Positions 1 to 64,000 of a DNA stretch of 64,000 nt are shown here, one piece after another; the stretch's first letter is position 1, and each line of letters opens with the position of its first letter. The notes beneath the pieces are model-generated. The model searched no databases. It was not told where the DNA came from and worked only from the letters and a program-made list of their open reading frames with translations. The translations under genes were made by a program, and so were the position numbers. The DNA is taken from positions 124,001 to 188,000 of the forward strand of contig DASYRE010000031.1 of assembly GCA_036004685.1 (NCBI GenBank). The letters are read 5' to 3'. Source of the DNA: Candidatus Polarisedimenticolia bacterium. Its GTDB lineage: Bacteria > Acidobacteriota > Polarisedimenticolia > Gp22-AA2 > AA152.

Positions 1-1258
1 AGATCTGCCGGGGCCGGCCGATCCGGAACGCGGGATCATGCCTCATCTCCAGCCAGTGCGCGATCCAGCCGGCAAGCCGCCCCATCGCGAACATCACGGT
101 GAACATGTTCACGGGGATGCCAATCGCCTGGTAGATCACGCCGGAGTAGAAGTCGACGTTCGGGTAGAGCTTCCGGCTGACGAAGTACTCGTCCTTCAAG
201 GCCACCTCCTCCAGCTTCATGGCGATTTCGAGAAGCTGGCCGGAGCCCCCCACCCGTCCGATGACGTCGTCGCAAGTCTTCTTGAGGATCGCCGCCCGCG
301 GGTCGTAGCTCTTGTAGACGCGATGCCCGAAGCCCATCAGCCGTGTCGTGTCGTTCTTGTCCTTGGCGCGCTGGAGGAATTTCTCCGCGCTTCCTTCCTT
401 GGCCGCGATCTGCTCGAGCATCTCGATCACCTTCTGGTTCGCCCCGCCGTGCAGCGGCCCCCACAGGGCGCTGATCCCGGCCGAGATGCTGGCGAAGAGG
501 TTCGCCCGCGAGCTGCCGACCAGCCGGACGGTGCTCGTGGAGCAGTTCTGCTCGTGGTCGGCGTGGAGGATCAGCAGGAGATCCACCGCTTTGGCCACCA
601 CCGGGTCGACCGCGAAGTCCTCGCAGGGATTGCCGAACATCATCCGCAGGAAGTTGGAGCAGTAGTCCAGCTTGTTGCGCGGGTAAAGGGCGGGCTGCCC
701 CAGGGAGTGCTTGTAGGAAAGCGCCGCGATCGTCGGCATCTTCGCCAAGAGTCGGACGATCGACTCGTGGACGTTCTGGTCGGTCTCCGGATACTGATAG
801 AACGTGGCGAGCGCCCCGACGGCGGCGGCGCAGACCGGCATCGGATGGGCGTCCTTCGGCAGCGACGCGAAGAAGCGCTCGAAATCCTCGTGAAGCATCG
901 TGTGGTAGGTGATCTCGCGGATGAAGTGCTGCAGCTCGGCCGGCGTCGGCAGCTCTCCATGAATGAGCAGCCAGGCGACCTCGAGGTAGTTGCTCTTCTC
1001 CGAAAGCTCCTCGATCGGGTATCCCCGGTAACGGAGAATCCCTTTCTCCCCGTCGATGAACGTGATGCTGCTCGCGCAAGCACCCGTGTTGCCGAATCCC
1101 GGATCCATCGTGATCAGCCCCAGCGTGTCCCGGAGCTTGGTGATGTCGGCGGCCACCTCGCCTTCGGTCCCCGTGATGACCGGTAGCTTCGCGGTCTTTC
1201 CCCGGCGGGAGAGCTCCAGAGTCTCTCCCGCGCTCTTCTCAGGCTGCTGCGTTCCCAT
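1..1258 (-). CDS. gltA: citrate synthase (3' end beyond the window)
   Basis: Condenses acetyl-CoA and oxaloacetate to citrate, the entry step of the TCA cycle, in the cytoplasm. The reverse-strand translation from ATG at 1258 runs open for 419 codons to the window edge. It carries the type II citrate synthase landmarks: WGPLHGGANQ and GFGHRVYK with the two active-site histidines, and NVDFYSG with the catalytic aspartate. The last visible residues, IGRPRQ, match the region about ten residues before the usual C-terminus, so almost the whole protein is present. GGAGAGGAG lies just upstream of the ATG and supports this start. The gene is transcribed divergently from the efflux operon at 1489. Confidence 0.97.
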   Translation of the reverse strand, partial: MGTQQPEKSAGETLELSRRGKTAKLPVITGTEGEVAADITKLRDTLGLITMDPGFGNTGACASSITFIDGEKGILRYRGYPIEELSEKSNYLEVAWLLIHGELPTPAELQHFIREITYHTMLHEDFERFFASLPKDAHPMPVCAAAVGALATFYQYPETDQNVHESIVRLLAKMPTIAALSYKHSLGQPALYPRNKLDYCSNFLRMMFGNPCEDFAVDPVVAKAVDLLLILHADHEQNCSTSTVRLVGSSRANLFASISAGISALWGPLHGGANQKVIEMLEQIAAKEGSAEKFLQRAKDKNDTTRLMGFGHRVYKSYDPRAAILKKTCDDVIGRVGGSGQLLEIAMKLEEVALKDEYFVSRKLYPNVDFYSGVIYQAIGIPVNMFTVMFAMGRLAGWIAHWLEMRHDPAFRIGRPRQI

Positions 1259-1356
1259 GACGTGGCTCCTCTCCGCCGCGTTCCGGGTGCGATTCGCACC
1301 CGATTGTCGGCAGGCGCGATCGAATTCTACTCCCGCCGCTTGGCTCTTCTCAAATG

Positions 1357-1386
1357 TTGCCCGGGATTGCGGCGGCGCATTAGAAT
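1357..1386 (+). promoter_or_regulatory. possible sigma-70-like promoter of the efflux operon
   Basis: TTGCCC at 1357 and TAGAAT at 1381 are separated by 18 bases, in the divergent gap between gltA and the TolC gene and about 100 bases before the start at 1489. The -10 matches five of six consensus positions; the -35 is weaker. No operator was recognised beside it. Confidence 0.3.
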
Positions 1387-1488
1387 GTCCCGCTCTTTCA
1401 AAGACGATACGAGCGGGCCTGAGAAAAGGACCCGCCACTCACGGTCGCGAGACCGGCGCATGAGCCGCCACCCGCGGATAGGATCGGG

Positions 1489-2799
1489 ATGATCGATGCG
1501 CACCGCCGCTCCCCGGGACTCGGCCAGGCAAGAAGGAAGGCTGCCTGGGCCCAGGGAGCCCTGCTCGTCCTGGCGCTGGCGCCGCCCAGCCTGCCGCTGT
1601 GCCAGGACGCGGCGCCTTCACCTCCCGTCCCTGAATCGCTCCAGGAGGTCGAGCGGCGCGCGCTCGCCGCGAGCCCACTTCTGAAAGCCGCCGACGCCCG
1701 GATCGAGCAGCAGCAGGGACTTCTCCGCCAGGCCGGCCTCTATCCCAATCCCGAGCTTTCCCTCGACGTCACGCGCTTCGCCGGCGGCTTCGCGCCGCGC
1801 GAGACGAGCCTGGCGATTCGCCAGCCTTTCCCCTGGCACGGCAAGCGGGGGCTCGACCGGAAGGCGGCCATGGAGCGGTTGGAAGCGGCGCGCAGCGACC
1901 GCGAGCGGGACCGGCTGGACGTTCTCCTCCAGGTCCGGGAGGCTTTCGCGCGCGTCTATTTCGCCGCCAAGGCGGTGAGCCTGAAGGAGGAGGACCTCGA
2001 AGCCGCCCGCTCGATCGAGAAGGCCGTCGAGCTGCGGGTTTCGGCCGGGGACGCCGCGCCCATGGAGTCGCTCCGGGCCTCGGTCGAAAGGATGCGGGCC
2101 GACAGCCAGATGGTCCTCGCGCGGGGCGAGTTGGCCGCCGAAGCGGCCGGCTTGAACCTGCTTCAGGGCCTGCCGGCGGACGCTCCCGTCGACCTGGCGG
2201 ATCCCGGCGCCGAGCCCGGGCCGGCCGGAAGCCTTCCCGAGCTCCAGGAAATCGCGCTGCGCGGCCAGCCGGAGGTTCAGTCACGAGAGCACGCGGCGCG
2301 CGCCGCGGCCTTCGAGGCGGATCGCGCCCGTCTGGAAAGGCGCCCCGACTTCGCCGTGGGGCCGACCTTGGGGGACGATCAAGGACGGAACTACCTCGGC
2401 GCCGGCGTCGCCGTGCGCTTGCCGATCTGGAACCGGAACCAGGGGAACATCGAGGCGGCCGAAGCGGGGCGCCGGACCGGGGAAGCGGAAGCGGAGGCCG
2501 CCCGGATTGCCGCGAGACGTCTCGTCGCCGACGCGTACAACCGCTATCACGTCGCCCAGGCCCAGCACCAGCTCTACGAGCAGGGACTGCTCGCGCGGGC
2601 GGCCGAGCTGGTCGAAACCGCTCGAAAATCGTACGAGGGCGGCGAGTCGGGAATCCTGGATCTGCTCGACGCCAGGCGCTCCGCGTTGGCGGTCCGGGAA
2701 GAATACCATCGCTCCGGGCTCGACGCGGCCTTGGCGGCGGCTCGGCTCCGGCGCGCGGCAGGTCTGGATCGGGCCGAGGGAGCGCCGGCGAGCCCATGA
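1489..2799 (+). CDS. TolC-family outer membrane efflux protein (CzcC-like)
   Basis: Outer-membrane channel of a tripartite efflux pump, 436 residues. A hydrophobic N-terminal stretch (about residues 20-38) looks like a signal sequence. The rest is two repeats of long helices typical of the OEP family, with conserved features such as YPNPELSLD near residue 85 and the GGESGILDLLDARR region near the C-terminus. It is the first gene of a three-gene operon whose next gene starts in an ATGA overlap. Partnership with a CzcA-type pump suggests divalent metal export, but the substrate is not shown by sequence. The ATG at 1489 has only a weak ribosome binding site. Confidence 0.9.
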   Translation: MIDAHRRSPGLGQARRKAAWAQGALLVLALAPPSLPLCQDAAPSPPVPESLQEVERRALAASPLLKAADARIEQQQGLLRQAGLYPNPELSLDVTRFAGGFAPRETSLAIRQPFPWHGKRGLDRKAAMERLEAARSDRERDRLDVLLQVREAFARVYFAAKAVSLKEEDLEAARSIEKAVELRVSAGDAAPMESLRASVERMRADSQMVLARGELAAEAAGLNLLQGLPADAPVDLADPGAEPGPAGSLPELQEIALRGQPEVQSREHAARAAAFEADRARLERRPDFAVGPTLGDDQGRNYLGAGVAVRLPIWNRNQGNIEAAEAGRRTGEAEAEAARIAARRLVADAYNRYHVAQAQHQLYEQGLLARAAELVETARKSYEGGESGILDLLDARRSALAVREEYHRSGLDAALAAARLRRAAGLDRAEGAPASP

Positions 2800-3770
2800 G
2801 CGCGATCCTGCGACGCAGCGCTCCCGCGGCCGCCGTGGCGATGCTCCTGGCGGCCGGCTGCGGCGGCCATGACGGCGCCGGGCGGCCGGGCGCGAAGCCG
2901 GCGGCCGATGCCGCGGCTTCCAGCCCGACCCGGGTCGTCCTGACGCCGGAAGCCATCCGCCAGGCCGGAATCGCCACCGAGGTGACGCATCGGTCGCCCT
3001 TCGCGGCGACTCTTTCCCTGCCGGCGAAGCTCAGCCCCACTCCGGAGACGCCCGAGGAGCTGGAAGCGCGGCTCGCGTACCAGGATTCCAACGCGCGATT
3101 CCAGAAGGCCGCGGCGCAGTTCCAGCGGCTGAAGAAGCTGGCTTCGGAGAACGTGGCGGCCGCGAAGACCGTTCAGGAAGCGCAAATGGAATATGCGCAG
3201 GCCGAGGTCGAGCGCCGCAGGGCCCAAGCGACGCTCCAGAATCTGGGAATCGGCGCGCCAAGCCCCGCTTTCCCTCACGCCGACATCTGGGCCCTCGCCC
3301 AGGTCTACGAGGCTCAAGTCCCCGACGTGAAGCCGGAAGCGGAGGCCTGGATCGCGGTGGAGTCCGCACCCGGGGAGCAGTTTTCGGGAAGAGTCGTTTC
3401 GCTGGCCCGCTTCCTCAGGCCGGAAACCCGCACCTTCACCGCCCGCGTCGCGGTCCAGGATCCCCGGCATCGTCTTCGTCCCCAGGAGACGGCCATGGTC
3501 GAGGTCAAGACCTCGGAGCGGGAATCCTTCAGCGTCCCCGTTTCCGCTCTTCTGTATGAAGGGACCGACCAGGTCCTCTTCGTGAAAACGCCGGGGGGGT
3601 TCGAGAAGCGGCGGGTCCGGGTCGGTCCGCGGCAAGGCGGACGCGTGGAGGTCCTGGAAGGGATCTCGGAAGGAGACGAGGTGGTGACCCAGGGCGCCCA
3701 GGCGCTCCTGGGGGAGCTGTTCAAGACCACCATTCCAGGGGAAGGGGACGAATCGGACGAGGGGGATTGA
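2796..3770 (+). CDS. RND efflux periplasmic adaptor (membrane fusion protein, CzcB-like), unusually short
   Basis: Periplasmic adaptor linking the TolC channel to the RND pump. The 324-residue product begins with a lipoprotein signal (lipobox LLAAGC, Cys22). A helical hairpin spans about residues 85-150. The beta-barrel then follows (AQVYEAQVPDV, SGRVVSLARFLRPETRTF) and a C-terminal membrane-proximal domain. Both halves of the lipoyl/barrel-sandwich domain that normally flank the hairpin cannot be found: the reading passes from PAKLSPTPETPEELE straight into the helices, and from LGIGAPSP straight into the barrel. The acidic tail EGDESDEGD ends the protein. The start overlaps the TolC stop by four bases, implying coupled translation. 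Confidence 0.88.
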   Translation: MSAILRRSAPAAAVAMLLAAGCGGHDGAGRPGAKPAADAAASSPTRVVLTPEAIRQAGIATEVTHRSPFAATLSLPAKLSPTPETPEELEARLAYQDSNARFQKAAAQFQRLKKLASENVAAAKTVQEAQMEYAQAEVERRRAQATLQNLGIGAPSPAFPHADIWALAQVYEAQVPDVKPEAEAWIAVESAPGEQFSGRVVSLARFLRPETRTFTARVAVQDPRHRLRPQETAMVEVKTSERESFSVPVSALLYEGTDQVLFVKTPGGFEKRRVRVGPRQGGRVEVLEGISEGDEVVTQGAQALLGELFKTTIPGEGDESDEGD

Positions 3771-3771
3771 G

Positions 3772-6700
3772 ATGCTCTCCCGCCTGGTCGGTTTTTCCCT
3801 TTCCAACCGCTTGATCGTCCTGGTGCTGTCCGGCCTTCTGATTTTTTTCGGCGTCTTGCTCGCCTCCTCCTCTCCGGTCGACGTTTTTCCGGAATTCGCC
3901 CCGCCGGAAGTGGTGATGCAGACGGAGGCCCCCGGCTTCTCTTCGTCGGAAGTCGAGTCGCTCGTCACGGTGCCGCTCGAGCAGGCCATCAACGGGTCCC
4001 CCGGGCTGCTGACGCTGCGCTCCTCCTCCGCGGCGGGAATCTCGGTCATCATCGCCATCTTCGCCGACGGCACCGACATCTACCGGGCCCGCCAGGTCCT
4101 CAGCGAGCGTCTCCTGTCGGCGGCGGCGCGCCTGCCCGGCGGGGTCGAAGCTCCGGGAATGACGCCCGTCGTTTCCGCTTCGAGCACGGTTCTCGACGTC
4201 GGCCTCACCGCGGGACCCGGATTCAATCCGCTGGAGCTGAGGAGCCTCGCCGACTGGACCTTGAGGCCGCGGATCCTGGCGATTCCGGGCGTCTCCCGCG
4301 TCACCATCTTCGGAGGGGGCGTCAAGCAATACCAGGTTCTCGTCTCCCCCCGGCGCCTGCAGACTTACGGAGTCGGCATCGGCCAGGTGGTCTCCGCCGC
4401 CTCGGGCGCTTCGGCGCTGGCCGCGGCCGGCTTCCTGCGCGCCGGCGATCAGGTGCTGCCGATTCGCGCCCAGGGGCTGGTGAGCTCGCCAGCGGATCTG
4501 GAGCAGGCGGTCGTCCTTTATCGCGACGGGGTTCCCGTCACGCTGGGGCAGGTGGCCCAGGTCCGCTTCGGAGCGGAGTTCAAGGTCGGGGATGCCGCCA
4601 TCGACGGAAGTCCGGGGGTCGTCCTCGAAGTCGACAAGCTTCCGGGCGCCAACACGCTGGACGTCACCACTTCCCTGGAGGGCGCTCTGGAAGAGCTTTC
4701 CCATGCTCTCCCGAAGGGCGTCCGCATTCACAAGAAGCTGTTCCGGCAGGCCACGTTCGTCGAGCGGGCGGTGGGAAACCTCGAGCGCGCGCTCTGGCTC
4801 GGAGCCATCCTGGTGGCCGTCGTCCTGGTTCTGTTCCTCATGGACTTCCGGACCGCGGCCATCAGCCTCACTGCGATTCCCGTCTCCCTGCTCGCAGCGA
4901 TCCTCGTCCTGCGCGGCGCCGGGGCGACGCTGAACACCATGACGCTGGGAGGGCTGGCGATCGCCATCGGGGAGGTGGTGGACGACGCCATCATCGACGT
5001 GGAAAACATCCTCCGGCGCCTGCGGGAGAATCGCCAGCTCCCAGAGCCTCTTCCGATCTTCGGCGTCATCCTCAAGGCGTCGCTGGAAGTCCGCAGCGCC
5101 GTCGTGTACGCCACGTTCATCGTGGCGCTCGTCTTCCTTCCCATCTTCTTTCTCAGCGGCATCCAGGGAAGACTTTTCGCTCCGCTGGGGTATGCCTACG
5201 TCGCCGCCACCCTTTCCTCGCTGTTGGTCGCCCTCACCCTGACGCCGGCCCTCGCCTCCCTGTTCCTGGCTGGATCCTCCGCCGACCGCGAGGAAGGGAC
5301 CCTGGTGAGGAGGCTCAAGGACTCGTACCGCTGGGCGCTGGCCCGGCTCCTCGGCCGGCCCGGCACCGTCGTGACGGTGGCCGCGCTGCTCTTCCTGATT
5401 TCGCTCACCCTGCTGCCGCTCTTCGGGGTCGAGCTGCTGCCCGACTTCCAGGAAGGGAACGTGATCATCCACATGGCCGGCCTCCCCGGGACGTCCCTGG
5501 AGACCTCCGTGCGGTCGGCCCTGGCAGTGCAGAAGAACCTTCACCAGCTGCCGCAGGTGGTTTCCACGGCCCTGAAAGCGGGTCGCGCCGAGCTCGGCGA
5601 AGACACCTGGGGACCCGAGCAGTCGGAGCTGATGCTCGCGCTGGATCCCAAGGAAGAAATCTACGGTCCGCTCCTTGACAAGATCCGTGACCGGCTTGCC
5701 GCCTTTCCCGGCTTTTCCTTCGCGGTCAACCAATTCCTCAAGGAGAGAATGGAGGAGGTGATCTCGGGAACGAGGGCGCCGGTCGTCCTGCGGATTCAGG
5801 GCCCCGATCTCGCGGTGCTTCGCGAGGAGGCGGCGCGTGACGCCGCGGCGATGGCGGCCATCCCGGGAGCCGATCACGTGCAGGTCGAGCGCCAGGTGGA
5901 AATGCCCCAGGTCGAGATCCGCTTCGACCGGGAAGCGGCCGCGCGTTACGGCCTGACGATGGAGAACCTGCGGGAAGCCGCCACGGTGTCCCTCTGGGGC
6001 ATCCGGGCCGGTCAGGTCTACGAGGGCCAGAAGGTCTTCGACGTCTGGGTTCGGGGCGAGGGAGGAATCCAGGAGGACCCGGCGGCGATCGGGAGAATGC
6101 TCGTGGACGTGCCCACGGGAGGATCGATTCCTCTCTCCTCGGTGGCGAAGATCGACGTCGGCCGCGAGCCGAACGTCATCAACCGGCAAGCCGGGACACG
6201 CCAAATCCTGGTCACGGCCGGCGCCGCGAAAAGAGACGTCGGCAGCTTCGTCGCCGAAGCGCGGCGCCGGATCGATGCCCTGCGTCTTCCGGTAGGATAT
6301 TTCCGGACCTGGGAAGGCGAGTACGAAGCCCAGAAGCAGACCCGCCGCGAGCTGGCTCTTCTCGGGCTCGGCGCCGCCGTCGGCGTCTTCCTGCTGCTGT
6401 GCGCCGATTTCGGCTCGGCGAGGCTGGCTTTGCTGGTGATGGCCAACCTGCCGCTGGCGCTGGTGGGAGGCGTCGCCGCGGCGGCGTTGAGCGGCGGCCT
6501 CCTCTCCATCGGCTCGCTGGTGGGATTCATCACTCTGTTCGGAATCTCCACCCGGAACAGCATCATGCTCGTCTCCCATTTCCGCCACCTGGAGATCGAA
6601 GAGAAGAGGACGCCCGGCTCGGAGCTGGTCATGATGGGAAGCCTGGACCGGCTCTCCCCCATTCTCATGACCGCGCTCGTGACCGGCTTGGGCTTGATGC

Positions 6701-6876
6701 CGCTGGCGTTGCAGGCCGGCCGCGCCGGCCAGGAAATCGAACACCCCATGGCGGCGGTGATTCTCGGCGGCCTGGCTTCCTCGACGCTCCTGAATCTGCT
6801 CGTCCTTCCCCCGCTTTACCTGCGCTGGCACCGGCCCACCGCCGTGGCGCGCGTGACGGAGCGGGGTGAGCCGTGA
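3772..6876 (+). CDS. RND efflux pump inner membrane subunit (CzcA/CusA-like)
   Basis: Proton-driven inner-membrane pump of 1034 residues, the usual length for the HME-RND family. Twelve membrane segments are expected and the visible pattern fits: one at residues 8-30, a block at about 340-540, and a second block at about 870-1020. The membrane motif GEVVDDAIIDVEN holds the acidic pair used in proton transfer. It starts one base after the adaptor stop and ends in an overlap with the methyltransferase gene. Heavy-metal export is the family expectation; no substrate-specific methionine or histidine cluster was identified. Confidence 0.93.
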   Translation: MLSRLVGFSLSNRLIVLVLSGLLIFFGVLLASSSPVDVFPEFAPPEVVMQTEAPGFSSSEVESLVTVPLEQAINGSPGLLTLRSSSAAGISVIIAIFADGTDIYRARQVLSERLLSAAARLPGGVEAPGMTPVVSASSTVLDVGLTAGPGFNPLELRSLADWTLRPRILAIPGVSRVTIFGGGVKQYQVLVSPRRLQTYGVGIGQVVSAASGASALAAAGFLRAGDQVLPIRAQGLVSSPADLEQAVVLYRDGVPVTLGQVAQVRFGAEFKVGDAAIDGSPGVVLEVDKLPGANTLDVTTSLEGALEELSHALPKGVRIHKKLFRQATFVERAVGNLERALWLGAILVAVVLVLFLMDFRTAAISLTAIPVSLLAAILVLRGAGATLNTMTLGGLAIAIGEVVDDAIIDVENILRRLRENRQLPEPLPIFGVILKASLEVRSAVVYATFIVALVFLPIFFLSGIQGRLFAPLGYAYVAATLSSLLVALTLTPALASLFLAGSSADREEGTLVRRLKDSYRWALARLLGRPGTVVTVAALLFLISLTLLPLFGVELLPDFQEGNVIIHMAGLPGTSLETSVRSALAVQKNLHQLPQVVSTALKAGRAELGEDTWGPEQSELMLALDPKEEIYGPLLDKIRDRLAAFPGFSFAVNQFLKERMEEVISGTRAPVVLRIQGPDLAVLREEAARDAAAMAAIPGADHVQVERQVEMPQVEIRFDREAAARYGLTMENLREAATVSLWGIRAGQVYEGQKVFDVWVRGEGGIQEDPAAIGRMLVDVPTGGSIPLSSVAKIDVGREPNVINRQAGTRQILVTAGAAKRDVGSFVAEARRRIDALRLPVGYFRTWEGEYEAQKQTRRELALLGLGAAVGVFLLLCADFGSARLALLVMANLPLALVGGVAAAALSGGLLSIGSLVGFITLFGISTRNSIMLVSHFRHLEIEEKRTPGSELVMMGSLDRLSPILMTALVTGLGLMPLALQAGRAGQEIEHPMAAVILGGLASSTLLNLLVLPPLYLRWHRPTAVARVTERGEP

Positions 6877-7649
6877 ACTTCCGCAGCTTCGTCTGGTTCC
6901 TGGGCCGGCCCACGCTCTACCCGGAGCTGGTCCGGAGACTGGGCTCGTCGATGAAGCACCCGCGGACGATGCGGTCGCATCGCGAGCTGCAGAAGATGCG
7001 CAGCGCCGAATGGTGCGCCGCGGCCGCCACGACGCGCCAGGCGTTTCTTCGCGAGACGGGACTGCCCGAGGAATGCCCCTCGGTTTCGGAGCTTCATTCG
7101 GAGGTCTGGCGGCGGGCGGAGGAAGTCGCCGCCTCCTGCCCCGTGAGGATGGGCGGGGCGGGGGAGGTGGATCTCCTCTATCACCTCTGCCTGCACCTGG
7201 GCGTCGAGCGCGTCGTCGAGACGGGGGTGGCGCACGGCTGGTCGAGCCTGGTGATCCTCATGGCGCTCGAGAAGATGGGCCAAGGCCGTCTCGTCAGCGG
7301 CGACATGCCGTACGCGCTGCGCCGCAACGATCGATACGTCGGATGGGTCGTCCCGGAGAACTTGCGCTCGCGCTGGAAGCTCATCCGGCTGCCGGACCGC
7401 GACGTCCTGCCCAGGGTCCTGCGCGATTGGCCGGTCATCGACTTGGCGCACTACGACAGCGACAAGTCGGAGCGCGGGCGGGCCTTCGGCTACGAGAGCC
7501 TGTGGTCCGCCCTGCGCCCCGGCGGCTTCCTGATTTCGGACGACATCCACGACAACCTCGCCTTCCGGGACTTCTGCGAAAAGGTCGGCCGCAAGCCCTG
7601 GGTCCTTCCCGCCCGCGGCGGCAGCTACGTCGGTTTTTTGAGAAAGTAG
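6873..7649 (+). CDS. class I SAM-dependent methyltransferase (Methyltransf_24-like)
   Basis: A 258-residue cytoplasmic protein whose C-terminal half has a Rossmann-type SAM fold: ERVVETGVAHGWSS is motif I, then IDLAHYDSDKS and LRPGGFLISDDIHDN. These features are typical of small-molecule or sugar methyltransferases of the Methyltransf_24/CmcI type. The acceptor is unknown. GTG at 6873 overlaps the efflux-pump stop (GTGA), so the gene is probably co-transcribed with the pump although no functional link is evident. Confidence 0.82.
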   Translation: MNFRSFVWFLGRPTLYPELVRRLGSSMKHPRTMRSHRELQKMRSAEWCAAAATTRQAFLRETGLPEECPSVSELHSEVWRRAEEVAASCPVRMGGAGEVDLLYHLCLHLGVERVVETGVAHGWSSLVILMALEKMGQGRLVSGDMPYALRRNDRYVGWVVPENLRSRWKLIRLPDRDVLPRVLRDWPVIDLAHYDSDKSERGRAFGYESLWSALRPGGFLISDDIHDNLAFRDFCEKVGRKPWVLPARGGSYVGFLRK

Positions 7650-7670
7650 CGTAAGCTTTCCTCCGCCGCG

Positions 7671-8555
7671 CTAGAGCGAGATCTTGCGGAGCGACAGGAG
7701 GCCGCCGAAGGCGCCGGCAGAGATGCCGAGGAGGACGAGCAGCCAGATCGTGGAGAGGGGCAGGAAAGAGGCGGCGAAGAGATCGTTGAAGAAGGGAACG
7801 ATCTTGGCCGGGTGCAGGACCAGGTAGCGGTGGATGCCGCGCAGGCAGGCGAGCGCGATCCCTCCCCCCAGAGCGCCAAGCAGCGACGACTCCAGGAGGA
7901 ACGGGGCCAGGATGAAGGTGCGGGTGGCCCCCACCAGCCGGAGGATCTCGATCTCCTGCTGGCGGGAGTAGATCGTCAGGCGGATCACGCTGGCGATCGT
8001 CAGGATCGCCGCGAGCCCGACCACCCCGCCGAGCGAATAGCCGACCGCCCGCGCCAGCGTCACGAGATCGCGCAGCCGGCTGATCCAGGGGAGATCGAAC
8101 GCGGTCTCCTCGACGCCCGGGAGCTTGCCGATCTCGGCAGCGAAGCGGCGCACCGCGTCAGGATCGCGGTGGCCGGGCGCCATCCGGACTTCGATCGACG
8201 CCGGGAAGGGGTTCTCCTCGAGCGCGTCGGGAACTTCCCGCAGGGCGGGGAAGAGCCGGCGGAACTTCTCGAGCGCCGCCCCCGGGGGGACGTACTCGAA
8301 GCTCGCGGCCTCGCTCCGGCTTTTCAAGGCGTCGAGCAGCGCCCGGCGGTCTGCCTCGGGTGCGTCCGCCTTGAGGTACACGCTGAGCGTCACTTCGCTC
8401 CCCAGCTCCGTCACGGTGCGCGACAGGTTGTGCGCTACCAGCAGGAAGATCCCGACCAGCAGCAGGGAGACGGCGATCGTGGCGGCGGCCAGCAGATTCA
8501 TGAAGCGGTTGCGCCAGAGGTTCACCAGCGCTTCCACGAACGTGTGACGGAGCAA
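7671..8555 (-). CDS. ftsX: cell division permease-like protein FtsX
   Basis: Membrane partner of FtsE, acting at the division septum to control peptidoglycan hydrolases. The 294 residues show the FtsX plan: a short cytoplasmic start (HTFVEALVNLWRNRFMN), a first membrane helix at about 20-42, an extracytoplasmic domain of about 130 residues, and three C-terminal membrane helices. The segment IYSRQQEIEILRLVGAT is a strong FtsX signature. It follows ftsE on the same strand with a 71-base gap. It converges with the methyltransferase gene at 7649; no clear terminator was seen between them. Confidence 0.95.
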   Translation of the reverse strand: MLRHTFVEALVNLWRNRFMNLLAAATIAVSLLLVGIFLLVAHNLSRTVTELGSEVTLSVYLKADAPEADRRALLDALKSRSEAASFEYVPPGAALEKFRRLFPALREVPDALEENPFPASIEVRMAPGHRDPDAVRRFAAEIGKLPGVEETAFDLPWISRLRDLVTLARAVGYSLGGVVGLAAILTIASVIRLTIYSRQQEIEILRLVGATRTFILAPFLLESSLLGALGGGIALACLRGIHRYLVLHPAKIVPFFNDLFAASFLPLSTIWLLVLLGISAGAFGGLLSLRKISL

Positions 8556-8626
8556 GGCGGACCCCCAAACCCACTACGGTGAGGCGGCCGGATTGACCGG
8601 GCCGGCATTCCCCGCCCGGCGACGGG

Positions 8627-9304
8627 TCAGGCCTTCGAGCGGAGCAGCTCGTGCGTGATGAGCCGCCCGCAATCGAGCGTCAGGACGCGCTTTCCCATCC
8701 TCTGGATCAGGTCCCGGTCGTGCGTGGCGACCAGGACCGTGGTGCCGCGGATGTTGATCTCCTTGAAGAGCGTCATGATCTCCCACGAGAGATCGGGATC
8801 CAGGTTTCCGGTCGGCTCGTCAGCCAAAAGCAGCTTCGGCTCGTTCACCAGCGCCCGCGCGATGGCGACGCGCTGCTGCTCCCCGCCGGAGAGCTGCAGC
8901 GGATAGGAGCGGACCTTGTGGTTGAGGCCGAGCATCTCGAGCACGGAGAAGGTCCGGGACCGCTGGATTCTCTGCGGCACTCCGAGGATCTCCATCACCA
9001 GCGCCACGTTTTCGTACACCGTTTTGCGCGGCAGGAGCTTGAAGTCCTGGAACACGACGCCGATTCGCCGCCGCAGCTGGGGGACCTTCGAGGGGGGCAG
9101 CGTCGAGACGTTCATGCCGTCGACGAGGATCTTCCCGGAGGTCGCGATCTCCTCCCGGAGGAGCAGGCGCAGAAGCGTCGTCTTGCCGGCGCCGCTCGCG
9201 CCCGTCAGGAAGACGAAATCCCCTTTCCCGATCTCCAGGCTCACGTCGACGAGGGCGTGTGACGAGCGGCCGTAGTCCTTGTGGACGTGGTAGAGTTCCA
9301 CCAT
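8627..9304 (-). CDS. ftsE: cell division ATP-binding protein FtsE
   Basis: ABC-type ATPase that powers FtsX. The 225 residues contain Walker A (GASGAGKTT, about residues 36-44), the Q-loop (VFQDFKLL), the signature LSGGEQQRVAIARAL, Walker B (LLLADEPTG) and the switch histidine (ATHD). Length and order fit FtsE exactly. It is the upstream gene of the ftsEX pair, and its start lies 50 bases from the divergently transcribed glycosyltransferase at 9355. Confidence 0.97.
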   Translation of the reverse strand: MVELYHVHKDYGRSSHALVDVSLEIGKGDFVFLTGASGAGKTTLLRLLLREEIATSGKILVDGMNVSTLPPSKVPQLRRRIGVVFQDFKLLPRKTVYENVALVMEILGVPQRIQRSRTFSVLEMLGLNHKVRSYPLQLSGGEQQRVAIARALVNEPKLLLADEPTGNLDPDLSWEIMTLFKEINIRGTTVLVATHDRDLIQRMGKRVLTLDCGRLITHELLRSKA

Positions 9305-9354
9305 AATCGCGCTATGCTACGGGATGCTCCTCGCGGGAAGCAAGGGACGATTCG

Positions 9355-11046
9355 ATGAGACCCGAAGGAGAGCGGCTCTTCGTCTCGCTCCTGCTGGCCC
9401 TCGGCGCGATCCTCTGCTTCTCGAATCTTTCCGGCCGCGATCTGTGGGAGCCGAACGAGCCGATCCCCGCCGAGGCGGCGCGGGAGATGTGGCAGCGCGG
9501 CGACTGGCTCCTCCCCACCGTCAACGGCGAGCTCTATCCCGACAAGCCTCCGCTGCTGTTCTGGGGCATCTGGCTCGCCTCTCTTCCCGCCGGGAGAGTC
9601 ACGGAGACCTCGGCGCGCCTTCCCTCGGCGCTGGCCGGGACCGGCCTCGTCCTGGCGCTCTACTTCCTGACGCGCCGGGCGCTCGGGCCGCGCGGCGCCT
9701 TCCTCGCGGCCGCCAGCCTCGCCGTGAGCACGTTCTTCGTGGAGCAGGCGCGTTACGTCCAGCACGACATGCTCCTTCTCTTGGGCCTCACGGGGGGGAC
9801 GCTCTGCCTGTTCCGGATCGCCGACGGCGAGTCCCCACGCGCCGGATGGATCGCCGCGGCCGCGCTCTTCCTCGGCTTCGGCGTCCTGGCCAAAGGACCG
9901 GTGGCGCTCGCGCTCCCGGCGATGATGGTCGCCGCCGACACCCTCTTCGAGCGCCGGCTTTTTCGGCGATGGGGATGGCTGCTCGCCGCCGGGCTCCTCG
10001 CGCTGATTCCGGCGGGGCTCTATTACGCGCTCCTGGTCCAGCGGCACGGCGCGGAGCTGGTGCAGTCCTTCCTGTTCCGCCACAACGTCGATCGGTTCGT
10101 GGAAGGGTTCGACCACCTTCATCCCTGGTGGTTCTTCTTCGCCCGGACGCCGACCGATCTCCTGCCCGTCTCGCTGTTTCTTCCCGCCGCGCTCTTTCTC
10201 CGGCCGGAGGAGCCGGCGCGCCGGCGGCTCGCGCGCCGGATGTGGATCTGGATTCTCGTCCCGTTGATCTTCTTTTCCTTTTCGGCGAGCAAGCGCCCGA
10301 TCTATCTCCTGCCGGCGCTTCCGGCGGCGGCGATCCTCTGCGGCGCCGTCCTGGACGCCGTGGCGCGGGATCCGCGGCGCACGACGGGCGGGAAACTGGC
10401 GCTCGCGGCGGAGGGGATCGCGCTGGCCGCCCTCGGAACGGCCGGGGCCGCGGCGCCGCTCCTGGCCGCCCGGCGCGCCCCTCATCTCCTGGCCACGGCC
10501 GGGCTCCTCGCGGCCGGCGCCGTGATCGGATCGATCCTCGGGCTCAGGTGGCTCGCCAGGGGGAAGCTCCTTTCGGCGCACGGCTTTCTGGTCGGCGCCC
10601 TGGCGGCGGTCTGGATCGTCGCGATCTGGGGGATCTATCCGGCGCTCGACGCGCTCAACTCGCCGCGCAAGTTCTCCGAGACGCTGCTGCACTTAGTCCC
10701 GCGCGATGCGCCCTTGAGGACCTACGGCCTGTACCGCTTCCGATCGGGTTATCTGTTCTACACCGGAAGGCTGATGCCGCGGCTGCCGGATCGATCGGCG
10801 CTCCAGGCTTACCTGGAAGGAGACCAGGAGGTTTTCTGCGTGCTTCCGAAGGAGGACTTCGAATCCCTGAGAGAATCCTCCGCGCGCCCCTTCGCGCTCC
10901 TGGCCGAGGGCAGCACGGGGCGCCGCAAGGACTGCCTCATCTCGAACCGCCCCGCGACGCCGAAGCCGCCCGCGGCGACGCGAGAATCTCCTGGTAAAGG
11001 CCCATCATCTCCCGGGCCTGGCGCTCGCAGCGGAAACGGGTCTTGA
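9355..11046 (+). CDS. GT39-family glycosyltransferase (ArnT-like, PMT_2 domain)
   Basis: Polytopic inner-membrane transferase that would move a sugar from a polyprenyl-phosphate donor to lipid or protein. The 563 residues begin with a membrane helix, then GRDLWEPNEP with the conserved acidic residue of the first periplasmic loop. Many helices follow, with signature segments YPDKPPLLFW and KGPVALALP. A soluble C-terminal domain of about 100 residues ends the protein. It is paralogous to the gene at 12170. Its last 110 bases overlap the convergent gene at 10937, and the overlapped tail (rich in P, S and G) is probably dispensable. Confidence 0.9.
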   Translation: MRPEGERLFVSLLLALGAILCFSNLSGRDLWEPNEPIPAEAAREMWQRGDWLLPTVNGELYPDKPPLLFWGIWLASLPAGRVTETSARLPSALAGTGLVLALYFLTRRALGPRGAFLAAASLAVSTFFVEQARYVQHDMLLLLGLTGGTLCLFRIADGESPRAGWIAAAALFLGFGVLAKGPVALALPAMMVAADTLFERRLFRRWGWLLAAGLLALIPAGLYYALLVQRHGAELVQSFLFRHNVDRFVEGFDHLHPWWFFFARTPTDLLPVSLFLPAALFLRPEEPARRRLARRMWIWILVPLIFFSFSASKRPIYLLPALPAAAILCGAVLDAVARDPRRTTGGKLALAAEGIALAALGTAGAAAPLLAARRAPHLLATAGLLAAGAVIGSILGLRWLARGKLLSAHGFLVGALAAVWIVAIWGIYPALDALNSPRKFSETLLHLVPRDAPLRTYGLYRFRSGYLFYTGRLMPRLPDRSALQAYLEGDQEVFCVLPKEDFESLRESSARPFALLAEGSTGRRKDCLISNRPATPKPPAATRESPGKGPSSPGPGARSGNGS

Positions 11047-12109
11047 TGACGGCGGACGCCGCCGTTCCGGCGCGCCGGGAGAGAGCCGGGTCCCGAATCA
11101 TCTCCCTCAGGGCGCCGGCGATCGACAGCGGCTGATCGGGATCGACGAGCCATCCCGTCTCGCCGTCGTCGATCAGCTCGGGGATCACTCCCGTGCGCGC
11201 CCCCGCGACCGGCTTCGCCAGCGCCATCGCCTCCATCACGCCGCGCGACGAGCCCTCCGATCCCACCGCCAGGACCGCCACCTGATCGACCGCGGCGACC
11301 TGATCGAGCCAGGCTATTCCGGCCTCTGCAAAATCGCGGCTGAACAGGACGCGACCCGCGAAGCTCTGCGAGCCGACCTTCTCGCGCAGCTGCCGCACCG
11401 TCGACTTGTTCCCCTGCCCGAGGAAGACGAGCCAGGCGGACGGGAACTCCTCGGCGACAATCCCGAACGCCTCGAGCATCCGGTCCTGCCGCCGGTCGGG
11501 CCCGATGTGGGAAAGATGGGCGACGAGCGAGGCCTTCGCGGGGATTCCCCAGGCCGAGCGGACCGCCGCCGCGGGCGCGGAGGTCCGAAAGCGCGAGAAA
11601 TCGAGACCTCCATGAATCGTCCGCACCCGCTCCGGGCGAATGGCGCCGCTCTGCTCGAAGAACCGCCGCGAGGCCTCCGACACCGTCACGTTCATGGCGG
11701 TGTGGCGGTTGAAGATGCGCCGCCAGACCGTCCCGGTGCGGATCCGCCGCGTCTCGTGATGCGTCCGGATCAGGGGAGCCCGGCATTCGGAGAAAGCGGC
11801 GGCGGCGAGCGCGGCGAGCCAATGGTCGTGCGACGTGTGGGCGTGGATCAGGTCGATCCGCTCCCGCGCCACGTATCGGGCCAGGCGGCCCGCGGCGCCG
11901 AGGATTCCCCACGGCGTATAGTCGCGCCCGAGCGGGGCAGCCGGGACGATTTGCGCCCCCAGCTCGCGGGCGCGCAGCTCAAGGCTCCCGCCCGGCACGC
12001 AGCAGAGGCGCGCCTCCGCGCCTTCCTTCGCGAGGAACCGGCACAGGTTGACCGCCGGCTCGGCGCAACCGGTCCAGCGGTATCGGCTGACGAGGTGAAG
12101 CACCTTCAT
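10937..12109 (-). CDS. GT4-type glycosyltransferase (GT-B fold)
   Basis: Cytoplasmic nucleotide-sugar transferase of 390 residues. The N-terminal Rossmann domain begins MKVLHLVSRYRW and contains HAHTSHDHWLA and IRTHHETRRI. The C-terminal domain holds the GT4 donor site region EGSSRGVMEAMALAKPV with its EX7E-like spacing. An ATG seven codons further upstream (12130) is possible, but MKVLHLVSR is the normal family start. The gene sits between two GT39 genes. It diverges from the one at 12170 and overlaps the end of the one at 9355. A role in surface glycan assembly is inferred. Confidence 0.9.
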   Translation of the reverse strand: MKVLHLVSRYRWTGCAEPAVNLCRFLAKEGAEARLCCVPGGSLELRARELGAQIVPAAPLGRDYTPWGILGAAGRLARYVARERIDLIHAHTSHDHWLAALAAAAFSECRAPLIRTHHETRRIRTGTVWRRIFNRHTAMNVTVSEASRRFFEQSGAIRPERVRTIHGGLDFSRFRTSAPAAAVRSAWGIPAKASLVAHLSHIGPDRRQDRMLEAFGIVAEEFPSAWLVFLGQGNKSTVRQLREKVGSQSFAGRVLFSRDFAEAGIAWLDQVAAVDQVAVLAVGSEGSSRGVMEAMALAKPVAGARTGVIPELIDDGETGWLVDPDQPLSIAGALREMIRDPALSRRAGTAASAVIKTRFRCERQAREMMGLYQEILASPRAASASRGGSR

Positions 12110-12117
12110 GCGGGCCG

Positions 12118-12146
12118 TTGACACTAGCACCGGGCGTCCCTAAGAT
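12118..12146 (+). promoter_or_regulatory. sigma-70-type promoter for the second GT39 gene
   Basis: A perfect -35 TTGACA (12118-12123), a 17-base spacer and TAAGAT (12141-12146) lie between the divergent GT4 and GT39 genes. Transcription would begin near 12153, giving a leader of about 17 bases that carries the AAAGGAG ribosome binding site before ATG 12170. Confidence 0.6.
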
Positions 12147-12169
12147 CAATCGCCCTTCGAAAGGAGCCG

Positions 12170-13834
12170 ATGCCCAGCGTTCCCGGCCGGCCGGTCGCGA
12201 CCCTGTTTTCCCCGTCCCAGGAGCGCCGGCGCCTTCTCATCCTGCTCCTCGGCTCGGCGCTGCTGTTCGGCGCCGGCATCGGAAGGCGCGCCCTGTGGAA
12301 TCCCAACGAGCCGGTCTACGGCGAAGGGGTGCGCGAGATGATCGCCCGGGGCGACTACTTTCTCCCCTACGTCAACGGAACGATCTACTCCGACAAGCCG
12401 ATTCTCTATTTCTGGGCGATGCTCGCCGCCTGCAAGCTGGGCGGGGGCCTCTCCGAGGCGGCCCTGCGGATCCCGTCGGTCGCCGGCGGAGTCCTGACCG
12501 TGCTCCTGGTCTACCTCTTCGGCCGCCGCGTCTTCGGGATCCGCGCGGGATTCCTCGCCGCCGCCTGCCTCGCGACGTCGGTGATGTTCTGGTGGCACTC
12601 CCAGTACGTGCAGATGGATCAGATGCTTTCGGCCCTGATGGCCGGCTCGCTGGTCCTGTTCTTCCTCGCCAAGGAGACGCCCGGCCCGGGCGCCTTTCAG
12701 CTGGTCCTCTCCGGCGTCCTGATGGGGCTCGCCTTTCTCACCAAGGGGCCCGTCGGCGTGGTCGTCCCGGCCGCCGCGATGGGGCTCTATCTCCTCGCCG
12801 TGAAGGACTGGCGCTGGCTCTTCCGGCGCGAGATCGCCTGGATGGCGGCGGCCTGCGCCGTCGTCGCGGCTCCCTGGTACGTGAGTCTCGCCCTCACCGG
12901 CCATCAGGCCGTGCTCGCCGATTTCTTCATCCGGCACAATCTCGATCGCGCGACCGATCCCTTCAATCACGCCCAGCCGTTCTGGTATTACCTGCCGCGC
13001 CTGTTCTCCGATCTCTTTCCCTGGTCGCTCCTGCTTCCGGCCGCTTTCGCCGCGCCGGTGCGCAACGAGCTGGAGCGGCGCGGGCGTCTCTTCGCGGCGC
13101 TGTGGTTCGCCGCGGTCTTCGGGCTCTTCTCCGCCGCCGGATCGAAGCGCGGCGTCTATCTCCTGCCGCTCTATCCCGCCGCGGCGCTGCTCACCGGGAA
13201 GCTCCTGGACGAGGTCCTTTCCGGAGGGACAACCCCGGCGTTCCGGCGGTGGGCGAAGGTCGCGCTGGCGTTTCTCGGGATCTTCCTGACGGCGGCGTTC
13301 GTGGCGGCGGCCGGTCTGGCCCTGTGGCCGGCGCCGGACGGCGTCCGCCGCGCGGAGGCGGCCGCGCTGCTGCCGATCGGGATTCTCGCCCTCGCCGGCG
13401 GCGCGACGATTCTCCTGGCGTTGCGCCGCTCGCGGCTCCTCACCCCGGTGTCGGCTTTGATCCTGTGCCTGTCCGGCATCTATCTCTACGCCGATCTCGT
13501 CGTCCTGAAGCTGGCCGACCGTTACAAGAGCCCCGTCGCTTTCTGCCGGAAGGTGGCGGCGGCCGTCGGGCCGGAGGACGAAATCCGCTCGCACGGCCTG
13601 TGGCGGTGGGACTCCTCCTACCTCTTCTACACCGGCCGGCTGATGCCTCAAATCCATTCGCGGCAGGAGACGGAGGAGTACCTGGCCCAGGGCCGGAAGG
13701 TCTACCTCGTGGTGGAAAGCAGCGACATGGACCGCTTCCTGGCGGGTCTCAAGGCCCCCGCGCAGGTCCTGGCCCGCCAGCAGATCGGGCACAAGACGAC
13801 GGCGCTGCTCGTGAACCGGCGAGAAGGAACCTGA
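12170..13834 (+). CDS. GT39-family glycosyltransferase (ArnT-like, PMT_2 domain)
   Basis: Polytopic membrane transferase of 554 residues, paralogous to the gene at 9355. Shared landmarks are RRALWNPNEPVYGEGVREM (acidic periplasmic-loop residue), YSDKPILYFWAM, FLTKGPVGVVVPA and FSAAGSKRGVYLLPLYPA. A periplasmic C-terminal region follows the last helices. An AAAGGAG ribosome binding site and a strong promoter precede the ATG. Two GT39 enzymes around a GT4 enzyme suggest a locus that decorates a lipid-linked glycan or lipid A-like acceptor; the donor and acceptor are not identifiable here. Confidence 0.92.
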   Translation: MPSVPGRPVATLFSPSQERRRLLILLLGSALLFGAGIGRRALWNPNEPVYGEGVREMIARGDYFLPYVNGTIYSDKPILYFWAMLAACKLGGGLSEAALRIPSVAGGVLTVLLVYLFGRRVFGIRAGFLAAACLATSVMFWWHSQYVQMDQMLSALMAGSLVLFFLAKETPGPGAFQLVLSGVLMGLAFLTKGPVGVVVPAAAMGLYLLAVKDWRWLFRREIAWMAAACAVVAAPWYVSLALTGHQAVLADFFIRHNLDRATDPFNHAQPFWYYLPRLFSDLFPWSLLLPAAFAAPVRNELERRGRLFAALWFAAVFGLFSAAGSKRGVYLLPLYPAAALLTGKLLDEVLSGGTTPAFRRWAKVALAFLGIFLTAAFVAAAGLALWPAPDGVRRAEAAALLPIGILALAGGATILLALRRSRLLTPVSALILCLSGIYLYADLVVLKLADRYKSPVAFCRKVAAAVGPEDEIRSHGLWRWDSSYLFYTGRLMPQIHSRQETEEYLAQGRKVYLVVESSDMDRFLAGLKAPAQVLARQQIGHKTTALLVNRREGT

Positions 13835-13838
13835 GGTC

Positions 13839-15554
13839 ATGACCATGCGGGCCCGTCTCGTCGTCCTGATCTTTCTCCTCGCCACCCCCGCCCTGGAGCT
13901 CGTCACGGCGGTCGCGGTCCTCCGGCCGGCCACCGCCTCCCCGGGCAGCTCGAGTCCGACACCGTCCCATGAGCCTTCCGCCAAGGCCGGCGCGCTGCCG
14001 CCCGCGCTGCTTCCCGGCCTCGGCTCTTATCATCATCCGATTACGACGAAGAGCCCGGAGGCCCAGCAGCAGTTCGATCAGGGGCTGACGCTGGTCTTCG
14101 GCTTCAACCATGAGGAGGCGATCCGCTCCTTCGAGAAGGCCGCGGCGCTCGATCCCGACGCCGCCATGCCCTGGTGGGGGATCGCCTACGCCCTCGGGCC
14201 GAACATCAACCTGCCGATGGCTCCCGAAAGCGGCCAGCGAGCCTTCGCCGCGGTGCAGAAAGCGCTGGCGCTCTCGACGCAAGGCGCGGAGAGCGAGCGG
14301 GCCTACATCGAGGCGCTGGCGAAGCGCTACTCCGCCGACCCGCAAGCCGATCAGAATCGGCTCAACGTCGATTACAAGAACGCCATGCGCGATCTGATGA
14401 CGCAATATCCCGACGACCTCGACGCGGCGACGCTGTACGCCGAGAGCCTGATGGACCTGCGGCCCTGGAAGCTCTGGAGCCTGGACGGGAAGCCGGCCGA
14501 GGGAACGCTGGAGATCGTCGCGGTCCTCGAGTCGGCGCTGCGGCGCGACCCGGACCATCCGGGGGCGAATCATTATTACATCCACGCCGTGGAGGCCTCT
14601 CCGAACCCGGAGCGCGGCCTGGCCAGCGCCCGGCGGCTGGAGTCGATGATCCCGGGGGCGGGGCACCTCGTCCACATGCCGGCGCACATCTATTCCCGGA
14701 CCGGCGACCATGCCGCTTCGGCGAAGGCGAACGCCGCCGCGGTCGAAGCGGACCGCCGCTACCTCAAGCTCACGGCGGCGCCGGGGATGTATCCTCTGAT
14801 GTATTACTCCCACAACCTGCACTTCCTGGCCTACGATCGGATGATGCAGGGAAGGTACGCGGACGCGAAGAAGTCCGCGGAAGAGCTGGTGGCGCACCTG
14901 GCGCCCAGCTTGAAGGCGATGCCCATGGTCGACTCCTTCCTGCCGACTCCCCTGTTCGTCGATCTGCGCTTCGGCAAATGGGATTCGATTCTGCGGACGC
15001 CGGACCCTCCCCGGGCTGCGCCGACGACCGCGGCGCTGAGGCATTTTGCCCGAGGCATCGCCTACGCGGCCACCTTCCGCCCCGAAGAGGCGCGGAAGGA
15101 GCGCGAGCGCTTCGCCGAGGCCGCGAAGAAGGTCCCTCCCGAGGCGACCTTCGGCGGGACCGGCCTCAGCAGCGCCGCGGCCGCCCTCGCGATCGCGGCG
15201 TCGATGCTCGACGCGAGGATCGCGGCGGCCGCCGGAAACCGCCGGGAGGCGATCGAGTCGTGGAGGAAGGCGGTGGCCGCCCAGGACCTGCTCGCCTACG
15301 ACGAGCCTCCGTGCTGGTACTACCCGATACGCGAGTCGCTCGGGGGCGAGCTTCTCCGGGATGGGCAGGCGGTCGAGGCCGAGAAGGTCTTCCGGGAGGA
15401 TCTCGAGCGCGATCCCCGGAATCCCCGATCTCTCTTCGGCCTGGGCGAGGCTCTGAAGGCTCAGGGGAAATCCTCGGCTGTCGAATGCGTCGCGCGCCAA
15501 CTGCGCGCCGCCTGGAAAGACGCCGACTCCTCGCTCTCGGTCGGAGGTCTCTGA
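13839..15554 (+). CDS. secreted TPR-repeat protein
   Basis: A 571-residue protein with a hydrophobic signal segment at residues 6-30. Tetratricopeptide-like helices start at YHHPITTKSPEAQQQFDQG and NHEEAIRSFEKAAALDPDAA, and C-terminal repeats include AVEAEKVFREDLERDPRNPRSLFGLGEAL. The central part has HYYIHAVEASPNPERGL and HLVHMPAHIYSRTGDH, features common in a family of uncharacterised bacterial TPR proteins. It starts four bases after the GT39 stop and is probably co-transcribed with it. TPRs bind partner proteins; no enzymatic domain was recognised. Confidence 0.85.
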   Translation: MTMRARLVVLIFLLATPALELVTAVAVLRPATASPGSSSPTPSHEPSAKAGALPPALLPGLGSYHHPITTKSPEAQQQFDQGLTLVFGFNHEEAIRSFEKAAALDPDAAMPWWGIAYALGPNINLPMAPESGQRAFAAVQKALALSTQGAESERAYIEALAKRYSADPQADQNRLNVDYKNAMRDLMTQYPDDLDAATLYAESLMDLRPWKLWSLDGKPAEGTLEIVAVLESALRRDPDHPGANHYYIHAVEASPNPERGLASARRLESMIPGAGHLVHMPAHIYSRTGDHAASAKANAAAVEADRRYLKLTAAPGMYPLMYYSHNLHFLAYDRMMQGRYADAKKSAEELVAHLAPSLKAMPMVDSFLPTPLFVDLRFGKWDSILRTPDPPRAAPTTAALRHFARGIAYAATFRPEEARKERERFAEAAKKVPPEATFGGTGLSSAAAALAIAASMLDARIAAAAGNRREAIESWRKAVAAQDLLAYDEPPCWYYPIRESLGGELLRDGQAVEAEKVFREDLERDPRNPRSLFGLGEALKAQGKSSAVECVARQLRAAWKDADSSLSVGGL

Positions 15555-15667
15555 GCGCGCGCCACCCGCGAACGCTCCCGCCGCCGCGACGAACCCGCCG
15601 AACCGGGCTTCGTCCCGGCCGCACGGTTTTGACCGAACGCGCCCGACGAGTCGTGCAGGCTGACCGC

Positions 15668-15696
15668 TTGACGAACCGCCTCCCGGCTCATAGGAT
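15668..15696 (+). promoter_or_regulatory. sigma-70-type promoter of the tetR-efflux operon
   Basis: TTGACG (15668-15673) and TAGGAT (15691-15696) with exactly 17 bases between them, ending 30 bases before the tetR start. The near-palindrome at 15697-15710 begins directly after the -10 box, so a bound repressor would block initiation. Confidence 0.55.
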
Positions 15697-15710
15697 AGTC
15701 AGCGCTCACT
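15697..15710. promoter_or_regulatory. probable TetR operator
   Basis: AGTCAGCGCTCACT is an inverted repeat around AGCGCT with only the C/C pair out of symmetry. Its position over the transcription start and just ahead of a tetR gene fits autoregulation and control of the downstream RND operon. This is inferred from symmetry and position. Confidence 0.5.
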
Positions 15711-15726
15711 TACTTCGAGGACGCGC

Positions 15727-16356
15727 GTGGCAGGTCAACGGCTGGCCGGAGCGGAGCGATCGCAGGCGATCGTCAGAGCGGCTCTTGGGCTGTTCGCCCG
15801 GGAGGGCTTCGACGGCGCCACGACCCGCAGCATCGCCCGCGCCGCCGGCGTCAGCGAAGCGCTGGTCTTCAAGCACTTCCCCGACAAGGACTCGCTTTAC
15901 CGCGCCATTCTGGAGAGCAAGATACGCGACGCCGAGCGCGCCTTGCCTCTCGACGATGCGCTGCTGGCCTTGGACGACGAAGCGTTCTTCCTGCGCGTCG
16001 CGACCGACATCATCCAGAGGGTCGACGCCGACGATGCCTTCTGCCGGCTGATGCTCCGCAGCGCCATGGAAGGCCACGATCTCGCGACGGAATTCCACAA
16101 GGCCCGCGGCGGCAAGCTCCTCGGATTGATGGAAAAGCGGATCCGCTCGCGCGTCGCCCGCTCCGGCGGCAAGGCGGAGGAAGCGGTCGATCCCGCGCTG
16201 GCGGCCCGCGTGTTCAATGGCATGATCCTCTCGGCGCTGCTGGCGCGCCGCATCTTCAAGGAGCCCGTCGTCTCCCGCGCCTCGGTCGATCGCGTCGCGC
16301 GCACCCTGGTCAGGATCTTCCTCGAAGGGATCGCCCCGGAAGGGAGGGCGTCATGA
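15727..16356 (+). CDS. TetR/AcrR-family transcriptional regulator
   Basis: A 209-residue one-component repressor. Residues 10-55 form the TetR DNA-binding domain: IVRAALGLFAREGFDGATTRSIARAAGV, then SEALVFKHFPDKDSLY. The remainder is a variable all-helical ligand-binding and dimerisation domain. The GTG start is 30 bases after the -10 box. The stop overlaps the TolC-family gene (ATGA), so regulator and pump share one transcript. The likely target is its own promoter operator at 15697, and the inducer is presumably a substrate of the pump. Confidence 0.93.
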   Translation: MAGQRLAGAERSQAIVRAALGLFAREGFDGATTRSIARAAGVSEALVFKHFPDKDSLYRAILESKIRDAERALPLDDALLALDDEAFFLRVATDIIQRVDADDAFCRLMLRSAMEGHDLATEFHKARGGKLLGLMEKRIRSRVARSGGKAEEAVDPALAARVFNGMILSALLARRIFKEPVVSRASVDRVARTLVRIFLEGIAPEGRAS

Positions 16357-17918
16357 CCTCCCGGGGGTGGACTCTGGCGGCCATCGCCACCTGGCTGGCC
16401 GTCTGCGTCACCGGCCTGGGCGCCGAGGATTCCCCTCCTCGTTCGCTGCCGCTCAAGGCGGGCGCGCCGGCGAGCCTGGACGCCGCGCGGGCCCGAGGCT
16501 ACGCGACGCTCCTGGACGTCTTCGAAGTCGCCGTCGCCCAGAACGAGCAGGTCCTCCGAGCGGGCGAGGACACCGCCCAGGCGCGCCTCTTGAGATTGCA
16601 GGCCCGCGCCGCCATCCTTCCGCACCTGAGCTTCGAGGACAACTACTACCGCCAGAACAAGGTCAACACCGTCACGACTTCCGTGGTCCCCGGCACCGTG
16701 ACGCCCCCCTCCGACAACCGCAACCAGGCGTTCATCAAGCTAGAGCAGACGATCTTCAGCGGGCTGCGGGATCGTAGTTTCCTCGCCTACTCGCGCAGTA
16801 ATATCGAGGCGTTCGAGCACTTGGAGGAAGACGCCCGGCGCCTCCTGTACGCGAGCGTGGCGCAGGCCTTCTACGCCGTCCTCCAGAAGGAGGGCGCGGT
16901 GAAAGCGCTGGAGGACTCGGTCAAGGTGGAGCGGGAGCGGGCGCGCGAGATCCAGGCCCGGCACGAGGCGGGCCTGGCCCGCAGGACGGAGGTCCTCCTG
17001 GTTCAGTCGCAGCTCGCCGAGGACGAATCGACGCTCACCCGGGCCCTTAACGATCTCGAGGTCGCGCGCGAGCAGCTCGGCTTCGTCGTGACCATCCCCG
17101 TCGATCTGCCCCTGCGGGACGACCTCATCGTGCCCGATCTCGCCGCTGCGGCTTCGGCTCGGCCTTCCACGGCGTCGCCGGAGCCTTCGGAGGCGGCGCC
17201 GCCTTCCCCCGCGCCCGCGGAGCCCTCCGGGGCTTTCCCCGGATCCTCCACGCCGGCGCTGGAAGCGATGCTCCGCGAGGCCAAGACCGCCCGCCGCGAC
17301 CTGAAGGCGCTCGAAAAGCAGGTGGACGCGGCGCGCTTCCAGATCACGCTGGCGCGCGGAGAGTACTATCCTGACGTCTCTCTGGAAGTGGATCGGTACC
17401 TTGAGCGGCAGAACTACTCCACCTTCCAGCAGGAGACCGATTGGAGCGCCCAGGTGGACTTTACGTTTCCGATTTTCGACGGAGGCCGCATCCACGCCAA
17501 CGTCCTGCAGGCGCAATCGAGGCTCCGGCAGCTCGCCCTGGATCGGGACGAGCTGGAGAGAAGGATCGCCCTGGAGGTGGAGACCGCCTGGCGGACGCTG
17601 CAATCCGACGCCGCGCAGCGCGCCACCCTGGAGGTGAGCGTCGCCTCGGCGGAGGAAAACGACCGGCTCGTCCAGGAGGAGTACCGGAACGGGCTGGCCA
17701 CGAACCTGGAAGTGATCACCGGGCACAACCAGCTCCTCGCGGCGCGCCTCGACCTCGAGCGCCAGAAATACCAGGTCAAGCTCGACTGGGTGGCCCTGAA
17801 GCTTTTCCAGGGCCTCTACCTGACGCCCGCTGAATTCGCGCCGCCAGCCCCCTCCGCGCCGGCCGCCGAGGGGAGCAAGCCGGCGATGACTCCGAACGGA
17901 GTGGGAGGAGCCCCATGA
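16353..17918 (+). CDS. TolC-family outer membrane efflux protein
   Basis: Outer-membrane channel of the second efflux system, 521 residues, with an N-terminal signal peptide (TLAAIATWLAVCVTGLGA). Two OEP repeats are visible: the first around LQARAAILPHLSFEDNYYRQN and the second around ARGEYYPDVSLEVDRY and FPIFDGGRIHANV. A low-complexity linker rich in Ala, Pro and Ser (about residues 265-305) separates them. Its start overlaps the tetR stop by four bases, and its stop is close to the adaptor start, so the three pump parts appear translationally linked. Confidence 0.92.
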   Translation: MTSRGWTLAAIATWLAVCVTGLGAEDSPPRSLPLKAGAPASLDAARARGYATLLDVFEVAVAQNEQVLRAGEDTAQARLLRLQARAAILPHLSFEDNYYRQNKVNTVTTSVVPGTVTPPSDNRNQAFIKLEQTIFSGLRDRSFLAYSRSNIEAFEHLEEDARRLLYASVAQAFYAVLQKEGAVKALEDSVKVERERAREIQARHEAGLARRTEVLLVQSQLAEDESTLTRALNDLEVAREQLGFVVTIPVDLPLRDDLIVPDLAAAASARPSTASPEPSEAAPPSPAPAEPSGAFPGSSTPALEAMLREAKTARRDLKALEKQVDAARFQITLARGEYYPDVSLEVDRYLERQNYSTFQQETDWSAQVDFTFPIFDGGRIHANVLQAQSRLRQLALDRDELERRIALEVETAWRTLQSDAAQRATLEVSVASAEENDRLVQEEYRNGLATNLEVITGHNQLLAARLDLERQKYQVKLDWVALKLFQGLYLTPAEFAPPAPSAPAAEGSKPAMTPNGVGGAP

Positions 17919-17974
17919 CGCGACAGGCGCGGGCGGCCCGGGGATCCGGCGCCCGGCAAGTCTTGGAGGAGTCC

Positions 17975-19216
17975 ATGCTCGAAACGCTCGCGCCCGCGGA
18001 GCCGGAGCGCGAGAAACCTGCGGCCGGTAAGCCGGTGAGTTGGAAGATGCCGCGCCGCGGACCGTGGCGTGGCGCCGCCGCGCTGGCCGTCGCTTTTCTC
18101 ACCGTTTCCGGGCTGGCCTGCTCCGGCAGCGGCGCGCGCGATTCCAGCGGCGGAGCGGGAGGCGGCGAAGCGCGCGGCGGCCCCCCGCCCGTGCCGGTGG
18201 AGGTCAAGGAAGTCGAGCTGCGCGACGTGCAATACACCATCCAGGCGGTCGGGTCGATCGAGGCATGGGACGTCATCCGCGTGCCGGCGCGCGTCGCGGG
18301 CGTGATCCAGAACATCGCCTTCGAAGAAGGGCAGGCGGTCAACCCGGGAAAGGTCCTGGCCCGCATCGACCCCGAGCGCTACAGCCTCGCGGCGCAGCGC
18401 GCCGAAGCCAACTACCGGCAGGCGGAAGCCCAGGCGCGCGAGGCGGAGGCGGCGCTCGCCAAGCGCCAGGCCCTCAAACAGAAGGATGCAGGGTGGGTGT
18501 CGGACGAAGAGCTATCGAACTTCACCGCCCAGCTCGATCAAGCCAAAGCGGCGGCCGCTTCCGCCAAGGCCGCCTGGGAGATCGCCAAGAAAGACCTCGC
18601 CGACTCCTTCGTCCGGGCCGAGAAGGCGGGCATGATCAACGAAAAGGTCGTCAGCACCGGCCAATACGTCACCGCCGGCACGCCCGTCGCGACCATCGTC
18701 GACGCGCGCCGGCTCAAGCTCTCCTTCAAGGTCGCCGAATCGGAAGCGGTCCGCCTCTCGCAGGCCTCCCGCATCACCTTCCGCGTCAAGGCGATTCCCG
18801 GCCGAGAGTTCGAGGCCAAGATGTACCACATCGGGGCGGCCGCCGATCCCGCCACCCGCATGGTCGATTGCCTCGCCTGGGTGGAGAATCCGGGGAATGA
18901 TCTGAGGCCCGGCTTCTTCGCCGACGTGACGGCCGAGGTCGGGGAGCGGAAGGGATCGCTCGTGGTCCCGCAGACCGCGGTGCTGCCGACCGACCGCGGC
19001 TTCGTCGGCTTCGTCCTCAAAGGGGCCGATCGCGTTGAGAAGCGGTCGTTCCGCCTGGGTCTTTATACCAAGGACGGCAAGGTCGAGATCCTGGAAGGGC
19101 TTCAACCCGGCGACAAGGTGATCGTCCGCGGCGCCGCGATCCTGACCGAAGACTCCGTCGTCGCCCCGGTCCCCGCCGTGGCGAAGCCGGCCGAGAAGAA
19201 CGAAGAGAACACATGA
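17975..19216 (+). CDS. RND efflux periplasmic adaptor (MexA/AcrA type)
   Basis: Membrane fusion protein of 413 residues from this start. A membrane stretch ending in the lipobox-like SGLAC (Cys49) precedes the lipoyl half GVIQNIAFEEGQAVNPGKVLARID. A short helical hairpin follows, then the second lipoyl half INEKVVSTGQYVTAGTPVATIVD, a beta-barrel and a membrane-proximal domain (LQPGDKVIVRG). The ATG at 17975 has GGAGGA five bases upstream. An earlier ATG at 17915 overlaps the TolC stop, and a later one at 18047 would give a normal 24-residue lipoprotein signal. It is complete, unlike the adaptor at 2796. Confidence 0.9.
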   Translation: MLETLAPAEPEREKPAAGKPVSWKMPRRGPWRGAAALAVAFLTVSGLACSGSGARDSSGGAGGGEARGGPPPVPVEVKEVELRDVQYTIQAVGSIEAWDVIRVPARVAGVIQNIAFEEGQAVNPGKVLARIDPERYSLAAQRAEANYRQAEAQAREAEAALAKRQALKQKDAGWVSDEELSNFTAQLDQAKAAAASAKAAWEIAKKDLADSFVRAEKAGMINEKVVSTGQYVTAGTPVATIVDARRLKLSFKVAESEAVRLSQASRITFRVKAIPGREFEAKMYHIGAAADPATRMVDCLAWVENPGNDLRPGFFADVTAEVGERKGSLVVPQTAVLPTDRGFVGFVLKGADRVEKRSFRLGLYTKDGKVEILEGLQPGDKVIVRGAAILTEDSVVAPVPAVAKPAEKNEENT

Positions 19217-22200
19217 CCCTTTCCGATCTTTCCATCAGGAATCCGGTCTTCGCCTGGATGCTCATGGCGGCGCTGATTATCTTCGGCGGGATCGGCTTCA
19301 TGCGCCTGGGCGTCAGCCAAATGCCCGACGTCGACTTCCCGGTCGTGAACGTCAGTGTGACACTGGAAGGCGCGGCGCCGGAGGTGATGGAGAGCGACGT
19401 CGCCGACGTCATCGAGGACGCCGTCGCGACGGTGGAAGGGATCAAGGAAGTCTCCTCTTCCAGCCGCCTCGGGATGACCAACGTCACCATCGAGTTCGAT
19501 CTCAGCCGCAACATCGACGCGGCGCTGCAGGACGTGCAGACGAAGATCGCCCAGGCCCAGCGCAACCTGCCGCGCGAGATCGATCCCCCCGTCGTCACCA
19601 AGACCAACCCCGAGGACCAGCCGATCATGTACATCGCCCTGACGGGGAACCGTCCGCCGCAGGAGCTGGCCGACTGGGTGCGGAACCGGCTGAAGGATCA
19701 GCTCCAGATGGTTCCGGGCGTCGGGGACATCCTACTTCCCGGATACCGGGAGCGGAACGTGCGCGTCTGGCTCGACGGCGCGCGACTTCAAGCCTACGGA
19801 CTGACCGTCACCGACGTCCTCAACGCCCTCAAGCGCGAGCACGTGGAGATTCCCGCCGGACGGATCGAGACCGGCGAGAAGGAGATGAACGTCCGCGCCG
19901 AGGGGGAGGCGATGTCGATTGCCGATTTCGGGGCGATCGTCATCGCCGAGCACGAAGGCTCGCAAATCCGCCTGCAGAACGTGGCCATCGTGGAGGACGG
20001 CCTGGAGGACAAGCGGCGCATCAGCCGCTCCATGGGACTTCCGGCCCAGGGGATGGGGATCCGCAAGCAGCGCGGCACCAACGCCGTCGCAGTCGCCGAC
20101 GGAGTGAAGAAGAAGCTGGAGGAGCTTCGCAAGATCCTCCCCAAGGACCTGAACCTGGCGATTGTCTTCGACGGCACGGCCCCAGTGGAGGAATCGATCC
20201 ATGAGATCGAATTCACCCTGATCCTTTCGGTCTTACTGACCGGCCTCGTCTGCTGGCTCTTCCTGGGATCGTTCTCCTCGACGCTCAACGTCCTGCTTTC
20301 CATCCCTACGTCCATCATCGGGACGTTCGCGGTTCTCTATTTCTTCGGTTTCACGCTCAACACTTTCACCCTGCTGGGGCTGTCGCTCTCCGTCGGGATC
20401 GTCGTCGACGACGCCATCATGGTCCTGGAGAACATCTACCGGCACGCCGAGCGCGGCGCCTCGCGCCTGAAGGCATCGCTGGACGGCGCCCGCGAGATCA
20501 CCTTCGCGGCCATGGCCGCCACCGCGGCCATCATCGCGATCTTCCTTCCGGTCGCTTTCATGAAAGGGATCATCGGAAAGTTCTTCTTCCAGTTCGGCGT
20601 CACCGTCTCGGTGGCCGTCGCCTTCTCGCTTCTGGAGGCGATTACGCTGACGCCTTCGCGCTGCTCCCAGTTCCTGGACGTCGGCGAGCGGACCACCTGG
20701 ATCGGGCGTCAGGCGGAAGCCACCTTCAATCGCCTCTCGAACCTTTACAAGCGCGCGCTAGGCCCCTGCCTGCGCCACCGGTACCTGGTCCTCGCGGCCA
20801 TGGCGGGGATCTTCCTCGTTTCGCTTTCGATCCTCGGCTTCATCAATCGCGAATTCGTCCCGTCCCAGGACATCAGCCGCGTCCTGGCGCGGGTCCAGAC
20901 CCCGGTCGGATCCTCCATCGATTACACCGACGAGCTGATGAAGCGCTGCGAGCAGTGGGTGGTGTCGCGGCCCGAGGTGAAACTCTACTTCGCGGTCATC
21001 GGCGGATTCGGGGGCAGCGACGTCAACACCAGCGCCCTGTTCGTCACGCTCAAGCCGCGCTCCGAGCGTCACGTCAGCCAGGCCGAGTTCATGGCCGACA
21101 TGCGCCGCGAGCTGAACAAGATTCCCTCGCTGCGGGTGACGATCCAGGATCTCTCGCAAGCCGGGTTCACCGCCCAGCGCGGCTTCCCCGTGGAGTTCAC
21201 GGTGCGCGGCCAGGACTGGGGCGTCCTCGCCGACAACGCCCAGAAGATCATGGGGGAGATGAAGGCTTCGCCCCTGTTCGTCGACGTCGACACCGACTAC
21301 CTCGTCGGGATGCCCGAAGTGCAGATCCTCCCCGACCGCAAGCTCGCTGCCGACCTGGGCGTGTCGATGCAGGACATCGGCGACACCGTGAACTCCCTGA
21401 TCGGAGGCGTCCGCGCCGTGAAGTTCCAGGACAAAGGGAAACGCTACGACGTCCGCGTGCGCCTGCTCGCCGAGCAGCGCCTGCGGCCCGAGGACATCTC
21501 GCCCCTTTTCGTCCGCACCCGTACCGGCGACCTGGTGCGCCTCTCCGACATCGTCCACGTCGACGTGAAGCCGTCGCTGCTCACCATCACGCGGCGGAAC
21601 AAGTCGCGCGCCATCGGACTTTTCGCCAACGTCGCCCCAGGCAAGTCCCAGGCCGACGCTCTCGCGGAGGTCCAGGCCATTTCCAAGCGCATTCTCCCGG
21701 AAGGCTACCAAGTGGTCTTCAGCGGCAGCGCCCAGACTTTCCAGGAATCGTTCACGAGTCTCATCTTCGCCCTCTTCCTGGGGCTGCTGGTGTCGTACAT
21801 GGTCCTCGCGTCCCAATTCAACTCCTTCAACCACCCGATCACCGTGCTCATGGCGCTGCCCTTTTCCTTCACCGGCGCCCTGATCGCCCTGTGGGTGACG
21901 GGACAGTCGCTGAACGTCTACTCGATGATTGGGATCATCCTGCTGATGGGGATCGTCAAGAAGAACTCGATCATCCTCGTCGACTACACCAACCAGCTGC
22001 GGCGCGCCGGCCGCGATCGCGATCAGGCGCTGCTCGAGGCCTGCCCCATCCGGCTCCGGCCGATCCTGATGACGTCGCTTTCCACGATCGCCGGCGCCAT
22101 CCCCGCCGCCGTCTCCCTCGGCCCGGGCGCGGAGCTTCGCCAGCCGATGGCCCTCGCCGTCATCGGCGGCGTGATCGTCTCCACCGGCCTGACGTTGTTC

Positions 22201-22353
22201 GCCGTTCCCGCCGCCTACCACCTCCTCGACTCCTGGTTCGGCCATCGCCGCGAAGCCTTCGAGCGCTCCTACGCCCAGGCGACGGGAGCTTCCGGGGCGC
22301 CGCTCCCCGCGACCCATCCCGCTTCCGCGGTTCCTCTCGACCCGGTGCGCTGA
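19213..22353 (+). CDS. RND multidrug efflux pump inner membrane subunit (AcrB/MexB-like)
   Basis: Proton-driven drug exporter of 1046 residues, typical HAE-type length. The membrane motif VGIVVDDAIMVLENIYRHAE contains the paired aspartates for proton coupling, and MGIVKKNSIILVDYTNQLRRAG is the matching motif in the second half. The porter domain lies between. The start overlaps the adaptor stop (ATGA), completing a tetR-tolC-adaptor-pump operon. Substrates cannot be inferred beyond export of hydrophobic or amphiphilic compounds. Confidence 0.95.
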   Translation: MTLSDLSIRNPVFAWMLMAALIIFGGIGFMRLGVSQMPDVDFPVVNVSVTLEGAAPEVMESDVADVIEDAVATVEGIKEVSSSSRLGMTNVTIEFDLSRNIDAALQDVQTKIAQAQRNLPREIDPPVVTKTNPEDQPIMYIALTGNRPPQELADWVRNRLKDQLQMVPGVGDILLPGYRERNVRVWLDGARLQAYGLTVTDVLNALKREHVEIPAGRIETGEKEMNVRAEGEAMSIADFGAIVIAEHEGSQIRLQNVAIVEDGLEDKRRISRSMGLPAQGMGIRKQRGTNAVAVADGVKKKLEELRKILPKDLNLAIVFDGTAPVEESIHEIEFTLILSVLLTGLVCWLFLGSFSSTLNVLLSIPTSIIGTFAVLYFFGFTLNTFTLLGLSLSVGIVVDDAIMVLENIYRHAERGASRLKASLDGAREITFAAMAATAAIIAIFLPVAFMKGIIGKFFFQFGVTVSVAVAFSLLEAITLTPSRCSQFLDVGERTTWIGRQAEATFNRLSNLYKRALGPCLRHRYLVLAAMAGIFLVSLSILGFINREFVPSQDISRVLARVQTPVGSSIDYTDELMKRCEQWVVSRPEVKLYFAVIGGFGGSDVNTSALFVTLKPRSERHVSQAEFMADMRRELNKIPSLRVTIQDLSQAGFTAQRGFPVEFTVRGQDWGVLADNAQKIMGEMKASPLFVDVDTDYLVGMPEVQILPDRKLAADLGVSMQDIGDTVNSLIGGVRAVKFQDKGKRYDVRVRLLAEQRLRPEDISPLFVRTRTGDLVRLSDIVHVDVKPSLLTITRRNKSRAIGLFANVAPGKSQADALAEVQAISKRILPEGYQVVFSGSAQTFQESFTSLIFALFLGLLVSYMVLASQFNSFNHPITVLMALPFSFTGALIALWVTGQSLNVYSMIGIILLMGIVKKNSIILVDYTNQLRRAGRDRDQALLEACPIRLRPILMTSLSTIAGAIPAAVSLGPGAELRQPMALAVIGGVIVSTGLTLFAVPAAYHLLDSWFGHRREAFERSYAQATGASGAPLPATHPASAVPLDPVR

Positions 22354-22584
22354 CCCGCTGCCGAGCCCTTCACCCTCCGCGCGTTGCTTGCTCTGAACGC
22401 TTTGCTGGTCGTATAGTTTCCACGTCCCCGAAGATCGACGAGCCGCGATGACCGCCAACGGGGTTTCCCAGAGGTCCGATTGCTGAGTTTTCAAAGCCAC
22501 CGGCCCTCGGCGCTCCAGGGCGAGCTTGCGATGATGCGGAACATCCCGCGGCAGCATCGACACAGTTGAGCGGAAGGAGGCGCG

Positions 22585-23040
22585 ATGTCGCTTGATGCGG
22601 AGGGTTTCGCGGTGCTGCTGCCGGACGAGCAGCGCTGGCGTGAATCGAATATCATGAAGATTCCGAACACCAACCTCCTGCATGATCTTGGGGGGGACGA
22701 CCGGCTCGGAGGGCGTCTATGGCGTCTTCCGCCGTTCTCGGCGAACACCTGGCACCGGCACGTCGATTCGTGGGAATTCTACTTTCTTCTCGAAGGCCTG
22801 GGACGCATACGCCTCGGCGAGCGCGTCGTCACGGTGCCTACTTATGGCTGCGTCCTGGTGGCTCCCCGGACGCTCCGTCAGGTCTTCAACGACACCTCCG
22901 AGGAGGCGCTCTGGCTGATCGTGGCGGCGCCCCAGGAGGGGCAATCGGGCTCCAAGGTGGAGCACTCCCGCTTCTATCCGCAGGATCCGAAGTCGCTCCC
23001 GGCCGAGCTCGCCGGACGAGCGTGGCCGCCGCCGGAGTGA
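22585..23040 (+). CDS. cupin-domain protein
   Basis: Small single-domain cupin of 151 residues. The barrel is visible from WRLPPFSANTWHRHVDSWEFYFLLEGLGRIRLGE to YGCVLVAPRTLRQVFNDTSEEALWLIV. Histidines in HRHVDSWEFYF and the later barrel strand would bind a metal. GCGGAAGGAGGCG lies before the ATG. The function is unknown; proteins of this type serve as dioxygenases, isomerases or ligand sensors. Confidence 0.85.
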   Translation: MSLDAEGFAVLLPDEQRWRESNIMKIPNTNLLHDLGGDDRLGGRLWRLPPFSANTWHRHVDSWEFYFLLEGLGRIRLGERVVTVPTYGCVLVAPRTLRQVFNDTSEEALWLIVAAPQEGQSGSKVEHSRFYPQDPKSLPAELAGRAWPPPE

Positions 23041-23129
23041 ATCGCTCCTGGGGCTCGCCTCCAGCAACCGCCCGCGCGCGCCGCGCCGCCGGCGCCTCCA
23101 TGGTGAGCGGCCGAAGGAGTCACCAAGTC

Positions 23130-24005
23130 ATGACCTTTCCCAAGACCCTCGCCGTTGCCGCGTCGCTTCTCGCCTCGACGGTGATTCCGCTGCCCGGCTC
23201 CGAGGCCGTGCCGTGGAAGCCCGCCGGCATCTCCAGCCCGCAGTTCGAGTCGCACGCCGCCTTTGATCCGAGGACGGGCGACCTCTACTTCGTGCGCAGC
23301 TCCCCGGCGTTCCAAGGCTGGCGGATTCTCGTCAGCCATTGCACCGCGACGGGATGGTCCAAGCCCGAGCCGCCCGCCTTCGCGGGAGACGGAGTCGAGG
23401 CTGACCCTTATTTCACCTCCGACGGCCGAAGCCTCTATTTCATCTCCTCGCGATCGCAGAACGGGATGAAGCGGAAGGACCTCGACATCTGGCGGGTCGA
23501 TCGAGGGGCGGACGGCGTCTGGGGCGCTCCCACGCTCCTGCCGGAGCCGGTCAACTCCGCCGGCATGGAGTGGTTTCCGAGGCCCGGCCCCGACGGCTGG
23601 CTCTATTTTGGCTCGGACCGAGGCGGCGGCCTCGGAGGGAACGACATCTGGCGGGCGCGCCGCGATGCGGCCGGCCGCTGGAAGGTCGAAAACCTCGGTC
23701 CGGCGGTCAACACCGCGGGGGACGAGTATGAGCCGTTGCCTTCGTCCGACGGCTCCCGCTTGATCGTCATGGCCGACGGCGGCCTGTACGAAGCACGCAA
23801 GACCCGGACCGGTTGGTCGGCTCGGGTCAAACTGGGCGCGGAGGTGAACGTCAACGGCAGCGAGATCGGTCCGCTGTTTTCCCCGAGCGGACGATCCCTG
23901 TTGTTCGCCCGTGACACGAAGGAGCCGGACTCCGGCGAGTTCTTCGTCTGGCATGAAAGCGATCCCGAGGCATGGCCGCCCGACTGTCCCGCCGGCCGTT
24001 CGTGA
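23130..24005 (+). CDS. secreted TolB-like beta-propeller protein (PD40/WD40-like repeats)
   Basis: A 291-residue exported protein. Residues 1-25 form a signal peptide. The body carries repeated propeller blades with motifs such as GDLYFVRSSPAFQGWRI, GRSLYFISSRSQNG, GWLYFGSDRGGGLGGNDIW, GSRLIVMADGG and GRSLLFARD. These match PD40-type blades seen in TolB and OmpA-associated proteins. GAAGGAG upstream of ATG 23130 sets the start; the frame is open further upstream but without a binding site. A binding or scaffold role in the periplasm is likely. Confidence 0.82.
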   Translation: MTFPKTLAVAASLLASTVIPLPGSEAVPWKPAGISSPQFESHAAFDPRTGDLYFVRSSPAFQGWRILVSHCTATGWSKPEPPAFAGDGVEADPYFTSDGRSLYFISSRSQNGMKRKDLDIWRVDRGADGVWGAPTLLPEPVNSAGMEWFPRPGPDGWLYFGSDRGGGLGGNDIWRARRDAAGRWKVENLGPAVNTAGDEYEPLPSSDGSRLIVMADGGLYEARKTRTGWSARVKLGAEVNVNGSEIGPLFSPSGRSLLFARDTKEPDSGEFFVWHESDPEAWPPDCPAGRS

Positions 24006-24058
24006 CGACCGATCCGGACGCAAAGGATTCGAGCCTCGAGGCCAACAGGAGCAGGAGC

Positions 24059-24400
24059 ATGTTTGCACTTCTCATGGGGCTGAAGACGATATCGCCCGGC
24101 GCCCTGCATCGACGGATGAAGAGCTCCGAGCCGTTATCCATCCTCGACGTCAATTCTCGCCAGAGCTGGATGAAAGCTCACGTCCCGGGCGCAAGAAACC
24201 TCGACCCTGACTACAAGGACAGCGATTTGCCGCCGGACAAGACGGAAGCCCTGGTGTTCTATTGCTCCAACCCGATGTGCCGGAAAGCCCCCCACGCCGC
24301 CCGTCGAGCCAAGAAGATCGGCTACAGCAACGTCCAGGTCATGTCGGCGGGGATCAGCGGCTGGCTCGCTTCGAAGCTCCCGACGGAATCCGGGGAGTGA
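24059..24400 (+). CDS. rhodanese-like domain protein
   Basis: A 113-residue single rhodanese domain. It has ILDVNSRQSWMKAHVPGARN, the catalytic-loop cysteine in VFYCSNPMC (Cys69, with a second cysteine at 74) and the closing segment VMSAGISGW. Such proteins transfer sulfane sulfur or act as redox carriers. GCAGGAGC before the ATG at 24059 supports this start. It lies one base upstream of the VanY-type gene and is probably co-transcribed with it. Confidence 0.87.
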   Translation: MFALLMGLKTISPGALHRRMKSSEPLSILDVNSRQSWMKAHVPGARNLDPDYKDSDLPPDKTEALVFYCSNPMCRKAPHAARRAKKIGYSNVQVMSAGISGWLASKLPTESGE

Positions 24401-24401
24401 C

Positions 24402-24944
24402 GTGCAAACCGACGAATCCTACGAGGAACGGGTGGCCCGGAACTTGGCGGAGCTGGGAATTCCCGCCTCATACGCCGTGGATCGGCCGATGCCGCTCCAT
24501 ACCGAGGCCGAGGATCTCGTGCCGGTTGGCTTGGACATCCACGGCCGGGAGCGGCACCTCGCGCCTTACGCCGCGGCTGCGTGGACGGAGCTTCAGGCCG
24601 CGGCGCGTGGCGATGGCATCACGTTGCTGCTCGTCTCGGCCTTCCGGAGCTTGGAGTATCAGCGACAGATTTTCGACAGGAAGATCGCGGCGGGCGAAGG
24701 CCTGGAACAGATCCTCCAAGTGAACGCGCCTCCGGGCTACAGCGAGCACCATACGGGCAGAGCCGTGGACCTGACCACTCCGGGCTGCGCGCCACTATCG
24801 GAGGAGTTCGAGACGACGGCGGCATTTGATTGGCTCGTACGAAACGGGGGGCGATTCGGCTTCGCCATGACGTATCCGCGCGAAAACCGGTTCGGAATAG
24901 CTTACGAGCCGTGGCACTGGGCCGTCCAGGAACAGATCGGATGA
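24402..24944 (+). CDS. M15-family D-alanyl-D-alanine carboxypeptidase (VanY-like)
   Basis: Zinc peptidase of 180 residues that trims peptidoglycan stem peptides. Family motifs are complete: SAFRSLEYQ (79-87), SEHHTGRAVD (114-123, with His116 and Asp123 as metal ligands) and EPWHW (169-173, third ligand His172). No signal peptide is seen, so a cytoplasmic or non-classical location is possible. The GTG start follows the rhodanese stop by one base. Confidence 0.88.
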   Translation: MQTDESYEERVARNLAELGIPASYAVDRPMPLHTEAEDLVPVGLDIHGRERHLAPYAAAAWTELQAAARGDGITLLLVSAFRSLEYQRQIFDRKIAAGEGLEQILQVNAPPGYSEHHTGRAVDLTTPGCAPLSEEFETTAAFDWLVRNGGRFGFAMTYPRENRFGIAYEPWHWAVQEQIG

Positions 24945-24989
24945 CCATGCGCCCTGTTGCCGCTCAGCCTAATCAACGAAGGAGATGAA

Positions 24990-25778
24990 GTGCCGCTACG
25001 GGTTGATCCCGAACAGAACGAAGTGCGCGCCCTTAGACAGGTCGTGGATTGGCATGGAAAACGGGTTCTCGAGATCGGCTGCGGCGACGGACGGTTGACT
25101 CGGCGTCTGGCCCGCTTGGGTGCGGACGTGCTGGCGATTGATCCCGATGCGGCTCTCGGCCGCTTGGCGCGCCGTCATCTACCCAAGCGACTCGTCTCGC
25201 GTATTCGTTTCAAGGTCGGAGGAGCGACACGTCTCGAATACCCGCAGGGATCTTTTGATGTCGTCGTGTACTCATGGGTCCTGTGATGAGTGCCGCCACG
25301 GGGCATGGTTCATGCCCTTCGCGAAGCCTGGCGAGTGCTGGTGCCTGATGGCATCCTGATCGACTTGCGGCCCGCGACGGTGCATCGCCGGGTCGGGCTC
25401 GTGCGCGCCGGCCGGCCTCGGTGGCTCGGAATCATGCACGAGCGATTCGACGACGACTATGCGGCCAATCGTGCGGTCGCCGAGGCCGTGCGACGAGGCC
25501 TGTTCAAGGCCGGTGGACGCGCGCGCTTCGGATGCAATCGGACCATGGACAGTCTGGCGGAGCTTCGTGCCTGGCTGGATAAATACGTGAGATTGGATAA
25601 GCTGCCTCCGCACGATTGGCTGCTGGAGAGGGTTCATCAGGCGCTGGAAGCGAAACGCGGAAAGGCAAAAATTGTTGTCACCGGACCGCTCGATTTACAC
25701 GTCTTCAAGAGACGGGAACCGAGCCGCCGGGATCGAGCTCTGAAACGGAATCGACTTGTTGCAGGAGGAACTCCTTGA
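24990..25778 (+). CDS. class I SAM methyltransferase with two adjacent in-frame TGA codons (candidate Sec-Sec protein, or pseudogene)
   Basis: One reading frame of 263 codons is interrupted only by TGA TGA at 25284-25289 (positions 99 and 100). Before the stops lies a normal SAM-binding half (RVLEIGCGDGRLT, then FDVVVYSWVL). After them the same frame continues without any shift (MVHALREAWRVLVPDGILIDLRP) to a natural end. A perfect hairpin follows the second TGA after 11 bases. GTG 24990 has GAAGGAG six bases upstream. The frame ends inside the start of the ArsM-like gene (TTGA overlap), which implies that ribosomes reach this point. Either both TGAs are read as selenocysteine, or the gene is two peptides or a recent pseudogene. 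Confidence 0.6.
25301..25317 (+). promoter_or_regulatory. hairpin after tandem TGA, SECIS candidate
   Basis: GGGCATG and CATGCCC pair perfectly over seven bases around the triloop GTT. The stem begins 11 bases after the second TGA and the loop starts with G, 18 bases after that codon. Bacterial SECIS elements need a stem-loop at about this distance with a G at the start of the loop. The hairpin lies inside the coding frame, as bacterial SECIS elements do. Confidence 0.45.
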
Positions 25779-26950
25779 GGTCATCCACCAACTCCGAGAC
25801 GCTCGCGGTCGAAAGCGCCGTCCACGAACGCTATGCGCGGGGCGCGCGGCAGCGCGAAGAAAGTCTCTGCTGCGCGACCGAATACGAGGCGCGCTACCTC
25901 GAGGCCATTCCCCGGGAGGTGGTGGAGCGCGATTACGGCTGCGGCGATCCGTCCTCCCACGTCCGAGAGGGAGACACGGTCCTCGATCTGGGAAGCGGAG
26001 GAGGGAAGATCTGCTTCATCGCCTCGCAGATCGTGGGTCCCGGCGGCCGGGTCGTCGGAGTCGACGCGAACGAGGAGATGCTGGAGCTGGCCCGCGGCGC
26101 GGCGCCCGAAGTCGCGCGGCGCACCGGCTGCGCCAACGTGTCGTTCCGGCGCGGCAACATTCAGGATCTGAGGCTCGATCTCGATCTTCTCGACGAATGG
26201 CTTCGCGACCACCCGGTCGGCGGCGCTTCCGACTTGCCGGCGCTGGAGGAGGCCGCGCGGCGCCTGCGGCGCGAGCGGCCGCTTGTCCCCGATGCCTCCA
26301 TGGACCTGGTGATTTCGAACTGCGTGCTGAACCTGGTGCGCGAGAACGACAAGCCGCCATTGCTGCAGGAGATCTTCCGGGTGCTGAAGCCCGGCGGGAG
26401 AATCGCCCTCAGCGACATCGTCAGCGACGAAGTGGTCCCGGAGGATCTCAAGCAGGACGCGGAGCTCTGGAGCGGCTGCGTGTCCGGCGCTTTCCAGGAG
26501 GGCGAGCTGCTGCGCGGCCTCGCATCGGTGGGATTCTACGGGGTGGGCATCGAGCGGTGGAAAGAAGAGCCATTCCGCGTAGTGCGCGGAATTGAATTCC
26601 GCTCCGTGACCGTCACGGCCCGTAAGGGGAAGGAGGGGCCCTGTTTCGAAGGGAACCAGGCGGTCCTCTACAAAGGCCCGTGGAAGCAGGTGGAGGACGA
26701 CGACCACCACGTCCTGAGGCGCGGCGAGCGCACGGCGGTCTGCGACAAGACGTACCGCATTCTCACCTCCGAGCCCTACGCGGACCAAATCATCCCAATC
26801 CCCTCCCGGATTGAGATTGCCGCGGAAGATCGCAAGGCTTTCGATTGCTCCCGTACCGCTCCGAGGCATCCGCGGGAGACCAAGGGAGAGGCCTACACCG
26901 CGACGACCGAAGGGGACGGCGCCTGCTGCCCCCCGGGGAGTTGTTGCTGA
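25775..26950 (+). CDS. ArsM-like SAM-dependent methyltransferase
   Basis: A 391-residue methyltransferase resembling arsenite methyltransferases. The SAM site is VLDLGSGGGKICF (about 69-81). Conserved cysteines fit the ArsM pattern: Cys56 in YGCGDP, Cys183 in SNCVLNLV and Cys235 in SGCVSGAF; in ArsM three cysteines bind As(III). A Cys pair sits at 32-33, an insertion of about 45 residues precedes Cys183, and the tail ends in CCPPGSCC, a likely metal-binding tip. TTG 25775 has AGGAGGAA at the right distance and overlaps the upstream TGA. Arsenic as substrate is inferred from family resemblance; other thiophilic acceptors are possible. Confidence 0.82.
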   Translation: MRSSTNSETLAVESAVHERYARGARQREESLCCATEYEARYLEAIPREVVERDYGCGDPSSHVREGDTVLDLGSGGGKICFIASQIVGPGGRVVGVDANEEMLELARGAAPEVARRTGCANVSFRRGNIQDLRLDLDLLDEWLRDHPVGGASDLPALEEAARRLRRERPLVPDASMDLVISNCVLNLVRENDKPPLLQEIFRVLKPGGRIALSDIVSDEVVPEDLKQDAELWSGCVSGAFQEGELLRGLASVGFYGVGIERWKEEPFRVVRGIEFRSVTVTARKGKEGPCFEGNQAVLYKGPWKQVEDDDHHVLRRGERTAVCDKTYRILTSEPYADQIIPIPSRIEIAAEDRKAFDCSRTAPRHPRETKGEAYTATTEGDGACCPPGSCC

Positions 26951-27077
26951 TGGGTGACCGGCATTCCGGCAGGAGACCGGAACTCGCCTGCACCGGAGTG
27001 AGTCCGCTACTCTAAGGGGCCCTGCGCATGCCGAGGCGGTGAGAGCATGCGCGTTCCGGATGGTCGAGGAGGACGAT

Positions 27078-27836
27078 TTGCACGACACGCGCGAAACCGC
27101 TTTGGCCAAGGTCCCCGAGGTCACGCTGATCTTCTGGATCATCAAGATCGCGGCCACCACGCTCGGCGAGACCGGGGGCGACGCGGTATCCATGTCGATG
27201 AATCTTGGCTATCTCGTGGGCACCGCGATTTTCGCGACACTTTTCGTCGCCGCGGTCATCGCCCAGATATCCGCCAGGCGGTTTCACCCCCTCTTGTACT
27301 GGATCACGATCATCGCCTCGACGACGGTGGGAACGACTTTGGCCGACTTTGCCGATCGCTCGCTCGGAATCGGCTATGCCGGAGGAACGTCCGTTCTCCT
27401 GGCGCTGCTCATCCTGTCGTTGTGGGTCTGGTACCGAACTCTCGGCTCGATCTCGGTGAGCACGGTGAGCTCTCCTCGAGCCGAGATGTTCTACTGGCTC
27501 ACGATCATGTTCTCCCAGACCCTCGGCACGGCCCTCGGCGATTGGACCGCCGACACGGCCGGCTTGGGGTATGTCGGGGGCGCGATCGTGTTTGGAACTC
27601 TGCTGGCTCTCGTGATTGCGGCGTACCTGTGGACGAGAGTTTCCCGCACTCTCTTGTTTTGGCTGGCCTTCGTCCTGACTCGACCGCTCGGCGCCGTAGT
27701 CGGCGACTTCCTGGACAAGCCCGTCAGCTCCGGCGGATTGGCGCTGAGCCGCTATACAGCCTCCGCAGCCCTTCTCGCATTGATCACGATCTGCATCTTC
27801 GCGTTCCCGCAGCGAGCGGCACAGAAGGCACATTGA
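27078..27836 (+). CDS. COG4705-type integral membrane protein
   Basis: A 252-residue membrane protein with about eight hydrophobic segments in repeated units. Each unit has a short GxTxxDxxD-like loop (TLGETGGDAV, TTLADFADRSLGIGYAGG, TALGDWTADTAGLGYVGG, AVVGDFLDKPVSSGGL). The internal repetition suggests duplication of a two-helix unit. The start MHDTRETALAKVPEVTLIFWIIK fits the family and is preceded by GAGGAGGA; GTG 27039 and ATG 27060 are alternatives. The function of this family is unknown, though the acidic loops suggest ion or small-molecule transport. Confidence 0.82.
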   Translation: MHDTRETALAKVPEVTLIFWIIKIAATTLGETGGDAVSMSMNLGYLVGTAIFATLFVAAVIAQISARRFHPLLYWITIIASTTVGTTLADFADRSLGIGYAGGTSVLLALLILSLWVWYRTLGSISVSTVSSPRAEMFYWLTIMFSQTLGTALGDWTADTAGLGYVGGAIVFGTLLALVIAAYLWTRVSRTLLFWLAFVLTRPLGAVVGDFLDKPVSSGGLALSRYTASAALLALITICIFAFPQRAAQKAH

Positions 27837-27861
27837 TCGAGCTGGAGTCGCGTCGCGCGGG

Positions 27862-28581
27862 TCACGGCCCCGTGACGCTGACCAGTTGGGCGAGCTCGGA
27901 GTCGCCCGTCAGAGCCAGCTCGAAGACGATTCCGATCCCCGGGGCGTAGATCTTCTGATCGTAAGCGCCGGGCTCGATCCGAGTCGCCTCGAGCGTCACC
28001 AGCGTGTTGCGCAGCTTGCCGTACGGCACCGTGATCGTTCCTCCCACCTCGACCACCCAGGCGGTGTCCTCCGCCTCCCCGACAAGAAACTCCTGTCGAT
28101 AGGCATCCGGAATCTGAGGATTTGCCTCCATGATGATTCCCGGCTGAGCCCCCTTCACGCCAGCCACAAATGACCCAGAGGTGTCAGTCTTCCCGTTGGC
28201 CAAATAGGCGGTCGTGTCCTCGCCAAGGTACCAGACGGTGCCCTGCTTGTCCTGCGCATAGTAATCGAAGGTCTTTTCCAGCAGCGTCCCATCGTGCGTG
28301 GCCACGTCGCTGACCACCGTCGCGGTGATGCCCAGGATCACTTTCGTCTGGTTGGTCACCGTGACCGTGTCGATTTGGGTCTGGCCGTCCTTGATCCCCT
28401 GGTAGACCAGCGTCCTTCCGACAGGAAGCGGGAAGTAGGGGTTGTCGACGACCGCGACGAAGTTAGCGGGGTCGAGCACCGGATGGTAATCGACGGCGGC
28501 TCCGGCGTTTGAAACCCAAGCGACAAGCACGATCCCGGCGATGGCGGCCCCGGCTGACAGCCCGAGCGACTTTTTTGACAT
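27862..28581 (-). CDS. exported hypothetical protein
   Basis: A 239-residue protein with a clear signal peptide (residues 1-29, SAGAAIAGIVLVAWVSNAGA). A beta-rich domain follows, starting YHPVLDPANFVAVVDNPYFPLPVGRTLVYQG. Similar uncharacterised secreted proteins are common in soil bacteria. AAGGAGG stands eight bases before ATG 28581, so the longer frame upstream is not used. It converges on the membrane gene ending at 27836 with only 25 bases between. No catalytic motif is recognised. Confidence 0.78.
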   Translation of the reverse strand: MSKKSLGLSAGAAIAGIVLVAWVSNAGAAVDYHPVLDPANFVAVVDNPYFPLPVGRTLVYQGIKDGQTQIDTVTVTNQTKVILGITATVVSDVATHDGTLLEKTFDYYAQDKQGTVWYLGEDTTAYLANGKTDTSGSFVAGVKGAQPGIIMEANPQIPDAYRQEFLVGEAEDTAWVVEVGGTITVPYGKLRNTLVTLEATRIEPGAYDQKIYAPGIGIVFELALTGDSELAQLVSVTGP

Positions 28582-29065
28582 CGAAACCTCCTTGGTTTGA
28601 CCTGGTTGATTCTTCATGTCCTTGGCGCGCGGTAAGCTTCCCGCGCCTATGGATGCGCTACCCTTCCTCTTGTTAGAGGCGCTGTCCCTCTCCGATCCTT
28701 CGGCCAAAGCGCCTTTCCTCCCTCATTTCTCCATGCTACAGCCGAATCCGCCGAAGACAACCTCATGGGCTCGGGCAGGTCATGACTCCGCTGGATCAAA
28801 CTCGTCGAGGGTTCCTGCAGGCATCGGCTTCGAGAGAATGGTGGAGCGGGTGGACGGAATCGAGAACAAGCTCGGCATCTACGATCTGGCGCAATTCACC
28901 CCACCGGGAGGCGCGTGAGGCGTGGCGAAGCCGCCAGCGCAACGTGGCGTCGCTTACTGGCCGTCCCGGACACATCGATCTAAGATTCTGCCCTGAAGGA
29001 CTTTGACGGCCCGAGCCGGCGAAGGCCTAGTGATTCGCACAACCAACTATTCGTAGGCATTCGGC
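28582..29065. other. intergenic region with possible gene remnant
   Basis: This stretch has no convincing full gene. From ATG 28782 one frame begins MTPLDQTRRGFLQAS, which looks like a twin-arginine signal start but lacks the hydrophobic core. Another frame nearby ends RVDGIENKLGIYDLAQF before a stop at 28918. Together they may be the two ends of a deleted Tat-exported gene, but this is weak. The promoter of the exported protein at 28581 should lie here on the minus strand. Confidence 0.3.
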
Positions 29066-32000
29066 TTGTCCACCGAACGGGTGTCTCGTATCGCCGTGGC
29101 GGTGCTGGGCGTGTACGCGCTGCTCGGCGGCGCGATATCGTTCCTCGGCTGGGTCCTGGACTGGCCGGTCCTCGCCGATTGGGACCGGGACGGCATCGCC
29201 ATCCAGCCCAACACCGCGATCGCCGCCATTTTCGCCGGCGCCGCGCTCCTCCTCCTGTCGCGGGGCCTCCGGCGCCCGGCCGCGCTCCTGGGGGCGCTGA
29301 CGGCGCTCCTCGGCGCCAGCACGATTTTCCAGTACGTCTTCGGAATCGACCTCGGAATCGACACGCTGCTGATGTTCCACCGGTCCTGGGGCCAGTTGGG
29401 CGTCCTGGCGCCCGGGCGGATGGGCCCCTTGGGCGCGATCTCGTGGGCGATCATCGGCTCGACGATCCTGCTCGCCTCGCTGGCCCGGGACCGGGGGCGC
29501 CGGTGGGTGCCCTGGCTTGGGCTGCTGACCGCCGCCATCTCCAGTCTCTCTCTGATCGGCTACCTCTATGGAGTGAGCCTCCTCTACACCGTGCCGACCC
29601 TGACGATCATCGCCCTGCAGACCGCCACGTTCATCCTGGCCGCCTCGCTGGGACTGGTGGCCAGCGTCCCGGAATCCGGGCTGATGCACCTGCTTTGCCA
29701 GGACGGCCCTGCCGGAATCTTGATGCGGCGGGCCCTGCCCGTGGTCATCGGGACGCCGGTCTTGATCGGTTTCGTCAGGGTCCTGGGGGAGCGGGACAAG
29801 CTGTACGACTCGGCGTTCGGAAACGCGATTCGGACGCTCTGCGAGATGGTGCTGTTCCTGATTCTCCTGCTGTGGACGAGCGGCGCGATCAGCCGCCACT
29901 TCCGGCACCGCCAGCAGGCCGAGGCGACGCTGCGCGACAACGAACGGCGCCTCAGCGCCGATCTGAGCGCCATGACGCGCATGCAGCGCGTGAGCTCGCG
30001 GCTGCTCCAATCGACCGATATCTCCTCGCTCCTGCAGGAGATTCTCGACGCGGCCATCGACATCACCGGCGCCGAGAAAGGCAACGTCCAGCTCGACGAG
30101 GCGGGAACGTTGAGGATGGCGGCGCAGCGCGGCTTCTCGGCGCCGTTCCTCCAGTACTTCGACGGGATCCGGGAAGGGCTCGCCTGCGGCACGGCGGCCC
30201 AGCGCCGCGAGCGCGTGATCGTGGAGGACATCGAAAAAAGCCAGCTCTTCGCGGGGACGCAGGCGCTCGGCATGTTGCTCGGCTCGAACGTGCGGGCCGT
30301 CCAATCGACCCCGCTGATCAGCCGATCCGGACAGGTCATGGGGGTATTCTCGACGCATTACGGCGAAGCCGAGCGCCGGCCGGACGAGCGGCAGTTGCGC
30401 ATGCTGGATCTGCTGGCGCGCCAGGCCGCCGATCTGATCGAGCGCCGGCGGAACGAGACGGAGATTCAGCGCAGCGAGGAGCGCTACCGCTCGCTCGTCT
30501 CGGTCATCACCGACGTGCCCTGGACCGCCGACCCCGACGGGTCGCTCGTCACGCCCCAGGCGGCCTGGGAGAAATACACGGGGCAGACCTGGGAGCAGTA
30601 TCGCGGCTTCGGCTGGACGAACGTCCTGCACCCCGAGGATCGCGAGGGCCTCGTGAAGGCCTGGCGCCAGGCGTGCGAAACACGCAGCCTCTACGCGTCG
30701 CACGGCCGCATGTGGCACGCTCCCTCGCGGCGATACTGCCACTTCGTCGTCCGCGCCACCCCCCTCCTGAATGCCGACGGCTCGGTGCGCGAGTGGGTGG
30801 GCTCCTACACGGACGTCGAGGAGCGCCAGAGGGCGGAGAAGGCGCTCCAGCTGAGCCAGGAGCAGCTCAGCGCCGAGCTGGCCGCGATGACGCGGCTGCA
30901 GGACCTCAGCACCAGGCTCGTCCAGGGCCAGAACCTGCTCGCGCTCCTGCGCGAAATCCTCGCGGCGGCGGCGAGCTTCACCCTGACCGACAAGGGAAAC
31001 ATCCAGTTCTACGATCCGGCCACCGGACGCCTGCGCATCGTCGTGCACCAGGGCCTCGGCCCGCGGCTGCTCGAGCATTTCGCGGAGAACGGATGCGCCG
31101 CCACCTGCGGCGCCGCCGTCCGCCAGGCCGACCGGGTCGTCGTCGGGGACGTGGCGGCGGAGCCGAGCCTGCAGGGGACGGTGGACCTGGAGATCATTCT
31201 CGAAGACGGCATCCGCGGAATTCAGTCGACCCCGCTGGTCAGCCGGGACGGCCGCCTGCTGGGGATGCTCAACAACCACTACCGCGTCCCGGGTCGGCCC
31301 AGCGAGCGCGAGATGCGCTACCTCGATCTGCTGGCGCGGATGGCCGCGGACGTGGTGGAGCGCGCGCAGGCCGAGGAGGCGCTGCGACAAGCCGATCGGC
31401 GCAAGGACGAATTCCTGGCCACGCTCGCCCACGAGCTGCGCAATCCGCTCGCGCCGCTGCAGAACGCCGTCGACATCCTCAAGACGAAGGGCCGGATCGA
31501 TCGGGATCTGGCATGGGCCAGCGACGTCGCCGGACGGCAGGTGCGGGTGATGGCCCGGCTGCTCGAGGATCTGCTGGACGTCAGCCGGATCACGCGCGAC
31601 CGGCTCGAGCTTCACAAACAGCGGGTCGAGCTGTCCTCGATCCTCCGCGGCGCCCTGGAGATGTGCGGGCCGCTGTTCGAAGGGCTGCATCACGAGCTGA
31701 GGCTCGATCTGCCGGAGCAGCCGATCTGGCTCGAGGCCGATCCGGTGCGCCTCGGGCAGGTGTTCGGGAACCTGTTCAACAACGCGTGCAAATACACCGT
31801 GCCGAAAGGGCGCGTGTCGGTGAAGGCCGAGGAGCGCGGCGGTGAAGCGGTCATCCGGATCAAGGACACCGGCATCGGCATCCCGCCCGACAAGCTTACG
31901 AGCATCTTCGACATCTTCTCGCAGCTGGATCGCTCGCTGGAACGCGCGTACGGCGGCCTGGGGATTGGGCTGCACCTGGTCAAGAGGCTGGTGGAGATGC

Positions 32001-32572
32001 ACGGCGGGACGGTCGAAGCGCGCAGCGACGGGGAGGACGCCGGCAGCGAGTTCATCGTCCGGCTGCCGCTTCCGGTCGAGGGGACCGTGGCGGCCGGCCC
32101 GAGCGCCTCGGCGGAGCCCGTCGAGCGGACCCTCGCCGCCGACTCGAGCGGATCGACGGAACGGATTGACGTTCCCGAAACCCCATCGTGGCGCATCCTC
32201 GTCGTCGACGACAACCAGGACGCCGCGGAATCGCTCGCGATGCTCCTGGCACACGGCGGGCATGACACCGAAACCGCTCACGACGGCCGCGAGGCGGTCG
32301 AGAAAGCCGCGACCTACGACCCCGACATCATCCTGCTCGACATCGGCCTGCCGGGGATGAACGGTTACGACGCCTGCCGGGAGATTCGCCGGCGCGGCTC
32401 CGGTCACGAGGCGCCTTTGATGGTCGCGGTCACGGGCTGGGGCCAGGAGGCGGATCGGGAGAAGGCCAAGGAAGCGGGCTTCGACGCACACTTGGTGAAG
32501 CCGGTGCTCCACGACAACCTGATGAGCCTCCTCGCCTCGCTGTCGGGCCCGCAGCGCGCCAAGGAGGCCTGA
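29066..32572 (+). CDS. membrane hybrid sensor histidine kinase / response regulator
   Basis: A 1168-residue signalling protein. Residues 1-285 hold several membrane helices. GAF domain 1 (about 310-470), a PAS domain (about 475-590) and GAF domain 2 (about 610-760) follow. The kinase core then has the H-box LAHELRNPLAP (His789), N-box NLFNNACKYT, DTGIGIPPDKL and GGLGIGLHLVKRLVEMHGG. A receiver ends the protein (ILVVDDNQD, phospho-acceptor Asp1092 in LLDIGLPG, HLVKP). Both GAF domains are of similar sequence and probably duplicated. The TTG start at 29066 lacks a good ribosome binding site, so the true start is uncertain. No output DNA-binding domain is present, so phosphate must pass to another protein. 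Confidence 0.92.
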   Translation: MSTERVSRIAVAVLGVYALLGGAISFLGWVLDWPVLADWDRDGIAIQPNTAIAAIFAGAALLLLSRGLRRPAALLGALTALLGASTIFQYVFGIDLGIDTLLMFHRSWGQLGVLAPGRMGPLGAISWAIIGSTILLASLARDRGRRWVPWLGLLTAAISSLSLIGYLYGVSLLYTVPTLTIIALQTATFILAASLGLVASVPESGLMHLLCQDGPAGILMRRALPVVIGTPVLIGFVRVLGERDKLYDSAFGNAIRTLCEMVLFLILLLWTSGAISRHFRHRQQAEATLRDNERRLSADLSAMTRMQRVSSRLLQSTDISSLLQEILDAAIDITGAEKGNVQLDEAGTLRMAAQRGFSAPFLQYFDGIREGLACGTAAQRRERVIVEDIEKSQLFAGTQALGMLLGSNVRAVQSTPLISRSGQVMGVFSTHYGEAERRPDERQLRMLDLLARQAADLIERRRNETEIQRSEERYRSLVSVITDVPWTADPDGSLVTPQAAWEKYTGQTWEQYRGFGWTNVLHPEDREGLVKAWRQACETRSLYASHGRMWHAPSRRYCHFVVRATPLLNADGSVREWVGSYTDVEERQRAEKALQLSQEQLSAELAAMTRLQDLSTRLVQGQNLLALLREILAAAASFTLTDKGNIQFYDPATGRLRIVVHQGLGPRLLEHFAENGCAATCGAAVRQADRVVVGDVAAEPSLQGTVDLEIILEDGIRGIQSTPLVSRDGRLLGMLNNHYRVPGRPSEREMRYLDLLARMAADVVERAQAEEALRQADRRKDEFLATLAHELRNPLAPLQNAVDILKTKGRIDRDLAWASDVAGRQVRVMARLLEDLLDVSRITRDRLELHKQRVELSSILRGALEMCGPLFEGLHHELRLDLPEQPIWLEADPVRLGQVFGNLFNNACKYTVPKGRVSVKAEERGGEAVIRIKDTGIGIPPDKLTSIFDIFSQLDRSLERAYGGLGIGLHLVKRLVEMHGGTVEARSDGEDAGSEFIVRLPLPVEGTVAAGPSASAEPVERTLAADSSGSTERIDVPETPSWRILVVDDNQDAAESLAMLLAHGGHDTETAHDGREAVEKAATYDPDIILLDIGLPGMNGYDACREIRRRGSGHEAPLMVAVTGWGQEADREKAKEAGFDAHLVKPVLHDNLMSLLASLSGPQRAKEA

Positions 32573-32610
32573 GACTCTTCGGCGGTTCAATCCTTCCTGC
32601 CGGCGGCGCT

Positions 32611-33250
32611 TCAGAAGACCCTGGCGAGCCCGGCTGCTCCCCGCGAGTAGATCGGCTCAGCGGGCCGAATCGGATCGGAAGAAGGCCGCCAGGCGTCGGT
32701 TTTCTTCCAGCCGCAGCATTCCCAGGAGTTGGTGGCGACGGCCGCCACGAGATCCTCTTCCAGGAAATCGACGACGCAGGCGTTGGATCCCTTGACCGAT
32801 CCGCATTCATAGGCGACGAGCCTGCCTTGCGGATCGCGGCGCAGGCGCCACAGCATCCCCTGCATCCAGCTCATCTTCTTCGGTGCGGAACGCTCCCGGA
32901 ATTCCTGCAGCCGGCGCAGCTGTGCGGAGAGCATCGGTTGTCTCGTCTCGGGGCGCATCAGGACGCCATGATTCAGGGCGGCCCCCAGCCGGACGAGATC
33001 TTCGGCCGACGCACGATCAGCACGCTGCCGGAGAAAACGACTTCGCCGCGCCGGGCGACGGCGCCGGAAACGGCGGGCGTCCGGGTGGAGCTCCGCAGCT
33101 GGTACAGGAACTGCCGGGCGTTTCGTTCAGCCGGGAGGCTTCGACGGATGCGACGAAACGCATAGCTTCGGCCGGATCGGCCGCGCCCGCGGGCGCGGGC
33201 CGGAGTATCATGATCGTGGCTACGGCAAGAGCGCGGACGGCGTTTCTCAT
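32611..33250 (-). pseudogene. LACTB-like serine hydrolase (beta-lactamase superfamily), decayed
   Basis: Read on the minus strand. ATG 33250 opens a signal peptide and the start of a secreted protein (MRNAVRALAVATIMILRP). The match then moves to another frame with RTPAVSGAVARRGEVVFSG, the N-terminal strand of class C-like hydrolases. It moves again into ASAEDLVRLGAALNHGVLMRPETRQPMLSAQL, a segment from the C-terminal half, ending at 32611. At least two frame changes are needed. The middle third is missing, including the catalytic SxxK and YxN motifs, so the product would be inactive. Confidence 0.7.
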
Positions 33251-33297
33251 GGATTCCAATCTTCCTGAAACCCGATGGACCGGAGCATTGTAATCAA

Positions 33298-33864
33298 ATG
33301 AAGATACCGACAATAACCGAGGCTCCCGCGTTCCGTCGCCGAGCGCTTCATGGAAGCGGCGCTCATGGAGCCGAGCGGAGAGGCCGCAGGCGGAGGAGCC
33401 TGGCCTTCCTGGCCCTGGCGTTGCTCGCCGCCCTGCCGAGCGCCCAGAAGCTCCACCCGGCCTTCCGGCTCGGGGCGCGCTTGAGCGACCTTCAACCGCT
33501 GCTCGCCAAGGATTGCGAGAGCCTCGAACAGCATCATTACACCGGCGGCATGGCGGCTCCGTTCCGCGATCAGGTGCAGGTCGATTGTCATGGCCTGAAC
33601 GTCCTGGGTGCGCGCCGGAAAGTCGAATTCCTGTTCAACGACGGGCCGTTGGGGCACTTGTGGGTTCTGATCGAGGCGGACGAGCGCCCCAAGATCCGGG
33701 AGAAGCTGGAGCGCGTTTTCGGGCCCGTCGTGCACGACACGGAGGATTACAAGGTCTTCGCCGAAGGCCGGGTCGCCCTGCGCAGCGATCCGGCCGAGAT
33801 CCTCATCGGCAACGAGGCGATGATTGAAAGGCTGACCGGCTATCGAAAGGCCACGAGGCGGTGA
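33298..33864 (+). CDS. exported hypothetical protein
   Basis: A 188-residue product with an arginine-rich N-terminus, a hydrophobic segment (SLAFLALALLAALPSA, about 34-49) and a soluble domain beginning HPAFRLGARLSDLQPLLAKDCESLEQHHY. The first Met may not be the true start, since no ribosome binding site precedes it. No family was recognised. It diverges from the serine-hydrolase pseudogene. Confidence 0.6.
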   Translation: MKIPTITEAPAFRRRALHGSGAHGAERRGRRRRSLAFLALALLAALPSAQKLHPAFRLGARLSDLQPLLAKDCESLEQHHYTGGMAAPFRDQVQVDCHGLNVLGARRKVEFLFNDGPLGHLWVLIEADERPKIREKLERVFGPVVHDTEDYKVFAEGRVALRSDPAEILIGNEAMIERLTGYRKATRR

Positions 33865-34333
33865 AGCCGCGTCTTTTCGATGCCTGCTCGCCGCCGCGTG
33901 ACGTAGAATTCTCGAGTCAAGCTTCCGCATCCGGACACGATTCGCGCACGCCATCCGGCTGGCTCGGCCGGCAGCGGCGCGGATGCCTCGAAGGAGACGG
34001 AGTCCGTACCGAAGGGGCTCACCCTGCGCTTGTTGGGCGCCATGGCCATCTTGATCGCGTATCCCTGTCTGGCCGCCGTAATCGGCGTGGTGTTGATGGG
34101 GCTCGGGTGGTGGAAGGGGGCTGCTGGCCGTCTCGCTGGCGGCGGTCGTGAGCCCGGCGCGGGAAGGGACGCGCGCCGGCTTGATTCAAGGCAGGTTTGG
34201 ACCCCGCGGCCATGAACCGGCCGCGGGTCAACCCGCCAAGATAACGGGATTTCGGAGACGCGGCACGCGTCGAGCATCGTCCGTCATCGAGCCTCGGCGC
34301 GCCGCGCCGGGAGCGCGGACGCTGGGAGCTCTC
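33865..34333 (+). other. intergenic region with a possible small membrane peptide
   Basis: A frame reaching its stop at 34215 reads ESVPKGLTLRLLGAMAILIAYPCLAAVIGVVLMG around 34000-34110, a plausible single membrane helix. The only in-frame start codon is TTG 34030, inside the helix, and the downstream part is low-complexity. It may be a remnant of a small membrane protein. Nothing else was seen. Confidence 0.25.
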
Positions 34334-34945
34334 ATGAAAGCTGCGATGAACGGTCTTGCGCCGCTGTTGGCCGTCGCGCTCACTTTGACGGCCGCCGCCC
34401 AACCGGTGGACACGAAGCAGAGCGCGCCGCCGCCCGCCGCGGCGAAGAGCGCAGGAGATCCGGATCCGCCGGCCGAGATGAAATCGCTCACCAATGCCTT
34501 CTCGGGCGAGTGGGCCATTACCGAGACCCACCCGGCGGTCGAGGGCGGCTCGCAAGGTGCCGCCACCGGGAAAGAGGTGTGGCACGCTCTCGCCGGCGGC
34601 GTTCCGCTCATCGAGGAATACGAATTGAATGCCGCCGGCGGCACGCTCCGCGACACCGCGGCGATCTGGTGGGATGGCAAGGCGCAGGCGCTCAAGGGTC
34701 TTTTCTGCGGGACGTTCAACGACAACGGCTGCTCGAGCATTTCGGTGAAATGGCGCGACGGCGTCGCGGTCATGGAGGGCGACGTCGAGGAAAAGGGGAA
34801 TGCCTACCATTGGTTCGAGCAGTTCTCCTTCTCCTCTCCCGACGTCTTCACTCAAACGCTGTACATCGGCGAGAAGGGCAAGCCCCCCGAGCTGGTCGCC
34901 ACGATCGAGGCGCGAAGAATCAAGCGCAGCAAGAGCGGCGGATAG
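34334..34945 (+). CDS. exported protein, DUF1579-like
   Basis: A 203-residue protein with a signal peptide (residues 1-22). The domain starts FSGEWAITETHPAVEGG and continues ATGKEVWHALAGGVPLIEEYE, IWWDGKAQALKGLFCGTF and a C-terminal lysine-rich tail. The pattern resembles DUF1579 proteins, small calycin-like barrels of unknown ligand. GGGAG lies six bases before ATG 34334. The resemblance is by eye only. Confidence 0.7.
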   Translation: MKAAMNGLAPLLAVALTLTAAAQPVDTKQSAPPPAAAKSAGDPDPPAEMKSLTNAFSGEWAITETHPAVEGGSQGAATGKEVWHALAGGVPLIEEYELNAAGGTLRDTAAIWWDGKAQALKGLFCGTFNDNGCSSISVKWRDGVAVMEGDVEEKGNAYHWFEQFSFSSPDVFTQTLYIGEKGKPPELVATIEARRIKRSKSGG

Positions 34946-35032
34946 GGGGGCGCCGGACTCGATCCGGATCCGGATCTCACGGGTCGCGGCTGCCGGGCCC
35001 TCGAGAGGATGCGAGAAACGCTGGAGAAGCGC

Positions 35033-35623
35033 ATGAAGGTCGCGTTCGGGCTGAAGGCCCATTCGGGCTGGGCCGCTCTCGTCGTCCTCGGAAGGCGCGA
35101 CGGCGCGATCGAGGTGAGCGACCGGCGCCGCATCGATCTCGTCGAGGAGGAGTGGGCAAAGCAGCCGTATCACGCCGCCGAGGGCTTGAAGCCCGGCGCC
35201 GCGCGCGAGATGGTCGGGCGCGGCATCACGGCGGCGAACCGGATGGCGCTGCGCGAGCTGCGCGCGGCGGTGCGGCGCGAGCGAGAGCGCGACAACCGGG
35301 TGGAGGCGTGCGGCGTTCTGGTCGGAAACCCTATGCCCGCCTGGAGTGTCGAGGAGATCCTCGCCGTGCACTTTCGCATGCACAAGGCGGAAGGAGTCCT
35401 CTTCCGGGACGCGCTGGTGAAAGCGGCGCAGTCCTGTGGCCTGCCGCTCGTGGCGATCGACGAGAAATCGCTGAAGAAGCAGGCCGAGGCGGCTCTCGGA
35501 CCGGCGGGCAAGGCTCTGATCGGGAGGATCGAGTCACTCGGCCGATCGGTCGGCCCGCCGTGGGGGAAGGACCAGAAGGACGCGGCGCTTTCGGCGCTCA
35601 TCGCTTTGCAAGGTCGCTCATGA
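35033..35623 (+). CDS. hypothetical cytoplasmic protein
   Basis: A 196-residue protein starting MKVAFGLKAHSGWAALVVLG. A mixed alpha/beta core (GVLVGNPMPAWSVEEILAVHFRMHKAEG) contains several conserved-looking acidic and aromatic residues, and SLGRSVGPPWGKDQKDAAL lies near the end. It may have an RNase H-like or actin-like arrangement, but no motif is decisive. GGAG precedes ATG 35033; ATG 35009 is an alternative. The stop overlaps the start of the next gene (ATGA). Confidence 0.7.
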   Translation: MKVAFGLKAHSGWAALVVLGRRDGAIEVSDRRRIDLVEEEWAKQPYHAAEGLKPGAAREMVGRGITAANRMALRELRAAVRRERERDNRVEACGVLVGNPMPAWSVEEILAVHFRMHKAEGVLFRDALVKAAQSCGLPLVAIDEKSLKKQAEAALGPAGKALIGRIESLGRSVGPPWGKDQKDAALSALIALQGRS

Positions 35624-36384
35624 CGGTCGCCATGGAGATCGGAAGACGGGCCTGCACGAGGCAGGCGGCAAGGAGATGCCGATGGACGGCGGCGATTACC
35701 CTGGCATTCCTGCAGGCCGGCGGCCTCGCGGCGCGCGCGACCGAGCGGGAGAAACCGCGCTATTGCGACGGCGAACGGACAACGGAGCTGCGGAAGGCCG
35801 CGGCGTCACCCACGGCGGTCTTCCTGCAGCTCGAGAGCCGCTCGCCGGATCGGAACGCGGCCGGGCGGAGGGTGATGCGCATTCCGCTGGATGATTTCCG
35901 AGGGCCGCCGGGCCGGCCCGCCAACCGGGAAGTCACCTCCCTGGAATCCGAATCGGCCGTCGCCTCTTCCGACACCAGGGTCCGAGAGGTCTCCGGCTGG
36001 CTCCTGCCGCCCGGGAGCCCCATTCCTCCGGATGCCGATCCGCTGCCGGTCGTCAAGATGGATGATTCGGCTCGACTTTCCCAAAGGGCCGCCGCCTCGA
36101 AGAGCATCCGGATTCTTTCCCTGGGCCGGGTCCTCGAGCATGGCGGCGACGCGGATTCCGGGACGATCTCCCCTAAATCGCTGGTCCTGGCCGATCCCGT
36201 GATCGCCATCACGCGGCGACGCGGGGACGGCTCGACGGCGGTTCTCATCCTCGCGGACGTCCACCAGGGATGCGAGCACGAGAGGGGATGGTACGCGCTG
36301 ACGCCGCTGGCGGTCTCCGGAGAGGCCGCGCTTGCCGCTCCGCTGGCCGGTCATCTCCTCTTGTCCGGGTTATGGCTGGAATGA
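35620..36384 (+). CDS. hypothetical exported protein
   Basis: A 254-residue product with an N-terminal hydrophobic segment after a basic start (RWTAAITLAFLQAGGLAARA). It then has a region rich in Pro, Ser and Asp (PPGSPIPPDADPLPVVKMDDS) and C-terminal strands (DPVIAITRRRGDGSTAVLILADVHQGCEHERGW). No domain family was recognised. It starts within the stop of the previous gene, so the two are likely co-expressed. Confidence 0.6.
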   Translation: MTVAMEIGRRACTRQAARRCRWTAAITLAFLQAGGLAARATEREKPRYCDGERTTELRKAAASPTAVFLQLESRSPDRNAAGRRVMRIPLDDFRGPPGRPANREVTSLESESAVASSDTRVREVSGWLLPPGSPIPPDADPLPVVKMDDSARLSQRAAASKSIRILSLGRVLEHGGDADSGTISPKSLVLADPVIAITRRRGDGSTAVLILADVHQGCEHERGWYALTPLAVSGEAALAAPLAGHLLLSGLWLE

Positions 36385-36403
36385 ACGACGCCTCGGAGTC
36401 GCG

Positions 36404-36820
36404 ATGAGCCCGAGCCCCGCCGGCTATTCCGGCACGCCGCTCGCGAAGAAGCTCGGAATCAAGGAGGGCACGCGCCTCTGCGTCGAGAGCCCGCCCAAAG
36501 ATTACGAGAAGCTCCTCGCACCCATCCCCGCCGGAGCGACGTTCCAATCCCGGGTCGGACCCACGACCGACATCGTGCATCTGTTCGCGACCTCGAAACC
36601 CCGGCTGGCCGGCTCCCTGAAACGCTCCCGGTCCCGCCTGCGGGCCGGCGCGGCCATCTGGGTCTCCTGGCCCAAGAAAGCCTCGAAAGTGCCGACCGAC
36701 ATCACCGAGGACACGATTCGGGAGCTGGCGTTTCCTCTCGGCCTGGTCGACATCAAGGTGTGCGCCGTCGACGAGGTCTGGTCGGGGCTGAAGCTGGTGA
36801 TCCGCAAGGAGAATCGCTAG
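36404..36820 (+). CDS. DUF3052-family protein
   Basis: A 138-residue cytoplasmic protein with the DUF3052 pattern: GYSGTPLAKKLGIKEGTRLCV at the start, DIVHLFATSKPRLAGSL in the middle, WVSWPKKASKVPTDITEDTIRELA and LGLVDIKVCAVDEVWSGLKLVIRK at the end. The function of this family is unknown. GGAGTCGCG precedes ATG 36404. The gene is two bases upstream of the next start and probably in one transcript with it. Confidence 0.88.
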   Translation: MSPSPAGYSGTPLAKKLGIKEGTRLCVESPPKDYEKLLAPIPAGATFQSRVGPTTDIVHLFATSKPRLAGSLKRSRSRLRAGAAIWVSWPKKASKVPTDITEDTIRELAFPLGLVDIKVCAVDEVWSGLKLVIRKENR

Positions 36821-36822
36821 GG

Positions 36823-37470
36823 ATGGAGCTTCCCCGCACACTCCTGAAGGCCTCGGGCATCCTCGCGGCGGCGGCGCTCGCCTATCTGATCCTCCTCGCC
36901 TTTCCCGAGCCGCTGTTCGCCTGCTCCGTCACCTATTCGAGCCTCACCTTCTACTCCCATTCGCCCCTGCCCGAGAAGACCTCCGCCCTCGCGGCGGCCG
37001 TGGCCGAGAGGCTCGCCACGTCCGAGATCTTCGATCCCTCAATCAACCAGCGGGTCTTCGTCGTGGATTGGCCGGCGCTGTGGAATCTGCTCAACGGCCC
37101 CTACCGGCGGGCCATAGCGCGCAACGTGGAGCTGCGGAACTCGATTCTCGTCCCGAGCCTCGACGTGGAGTCGGGCGTGATCCGTCATTTCGACGGGCGC
37201 GAAAGCGAGGCAGTCGGAATCCTCGTCCACGAGGCGGTCCACACTCTCGTGCAACGTCGCATCGGGGTGCTGCGCGTCTGGCGCCTCGCCTGGTGGCAGA
37301 GGGAAGGGTACCCGGAGTACGTCGCCGGAGGAGGGCATGGGCGGCCGGGGGCGCCGGAGCGCTACCGGCAGGCCGCGCGGATCTGGAAACATCTGCTGGA
37401 AGATCGGAAGCTGTCGTTCGATCAGGTCATCCGCCTCCCCGCGACGCCCACGCCGGCTCCCGAGAGCTGA
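36823..37470 (+). CDS. membrane-anchored HExxH protein (putative metallopeptidase)
   Basis: A 215-residue protein with one N-terminal membrane helix (residues 9-33). The soluble domain contains VGILVHEAVHTLVQRR, an HExxH zinc motif, followed about 25 residues later by WQREGYPEYVA, where a glutamate could be the third ligand as in gluzincins. It starts just after the DUF3052 gene. Peptidase activity is inferred only from the motif. Confidence 0.7.
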   Translation: MELPRTLLKASGILAAAALAYLILLAFPEPLFACSVTYSSLTFYSHSPLPEKTSALAAAVAERLATSEIFDPSINQRVFVVDWPALWNLLNGPYRRAIARNVELRNSILVPSLDVESGVIRHFDGRESEAVGILVHEAVHTLVQRRIGVLRVWRLAWWQREGYPEYVAGGGHGRPGAPERYRQAARIWKHLLEDRKLSFDQVIRLPATPTPAPES

Positions 37471-37673
37471 CCCGCCACCCCGCGACATTTTGTAGAAAAC
37501 GCTTTCCAGCTTCGCTCTCCATCCCGGTATTCTCGTCCTGGGTCATCCACTTTGCTTTTTTTCGCCTGATGCCCGTGAGACTCGGGCCGTCTCTCTTGTC
37601 CGATACCGGTCTGCATCTTGCATAGGTAAGCAAGGCGCTGTGGTTAATGCGCGTTTGCCATGAGGAGGCGCTC

Positions 37674-39227
37674 ATGCGAGCGAAAGAGAGTCTCGAGCGT
37701 CAATCGGTCTGGACGGCCACGGTGAAGATGCCGCCCTATCCGCCGCTGAGGCAGAATCTCCGGGCGGACGTCTGCATCGTCGGGGCCGGGATCGCCGGCC
37801 TAATGACCGCCTACCTGCTGACGCGCGCCGGAAAGTCGGTGATCGTGCTCGACGACGGAGAGCTTTCGAGCGGCGTGACCCCGATGACGACGGCCCATCT
37901 CTCGAACGCGATCGACCGAGGCTACCGCCGCGTCGAGCGAATCCATGGGGAAGACAAGGCCCGGTTCGTCGCGGGCAGCCACACCGCCGCGATCAACCGC
38001 ATCGAGGCGATTGCCCGAATCGAGGGGATCGACTGCGATTTCGAAAAGCTGGACGGCTACTTGTTCCTCGGTCCCGACGACCAGGAGGAGACCCTCGATC
38101 GAGAGCTGCAGGCGGCGCGCCGCGCCGGCCTCAGCGACGTGGAGAAGATCCAGCGCGCGCCGTGGGCGCCGTTCGACTCGGGACCCTGCCTGCGGTTTCC
38201 GAACCAGGGCCAATTCCATCCATTGAAGTATCTGAGCGGGCTCGCCGAAGTCATCGAGCGCGAGGGGGGTCGCCTGTTCACGGGCACGCACGCCGACCAG
38301 ATCGAGGGCGGCTCGCCCGCCCGGATCAAGGCGGCAGGATGCGCCGTCACCGCCGACGCCGTCGTGGTCGCGACGAACACCCCGGTCAACGATCTCGTGG
38401 CGATTCACACCAAGCAGGCCCCCTACATGACCTACGTCATCGGCGCCGAAGTGCCGCGCGGCGCCGTCGCGCCGGGCCTCTACTGGGACACCGGGGATCC
38501 CTATCACTACGTCCGGCTCCAGAGGATGACGAACGGGCAGCCCGGCGGCGGCGCAGAAGAGCGCCATATCCTCATCGTCGGCGGCGAGGATCACAAAACG
38601 GGGCAGGCCGACGACACGGCGGAACGGCACGGCCGGCTGGAGGCCTGGGCCCGCGAGCGCTTCCCGAGGATGGGGCCGGTCGAGTACCGGTGGGGAGGCC
38701 AGGTGATGGAAACGATCGACGGCTTGGCGTTCATCGGGCGCAACCCGCTCGACAAGGACAACGTCTACATCGTGACGGGGGATTGCGGGATGGGCATGAC
38801 CCACGGGACGATCGGCGGAATTCTCCTCACCGATCTGATCCTGAAGCGGGAGAGTCCCTGGACGAAGCTTTACGACCCCTCCCGGGTGACGCTCCTTGGC
38901 GCCGGAGAGTTCGCCAAGGAGAACCTCAACGTGGCGGCGCAATACGCCGACTACCTCACCGGCGGCGACGTGGAAGCTGTCCAAGAGATTCCGCCGGGAA
39001 GCGGGGCGGTGCTCCGCCGGGGGCTGTCCAAAGTGGCCGTCTACCGGGACGACAAGGGGAACCTGACCGAGCTCTCGGCCGTCTGCCCGCATCTCGGCTG
39101 CATCGTCGATTGGAACGACGCCGAGAAGACCTGGGACTGCCCCTGCCACGGCTCGCGCTTCGATCGATGGGGCAAGGTGATCAACGGGCCGGCGAACAAC
39201 GACCTTTCACGGGCCCCGTCGGATTGA
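37674..39227 (+). CDS. FAD-dependent oxidoreductase with C-terminal Rieske [2Fe-2S] domain
   Basis: A 517-residue protein of the DAO/glycine-oxidase fold. The FAD-binding motif VCIVGAGIAGLMTAYLL lies at about 28-45, and a second FAD contact region is GDCGMGMTHGTIGG. The Rieske domain follows at about 430-510 with its cluster ligands in CPHLGC and CPCHGS. Such enzymes couple amine or alcohol oxidation to electron transfer; the substrate is unknown. GAGGAGG precedes ATG 37674, preferred over an ATG nine codons earlier. The end (VINGPANNDL) is at the normal family position. Confidence 0.92.
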   Translation: MRAKESLERQSVWTATVKMPPYPPLRQNLRADVCIVGAGIAGLMTAYLLTRAGKSVIVLDDGELSSGVTPMTTAHLSNAIDRGYRRVERIHGEDKARFVAGSHTAAINRIEAIARIEGIDCDFEKLDGYLFLGPDDQEETLDRELQAARRAGLSDVEKIQRAPWAPFDSGPCLRFPNQGQFHPLKYLSGLAEVIEREGGRLFTGTHADQIEGGSPARIKAAGCAVTADAVVVATNTPVNDLVAIHTKQAPYMTYVIGAEVPRGAVAPGLYWDTGDPYHYVRLQRMTNGQPGGGAEERHILIVGGEDHKTGQADDTAERHGRLEAWARERFPRMGPVEYRWGGQVMETIDGLAFIGRNPLDKDNVYIVTGDCGMGMTHGTIGGILLTDLILKRESPWTKLYDPSRVTLLGAGEFAKENLNVAAQYADYLTGGDVEAVQEIPPGSGAVLRRGLSKVAVYRDDKGNLTELSAVCPHLGCIVDWNDAEKTWDCPCHGSRFDRWGKVINGPANNDLSRAPSD

Positions 39228-39254
39228 TCCCGGGCGGCGGCGCCGCGCCTGAAG

Positions 39255-40034
39255 GTGGCACGTCGTGAGATACTGGGCGGGATGTCCATGGCCGAAGCAG
39301 ACGACCAAGGCCCCGGCGACCGCCTTTTTACCGGCCGATGGGGCGTCCACCTTCGAGGCCACCTCCTCCTTTTCGAACGCAGGCCCGGACCCGCCATCCC
39401 GAAGCCGACCGGCAACCGTCTTCTACTCCTCGCCGGGGCTCTCGAGCTGTTCCGGATCACCGCGGGCCGGCCGCCTTTACCGGTGCCTCTGTCGATCTTC
39501 GTCGCCGCGCTCCTCGGCCTGGCGCTGCTCTCGGTCCGCTTCCTCGCCTCCCTGAAGTTGTCGTCCATCGGATTGCGCCCCTGGCGCGACTGGAGCCCGA
39601 TCGAAAAGTCGTATTTCGTCCAGCTCTTGATCCTCGCCAACGTCGTTTTTTCAGCGGTTCTGTGGACCCGCCTGCGGGCGCTGCTGGCCTCCTCTTCCTT
39701 GCCGGAGATCGTCGCGACGGTCTTAGTCCCCTATCTCCTTTTCGGCTTCTATCAGGAGGTGGTGTATCGAGGGATGATTCAGGCCGAGCTGGTCCGCCGG
39801 TGGGGCGCTCTCGCCGGGATTCTCGTCGCCAATCTCCTCTATGCCTTCGGTCCCCTCCACGCCGGCTACTTCTATTCGCGTCCGTCCCTGGCGATCCCGA
39901 TGCTCGCCTCGATCTTCGCCATCGGTCTCTTCTTCGGCGCGCTGTTCCACCGGTCGGGCAACCTCTGGATCGTGGCGGTCATCCACGGCATCGGCAATGC
40001 CTACATGGTAGGGAGCCTGGGAAGGATCGCGTGA
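39255..40034 (+). CDS. CPBP-family intramembrane metalloprotease
   Basis: A 259-residue polytopic membrane protein related to Rce1/CPBP peptidases. Motif 1 appears as YQEVVYRGMIQ (usual form EExxxR, here QExxxR) and motif 2 as LLYAFGPLHAGYF (FxxxH-like). A third conserved region is FHRSGNLWIVAVIHGIGN. Helices fill the central and C-terminal parts. GTG 39255, ATG 39282 and ATG 39288 are all possible starts. The family processes prenylated proteins or bacteriocins, or acts in stress responses. Confidence 0.83.
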   Translation: MARREILGGMSMAEADDQGPGDRLFTGRWGVHLRGHLLLFERRPGPAIPKPTGNRLLLLAGALELFRITAGRPPLPVPLSIFVAALLGLALLSVRFLASLKLSSIGLRPWRDWSPIEKSYFVQLLILANVVFSAVLWTRLRALLASSSLPEIVATVLVPYLLFGFYQEVVYRGMIQAELVRRWGALAGILVANLLYAFGPLHAGYFYSRPSLAIPMLASIFAIGLFFGALFHRSGNLWIVAVIHGIGNAYMVGSLGRIA

Positions 40035-40243
40035 GGCGCGGCGCCCGGATCGGCCTCGGGCGGGACCGGGCATCCAGTATGGGCTGGAACGTCGCCAAGT
40101 ATTGACCCTCGCGGCGAATCTCGTTAGCCTATAGTTCTTGGACATTTGCGTCGACCCTTAGGCCCCGGACCGGCGGCGTCCGGCCTCAAGGTTCGCTCGC
40201 GGCCGGATCAGGCGGTCTCAACGTCCCCTATGAGGATTCAACG

Positions 40244-41758
40244 ATGACCCGCGCCGGAAAACGCACCCCCGATTCCGAAAGACAAGTCGCGACCGGCGTC
40301 GAAGGACTGGACGACATCCTGGAGGGGGGCCTCACTGCCGATCGGCTGTACCTTCTGGAAGGCCTTCCCGGCTCGGGCAAGACGACGCTGGCGCTGCAGT
40401 TCCTCCTGGAAGGGATCCGCCAGGGAGAGCGGGTCCTCTACCTGACCCTTTCGGAGACTGTCACAGAGATCAGGCAGGTGGCGGAGTCCCATGGCTGGTC
40501 CCTGGAGGGGATTGCGGTTCGCGAGCTGGTCACTTCGGAGCAGCCGGTCAAGCCCGAAAAACAGTACACGATGTTCCATCCGGCGGAAGTGGAGCTGAGC
40601 GCGACCACCAAGGTCATCTTCTCCAGCGTCGAGGAGATCAAGCCCGCCCGGGTCGTCCTCGATTCGCTTTCCGAGCTGCGGCTCCTGGCGGGGACGCCGC
40701 TGCGGTACCGCCGCGAGATTCTGGCTCTCAAGCACTTCTTCGCGGGCCGGGGTTGCACCATGCTGATACTGGACGACGTCTCCTTCAAGGACCACGACCT
40801 ACAGGTCCAGAGCATCGCCCACGCGGTCGTGCAGCTGGAGCAAATGAGCCCCGAATACGGCGCGGAGCGCCGCCGCCTTCGCGTGCTCAAGTTCCGGGGC
40901 AGGCATTTCCGCGGCGGGTTTCACGACTTCGTGATCCGGCGAGGAGGGTTGGACGTCTTTCCGCGTCTGGTCGCGTCGGAGCATCGCACTGTCACCGTGC
41001 TGAGCCGCCTCCCCAGCGGCGTCGAGGCGCTCGACAAGCTCCTGGGCGGCGGGCTGGAGCGCGGAACCAGCACCCTGATCACGGGAGGCGCCGGGACGGG
41101 CAAATCCTCGTTGGCGGCGCAATTCCTGGTCTCGGCAGCCGCACGAGGCCAGCGGTCGGCCTTTTTCATCTTCGACGAATCGACCAACACGCTCGTCACC
41201 CGGTGCACCGCCATGGGGATGGACCTCCAGAAGCACATCGACAAGGGCCTCGTCAGGGTCCAGCAAGTCGATCCCGCCGAGTTGTCGCCGGGGGAGTTCG
41301 CTCATACGATTCGGCGCGTGGTGACGCTCGACGACGTTTCCATCGTCGTCGTCGACAGCCTCAACGGCTACCTGAACGCGATGCCGGAGGAGCGCTTCCT
41401 GGTCATCCAGCTGCACGAGCTCCTGATCTACCTCGGACAGAAGGGGGTCGCCACCCTGCTGATCGGCGCGCACGCGGGCCTGATCGGCGGCCCGATGGTT
41501 TCTCCGATCGACGCGAGCTACCTGGCGGACGCCGTCCTGCTGCTGCGATACTTCGAGCTTCGGGGAGAGGTGCACCAGGCGATCTCGGTGATCAAGAAGC
41601 GCGGCGGCGCCCACGAGCGGACGATTCGCGAGCTCACGTTGGGCAGCTTGGGGATCCACGTCGGGGAGCCGCTGCGGAATTTCCGGGGGATCCTCACCGG
41701 CGTCCCGCAATGGGACATGGAAACCCCGGACCAGGAAAAACCTCGCCATGGAGACTGA
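40244..41758 (+). CDS. KaiC-like double ATPase
   Basis: A 504-residue protein with two RecA-type KaiC domains. Domain 1 has GVEGLDDILEGGL and Walker A GLPGSGKTT (Lys46). Domain 2 has GVEALDKLLGGGL and Walker A GGAGTGKSS (Lys287), with VVDSLNGYL as Walker B. The two-domain layout matches KaiC. Neither KaiA nor KaiB is nearby. A GAGGA site lies before the ATG. Its stop overlaps the start of the hybrid histidine kinase by 11 bases, so ATPase and kinase are probably produced together and act in one pathway, perhaps timing or stress signalling. Confidence 0.92.
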   Translation: MTRAGKRTPDSERQVATGVEGLDDILEGGLTADRLYLLEGLPGSGKTTLALQFLLEGIRQGERVLYLTLSETVTEIRQVAESHGWSLEGIAVRELVTSEQPVKPEKQYTMFHPAEVELSATTKVIFSSVEEIKPARVVLDSLSELRLLAGTPLRYRREILALKHFFAGRGCTMLILDDVSFKDHDLQVQSIAHAVVQLEQMSPEYGAERRRLRVLKFRGRHFRGGFHDFVIRRGGLDVFPRLVASEHRTVTVLSRLPSGVEALDKLLGGGLERGTSTLITGGAGTGKSSLAAQFLVSAAARGQRSAFFIFDESTNTLVTRCTAMGMDLQKHIDKGLVRVQQVDPAELSPGEFAHTIRRVVTLDDVSIVVVDSLNGYLNAMPEERFLVIQLHELLIYLGQKGVATLLIGAHAGLIGGPMVSPIDASYLADAVLLLRYFELRGEVHQAISVIKKRGGAHERTIRELTLGSLGIHVGEPLRNFRGILTGVPQWDMETPDQEKPRHGD

Positions 41759-43343
41759 CCGGGCCGATCTCGAAAGGCGGATTTTGATCCTGGCTCCGAC
41801 CGGCAAGGACGCCGAGCTTTGTGCCTCCATCCTGGCGGAAGCCGGCATCGCCTGCGTCACGTGCAACGACGCCCTGGACCTGGCTTTTGAGATCGATCGG
41901 GGCGTGGGCGCCGTGATCCTCGCCGAAGAGGCGATCGGCGACGGGCGCGAGGAGACGCTGCTCGACGCCGTCGAGCGCCAGCCTCCCTGGTCGGATCCGC
42001 CCTTCATGCTCCTGACGCTGGCGGGGTCCGAGTCGCCGGTCGGCGAGCTGGCGCTCGCGACGCTCGGGAACGTGACGCTCATGGAGCGGCCGCTCCGGAT
42101 CGCCTCGCTCGTCAGCACGGTGCGCTCGGCGCTGCGGGCGCGTGACCGCCAGTACCAGATCCGGGAGCACCTTGTCGAGCGCGACCGGGTCGCGGAGACG
42201 TTGCGGGAAGCCGACCGGCGCAAGGACGAGTTCCTGGCGCTTCTGGCCCACGAGCTGCGCAATCCGCTGGCCCCGATCCGCAACTCTCTCCACGTCCTGC
42301 GGATATCCCCGCCCAGCGAAGGGCTGTTCGAGCGCGTCAGCGAGATGATGGAGCGCCAGGTCAACCACATGGTGCGATTGGTGGACGATTTGCTCGAGGT
42401 GTCCCGGATCACGCGCGGGAAGATCGAGCTGCGCCGGGAGAGCATCGACCTGGCCACCTTGATGCGCTATTCCATCGAGACGAGCCGGCCTCTCATCGAA
42501 GCCGCCGGTCACGAGCTGATCCTGGACCTCCCACCGGAGCCGATCCTCCTCGAAGGGGACCCGACGCGCCTTTCGCAGATTCTCGCAAATCTGTTGAACA
42601 ACGCGGCGAAGTACATGGACCGGGGGGGCAGGATTTGGGTGGGGGCGTCCGTCAAGGGGGGGCAGGTCGTCATCTCGGTACGCGACGCGGGAATCGGCAT
42701 CCCCGCCGAGGCCCTGCCCCGCATCTTCGAGATGTTCATGCAAGGGGAATCGCATCCCGGCCGGACCCGTGGCGGCTTGGGGATCGGGCTGACGCTGGTC
42801 AAGAGGCTCGTCGAGATGCACGACGGCAGCGTCGAGGCGCGCAGCGAGGGAGCGGGAAAAGGCAGCGAGTTCCTGGTCCGCCTGCCGCTCGCCGCCAACC
42901 AGCAGCCGCGAACCGGCTCCGGCGACCCCGCGGGCGCGGCGAGCCATCTGCCGTCGACCCGAGTCCTGATCGTCGACGACAACCGCGACTCCGCCGACAG
43001 TCTCGGCCTGCTCCTCAAGCTGCGCGGCGTCGACGTCCGGGTCGTCCACGGGGGCGCCGAGGCGCTGGAGTCGATCGAGGCCTACCAACCCGCCATCGTG
43101 CTCCTGGACATCGGAATGCCCGGGATGGACGGCTATGAAGTCGCCCGGAAGATTCGGCAGCATCCCGCCGGGCGGTCCATGAAGCTCATCGCCCTCACCG
43201 GCTGGGGCCAGGAGCAGGACCGCCGGCGCACCCGGGAAGCCGGGTTCGACCACCATCTCGTCAAGCCGGCCGACGCCGCCGTCCTGGAAGCTCTGTTCAA
43301 TTCTTTCGAAGTCCCCGCCAGAGCCCGCCGCCTCGAACCCTGA
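41748..43343 (+). CDS. soluble hybrid histidine kinase / response regulator
   Basis: A 531-residue cytoplasmic kinase. The first 125 residues look like a degenerate receiver fold (RILILAPTGKDAELCASILAEAGI). The kinase core has the H-box LLAHELRNPLAP (His168), N-box NLLNNAAKYM, DAGIGIPAEAL and GGLGIGLTLVKRLVEMHDG. The C-terminal receiver has VLIVDDNRD, acceptor Asp454 in LLDIGMPGMDG, and HLVKPAD. It has no membrane segment, so the partner KaiC-like protein or the N-terminal domain must provide the input. Its core resembles that of the kinase at 29066. Confidence 0.93.
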   Translation: METDRADLERRILILAPTGKDAELCASILAEAGIACVTCNDALDLAFEIDRGVGAVILAEEAIGDGREETLLDAVERQPPWSDPPFMLLTLAGSESPVGELALATLGNVTLMERPLRIASLVSTVRSALRARDRQYQIREHLVERDRVAETLREADRRKDEFLALLAHELRNPLAPIRNSLHVLRISPPSEGLFERVSEMMERQVNHMVRLVDDLLEVSRITRGKIELRRESIDLATLMRYSIETSRPLIEAAGHELILDLPPEPILLEGDPTRLSQILANLLNNAAKYMDRGGRIWVGASVKGGQVVISVRDAGIGIPAEALPRIFEMFMQGESHPGRTRGGLGIGLTLVKRLVEMHDGSVEARSEGAGKGSEFLVRLPLAANQQPRTGSGDPAGAASHLPSTRVLIVDDNRDSADSLGLLLKLRGVDVRVVHGGAEALESIEAYQPAIVLLDIGMPGMDGYEVARKIRQHPAGRSMKLIALTGWGQEQDRRRTREAGFDHHLVKPADAAVLEALFNSFEVPARARRLEP

Positions 43344-43481
43344 CCCCAGTTTGACCCGCGTGGCGATTTAGACCGAAAATCCCGCCGCCTTCGACGAGCC
43401 GAGGGAAGCGCGGAGGCCTTTCCATCGAAGCGCCCGGAGCCGACCCTCGGAAAGCGCCGGGTCGCGCGCGCGGAGCCGATC

Positions 43482-44045
43482 ATGACGATCGCGGAAGCCC
43501 AACAAGAGATTCGCGCCGCCTATCTGGGCGGCTTCGCCGGCCAGCTCGTCTCCGGCCTTCTCTGGCTGGGCTCGGCGGCGCTGGCGAGCTGGGGGCCGGC
43601 GCGCTGGGCGATCCTGCTCCTCGTCGCCGGGGGGTTCTTCATCTTCCCCGCCACCCTCCTGACCCTGCGGCTGATCGGTCACCGGGTCCGCGCCTCGCGC
43701 GCCAATCCTCTCAACGCCCTGGCGATGCAGGTCGCCTTCGTCCTGCCCCTGTCGCTTCCCCTGGTGTTCGCGGCCGCGCTACACAAGCTCAATTGGTTCT
43801 ATCCGGCATTCATGATCGTCCTCGGAGCGCATTACCTCCCCTTCACCTTTCTCTATGGCATGCGGATGTTCATCGCCTTGTGCGGGGCGCTCGTGGGCGC
43901 AGGAGTGCTCGTCGGTCTCTATGGATCGGACGCTTTCAGCCCGGGCGCCTGGATCACCGGAGGGATCCTGCTCCTGTTCGCGGCGATCGGCAGGATTCAG
44001 GTCGGAAAGGAGCTTGCTTCCGGACCGACATCGGGAGAATCGTGA
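43482..44045 (+). CDS. DUF7010-family membrane protein
   Basis: A 187-residue integral membrane protein with about six hydrophobic segments. The family start AEAQQEIRAAYLGGFAGQLVSG is visible, followed by WAILLLVAGGFFIFPATLLTLRL. Related proteins are small membrane proteins of unknown function. The gene stands alone after the KaiC-kinase pair. Confidence 0.78.
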   Translation: MTIAEAQQEIRAAYLGGFAGQLVSGLLWLGSAALASWGPARWAILLLVAGGFFIFPATLLTLRLIGHRVRASRANPLNALAMQVAFVLPLSLPLVFAAALHKLNWFYPAFMIVLGAHYLPFTFLYGMRMFIALCGALVGAGVLVGLYGSDAFSPGAWITGGILLLFAAIGRIQVGKELASGPTSGES

Positions 44046-44207
44046 GGGATGTTTCATGCGCGGACCTCAGGAAGCGAAGCGGGCCGGCCGCGCGCGGCGG
44101 GCCGCTGACGCGACCGTGATCCTTCGAGCGAGTCGGATCCTGCCTCAACAGTCCGGAGCCCAGGAGGCCGCGCGCGCCGGAGAAGCGGGGCATCGGAGGA
44201 AACCGGC

Positions 44208-44834
44208 GTGACATGGACCTCGTGGATCCTGTTCACCACGACCGAGACCTTTCTCTGCCTGACGCCCGGCCCCGCCGTCCTGTTCGTCATCTCGCACGGG
44301 CTGTCGCGCGGCGGACGAAGCTCCCTGTGGGCGAACGCGGGGATCCTTTCCGGCAATGCCTGTTATTTTCTCCTCTCGGCCTTCGGACTCGGCGCCGTGC
44401 TGCTGGCCTCGCACGCCGTATTCACCGGAATCAAGTATGCGGGGGCTGCTTACCTGGTCTATCTGGGGATGAGGACGTTCCGCGGCGCCGGACTGGCCGT
44501 CGCGCCCGTTACGGTCGAGCGGCCCGCGCAGCCAGGCTGGCGGACCCTGACGCGCGGCTTCGCGATTCAGGCCGCCAACCCCAAGGCGCTGATTTTCTTC
44601 GCGGCCCTGCTCCCGCAGTTCATCAACCCGAAGGCGCCGGTGGCGGTCCAGGTGGCCATCCTGGGTATCACCTCGGTGGTCATCGAATTCGCCGTCCTGG
44701 CGGGCTACGGCTTCCTCGCCGGCCGCGCCGCCCGAGCCGCGCGGCGATCCCGCTTCATCATCGCGACGAACCGCGCCAGCGGCGCGATGTTAGTCATCGC
44801 CGGCGGCAGCCTGGCCCTGACGGCAAACCGCTGA
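44208..44834 (+). CDS. LysE/RhtB-family amino acid exporter
   Basis: A 208-residue membrane transporter with about six helices. The family start FTTTETFLCLTPGPAVLFVISHGLSRGGRSS includes the TPGP motif. GIKYAGAAYLVYLGMRTFR and GFAIQAANPKALIFFAALLPQFI are the other typical segments. It exports amino acids or derivatives such as homoserine lactones across the inner membrane; the substrate is not evident. GTG 44208 is the start chosen, as no later in-frame start would keep the first helix. Confidence 0.92.
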   Translation: MTWTSWILFTTTETFLCLTPGPAVLFVISHGLSRGGRSSLWANAGILSGNACYFLLSAFGLGAVLLASHAVFTGIKYAGAAYLVYLGMRTFRGAGLAVAPVTVERPAQPGWRTLTRGFAIQAANPKALIFFAALLPQFINPKAPVAVQVAILGITSVVIEFAVLAGYGFLAGRAARAARRSRFIIATNRASGAMLVIAGGSLALTANR

Positions 44835-45072
44835 CGGCGCTTCCCAGCGTGCGATTCGCGTTCCTCGGTCGAGAGGCGCGGGTCACCACGCGAAGTGCCG
44901 CAATCACTCCATCTACATCTCTAAGCGCGTCGCCGGCCGGAACAAAGCTCTTCGCGACCGGCGCCGCGCCGTAACGGGCCGGACCAGGTCCGGCTCCCCG
45001 GCGCGCGCCGGAACTTGAGCTACACTAAGCCGCTTTGCCGTCTCCGAATGAACTCAAACACGGAGGTTGGTC

Positions 45073-45465
45073 ATGGAGCGTTGGCTCGGTAGGTACTCGG
45101 AAGTGCTCTACGCGGTCACGCGCGCGGTGCTCGGGTTCCTCTTCGCCTGCCACGGGGCCCAGAAGCTGCTGGGGAAGTTCGGCGGGCAGGGCTGGCCTTC
45201 CGAGCCGATGATGCTTATCGCCGGGATCATCGAGCTGGGCGGCGGAATCCTCGTCGCCATCGGCCTGTGGGCCGGATTCGCCGCCTTCCTCGCGAGCGGC
45301 CTGATGGCGTTCGCCTACTTCATGGCGCACGCCAAGGGCGGATTCTGGCCCATCCTGAACCGCGGCGAGCTGGCGGTCGTCTACTGCTTCATCTTTCTGT
45401 ATATTGCCTCGAAGGGCTCGGGACGCTACAGCGTCGAGGGCCTGATGCGCGGCCGGCGTCTCTGA
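45073..45465 (+). CDS. DoxX-family membrane protein
   Basis: A 130-residue membrane protein with four helices. The family pattern RAVLGFLFACHGAQKLLGKFGG is followed by LIAGIIELGGGILVAIGLWAGFAAFL and AYFMAHAKGGFWPILNRGELAVVYCFIFL. DoxX-like proteins take part in redox or oxidative-stress systems. CGGAGG lies before ATG 45073. A perfect inverted repeat (GCCGGAC, 44978-44994) lies about 80 bases upstream in a gene-free gap. The next gene is ferritin-like, consistent with stress defence. Confidence 0.88.
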   Translation: MERWLGRYSEVLYAVTRAVLGFLFACHGAQKLLGKFGGQGWPSEPMMLIAGIIELGGGILVAIGLWAGFAAFLASGLMAFAYFMAHAKGGFWPILNRGELAVVYCFIFLYIASKGSGRYSVEGLMRGRRL

Positions 45466-45522
45466 CGCCGCCCCTTCGGGCTCCGATCTCTTCACTTCAA
45501 CTTTTCGCCCAAAGGAGCTTCC

Positions 45523-46008
45523 ATGGCCAGTCGAAACCAGCTTTCCCCGGTCCGGAAGAGCGCTCCCTCCAAAGAGCGCGAGGCGCTGATCAACGATCTG
45601 AACGAAGATCTGGCGAGAGAGTACCAGGCCATCATCGCCTACGTCGTGTATTCCCAGGTCCTCAAAGGCGCCGCCTACATGTCGATCGCCGAGGAGCTGG
45701 AGACTCATGCGAAGGAAGAGCTGGAGCATGCGCTCCGCATCTCGAAGCAGATCGACTATCTGGGCGGCGTGCCCACGGTCGTGCCGAAAGCGGTGAAAGT
45801 GTCGGACGACCCGAAGACGCTGCTCCAGTTCGACCTGGAGAACGAGACCGAGACGATTGGGCAGTACCGCCGGCGGGTGCGCCAGTGCGAGGCACTCGGC
45901 GAGTTCGCCATGGCGGAGCACATCCGCGAGATCCTGCAGCAGGAGCAGGAGCACCAGATCGATCTGGCGACCGCGCTGGGCGTGAACGTGCCCCACAGCG
46001 GGGACTAG
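45523..46008 (+). CDS. ferritin-like diiron protein
   Basis: A 161-residue four-helix protein. Metal-ligand positions are visible: a glutamate in EDLAREYQAIIAY, the E..H pair in ELETHAKEELEHALRISKQ, a glutamate in FDLENETETIGQYRRR and the final pair in REILQQEQEHQIDLA. It is of bacterioferritin/ferritin-like type and would store or oxidise iron, or protect against peroxide. AAAGGAGC precedes the ATG. It follows the DoxX-like gene by 57 bases. Confidence 0.87.
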   Translation: MASRNQLSPVRKSAPSKEREALINDLNEDLAREYQAIIAYVVYSQVLKGAAYMSIAEELETHAKEELEHALRISKQIDYLGGVPTVVPKAVKVSDDPKTLLQFDLENETETIGQYRRRVRQCEALGEFAMAEHIREILQQEQEHQIDLATALGVNVPHSGD

Positions 46009-46072
46009 GGTCGGGAGGTTCGCAAGCAAAGCGCAACGCGGCCAGCCGGGAGCCGCGACAGGGGGGGCCGGG

Positions 46073-46372
46073 ATGGAGTACACGGAACCGGAGAAGTCCG
46101 AGTTCAAGGAGGAATTCAAGAGGCGGCGGAGCCGGCAGATCTTCATCGCCGTGCCGCTGATCGCGATGATTCTCCTGTTCGCCGTTCTCCGCGGGCGGAA
46201 GGTGGAAATCCCCGGAGTGCCGATTTCCGTCCTCGGCCCCCTGTTCCTGGCTCTGGTCGTCGCGGCCCTCGTCTATTCCTTGTACAACTGGCGATGTCCC
46301 GCCTGCAACCGGTATCTCGGCCGCGACCTCAGCCCGCGCTTCTGCAACAAATGCGGCGTCAACCTGCGGTGA
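46073..46372 (+). CDS. small membrane protein with C-terminal zinc ribbon
   Basis: A 99-residue protein. After a charged N-terminus come two hydrophobic segments (IFIAVPLIAMILLFAVL and ISVLGPLFLALVVAALVYSL). A C4 zinc ribbon, CPACNRYLG with CNKCG, ends the protein. The Zn site would face the cytoplasm or periplasm depending on topology. The function is unknown. Confidence 0.78.
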   Translation: MEYTEPEKSEFKEEFKRRRSRQIFIAVPLIAMILLFAVLRGRKVEIPGVPISVLGPLFLALVVAALVYSLYNWRCPACNRYLGRDLSPRFCNKCGVNLR

Positions 46373-46387
46373 CTCGACCGCGTACCC

Positions 46388-47335
46388 TCATCCCAGCCCC
46401 TGGCGCTCCCAGGCCTCCTGGATGGCGCGCTCCCGGCGCCGCTTGGCGATCCGTCCCAGCAAGACCAAGAGAGTGATTCCGGCCCAGAGCACGCCGGTGC
46501 TCGTGACTGCCGGGACCCAGCGATAGGCGAAGTTCACCTGGTCGCGCCATCCCGCTTCCATCTCCCCCAGGCTCCTCCCCGCTCCCTTGCGGAAGGCTTC
46601 GGCGAATCCCGCCCCGGCCGCCGACTCCGCCAGGATCCGGCGGACCGCGCCGGGACGCTCGCGCTCGACGTAGGCGATGAAGCTGAACGACTGAGCATAG
46701 GCGGCCCGGGCCCCCGACTCCCCCGGCGGGAAATCGCCGGAGAGCTCGTCCAGGCGCGGCGACGGCCCGACGAGAAGTGTGGTGCTGAGAGCGAACACGT
46801 CGCGCAGGCTCCAGCGCCGCGACTCCATGACCGCCACCCCTTCGTTGAACCAGCGCGGCAAGGGGCCCGACCGAGGCGGAAGCGAGTTCATCAGGACGTG
46901 CGTCAGCTCATGGCCGAACAGGGAGAGCAGATCTTCGAACGGATAGGTCGCGACCAGATCGCCGCGCAGGTTGACTTCGGACGAACCTCCCGGAACGAAG
47001 CCCACGGCCCATCCCGGCGGCCCCTGATCTTCTCCCCGCGCGGAGCGCGCCGGCGGGAGAATCCGGACGAGGATGCTCTCGGGGGCCCGGAGTCCGAGGT
47101 CGCGCTCGAGATCGGATAGGATTTCCGGGGCCTGTTCGGAGAGGATTCGCGCTTCGGTGCCGTTCCCCTTCTGGTAGAGGATCCGGAACGGCGGGCGGCT
47201 CATGGCGAGCCACTCGCCGGCCGGAACGGGCGCGCCCGACAGCGCCACCGTCAGGATCATCGCCGAAAGGATCGCGAGAATCTTTCGCTGCCTCCTGGGC
47301 ATCGCTCTGAGAATCCTCCGCCGCATTCCGGTCAC
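46388..47335 (-). CDS. peptidase MA-family membrane-anchored metalloprotease
   Basis: A 315-residue protein with a signal or anchor helix (about residues 19-40) and a C-terminal membrane helix (STGVLWAGITLLVLLG). The catalytic motif is LFGHELTHVLMN (HExxH from His142), followed by PRWFNEGVAV with the downstream glutamate, the pattern of peptidase MA gluzincins. The usual substrate is unknown. GTG 47335 is preceded by AGAGGAA; ATG 47302 is an alternative. It converges with the zinc-ribbon gene at 46372. Confidence 0.85.
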   Translation of the reverse strand: MTGMRRRILRAMPRRQRKILAILSAMILTVALSGAPVPAGEWLAMSRPPFRILYQKGNGTEARILSEQAPEILSDLERDLGLRAPESILVRILPPARSARGEDQGPPGWAVGFVPGGSSEVNLRGDLVATYPFEDLLSLFGHELTHVLMNSLPPRSGPLPRWFNEGVAVMESRRWSLRDVFALSTTLLVGPSPRLDELSGDFPPGESGARAAYAQSFSFIAYVERERPGAVRRILAESAAGAGFAEAFRKGAGRSLGEMEAGWRDQVNFAYRWVPAVTSTGVLWAGITLLVLLGRIAKRRRERAIQEAWERQGLG

Positions 47336-47405
47336 CGCTTCCTCTGGGAGAGACCGACCACGCTAGAATAGCGAAACCTGCTCCGGCAGGCTTGGGGACC
47401 TTCCG

Positions 47406-48644
47406 ATGAGAACCGGCTCGCGCCTCCGATCCTTCCTGGGGATCTTTCTGGCCGCGGCGGCGGCGTTCGCCGTCGCGCTGATACCGGCCTGGATCATCCA
47501 GCCCTTCGCGCCGCAGACGGCCCGCGGGCTGGAGATCGCCTTCCTGGTGAAGAAGTGGGGCAAGCTCGCCGCGCCGCTTCTGGCGCTGGCGGCTCTGCTC
47601 ATCGCCATCCGCCTATGGAGAGCCTCTCCCGGATGGTGGCGCAGGCCGATCCTCGTGATCCTGGTGGCGCTCGCGTTCGTCTCGGCCTGGTTCGCGTGGC
47701 AGAACCACTTCGAGTGGCTCTTCCACTCCCTTCCCCAAGCCGGCTTCGCCCGCGCCCAGGAGGCCGGTTTCGTGGAGCCGGGCGACATGGTCCTCTCCGT
47801 GGCAATCGGCCAGGACGCCGCGGCCTATCCGGTGCGCCAGCTGGCCTACCACCACCTGGTCGCCGACGCCGTCGGCGGCGTCCCTCTCGTCGCCACCTAT
47901 TGAACGCTCTGCCACACCGGTCTGGTGTGGGAGACGACGGTGGATGGTCGGGCGCTTCATTTCCACCTCTCCGGCATCAACAACCAGAACTTCATCATGC
48001 GGGACGAGGAGACCGGCTCCTGGTGGCAGCAGGTCTCGGGAAAGGCGATCGCCGGACCGCTGAGAGGGCGGCGGCTCAAGCCGGTCCCTTTCGACGAGTC
48101 GAGCTTCGCGACCTGGAAGCGGGAGCACCCCGGCGGGAGGGTGCTCCGCAAGGAGACGGCCTTCGCCCGGCAGTACGCGCCGGCCGATTGGGAAAAGGAG
48201 ATCGCGGCGCTTCCCGTGGTGACTCGCGCCAAGCCCGGCGAGCCCCTGCCGCCGCGCGCCTTGATCTTCGGCCTATCCGCCGGCGGCGAATCCCGCGCCT
48301 ACCCGCGCGAGCGGCTCGCTCCGGAAGGGCCGATCAACGATCGACTCGGAGGGGTCCCGGTGCTGGTCGTGTTGGGCGAGGATGGCAAGACGGTGCGGGC
48401 CTTCGAGCGGCGCATCGGCGGCCGGACCCTGGAGCTGTTCCTCAGGCCCGCGCCGGAGCCCTGGGGGTTGGTCGACGCGCAGACCGCCAGCACCTGGGAT
48501 TTCACCGGCCGCGCGGTCGCGGGCCCGCTGGCGGGCGAACGGCTACCACCCGTTCGGGCCCTGCCCGACTACTGGTTCGACTGGAAGACCTACCACCCGG
48601 ACACCAGCGTCTACTCCGCCGGACTCCCCGCCGCTCCACGCTAG
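47406..48644 (+). CDS. DUF3179 membrane protein, probable selenoprotein
   Basis: One reading frame of 412 residues, interrupted only by TGA at 47901-47903 (position 166). The N-terminal third has three membrane helices. The DUF3179 domain then begins FVEPGDMVLSVAIG and VGGVPLVATY. The TGA comes next, followed by TLCHTGLVWE. In DUF3179 proteins this place normally reads TYCPLC, so the TGA replaces the first cysteine of the CxxC pair. A perfect hairpin with loop GGTCT follows. The downstream half is intact, with the repeat-like GGVPVLVVLGEDGKTVRAFERRI, so decay is unlikely. The family may bind copper or act in redox chemistry; the function is not established. Reading TGA as Sec gives a full-length protein. 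Confidence 0.85.
47912..47930 (+). promoter_or_regulatory. SECIS-like hairpin of the DUF3179 gene
   Basis: CCACACC (47912-47918) and GGTGTGG (47924-47930) pair perfectly around the five-base loop GGTCT. The loop starts 15 bases after the TGA codon. GGTCT is also the apical loop sequence of the E. coli fdhF SECIS, where the G and U bind SelB. The element lies within the coding frame directly after the TGA, as required in bacteria. Confidence 0.75.
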
Positions 48645-48687
48645 GCCGTTTCGCCATCGGTCGTGTTTTCTCCGCAGCGGTAGGTGG

Positions 48688-49166
48688 TTACTCCTCCTGC
48701 GACGCGAGTTTTGAAGAGTCGAAATCGTGTCCTTTCTTCCAAACCCCCCAGGCGATACGAGCGAGCTTGTTGGCGAGGGCCACGGCGGCTTTATTGTGGC
48801 CTCGCCGGCTTTGGATACCCAGCGCCCAGGCCTGCAGGCGGCCGAAGGCGGCGGCGCATTGGGCATGCCACAGAATGGACCGAGCGCCGTGAATGAGCAG
48901 CATGCGGAGATAGGAATCGCCGCGCTTGCTGATGGCGCCAAGGCGACGGTGCAGACCGCTGGAGGATTCCCGGGGAATGAGGCCAAGATAGCTGGCGAAG
49001 TGACGACTGGTCGGAAAGCGCTGGACGACGCCGACGAAGGCGACCAGGGCGGTGGCGGTGAGCAGGCCGACCGCGGGAATGGTTCGCAGCCACGCGACCA
49101 CCGGCGTCTATTCAGCGAGGGCTTCGAGATCGGCTAAAATGGTGCGGATTTTTCGGCCTTTTGACG
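48688..49166 (-). mobile_element. IS110-family transposase remnant
   Basis: On the minus strand the C-terminal half of an IS110/IS116/IS902 transposase is readable: AWLRTIPAVGLLTATALVAFVG, the GLIPRESSSG segment, and RLGAISKRGDSYLRMLLIHGARS. An in-frame TAG lies just upstream (near 49108), after the readable ADLEALAE. The N-terminal DEDD nuclease half is absent. No terminal repeats were found. The element is therefore inactive. It marks the left end of the accessory region. Confidence 0.8.
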
Positions 49167-49253
49167 TGGAAATGTCAGCCGAGCCATGCCCTTGGACCGC
49201 GAGCGCATCGTTTTACTCCGGCGCCGGGCAGCTCATCACGATGGAGAAGTGAC

Positions 49254-49733
49254 ATGGTCAAGCAAGCAAAGAACACGATTTGTCTTTGGTACGATGGCGA
49301 CGCCGAGGACGCGGCGCGGTTTTACACCTTTCCCGATTCGTCCGTTGGCGCGGTGCACCGCGCGCCGGGAGACTTTCCGTCCGGGAAGAAGGGGGACGTG
49401 TTGACGGTTGAGTTTACCGTGATGGGAATTCCCTGCCTCGGGCTGAACGGCGGACCCGAGTTCACGCACAACGAAGCGTTCTCGTTTCAGGTCGCAACCG
49501 CTGACCAGGCCGAAACTGATCGTTACTGGAACGCGATCGTCGGCAATGGGGGCCAAGAGAGTGCATGCGGCTGGTGCAAGGACAAATGGGGATTGTCCTG
49601 GCAGATTACGCCGATCGCTCTGACCAAAGCGATAACCGATTCCGATCCCGCTGCCGCCAAGCGCGCGTTCGATGCGATGATGGAGATGAGAAAGATCGAC
49701 ATCGCTGCAATCGAGGCGGCGCGCCGCGGTTGA
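49254..49733 (+). CDS. VOC-superfamily protein (PhnB/YdhR-like)
   Basis: A 159-residue protein of the glyoxalase/VOC fold of the 3-demethylubiquinone methyltransferase-like (PhnB) group. It starts NTICLWYDGDAEDAARFYTFPD, then GKKGDVLTVEFTVMGIPCLGLNGGPEFTHNEAFSFQV and CGWCKDKWGLSWQITP. VGKV-type members act on small molecules or as resistance proteins; no substrate is evident. GGAGAA precedes ATG 49254. Confidence 0.85.
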   Translation: MVKQAKNTICLWYDGDAEDAARFYTFPDSSVGAVHRAPGDFPSGKKGDVLTVEFTVMGIPCLGLNGGPEFTHNEAFSFQVATADQAETDRYWNAIVGNGGQESACGWCKDKWGLSWQITPIALTKAITDSDPAAAKRAFDAMMEMRKIDIAAIEAARRG

Positions 49734-49780
49734 AGGCGCAATCTTCGAAGTCGCATGCCCTTCGTCCGGCTGGGGAATTC

Positions 49781-50476
49781 ATGATGATGCCTTATCTCGC
49801 CCTCGCCGTGCTTTCTTCATTAACCGCGAAGGAACTGTTGGACCGGTCGATCGCCTACCACGATCCCCACGGGAGTTGGGAGCGAGGGGCATTCGAGGTT
49901 ACTGAGCTTGCAAGCCAACCGGACGGAACGGCCCATCGCAACGTTTTTCGGTTCGACAACGCCCGGAACCGGTTCGAGTTGGAGAGCTCTGTCGACGGCC
50001 GCGTTCTCAACCTCGTGGTGGAGAATGACGACGCAGTCGCGCGCGTTGATGGGGAGGCGCATTTGTCCGCCGATGAACTCGAGCGCTATCGATTGAAGCC
50101 CGCCCAGGTCTTGTCGAGGCGTAACAGGGATCTGTACCTCTGGGGCCTACCGATGAAGCTCAGAGACCCCGGCACCCGACTGGACCCACGAGTGAAGGAG
50201 ACGCATTTCGGGGGAAGAGCCGTCTACCAACTTCGCGTCACTTACGACGCAGGCGTCGGCAGCGATACGTGGTATTTCTTCCTGGATCGTGAAACGTACG
50301 CGCTTGTCGGCCATCGTTATCATCATGACGAATCAGCAGGGGACGGCGAGTACGCCGTATTGAGCGGGGAGATCGCGGGCCTGGACCTCCGGCTTCCACG
50401 AGTGAGACAATGGTATACAAACAAGGACGACAAGGCGGTCATCACACATACGATTCTGTCCATCGTCGCGCCCTGA
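49781..50476 (+). CDS. DUF6503-like exported protein
   Basis: A 231-residue protein with a short hydrophobic N-terminus (MMMPYLALAVLSSL). A beta-rich domain follows, beginning AKELLDRSIAYHDPHGSWERG, with VYQLRVTYDAGVGSDTWYFFLDRETYALVGHRYHHD in the C-terminal half. The start pattern matches DUF6503 proteins. Function is unknown. GGGGAA precedes three consecutive ATG codons (49781-49789). The attC-like site at 50504 follows the stop. Confidence 0.72.
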   Translation: MMMPYLALAVLSSLTAKELLDRSIAYHDPHGSWERGAFEVTELASQPDGTAHRNVFRFDNARNRFELESSVDGRVLNLVVENDDAVARVDGEAHLSADELERYRLKPAQVLSRRNRDLYLWGLPMKLRDPGTRLDPRVKETHFGGRAVYQLRVTYDAGVGSDTWYFFLDRETYALVGHRYHHDESAGDGEYAVLSGEIAGLDLRLPRVRQWYTNKDDKAVITHTILSIVAP

Positions 50477-50503
50477 ATGCGGTGCTCCAAGGAGTGGGCC
50501 GGA

Positions 50504-50590
50504 TGACAACCGACTGAAGCTGGCGGCGCGCGGGAGGCCCGTGGTGACTTGGACTCCGAATTCGCGCGCCGCAGCTTAACCACGTTGTGG
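50504..50590 (+). other. attC-like integron recombination site
   Basis: Outer boxes ACAAC (50506-50510) and GTTGT (50584-50588) are complementary. The inner arms are AAGCTGGCGGCGCGCG (50517-50532) and CGCGCGCCGCAGCTT (50563-50577). They pair perfectly apart from one unpaired G, the extrahelical base expected of an attC. The total length of about 87 bases is in the attC range. The R box (GTTGTGG) is not a perfect consensus. Confidence 0.6.
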
Positions 50591-50653
50591 ATTCAACCGG
50601 AGGCGGCTCCGAGCAGTGCTGCTAGCCGTCGCACTCGACGTCGGGACGAAACG

Positions 50654-51247
50654 ATGGCAAACCATGATTCTCACGTAACGATCCACATGGCTGCGAGCCT
50701 CGACGGCTTCATCGCTCGAAAGGACGGGCGCGTCGACTGGCTCGAAACCTCAGACGAATTCGTAGGGGGGGACGCCATGGACCCAGGATTCGTCGAGGCG
50801 TTCCTCAAGACGATCGACTGCTACGTCATGGGTTCGCGAACCTATGAGACCGCGCTTCGTTTTGAAGCCCAGGGGTTGGGGTGGTCGTACGGCGACAAAC
50901 CCACCTTCGTCCTCACTAGTCGCGAACTACCACGGACCCGGGATACTGTCGAGTTCCATTCAGGCGATCTCGCGCAGTTCGTGAATGGGCGCCTACGGCC
51001 CGCGTTCCGTACCATCTGGTTTGTTGGAGGGGGTGTGGTCTCCGCCGAATGCCTTCGTCTCGGCCTAGCCGACGAAGTTCGCTATTCGATTCTGCCGATC
51101 TTGATTGGTGATGGGATCCCATTCTTCGATAGGCTCGACAGAGACATCGCCCTCCATCTGGCGGAGGTCAAAGCCTACAACAGCGGCATGGTGGAGCTTC
51201 GTTACGAGGTGCGAGGACATCGCGGCGAGTCACGCAACGCCACCTAA
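50654..51247 (+). CDS. RibD C-terminal/dihydrofolate-reductase-like protein
   Basis: A 197-residue reductase-fold protein. The family start ASLDGFIARKDGRVDWL is followed by VMGSRTYETALRF, PTFVLTSRELP, IWFVGGGVVSAECLRLGLADEVRYSILPILIGDG and LAEVKAYNSGMVELRYEV. Such proteins use NADPH and resemble bacterial DHFR or the RibD reductase domain. It lies between two attC-like sites, and its stop overlaps the R box of the second, as in a gene cassette. The ATG at 50654 has CGGGACGAA upstream, a weak site. Confidence 0.85.
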   Translation: MANHDSHVTIHMAASLDGFIARKDGRVDWLETSDEFVGGDAMDPGFVEAFLKTIDCYVMGSRTYETALRFEAQGLGWSYGDKPTFVLTSRELPRTRDTVEFHSGDLAQFVNGRLRPAFRTIWFVGGGVVSAECLRLGLADEVRYSILPILIGDGIPFFDRLDRDIALHLAEVKAYNSGMVELRYEVRGHRGESRNAT

Positions 51248-51298
51248 CGGCATGCAGCGGACGGCGCTGCGCGCCGCCGCTGATGCTCAACGTTATGT
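51242..51298 (+). other. attC-like integron recombination site
   Basis: ACCTAAC (51242-51248) fits the consensus RYYYAAC and overlaps the stop of the upstream gene. GTTATGT (51292-51298) closes the site. The arms GCATGCAGCGGACGGCG and CGCCGCCGCTGATGC pair along their whole length except for two single unpaired bases (G and A) in the left arm. That is the typical asymmetric attC stem. The length is 57 bases. Confidence 0.7.
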
Positions 51299-51347
51299 GG
51301 GCTCAACATCCATTCGCATTCATGAAGCCTGAGTTAGGAGGAACACC

Positions 51348-51797
51348 ATGCTCGTTGAAGCACAGGTAACCATCAACGGATCCAAGGCGGCGATCTGGGC
51401 CGCAATCACCAACATCGAGAACGCCTCGGAAACCATCACCGGAATCGAAAGAATCGAGGTTCTCGAAAAACCGGCAAACGGGCTCGTGGGACTAAAGTGG
51501 CGAGAGACCCGAACGCTATTCGGCAAGCCGGCTACCGCGGAAAAGTGGATCACTGATGCTGTTGAGAACGAGTTCTACAAAACCAGAGCAGAAGATAATG
51601 GATTTGTATTCTTATCCACCATTAGTATTTCAGAGAGCCGTGGCGGCATTACATTGACTAGTTCTCATGATTCCAAGCCTCAAGGTGTCGTTGCAAGATT
51701 AATGTCGATCCCAATGGGGATTCTGTTCAAGGGCGTGGCGAAAAAGGCCCTCCTGCAAGACCTAAACGATATTAAGTCCGCAGTTGAACAGGAATGA
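51348..51797 (+). CDS. SRPBCC-family protein
   Basis: A 149-residue START/polyketide-cyclase-like fold protein (EAQVTINGSKAAIWAAITNIENASETI, then GLKWRETRTLFGKPATAEKWITD). The fold binds a hydrophobic ligand. GGAGGAAC precedes ATG 51348. The gene is clearly AT-richer than its neighbours and begins 50 bases after an attC-like site, so it was probably acquired as a cassette. A consensus GCCTAAC box at 51807-51813 follows the stop but without a complete second attC. Confidence 0.82.
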   Translation: MLVEAQVTINGSKAAIWAAITNIENASETITGIERIEVLEKPANGLVGLKWRETRTLFGKPATAEKWITDAVENEFYKTRAEDNGFVFLSTISISESRGGITLTSSHDSKPQGVVARLMSIPMGILFKGVAKKALLQDLNDIKSAVEQE

Positions 51798-51975
51798 TCG
51801 ATTGCGGCCTAACACTTATGAGGCCCCCGGTCGTCAATAGGCACACGTCTCCTGGGTTGATTCTGCCTTTTCTTTTCGATGCCGCCGTTGTTTCTTCTCG
51901 GTCTCGGGCTTCGTGGGTGTTCTGGGTGTGGGCCAGGTGGTGCGGGCCTGTAACGATCACGAAAGGAGAGCCGGC

Positions 51976-52665
51976 GTGAGAATCGGAGTCATCGGCGCTG
52001 GAAGCATGGGACGGATACTGGCGCGCCGCCTCGCCAAGCTCGGCCATCACGTCTCGATTGCGAACTCGAGAGGACCCGAGAGCCTGACCGCGTTGGCGGC
52101 CGAGCTCGGCGCGACGCCCGCTTCCGTGGTCGACGCCGTCCAAGCCGCAGAAGTCGTCATCCTTGCGATCCCAACGAAGGCCGTCGCCGATCTTCCGCGG
52201 GGGTTGTTTGCCAACGTGCCGAGCAGCGTCGTCGTGATCGATATCGGCAACTATCATCCCGAGCTTCGCGATGGCCACATCGATGCGATAGACCGGGGCA
52301 TGCTCGACAGCCAGTGGGTCGCGGAGCAGATCGGACATCCCGTGATCAAGGCGTTCAACAACATCTTCGCCAAGAGCCTTCTCGAGAAGGGCGTTTCGAG
52401 GGGAACGAGGGGGCGGCTTGCTCTCTCCGTCTACGGCGATTCGCCGGAAGCCAAGGCAGCGGTGCTCCGCCTCGTCGACGATCTTGGCTTCGAGCCTGTC
52501 GACGGTGGAGTTCTGGACGACTCCTGGCGGCAGCAGCCCGGAACGCCAGCTTACTGCCGCGATCTTGAAGCCGCTGGTCTCCGGTACGCGCTCGCCGAAG
52601 CTGACCGGAGCCGCATCGCCGGATACCGCGCCGAGCAGGAGGCTCGTATCAGGAGGTCGTTGTAG
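51976..52665 (+). CDS. NADPH-dependent F420-reductase-like oxidoreductase (COG2085)
   Basis: A 229-residue Rossmann protein. The cofactor motif IGVIGAGSMGRILARRLAKLGHHVSIANSRGP lies at the start. VVILAIPTKAVADLP and VIKAFNNIFAKSL follow, with a C-terminal segment VVDDLGFEPVDGG-like (LVDDLGFEPVDGGVL). It would oxidise or reduce a small substrate with NAD(P)H or F420. GTG 51976 has AAAGGAGAG upstream. Its stop shares a base with the next gene's start. Confidence 0.88.
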   Translation: MRIGVIGAGSMGRILARRLAKLGHHVSIANSRGPESLTALAAELGATPASVVDAVQAAEVVILAIPTKAVADLPRGLFANVPSSVVVIDIGNYHPELRDGHIDAIDRGMLDSQWVAEQIGHPVIKAFNNIFAKSLLEKGVSRGTRGRLALSVYGDSPEAKAAVLRLVDDLGFEPVDGGVLDDSWRQQPGTPAYCRDLEAAGLRYALAEADRSRIAGYRAEQEARIRRSL

Positions 52666-53546
52666 TGTTCTTCCCCGCAACCGTCGCACTGCTGATGTTC
52701 GGCGCACCGGCAACCGTTTCCCGCGATCGGATCCCATCCGTGGACGTCTCCGGTCCGCAATCACCCGGCATCCCGGCGGTCGTGTCTGACGCCACGCCGC
52801 CTCCGAACGTGGCAGCCGGGGGCGTGAAGTGGATCACCGTAACAAGTCCCCGCCTCGGCGTCATGCTCGCCGCGGTCGCAACACCGTCGAGCCGTGGCCC
52901 ATTCACGACCGTAGTGATTCTGCACGGTAGCCACGGCTTCGCACGTGAATATGTACAACTGGCCAAGGACCTGGCTGACCGCGGCGTTCAAGCGATGGCG
53001 CCATGCTGGTTCTCGGGCTCGAGCGGCGGCGCGGGCTCACGGTTCGTAACGCCCATCGCTTGCCCGGAGGCACCGCCGATACCGACGGCCTCCAGCGCCC
53101 AGGCACTAGCCACCGTCGACGCCCTAATCCAAGCCGCACGCCAGCTTCCGGGCGCGCGCCCCGATCGGATCGCTCTTCTCGGGCATTCGCGCGGCGGTGG
53201 TGCGGCGCTGAACTACATTCTCAAGCACTCGGGCGTTTACGCGGCAATTCTGAACTCGACGGGCTACCCTTCTGAAGTGACGGGTGCGGCTGCTGGGGTT
53301 CAAGCCCCCATCTTGCTACTGCATGGAAGCGCCGATGACCCATCTGACGGCGGATCGGCGAGGACAACTGTCACGATGGCACGCGCCTTCCAAGAGGCAG
53401 TGCGACGGGCTGGGAAGCCCATTGACGCCCACTACTACGACGCGGCCGGACATAACGCAATCTTTACCAGCGAGACCCAGCGTCTCGATGAGCTGCTGCG
53501 AGTCGTGAGATTCCTCAAGCACCCAACAGTGCCGTCGAACGACTAG
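52665..53546 (+). CDS. alpha/beta hydrolase, exported
   Basis: A 293-residue hydrolase with an N-terminal hydrophobic segment. The oxyanion region HGSHGFAREYVQLAKDLADRG and nucleophile elbow GHSRGGG (Ser in the middle) are visible, as is the late catalytic region LLLHGSADD, with the histidine in YDAAGHNAIF. It resembles dienelactone hydrolase or chlorophyllase/PET-hydrolase-like enzymes. GTG 52665 overlaps the previous stop, so the two genes are a likely operon. Confidence 0.85.
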   Translation: MFFPATVALLMFGAPATVSRDRIPSVDVSGPQSPGIPAVVSDATPPPNVAAGGVKWITVTSPRLGVMLAAVATPSSRGPFTTVVILHGSHGFAREYVQLAKDLADRGVQAMAPCWFSGSSGGAGSRFVTPIACPEAPPIPTASSAQALATVDALIQAARQLPGARPDRIALLGHSRGGGAALNYILKHSGVYAAILNSTGYPSEVTGAAAGVQAPILLLHGSADDPSDGGSARTTVTMARAFQEAVRRAGKPIDAHYYDAAGHNAIFTSETQRLDELLRVVRFLKHPTVPSND

Positions 53547-53631
53547 CCCGATGCCGCCCATCCCCTCGCCGCTATGCGCACTACAGAGTCTTGACGAGGA
53601 GTTATATCGTACTTACAATGCATGAGCACTC

Positions 53632-53757
53632 ATCAAATACTTCAAGTCAATCTCGGAGGAACGCGGGATCCCGTACCAGACTCTGATTTACCTCTACCTG
53701 CGAGACTGCGCTGCGACACGTAAGCGTCTCGCCCTGAACTGGAAGTCGGTGGCGTAG
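53632..53757 (+). pseudogene. CopG/BrnA-type antitoxin fragment
   Basis: The frame reads IKYFKSISEERGIPYQTLIYLYLRDCAATRKRLALNWKS and ends at TAG 53755. This is the C-terminal helix-turn-helix half of a CopG-type antitoxin (GIPYQTLINLYLRDC is the usual form). A TGA at 53623 precedes it with no start codon in frame, and the N-terminal half is not recognisable. No toxin gene is adjacent. It is a remnant of a toxin-antitoxin locus. Confidence 0.6.
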
Positions 53758-53849
53758 CGGCGCATAACACGCCCTTGAACCGACGGTCGCGACGAGCGCG
53801 CCCGCGGATTAGCGGCAGCCGATAGACAGGCATTTCCAGGGGTCAAGGC

Positions 53850-54290
53850 GTGTCGATCGCCACGTTCGTAGCCACGGTCGGAGCGGGGCTCTTTGCAGGT
53901 GCCTCGACCTACGTCAGCATCGCTGAACATCCGGCCTGGCTCGAATCCGGTCCAGCACTCGCCCTCAAGGGATTAGGCCCCAGCTTTCGGCGCGCCGCCG
54001 TCCTGCAGGGTGGTTTGGCCACCGTCAGCCTTGTGTCGGCTGCAGTAGCATGGTTTCAAGATTCAGGCGTTGGCTGGCTGGTGGGCGGGCTCTTATTGGG
54101 AGCGCTCGTTCCGTTCACGTTGGTGGTCATCATGCCCACCAACCGACGCCTGCTGGATCCTCAGCTCGATCCTGGCTCGCCTGAAGCGGTCGAGCTGCTC
54201 TTGCGGTGGGGCCGTCTCCATGCGGTCCGTACGGTCGTTGGGGTGGCGGTGTTCGTGTCCTTCGTCGGTAATAGTATTGCTCATCGGTGA
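53850..54290 (+). CDS. DUF1772 (anthrone oxygenase-like) membrane protein
   Basis: A 146-residue membrane protein with four hydrophobic segments. The family pattern is visible: GLFAGASTYVSIAEHPAWL, FRRAAVLQGGLATVSLVSA, FTLVVIMPTNRRLLDPQLDPGSPEA and LLRWGRLHAVRTVVGVAV. DUF1772 proteins include anthrone oxygenase-like enzymes. The GTG start has AGGGGTCAAGGC before it. No neighbour suggests a pathway. Confidence 0.85.
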   Translation: MSIATFVATVGAGLFAGASTYVSIAEHPAWLESGPALALKGLGPSFRRAAVLQGGLATVSLVSAAVAWFQDSGVGWLVGGLLLGALVPFTLVVIMPTNRRLLDPQLDPGSPEAVELLLRWGRLHAVRTVVGVAVFVSFVGNSIAHR

Positions 54291-54340
54291 TTAAAGTGCG
54301 CTTCGCGGCGAACACACGCGCGCCGACAACGCACGGTAAC

Positions 54341-54979
54341 ATGAGTTGTGCCATTCTAGCCGTTTTGGTGGCGTGCACGTTGGCCGCTGCACGAGAGCGG
54401 CCACCCGTGAAGTGCATCGAGGATTCCCCGGAGCGGCGTGGGGAGGAGGGCTGCACGATTCTTGCGAGCAGGCCCCTACTGGGCTCTCTGATCAAGCCCG
54501 TCTATTGGCACATCGACCGCTTCGATTCGCTGAAGGCCGCGAACCAAGCGGCCGGGCCTGACGGTGTCGCGACTGAGGCACACGGTTCGGTGTGGCTCAT
54601 GACTGTCGAAGCTAAGACCGACGAGCATCACGGCGGGCGTCACGTCACCTCGATAGGCCCTCTTGCGCTGCCTGCGGCGGAGCGTTACACGATGCGAGTG
54701 CAGTCATCCCTGCTTATCCCCGGAACCACCACGCCCGTTCACACTCATTCCAGTCCGGAGGTGTTCTACGTCATCGCCGGTGAGCAATGCCTGGAGACTC
54801 CGGAGGTCGGCCAGCGTCTTGTTGCCGGCCAATCCTTCGTCCTACCGGCAGGTGTCATCCATCGTGGGCGGGTCACCGGGGCCGGCATACGGCGCGCTTT
54901 GGCGCTCATCCTGCATGATGCCGCGCAGCCCGCCAGCCACGAGCTGGACGCTTCGCTGCCGTTGGTTGCGTGTAAGTAG
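54341..54979 (+). CDS. exported cupin-domain protein
   Basis: A 212-residue protein with a signal-like N-terminus (AILAVLVACTLAAA). The cupin barrel has metal-binding residues in TTPVHTHSSPEVFYVIAGEQCLETPE and in LPAGVIHRGRVTG. The fold binds a metal and serves many enzyme types; no specific reaction can be assigned. The first Met at 54287 is possible, but ATG 54341 gives a better export signal. Confidence 0.78.
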   Translation: MSCAILAVLVACTLAAARERPPVKCIEDSPERRGEEGCTILASRPLLGSLIKPVYWHIDRFDSLKAANQAAGPDGVATEAHGSVWLMTVEAKTDEHHGGRHVTSIGPLALPAAERYTMRVQSSLLIPGTTTPVHTHSSPEVFYVIAGEQCLETPEVGQRLVAGQSFVLPAGVIHRGRVTGAGIRRALALILHDAAQPASHELDASLPLVACK

Positions 54980-55047
54980 CGCCGCCCAAGCCAGGAGGAG
55001 GCCCTAATGAGACTCAAGATCACGAACTTCTACGTGGAGCCGTCATC

Positions 55048-55707
55048 ATGAGGAAGACGCCGCCGGGTCCCGTGCGCGCGCCAGGCAAGGTAAAGCCAAA
55101 GGCCAAGGGCACGTCGCGCGCCAGCAAGCCACGCAAGTCGGCCTCCAAATTCAAGTCCACGCCGAGGGCTGGCGCGAAGTCCAAGAGAAGCGCGAGCGAG
55201 GCCAAGCTAATCAAGGTGCGAAAAGGCGAGAAGATCGGCGTGGTCCTCTCGGGCGGCAACCCGCTCATCACGAAAACGGCGGGTATGAGGAGCCATGAGC
55301 CAGCGACCGGGAAACCCGCTTCCCGGCTCATCGACGAGCGGATCCGCGACCTGGGGGAATGGCGCGGCGAGACCCTGGCGCGCATGCGAGCGCTGATCCT
55401 GGAAGCCGACCCCGAGATGATCGAGGAGCGCAAATGGAGGAAGCCGTCGAATGGGATGGCGGGAGTCCCCGTCTGGTCGCACCACGGGATCGTCTGCACC
55501 GGGGAGACCTACACGAAGGTCGTGAAACTCACGTTCGCCCGGGGCGCCAGCATCCCAGACCCATCGCGCCTCTTCAATTCCAGCTTGGAAGGCAACACGC
55601 GAAGGGCGATCGACATCCACGAAGGGGAGGAGGTCGACGCGGGCGCGTTCAAGACGCTCGTGAAGGCCGCGGTGGCCCAGAATGACCTGCCGGCCAAGAA
55701 ACGGTAG
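55048..55707 (+). CDS. DUF1801-family protein with basic N-terminal tail
   Basis: A 219-residue protein. The first 55 residues are rich in Lys, Arg, Ala and Pro (KVKPKAKGTSRASKPRKSAS). They are followed by KLIKVRKGEKIGVVLSGGNPLITK, a link also present in the next gene. A DUF1801-type domain follows (RKPSNGMAGVPVWSHHGIVCTGETYTKVVKLTFARGASI). The tail resembles linker-histone or nucleic-acid-binding tails. The next gene is a divergent copy, so this is a tandem duplication. Just upstream (55007-55051) a 14-codon frame reads MRLKITNFYVE, the start of a VOC-type protein, now a remnant. Confidence 0.78.
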   Translation: MRKTPPGPVRAPGKVKPKAKGTSRASKPRKSASKFKSTPRAGAKSKRSASEAKLIKVRKGEKIGVVLSGGNPLITKTAGMRSHEPATGKPASRLIDERIRDLGEWRGETLARMRALILEADPEMIEERKWRKPSNGMAGVPVWSHHGIVCTGETYTKVVKLTFARGASIPDPSRLFNSSLEGNTRRAIDIHEGEEVDAGAFKTLVKAAVAQNDLPAKKR

Positions 55708-55715
55708 ACCTTGAG

Positions 55716-56270
55716 ATGCAATCGCGCGGCGCACGCACGACACCTCGGCGTGGCAAGTCCAAGTCCCGGCCGAAGGCAGGCGCGAAGGCCAAGCCAGGTG
55801 CGAGGCAGGCCAAGCCGATCAAGGTGCGCGAAGGCGAGAAGGTCGCCGTCGTCCTACTCTCGGGCGGCAATCCGCAGATCGCGAAGGCGGACGGCGACGC
55901 CCCGGTGCAGGCGTACCTCGCCGGGATGCCGGGCTGGAAGCGCGACCTTGGGAAGCGCCTGGACGCGCTCGTCGTGCGGAACGTGCCCAACGTGCGCAAG
56001 GCCGTGAAGTGGAACTCGCCGTTGTACGGCATCGAGGGCCAGGGTTGGTTCCTGGGGTTCCACGTCTTCACCCACTACGTCAAGGTGACCTTCTTCCGAG
56101 GCACGTCGCTGCGACCCGCTCCACCCGGAGGCACGGGCAAGGACGCGCGCTGGATCGACATCCACGAGGACGATCTCGACGAGGCGCAGATGGCGACCTG
56201 GGTGAAGCAGGCCGCCGCGTTGCCCGGCTGGATTCCTGGCCGGCCCTCTGAAGATCTGACTTCCCGCTAG
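55716..56270 (+). CDS. DUF1801-family protein with basic N-terminal tail
   Basis: A 184-residue paralogue of the gene at 55048. The tail is again rich in Arg, Lys and Ala (TPRRGKSKSRPKAGAKAKPG). The shared link KPIKVREGEKVAVVLLSGGNPQIAKA follows, then the DUF1801-type domain (VRKAVKWNSPLYGIEGQGWFLGFHVFTHYVKVTFFRGTSL). Starts at 55711 and 55716 differ by frame; ATG 55716 keeps the domain. The two genes are nine bases apart. Such domains are thought to act in stress or iron-related roles, but the function is unknown. Confidence 0.82.
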   Translation: MQSRGARTTPRRGKSKSRPKAGAKAKPGARQAKPIKVREGEKVAVVLLSGGNPQIAKADGDAPVQAYLAGMPGWKRDLGKRLDALVVRNVPNVRKAVKWNSPLYGIEGQGWFLGFHVFTHYVKVTFFRGTSLRPAPPGGTGKDARWIDIHEDDLDEAQMATWVKQAAALPGWIPGRPSEDLTSR

Positions 56271-56340
56271 CGCCCACGAACCAGCCCGTAGACCTGCGCT
56301 CAGACTTTCATCGGTGAGCTGCTTCGCAGGGACGGAGCGG

Positions 56341-58824
56341 CTACGGGGAGGGATGTCCGATCGGAGGGCCGGGAGGGGCGGCGGAAGGTCGTAGACGAGG
56401 AGCGTTCCGGCGCGGATCCGCCAGGAAGAGTCGAATCTCATGATCGAGCCTCCGCCAGAGAGGAGTCCTTCCCGACGCCACTCGTCTCTTGACGTCCTCC
56501 ACGCCGGCCAGGGCGGCCGCCTGAACCTCGGGCGTGGCGCCCTCATCCACCGCGAGGAGCATCAGGCGCTGGGCGATCTCCGTCTGGACGACTCCGGCCA
56601 ACTCGCTGCCGGCACCCCCGTCCGGACCCGCGAACGCGGCGCTCGCCAGGGACGCGATCACCTCGCCGGGGGAAGGCGCACCCATTCTCTCGTGGACGAG
56701 CGTGGAGAGCCTCTGCAGGCGCTGGGGATCGAGAAGACCGCCGGCGACGATGCCCGCGACGGCACGCGCGGCGTCGTGAGGACTGAATAGATACCCGGCG
56801 GAGGAAGCGAACCGCTCCGCATCCCTCGCGTCCGCCTCGGAGGGCGCCAGCACCTTCCAGAGTCCCGGAGGAATCTCGATCGTTTTGGGATCCAGCGCGC
56901 GGAGGACCAGCCGAAGGGCATCGCGCTGGGCCGCGGCGGGCCAGGGCGCAATCGGTTCCTGCCCGTCGCCCCGCAGCGTGGGCGGAATCCGCGCGCCGCC
57001 GATGACGTTGAGGGCCGCGGCCAGAGCGTAGCGATGGAACAGGTACACCAGCGGGAAGCGTGAGGCGAGCTGGGAGACCGGCTCGCCGTCGGCCAGCAGG
57101 TCGGGGGAATAGCGCCGCAAAAGCGCGTCCCGGACCGGAAACACTTCCTTCAGCCAGGCGACCGGATCCGGCCCGTCGTCGTAGGCGTTCCACCGGGGGT
57201 CGTCGCTGCTCCCCCAGACGATTCCGCGGGCCAGGTGGCTCCGGACGATCGAGTCCAGGCGGCTTCGCTCTTCCTGCGGCGTGCGGCCCGCCGGGTCTTC
57301 GGAGTATCCCCATTCGATGGCGAATCGGTCGTAGCTCCCGACGCCTTGCATGTAGGCATTGGACAGGTCCGGCGATCCGTCGGGGCGAAGCTTCACGCGG
57401 GGAGCGTAGTAGTCCATCACCGAGCCGCGCCCGAACGTGCTGGCGATGAAGTTGTGCTCCAGCCCCAGCACGTGCCCCATCTCATGCGCGGTGAGCAGCG
57501 CCAGCCTGTTCAGCATGACATTCTCGGATCCCGCCCGGGGATCCAGGTTGTCCAGGGCGGAGAAGACGTCGGAGGCGGGCTCGGCGCCGGAGGGAGGAGT
57601 CCTCATCGCCTCCCAGAAATTGCCGACCGTCCGCATCCGATGGGAGTCGAGCTGGACCACGGCGTGGATTATCTCCCCGGTCCGTGGATCGATCTCCGTC
57701 ATTCCCACCGACCACCCCCGACCGGCGCGGTTCGTCCACTGGATCGTCGGATACCGGATGTCCATGGGGCTCGCTCCGTCGGGAAGGTCCTCCACCCGGA
57801 GCGCGTTCGCGAACCCGGCCTGCTCGAACGCGTCGTTCCACCAGAGGGCTCCGCGCCGGAGCGCCGAGCGCATCGGCTCCGGAACGGCCCGATCCAGATA
57901 GAAGACGATGGGCTTTACGGGCTCGCCCGGCCCCGTGTCCCGACTCTTCCTCGCCAGCCGCCAGCGCTGGATGTACCTCCTCGCCGGCGGCCTGTCGAAT
58001 GGCCGTGAGAAATCCAGGAACGGGACCGGCGAGAAGCCGACGCGTGGATCGGCCTCGCGCGGCTCGAATCCGGGAGGCGGCAAGGCGACGAAGGAATGAT
58101 GCTCTCGCAGGCTGAGGGTGCGGCGGTCTGGCTGATTGAAGTCCGACTCGCTTTCGGAGGCGAAGGTGAGCAGCGCCTCGATTTCGGTGTTCAGAGGGAA
58201 GCTTCCCGAATCCTCCGGGACGACGACGCTCCTCGTTTCATCCAGGCGCCAGCTTCCCGAGGCAGCCTCCTGGCGCACCATCCGCCCGTTGATCGCCTGG
58301 GTGGGATGGCGAATCTGCGACAGCAGATCGGCGGCGTCCCGGAGGATCAGGGAATTGGCGTTGACCAGCACGGTCCCCCCCTCCTCAGCTTCCACCGGCA
58401 GCGAGGCGAGCACCGAGGTGGGAAAGCTCTGCTCCACCGATCGTCTCAGCGCATCGCTTCCTTCCTCCGCGCGGAATTCGGGGTTCTTCTGGATGACTAG
58501 GACGCGGGATCCCACCTGAAGGAAGCGGCACAGCGCGGAGCTCGTGGCGATGGTGCTGCGATCCGCGAACAGCCCGATGGAGCCGACGCCGCTCCCGAAT
58601 CCCGTGAAGTAGAGGAACTCGCTCTCCTTTTGGCGCGGCGACAGCTCGAACAGTAGCGCTCCCTTCTTGGGATCCCAGTAGGTGGGGATGAACCCTCCGG
58701 ATCGCTTCAGGCCGACCGTCCGGCCGGCAAGCGTCTCCGACTTCGGCGCGCCCCCGGCCTCCTTGGCGAAGGGGGCGACGCCCGCGAGCACCCACAGGAT
58801 CACCCAGGAGAAGACGCGCTTCAT
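56341..58824 (-). CDS. secreted zinc metalloprotease, M10-like (DUF5117/DUF5118 type)
   Basis: An 827-residue exported protease with a signal peptide (residues 1-23, VFSWVILWVLAGVAPFA). The N-terminal regions match the DUF5118/5117 type: GFIPTYWDPKKGALLFEL, then FPLNTEIEALLTFAS. The catalytic motif is TAHEMGHVLGLEHNF, HExxHxxGxxH of metzincins, from His447 to His457. SVMDYYAP follows as the Met-turn. A long C-terminal helical domain ends the protein. GAGGA stands before ATG 58824. It probably digests peptides outside the inner membrane. Confidence 0.9.
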   Translation of the reverse strand: MKRVFSWVILWVLAGVAPFAKEAGGAPKSETLAGRTVGLKRSGGFIPTYWDPKKGALLFELSPRQKESEFLYFTGFGSGVGSIGLFADRSTIATSSALCRFLQVGSRVLVIQKNPEFRAEEGSDALRRSVEQSFPTSVLASLPVEAEEGGTVLVNANSLILRDAADLLSQIRHPTQAINGRMVRQEAASGSWRLDETRSVVVPEDSGSFPLNTEIEALLTFASESESDFNQPDRRTLSLREHHSFVALPPPGFEPREADPRVGFSPVPFLDFSRPFDRPPARRYIQRWRLARKSRDTGPGEPVKPIVFYLDRAVPEPMRSALRRGALWWNDAFEQAGFANALRVEDLPDGASPMDIRYPTIQWTNRAGRGWSVGMTEIDPRTGEIIHAVVQLDSHRMRTVGNFWEAMRTPPSGAEPASDVFSALDNLDPRAGSENVMLNRLALLTAHEMGHVLGLEHNFIASTFGRGSVMDYYAPRVKLRPDGSPDLSNAYMQGVGSYDRFAIEWGYSEDPAGRTPQEERSRLDSIVRSHLARGIVWGSSDDPRWNAYDDGPDPVAWLKEVFPVRDALLRRYSPDLLADGEPVSQLASRFPLVYLFHRYALAAALNVIGGARIPPTLRGDGQEPIAPWPAAAQRDALRLVLRALDPKTIEIPPGLWKVLAPSEADARDAERFASSAGYLFSPHDAARAVAGIVAGGLLDPQRLQRLSTLVHERMGAPSPGEVIASLASAAFAGPDGGAGSELAGVVQTEIAQRLMLLAVDEGATPEVQAAALAGVEDVKRRVASGRTPLWRRLDHEIRLFLADPRRNAPRLRPSAAPPGPPIGHPSP

Positions 58825-59024
58825 GCCGGAATCCTCGTCACCCAATCGACTTGATCTGGGAGTTCGATTCAGTTAGTGGAGCCGCTCACAGGCTGGCACG
58901 AGCTTGGATTCGGGCCCGATTATCGAGGAAGAACCCACTACGCGCAAGCGTCGGTGCGCGCCCCGAGCGAGGGGGAAGGCCGGAACGTGGCCATGAGGTT
59001 TGAAACGACTGCGAGCCAGGCCGA

Positions 59025-59426
59025 TCAGTACATTATGATCGGAGAGGTCAGGTTACCTGTTTTTACAGTCAGCTTGCAGGACAAGCAGTCTCGGCTCACG
59101 CAAGTGAGAGATCTCTCCGTAATCACCGCATCACAGCTATAGGCGCCGGTCGTGCAACTGCAGGTCCAAGTCCCTCCGACGTCACCCACCCCTCCCATTC
59201 TCGCCACGGTGACCGTTCCGTCCGGCTGTTTCACCCAATGGAAGTCCGTTTTGGCCTGCACCGTGTCTCCGACCAGCTCCACCCCCTCGATCCCTTCCGG
59301 CAAGCTCTTCACCACAGCCTTGCCCTGCTTCGGAGCCTGGGGGACGGTCGGGCGATTCGAAGCGCAACCCAGAATTGCCAGAAGCACGGCGACCGCCGCT
59401 GCCGCTATCACACCCGCTCGCTTCAT
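59025..59426 (-). CDS. cysteine-rich lipoprotein
   Basis: A 133-residue lipoprotein. The signal ends in the lipobox ILGC (Cys21), and a proline-rich linker follows. The C-terminal part carries seven cysteines in a short stretch (TWTCSCTTGAYSCD, LTCVSRDCLSCKL), suggesting disulfides or metal binding. GGGGAGGC precedes ATG 59426. No family is recognised. It lies upstream of the metalloprotease on the same strand, 200 bases away. Confidence 0.75.
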   Translation of the reverse strand: MKRAGVIAAAAVAVLLAILGCASNRPTVPQAPKQGKAVVKSLPEGIEGVELVGDTVQAKTDFHWVKQPDGTVTVARMGGVGDVGGTWTCSCTTGAYSCDAVITERSLTCVSRDCLSCKLTVKTGNLTSPIIMY

Positions 59427-59873
59427 GGTTGCCTCCCCGTGGTTTTGCTCGTCAATGGATTCTCCACACCGACCACGCAATACCACAATTGATGAAGTCC
59501 AGGAAAGAAATATTTTGAGCAGACGCAGGGTGTGGGGATGTCAATATAGCTGAGAGGCATATAGCCTTGCTGCTATCACAAACTCGAGACTTCTGCGCTG
59601 AGCGACGCCATGTGAAAGCGAGGACCAGCAGCCGGATTGCGGCAACTCATCCCGTTTTGGTATAAATTGAGCAATCCGGCCAGTGACTCTCTCGATTCGA
59701 GATCCTTGAGCATCGCCCAGCCTGGCGGGATCGATGTCTCGGATTATCGAGAATGGCAACGCTCTCGGGCATGAATCGGCGGCGCTCGCAGGTTGCAGCT
59801 TAACCATGCGTTTCGTGAAAAGGCCGCCCGTAGTTCTAGAGCAATCGTTCAGCGGATGTAGGCGGAAGGCAGG
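59427..59873. other. intergenic region, possible promoter
   Basis: No gene is supported in this gap between the divergent lipoprotein and DUF4395 genes. On the plus strand TTGCGG (59637) and TATAAA (59661) are separated by 18 bases, a possible promoter about 200 bases before the DUF4395 gene. The base composition is less GC-rich than the flanks. No terminator or repeat was seen. Confidence 0.35.
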
Positions 59874-60374
59874 ATGACGGCAGAATTGAATTTCGTCAGA
59901 CAGCAGGGCTTCAAGGACGCCCCGCCGGAAGCCTGTGGATACCAATACCCAGCCTTGATGTGGCAACCGCGAGCGATCGGCATTCTGGTATTGGTTGGGT
60001 TGCTGTTCCAGGCCTGGCCCTACTTCCTCGCTCTATCAGTGCTCCTCTGGTGGAACGCAGCCTTGCCGCGGCTGAACCCCTTTGACGCGCTCTACAACTG
60101 TTTTGTGGCAATGCCGAAGAGCCGGCCACGCTTGGGCCCAGCGCCGGGCCCTCGCCGGTTCGCGCAAGCCATGGCCGGGACCTTCATGCTGGCGATTGGA
60201 GTAGCGCTTCTCATGGGCTGGAACTCTCTGGCATGGGCGACAGAGATACTTCTGCTCGCTGCCCTCGCAGCTCTGATTTTCGGCCGGTTTTGCTCAGGCT
60301 CGTATCTCTTCCTTGTCTTCACCGGACAGGTTGGCTTTGCGAACCGAACGCTTCCATGGATTCGCGACGAGTAG
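59874..60374 (+). CDS. DUF4395-family membrane protein
   Basis: A 166-residue membrane protein. The family pattern is visible: WQPRAIGILVLVGLLF near the start, LPRLNPFDALYNCF, PGPRRFAQAMAGTFMLAIGVALL and FGRFCSGSYLFLVF. DUF4395 proteins often accompany thioredoxin-like or redox genes; none is adjacent here. AAGGCAGG precedes the ATG. Confidence 0.85.
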   Translation: MTAELNFVRQQGFKDAPPEACGYQYPALMWQPRAIGILVLVGLLFQAWPYFLALSVLLWWNAALPRLNPFDALYNCFVAMPKSRPRLGPAPGPRRFAQAMAGTFMLAIGVALLMGWNSLAWATEILLLAALAALIFGRFCSGSYLFLVFTGQVGFANRTLPWIRDE

Positions 60375-60403
60375 TTGCGTTAGCTGGTCGAAAAGTGTGA
60401 GGC

Positions 60404-60952
60404 ATGATCGACAACCCCGAACAAGTCATCTCAAAGGAGCTTGAGTCAGGCGAGCGGCTGCTGTGGTCTGGAGCCCCCCGTCGCGGGCTCGTGATTCGTG
60501 GCTCTGACGCGTTCCTGATCCCTTTCAGCCTCATGTGGGGAGGGTTCGCGATCTTCTGGGAAGTGAGCGTCATGAATTCGAAAGCCCCTGGGTTCTTTGT
60601 TCTTTGGGGTGTGCCGTTCGTGCTAATCGGTCTGTATCTGATCGTTGGCCGATTCTTCGCTGATGCCGCTATTCGAGGTCGCACTTGCTACGGAGTGACG
60701 GATCGCCGGGCGATCATCGTTGCAGGGCTGATGTCGCGAAGCATCAAGAGCGTGAACCTTCGCACTATGACGGATCTATCTCTTTCTGAACGATCAGGAG
60801 GGTCCGGGACGATCTATTTCGGGCCAACCCCACCTTGGGGCGCGATGTACTCGGGTGGGCGCTGGAGCCATCAATACCCTCCGGCATTCGAGCTCATCGA
60901 AGACGCCAAACGAGTCTACAACGTCATTCGTCAGGCACAGGAGAGCAAATGA
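60404..60952 (+). CDS. PH-like (YdbT/bPH2-type) membrane protein
   Basis: A 182-residue protein with two membrane helices (SLMWGGFAIFWEV and FVLWGVPFVLIGLYLIVG). A bacterial PH-like strand pattern surrounds them: LESGERLLWSGAPRRG at the start and CYGVTDRRAIIVAGLMSRSIKSVNL after the helices. The function is unknown. GTGAGG precedes the ATG. An attC-like inverted repeat follows the stop. Confidence 0.78.
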   Translation: MIDNPEQVISKELESGERLLWSGAPRRGLVIRGSDAFLIPFSLMWGGFAIFWEVSVMNSKAPGFFVLWGVPFVLIGLYLIVGRFFADAAIRGRTCYGVTDRRAIIVAGLMSRSIKSVNLRTMTDLSLSERSGGSGTIYFGPTPPWGAMYSGGRWSHQYPPAFELIEDAKRVYNVIRQAQESK

Positions 60953-60965
60953 AGGCCGCGCCAGC

Positions 60966-61045
60966 CAGCAACCGGCTGAAGCTTGCGGCGCGTGGAAGGT
61001 TCCCGCGGACTTGGAGGCGGTGTTCGCGCGCCACAGCTTATCCGC
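60966..61045 (+). other. decayed attC-like site
   Basis: GCAACCGGCTGAAGCTTGCGGCGCG on the left (60968-60992) and CGCGCGCCACAGCTT on the right (61025-61039) form the same arms as the site at 50504, with one unpaired T and a G-T pair. The whole unit aligns with the first site at many positions, including the central TTGGA. The right outer box (expected GTTGC) is missing, so the site is probably inactive. The left stretch is reported by position where longer than 20 bases would be needed. Confidence 0.45.
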
Positions 61046-61159
61046 AACTTTAGGCCGCCTCCCACGCCGTCGAGGAGTTTTTGATAGCCACGCGCGCGCC
61101 CGTGGATCGCCAGAATCGGAAGGTGGGTCAGTTCGACCCGCGCGACCAGGAGAAAGCCC

Positions 61160-61795
61160 GTGGCACTCGTGGTACTGCTGAGAGGGGTCAACGTCGGCGG
61201 TCACAGGACCTTCCGACCTACCACGCTCGTCCAACGATTGAAGCACCTCGATGCCGTCAATATCGGCGCGGCGGGCACCCTGGTGATCCGGCGGCCGGTC
61301 ACCCGGGCGCAACTCCGCGCCGAATTAACAGCCGGGCTTCCCTTTGATACCGAGATCATGATCTGCCAGGGACGGGAGATTGTAAGGCTGATGTCTCAGA
61401 ATCACTTCGCGGATCAACCCTCGCGACCCGACCTCGTCCGCTTCGTGAGCATCCTGTCCCAACGCCCCCGCTCGGCACCGCCGACGCCCATGAGCTTTCC
61501 TCCCAGCGGCCCATGGTTGCTGAGAATCCTCGCGACGGAGAGCCGGTTCGTGTTCGGCCTGTACCGGCGCCACATGAAGGCCATCCGCTACCTCGGCGCG
61601 TTCGACAGGCTTTTTGGCGTCCCGGTCACCACGCGCAACTGGAATACCATCACGGCAATCGCCAAGGCGCTGGGTCACGGTCCCGACCGGCCCTCGACGG
61701 TGGGGGCACCCAGCAAGCCCATCCGGCGGACGCGCTCGCGCGTCGTGCATCGTGCTGAAAGACGGCCCGGGTCGCGCCGCGCGGCGCGCCCCTGA
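61160..61795 (+). CDS. DUF1697-family protein
   Basis: A 211-residue protein. The DUF1697 start VVLLRGVNVGGHRTFRPTTLVQRLKHL is clear, followed by GAAGTLVIRRPVTRAQLRAEL and GVPVTTRNWNTITAIAKAL. The region after the normal domain end (about residue 180) is a basic tail rich in Arg and Pro that may come from a shifted or extended 3' end. The function of the family is unknown. GTG start. Confidence 0.82.
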   Translation: MALVVLLRGVNVGGHRTFRPTTLVQRLKHLDAVNIGAAGTLVIRRPVTRAQLRAELTAGLPFDTEIMICQGREIVRLMSQNHFADQPSRPDLVRFVSILSQRPRSAPPTPMSFPPSGPWLLRILATESRFVFGLYRRHMKAIRYLGAFDRLFGVPVTTRNWNTITAIAKALGHGPDRPSTVGAPSKPIRRTRSRVVHRAERRPGSRRAARP

Positions 61796-61848
61796 GCCGC
61801 AACGCTCGACGAACAACTCATGAGGTGCCGGGTGGAGGAGTGAGTCCC

Positions 61849-62226
61849 ATGGCCAAATGGATCCCCGAGGGGTGGCATAGCGTGACGCCGCGGCTGGTCG
61901 TTCGCGACGTGGCCGCGTTGGTCGATTTCCTCAAGCGAGCGTTCGGTGCAGCAGGAGACTTTCGCACCGACCGGCCGTGCCAGATGCGCATCGGCGACTC
62001 CCTCGTCATGGTGAGCGGCGTCGGACCACGCGATCCCATGCCGGCGTTTCTATACCTCTACATCGAGGACACCGACACGGTCTATCGGCGTGCCCTTGAG
62101 GCGGGCGCCTTATCAATCAAGGAGCCGACCGAGACGCCTTACGGCGATCGCCGCGCCACGATCAAGGATCCGTGCGGGAACATCTGGCAACTCGCCACGT
62201 ACCGGGAGGAGCCGAAGACATCCTAG
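61849..62226 (+). CDS. VOC-family protein (glyoxalase-like)
   Basis: A 125-residue VOC protein: MAKWIPEGWHSVTPRLVVRDVAALVDFLKRAF, MRIGDSLVMVSGVG, FLYLYIEDTDTVYRRALEAGA and GDRRATIKDPCGNIWQLATY. It belongs to the PhnB-like single-domain group that forms dimers around a metal or ligand. GGAGGAG stands before ATG 61849. Other VOC genes occur at 49254, 62337 and 63227 in this region. Confidence 0.9.
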   Translation: MAKWIPEGWHSVTPRLVVRDVAALVDFLKRAFGAAGDFRTDRPCQMRIGDSLVMVSGVGPRDPMPAFLYLYIEDTDTVYRRALEAGALSIKEPTETPYGDRRATIKDPCGNIWQLATYREEPKTS

Positions 62227-62336
62227 CGCGTCAGGCCGCTTGAACGGCCAGTCCGCCGGATGTGGCTGCGGTGCAACTGAGTGAAGACTTCCCAACACGT
62301 TGTACCGGCGCAACGATTCGAGATCGGAGGAAGCGG

Positions 62337-62750
62337 ATGGCGGATAATGTCGTCGCGGCTCGGCCGCGCTGGAACATCGCTCCCTATTTCGTAGTGGATG
62401 ACGTCGTCGCGACCGCCAACTATTACCGGGACAAGCTGGGCTTCGCTTACGACCGTTTCTGGAATGAACCGCCGTCCTTCTGCATGGTTTATCGCAACGG
62501 CATCGTCATCATGTTGGCCCAGCTCGAGCGTCCAGGCGTGATGCGCCCCAACCGACTCGTCGATCCCGAGGAAGGGGCATGGGATGCCTATGTCTGGGTC
62601 GACGACGCCGACGCGCTCTACGCGGAATTCAAGTCCAATGGCGTGAGGATCGCGCGAGAAATCTGCAACCAGCCTTACGGTTGCCGTGACTTCGACGTGG
62701 AGGATTGCAACGGTTACCGTCTTTGCTTTGGGCAGGACACCGAAACCTAG
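62337..62750 (+). CDS. VOC-family protein (bleomycin resistance/glyoxalase type)
   Basis: A 137-residue VOC protein (WNIAPYFVVDDVVATANYYRDKLGFAYDRFW, AYVWVDDADALYAEFKSNGV, QPYGCRDFDVEDCNGYRLCFG). The last element has the usual E-x-D-NGY glyoxalase end. GGAGGAAGC precedes ATG 62337. The substrate is unknown; related proteins bind or modify antibiotics, toxins or aldehydes. Confidence 0.9.
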   Translation: MADNVVAARPRWNIAPYFVVDDVVATANYYRDKLGFAYDRFWNEPPSFCMVYRNGIVIMLAQLERPGVMRPNRLVDPEEGAWDAYVWVDDADALYAEFKSNGVRIAREICNQPYGCRDFDVEDCNGYRLCFGQDTET

Positions 62751-62795
62751 GACCGGGCGGCTTCATCCTGAAACGGGCGGCGAGGCGGAGTCCCG

Positions 62796-63230
62796 ATGAG
62801 ACAGAGAACGCTGAACAGCGCGATGCGGGGTATCGTGTGGGCGATCGCCGGCCTGGTGATGGCATGCAACGCACACCATCAAGGCGGCGAGGTGACGGCG
62901 CCCTCGGAATCGACCTTCGACTGGAAACCCTTTGTGGAGATGGCCAGGCAGAGTCCGTGCGCGCAGACTCGCAACCGGCTTTCCCTAATCGACGGTGCGC
63001 TCGTGTTCTGGGACCGCCGAGGCACGTGTCCGGACAACAGTTACGCTGAGACCCTGTATGGAAAGACCGTGGACGACGTACTCTGCCGGTTGCACGACTC
63101 GATCGCGGGGCCGTTCAGGAACTGTCCGGTTCCCGAGTACAAGGATATCTTCGACATCATGACCGATCATCTGGATGATCCGGCTCTCGGACTCGGCGCC
63201 GGCCACACGGTGCGGGGAATCCCACTTTGA
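62796..63230 (+). CDS. putative lipoprotein
   Basis: A 144-residue protein with a lipobox-like signal (GLVMAC, Cys24). The mature part contains four further cysteines (SPCAQTRNR, RGTCPDNS, LCRLHDS, RNCPVPEY), suggesting disulfides. No family was recognised. GGAG precedes the ATG, and the stop overlaps the next start (TTGA), so it is probably expressed with the VOC gene. Confidence 0.7.
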   Translation: MRQRTLNSAMRGIVWAIAGLVMACNAHHQGGEVTAPSESTFDWKPFVEMARQSPCAQTRNRLSLIDGALVFWDRRGTCPDNSYAETLYGKTVDDVLCRLHDSIAGPFRNCPVPEYKDIFDIMTDHLDDPALGLGAGHTVRGIPL

Positions 63231-63616
63231 CCTTCAATCCATTCAATCACATCGATCTTCGCGTCTCGAACCTTGACGAGGCGGCGCGCTTCTACGGAGC
63301 GCTGCTCCCCCACCTGGGATTCACGCGAACGCGTCACGACGATCAATGGAAAGTTTTCTCCGCGGAAGGCGAGTTTCCTTCGGCGCCCTACTTCGCCTTC
63401 ACCGAGGAGCCTGAGCATCGCCCCAATGCGACGCGGATCGCCTTCTGGGTCGGCAGCGCGCAGGAGGTGGACAGACTCGCGGAGATCGCCCAGGCAGCCG
63501 GCGCGCGGAGCGTGAGCGGACCGAGAGTGTGCCCGGAATACAGCTCGACCTACTACGCCGTCTTCTTCGAGGATCCGAGCGGCAACAAGCTGGAGATTTG
63601 TTTTCGCACGAACTGA
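63227..63616 (+). CDS. VOC-family protein (glyoxalase-like)
   Basis: A 129-residue VOC protein: FNHIDLRVSNLDEAARFYGALLPHLGF, APYFAFTEEPEHRPNATRIAFWV, AEIAQAAGARSVSGPRVCPEYSSTYYAVFFEDPSGNKLEICF. The last motif EDPSGNKLEI is diagnostic. Histidine and glutamate ligands are in place. The TTG start overlaps the lipoprotein stop. Confidence 0.9.
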   Translation: MTFNPFNHIDLRVSNLDEAARFYGALLPHLGFTRTRHDDQWKVFSAEGEFPSAPYFAFTEEPEHRPNATRIAFWVGSAQEVDRLAEIAQAAGARSVSGPRVCPEYSSTYYAVFFEDPSGNKLEICFRTN

Positions 63617-63633
63617 CCCGGAGGCGAAGGCTC

Positions 63634-64000
63634 GTGTTCGACACTCCCGAAGCCATCGTGGCGGGCCTTTCGAGCCGGGAATCGGAGACGGTTTGGCGCT
63701 ACCTGGCGGAGTCGAATCCCGATCTCGACCTCGCCTCCGCCGCCTATTCCCTCGCGAACACGGAGGTACGGACGCTCCTCCTCCAGGTGCTGAGGGAATG
63801 GCGCACTCCGGAGTGCCTGCCGCTCGCTCGTCGCGCCCTGGACTCCCGCGAGGCGAGTCGACGGCCATCCTCGAGTACCTCGAAGCGACGCGGCCGTCGT
63901 CGCCCTTGCTTCCGGCCGACGTCCGGCTCCGGGCGGTGGTTTCGATGCACGTCAAGCTCTGCGATCTGGAGTTCGCCGGGCTGTCACGGGCGATCCTGAT
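63634..64000 (+). CDS. HEAT-repeat-like protein, frameshifted, partial
   Basis: GTG 63634 (GGAGG upstream) opens FDTPEAIVAGLSSRESETVWRYLAESNPDLDL, then VRTLLLQVLREWRTPECLPLARRALDSREA. Near 63850-63858 the sense moves to another frame reading ESTAILEYLEATRPSSPLLPADVRLRAVVSMHVKL, which stays open to the window edge. One missing G in the run at GAGGCGAGTCG would restore the frame. The gene is either frameshifted or carries a sequence error; the C-terminus lies outside. Confidence 0.6.

Follow-up and report, generated by a model that had tools for sequence, protein, structure and literature searches.

Comparison with Described Selenoproteins

A DUF3179 selenoprotein was reportedly described by Zhang and Gladyshev in 2007 in a deltaproteobacterial symbiont of Olavius algarvensis. 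For bacterial SECIS elements, the closest described case is that of E. coli fdhF, in which the loop GGUCU is located just downstream of the UGA. Two reviews include DUF3179 (PF11376) among the selenoprotein families, with the motif UxxC/T; both trace the listing to Zhang and Gladyshev 2007, and neither mentions Acidobacteria or Acidobacteriota (PMC9312934, PMC13188914). The entries that they name are MBW1804167.1 and MDJ0986319.1. An older survey counted four selenoproteins of Acidobacteria in three families (PMC1794560), and deep-Sep reports one Acidobacteriota genome with three known selenoprotein genes (PMC12013277).

The window analysed here, a stretch of 64,000 nucleotides from Candidatus Polarisedimenticolia bacterium (Acidobacteriota), carries a DUF3179 gene with an in-frame TGA. 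A first, sequence-only reading took it for a selenoprotein gene and knew of no established DUF3179 selenoprotein, a statement that does not hold in view of both reviews (PMC9312934, PMC13188914). As the family is already listed, the genes described here are taxonomically distinct members and not a new family. The window protein and the symbiont entry, compared by its description, belong to the same Pfam family and have Sec in a UxxC motif. The window protein differs in that it belongs to an Acidobacteriota subfamily with UTLCHTG and three transmembrane helices. New are the near-universal occurrence of the predicted Sec in this Acidobacteriota subfamily, the two SECIS registers among the predicted DUF3179 selenoproteins, and the duplication of the DUF3179 domain, whose repeat has a tentatively Rieske-like fold in the models. 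Selenocysteine would be the normal, not an exceptional, residue in this subfamily across Acidobacteriota.

The Gene and Its Protein Architecture

The frame from 47406 to 48644 has the TGA at 47901-47903 (codon 166) as its sole interruption, as the sequence-only reading had noticed and the translation confirmed. The following features were assigned:

47406..48644, + strand: predicted DUF3179 selenoprotein gene encoding 412 residues, residue 166 being Sec; the coordinates include the stop (translation with TGA as U; PF11376; continuous frame and GC3)
47421..47513, + strand: predicted transmembrane segment 1, residues 6-36 (hydropathy; helix in the AF2 model)
47553..47627, + strand: predicted transmembrane segment 2, residues 50-74 (hydropathy; AF2 model)
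47637..47705, + strand: predicted transmembrane segment 3, residues 78-100 (hydropathy; AF2 model)
47739..48191, + strand: repeat 1, residues 112-262, with His149, Sec166 and Cys169 and a weakly Rieske-like fold (hhalign, models, Foldseek)
47850..47852, + strand: His149 codon (conservation in the DUF3179 groups)
47901..47903, + strand: TGA, predicted selenocysteine codon, Sec166 (TGA in the same column of relatives)
47910..47912, + strand: Cys169 codon, last residue of UTLC (conservation; residue count)
47912..47930, + strand: putative bacterial SECIS hairpin CCACACC-GGTCT-GGTGTGG (folding, hairpin scan, Gly172 codon bias)
48228..48611, + strand: repeat 2, residues 275-402, degenerate, without Sec or Cys (model, hhalign, sequence)

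The match to DUF3179 covers residues 112-400 and spans the TGA (E=1.9e-66; 224.9 bits versus a gathering score of 27; Pfam), and GC3 is 0.90 upstream of the TGA versus 0.88 downstream. NCBIfam contains no matching model for the protein, and an Rfam scan of the gene region gave only a sub-threshold chance match on the opposite strand. The full-length gene almost certainly encodes a DUF3179 membrane selenoprotein, with Sec decoding at codon 166. Ordinary gene callers see two truncated pieces, so that DUF3179 selenoproteins are probably widely misannotated.

The positive-inside rule suggests that the domain after transmembrane segment 3 is located outside the cytoplasm. This DUF3179 domain is an internal duplication, repeat 1 aligning to repeat 2 in hhalign with a probability of 99.8 (E=1e-27), and confidence in the AF2 model is high (pLDDT 89.6). 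Sequence searches for solved homologues returned none that was convincing with the protein as query and none with the alignment as query. The whole protein contains no Cys or Sec apart from Sec166 and Cys169. His149 reaches 89-100% conservation in each of the four DUF3179 groups, and at position 150 the window's subfamily has His where the others have Glu.

Predicted Function and Likeness to Rieske Proteins

The three N-terminal helices would anchor two duplicated beta-domains outside the cytoplasm. The first of these would hold Sec166 together with the invariant His149, Cys169 being close by. The most likely role of Sec166, in which our confidence is about even, is that of a redox nucleophile acting through its selenol, and in the window's subfamily Cys169 would be the resolving partner.

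Alternatively, an inserted Sec could ligate a metal or an Fe-S cluster within a fold derived from Rieske proteins instead of acting as a redox nucleophile. Repeat 1 shows a consistent, weak fold similarity to Rieske [2Fe-2S] proteins, which make up most of its top 40 Foldseek matches (best E 0.03, TMt up to 0.60) as well as the first 15 matches of the whole model. In addition, the spacing His149-x16-Sec166-x2-Cys169 (His-x16-C/U-x2-C) is comparable to the Rieske arrangement C-x-H-x15-17-C-x2-H, if the ligands correspond as we infer. However, all Rieske E-values in Foldseek are above 0.001, and a profile-profile comparison, made with only six Rieske sequences, gave no support (probability 0.4%). 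The Rieske ligand set of C-x-H and C-x2-H is not found in the DUF3179 protein: no conserved Cys precedes His149 at the first ligand position, and Cys169 stands where Rieske proteins have the second His. Since a second Sec subfamily is mostly without Cys169, too few ligands would be available there for a cluster. In view of the weak Foldseek likeness and the missing profile support, the selenol redox role is preferred and the ligand role is considered unlikely. Slightly less likely still is the more specific form of the latter, in which DUF3179 would be a duplicated Rieske-derived fold with Sec replacing a cluster cysteine and ligating an extracytoplasmic metal or Fe-S centre. We are not aware of any established natural Fe-S cluster in which selenocysteine is a ligand.

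As a separate observation, a TAG replaces a residue in the second cluster loop of the Rieske gene L160 (G000:C24:17275-17505; CP-TAG-HAW), which is a nonsense change or an assembly error.

Conservation of the TGA and Co-Occurrence with the Sec Machinery

The hairpin of the window folds only modestly better than shuffled sequences (z = -2.3; 6 of 200 shuffles equally good), and comparison across relatives therefore had to decide. The sequence-only reading had proposed an alignment of homologues around the codon and a search for selA, selB, selC and selD. Each of the 52 tblastn relatives that cover the position has a TGA at precisely this codon; these relatives come from other genomes, nearly all of them Acidobacteriota MAGs. 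A survey of 149 related genomes yielded 80 further DUF3179 loci, from 56 genomes, and their aligned Sec column contains TGA in 42 loci, Cys in 24 and Ser, Asn, His or Gly in 14. The Cys homologues have YC[PT]LC there, so the TGA indeed lies at a conserved DUF3179 cysteine, as had been suggested. Other in-frame TGAs of the read-through frames almost always lie clear of the domain, either ahead of the start or at the natural end. An apparent frameshift was noted a few codons past the Sec TGA in L055, on a MAG contig.

In a second phylum, that of a Gemmatimonadales MAG, the great majority of the listed DUF3179 genes are without TGA and four have one. In three of these four (L192-L194), the TGA falls in the same column; the identical hairpin is present in L192 and L194, whose genomes have SelB.

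The source assembly (3.84 Mb, estimated completeness 100%) contains the whole set that was looked for, namely SelA (564 bits), a full-length SelB (327 bits), SelD and a tRNA-Sec with anticodon TCA. The SelD gene (L072; G000:C8:40973-41899, - strand) has one in-frame TGA (SSSGG-U-AAK) and its product is probably itself a selenoprotein; Sec-containing SelD is known elsewhere. SelA and/or tRNA-Sec were found in 35 of the 35 genomes with the TGA form, the source genome included, and both in 30 of them, while the TGA form is present in none of the 30 genomes without both SelA and tRNA-Sec (Fisher p=1.7e-4, kinship ignored). One of these 30, the machinery-free genome G126, in which no full SelB but only EF-Tu-sized matches were found, carries a Cys orthologue, L112 (TYCTLCHTGLVW), with the motif YCTLCHTG, and this gene is placed within the Sec clade on the tree. 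A full SelB was not found in G114 (75% complete, tRNA-Sec present) and G312 either, despite their TGA-type genes.

These data bear on two other readings of the TGA. As a true stop, sequencing error or pseudogene mutation, it would leave a 165-residue membrane peptide and a protein starting from GTG 47925, and both pieces do appear as separate ORFs in the ORF listing. However, more than 90 homologous loci share this TGA, with coding conservation continuing through the codon, and the hairpin and the co-occurrence with the Sec machinery speak against a true stop. A random error or decay would not recur in one column, which makes a sequencing error, one of the cases that the sequence-only reading had named as a refutation, or a pseudogene very unlikely, and the reading as a whole is highly improbable. 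The least probable of all is a code change by which UGA is read as Trp or Gly: the frame is open with any residue at the TGA, but homologues that do without Sec have Cys in this column, as does the orthologue of the machinery-free genome, and tRNA-Sec(UCA), SelA and SelB are present in the genome. Stop, frameshift, pseudogene and alternative-code readings were rejected on the basis of conservation and machinery co-occurrence.

The SECIS Hairpin and Its Two Registers

The arms at 47912-47918 and 47924-47930 form a perfect 7-bp stem, CCACACC/GGTGTGG, around the loop GGTCT (47919-47923). The spacer between TGA and stem is 8 nt (47904-47911) and 15 nt separate the TGA from the loop, in agreement with the hairpin proposed at the outset. 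The loop is the same GGUCU as in the fdhF SECIS and is similarly close behind the UGA, whereas the window stem is a perfect 7 bp without bulged U, with the loop 15 nt after the UGA. The bSECIS model has a G in the first two loop positions, a stem of 4-16 bp, a loop of 3-9 nt and a UGA-loop distance of 16-37 nt (PMC13188914). The window hairpin agrees with this model in loop G, stem length and loop length, and its spacing of 15 nt (16 to the first loop base) is at the lower edge of the range. SelB and Sec-tRNA(UCA) would bind the CCACACC-GGUCU-GGUGUGG hairpin, 15 nt after the UGA, and selenocysteine would be inserted at residue 166. Through this SelB-dependent insertion, the 412-residue protein would be made and not the 165-residue fragment.

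A hairpin with a stem of at least 5 bp and the loop NGUNW follows 75 of the 88 distinct Sec codons. None of the 37 non-Sec homologues has such a hairpin, and among 3933 control codons taken from the same genes the rate is 0.13%. The scan covered hairpins with 5-nt loops, and the NGUNW pattern was defined after the sequences had been seen, so that cleaner tests come from the contrast with non-Sec homologues and from the covariation. In the subfamily of the window protein, 15 nt separate the TGA from the loop, which is nearly always GGUCU. As the protein is also conserved at the hairpin (HTGLVW), the codon choice is the informative part: the loop codon Gly172 is GGT in 54 of 65 cases (83%) versus 12% at other conserved glycines. 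One C-G pair of the hairpin is replaced by U-A in L044.

The loop is found at 20-21 nt from the UGA in other subfamilies. In the second Sec subfamily (mostly WUPL), it starts at 20 nt, the hairpin being located 5 nt further on. Its stem is paired in 99.4% of cells, with double changes in 7 of 7 pairs, versus 26-49% paired in slid controls, and its covariation of 0.565 compares with 0.20 for shuffled sequences and no more than 0.11 for slid controls. This covariation, together with the machinery, the conserved TGA and the Sec/Cys exchange, supports the original proposal of Sec at the first Cys of a UxxC pair with a SECIS downstream. In L069, on an Acidobacteriales MAG contig, the stretch after the TGA (GGTCTGGTCTGG) can fold a hairpin at +20 instead of +15, and this gene may be an intermediate that illustrates the register shift.

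Subfamilies and Evolution

In a tree built with a quick method, the window protein sits in a starred set of 39 Sec rows and one Cys row. At least six changes between Sec and non-Sec, in either direction, are required on the tree, four of them forced by well-supported branches. All members of the window's subfamily have Cys169, but it is mostly missing in the second Sec subfamily, where UPLA, UPLT or similar motifs prevail. Because that subfamily is mostly without the second Cys, UxxC is not essential to Sec forms, and it was rejected as their common defining motif.

The Cys-type DUF3179 proteins (WHEIVND...YC[PT]LC) have the domain, His149, Asp154 and the CxxC position in common with the window protein. 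They differ in having Cys for Sec and Glu for His150, and no SECIS-like hairpin. A further branch of 14 genes (e.g., L119, L121, L122, L127, L133 and L145), with Ser, Asn, His or Gly at the Sec column, retains His149 and Glu150 and is probably a non-redox branch. As His149 is kept there without Sec or Cys, a redox role would not be universal in DUF3179. The paired Sec and Cys versions, the two SECIS registers and the natural Sec-to-Cys exchange make the chemistry of DUF3179 testable.

Genomic Neighbourhood

The window is not part of any conserved neighbour cluster, and no conserved operon partner was found. The divergent neighbour (46388-47335, - strand) resembles a peptidase MA-type metallopeptidase with a HELTH motif (PF13485, below the curated cut-off). 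Directly downstream, at 48688-49101 on the other strand, lies a fragment of an IS110/IS116-type transposase (PF02371).
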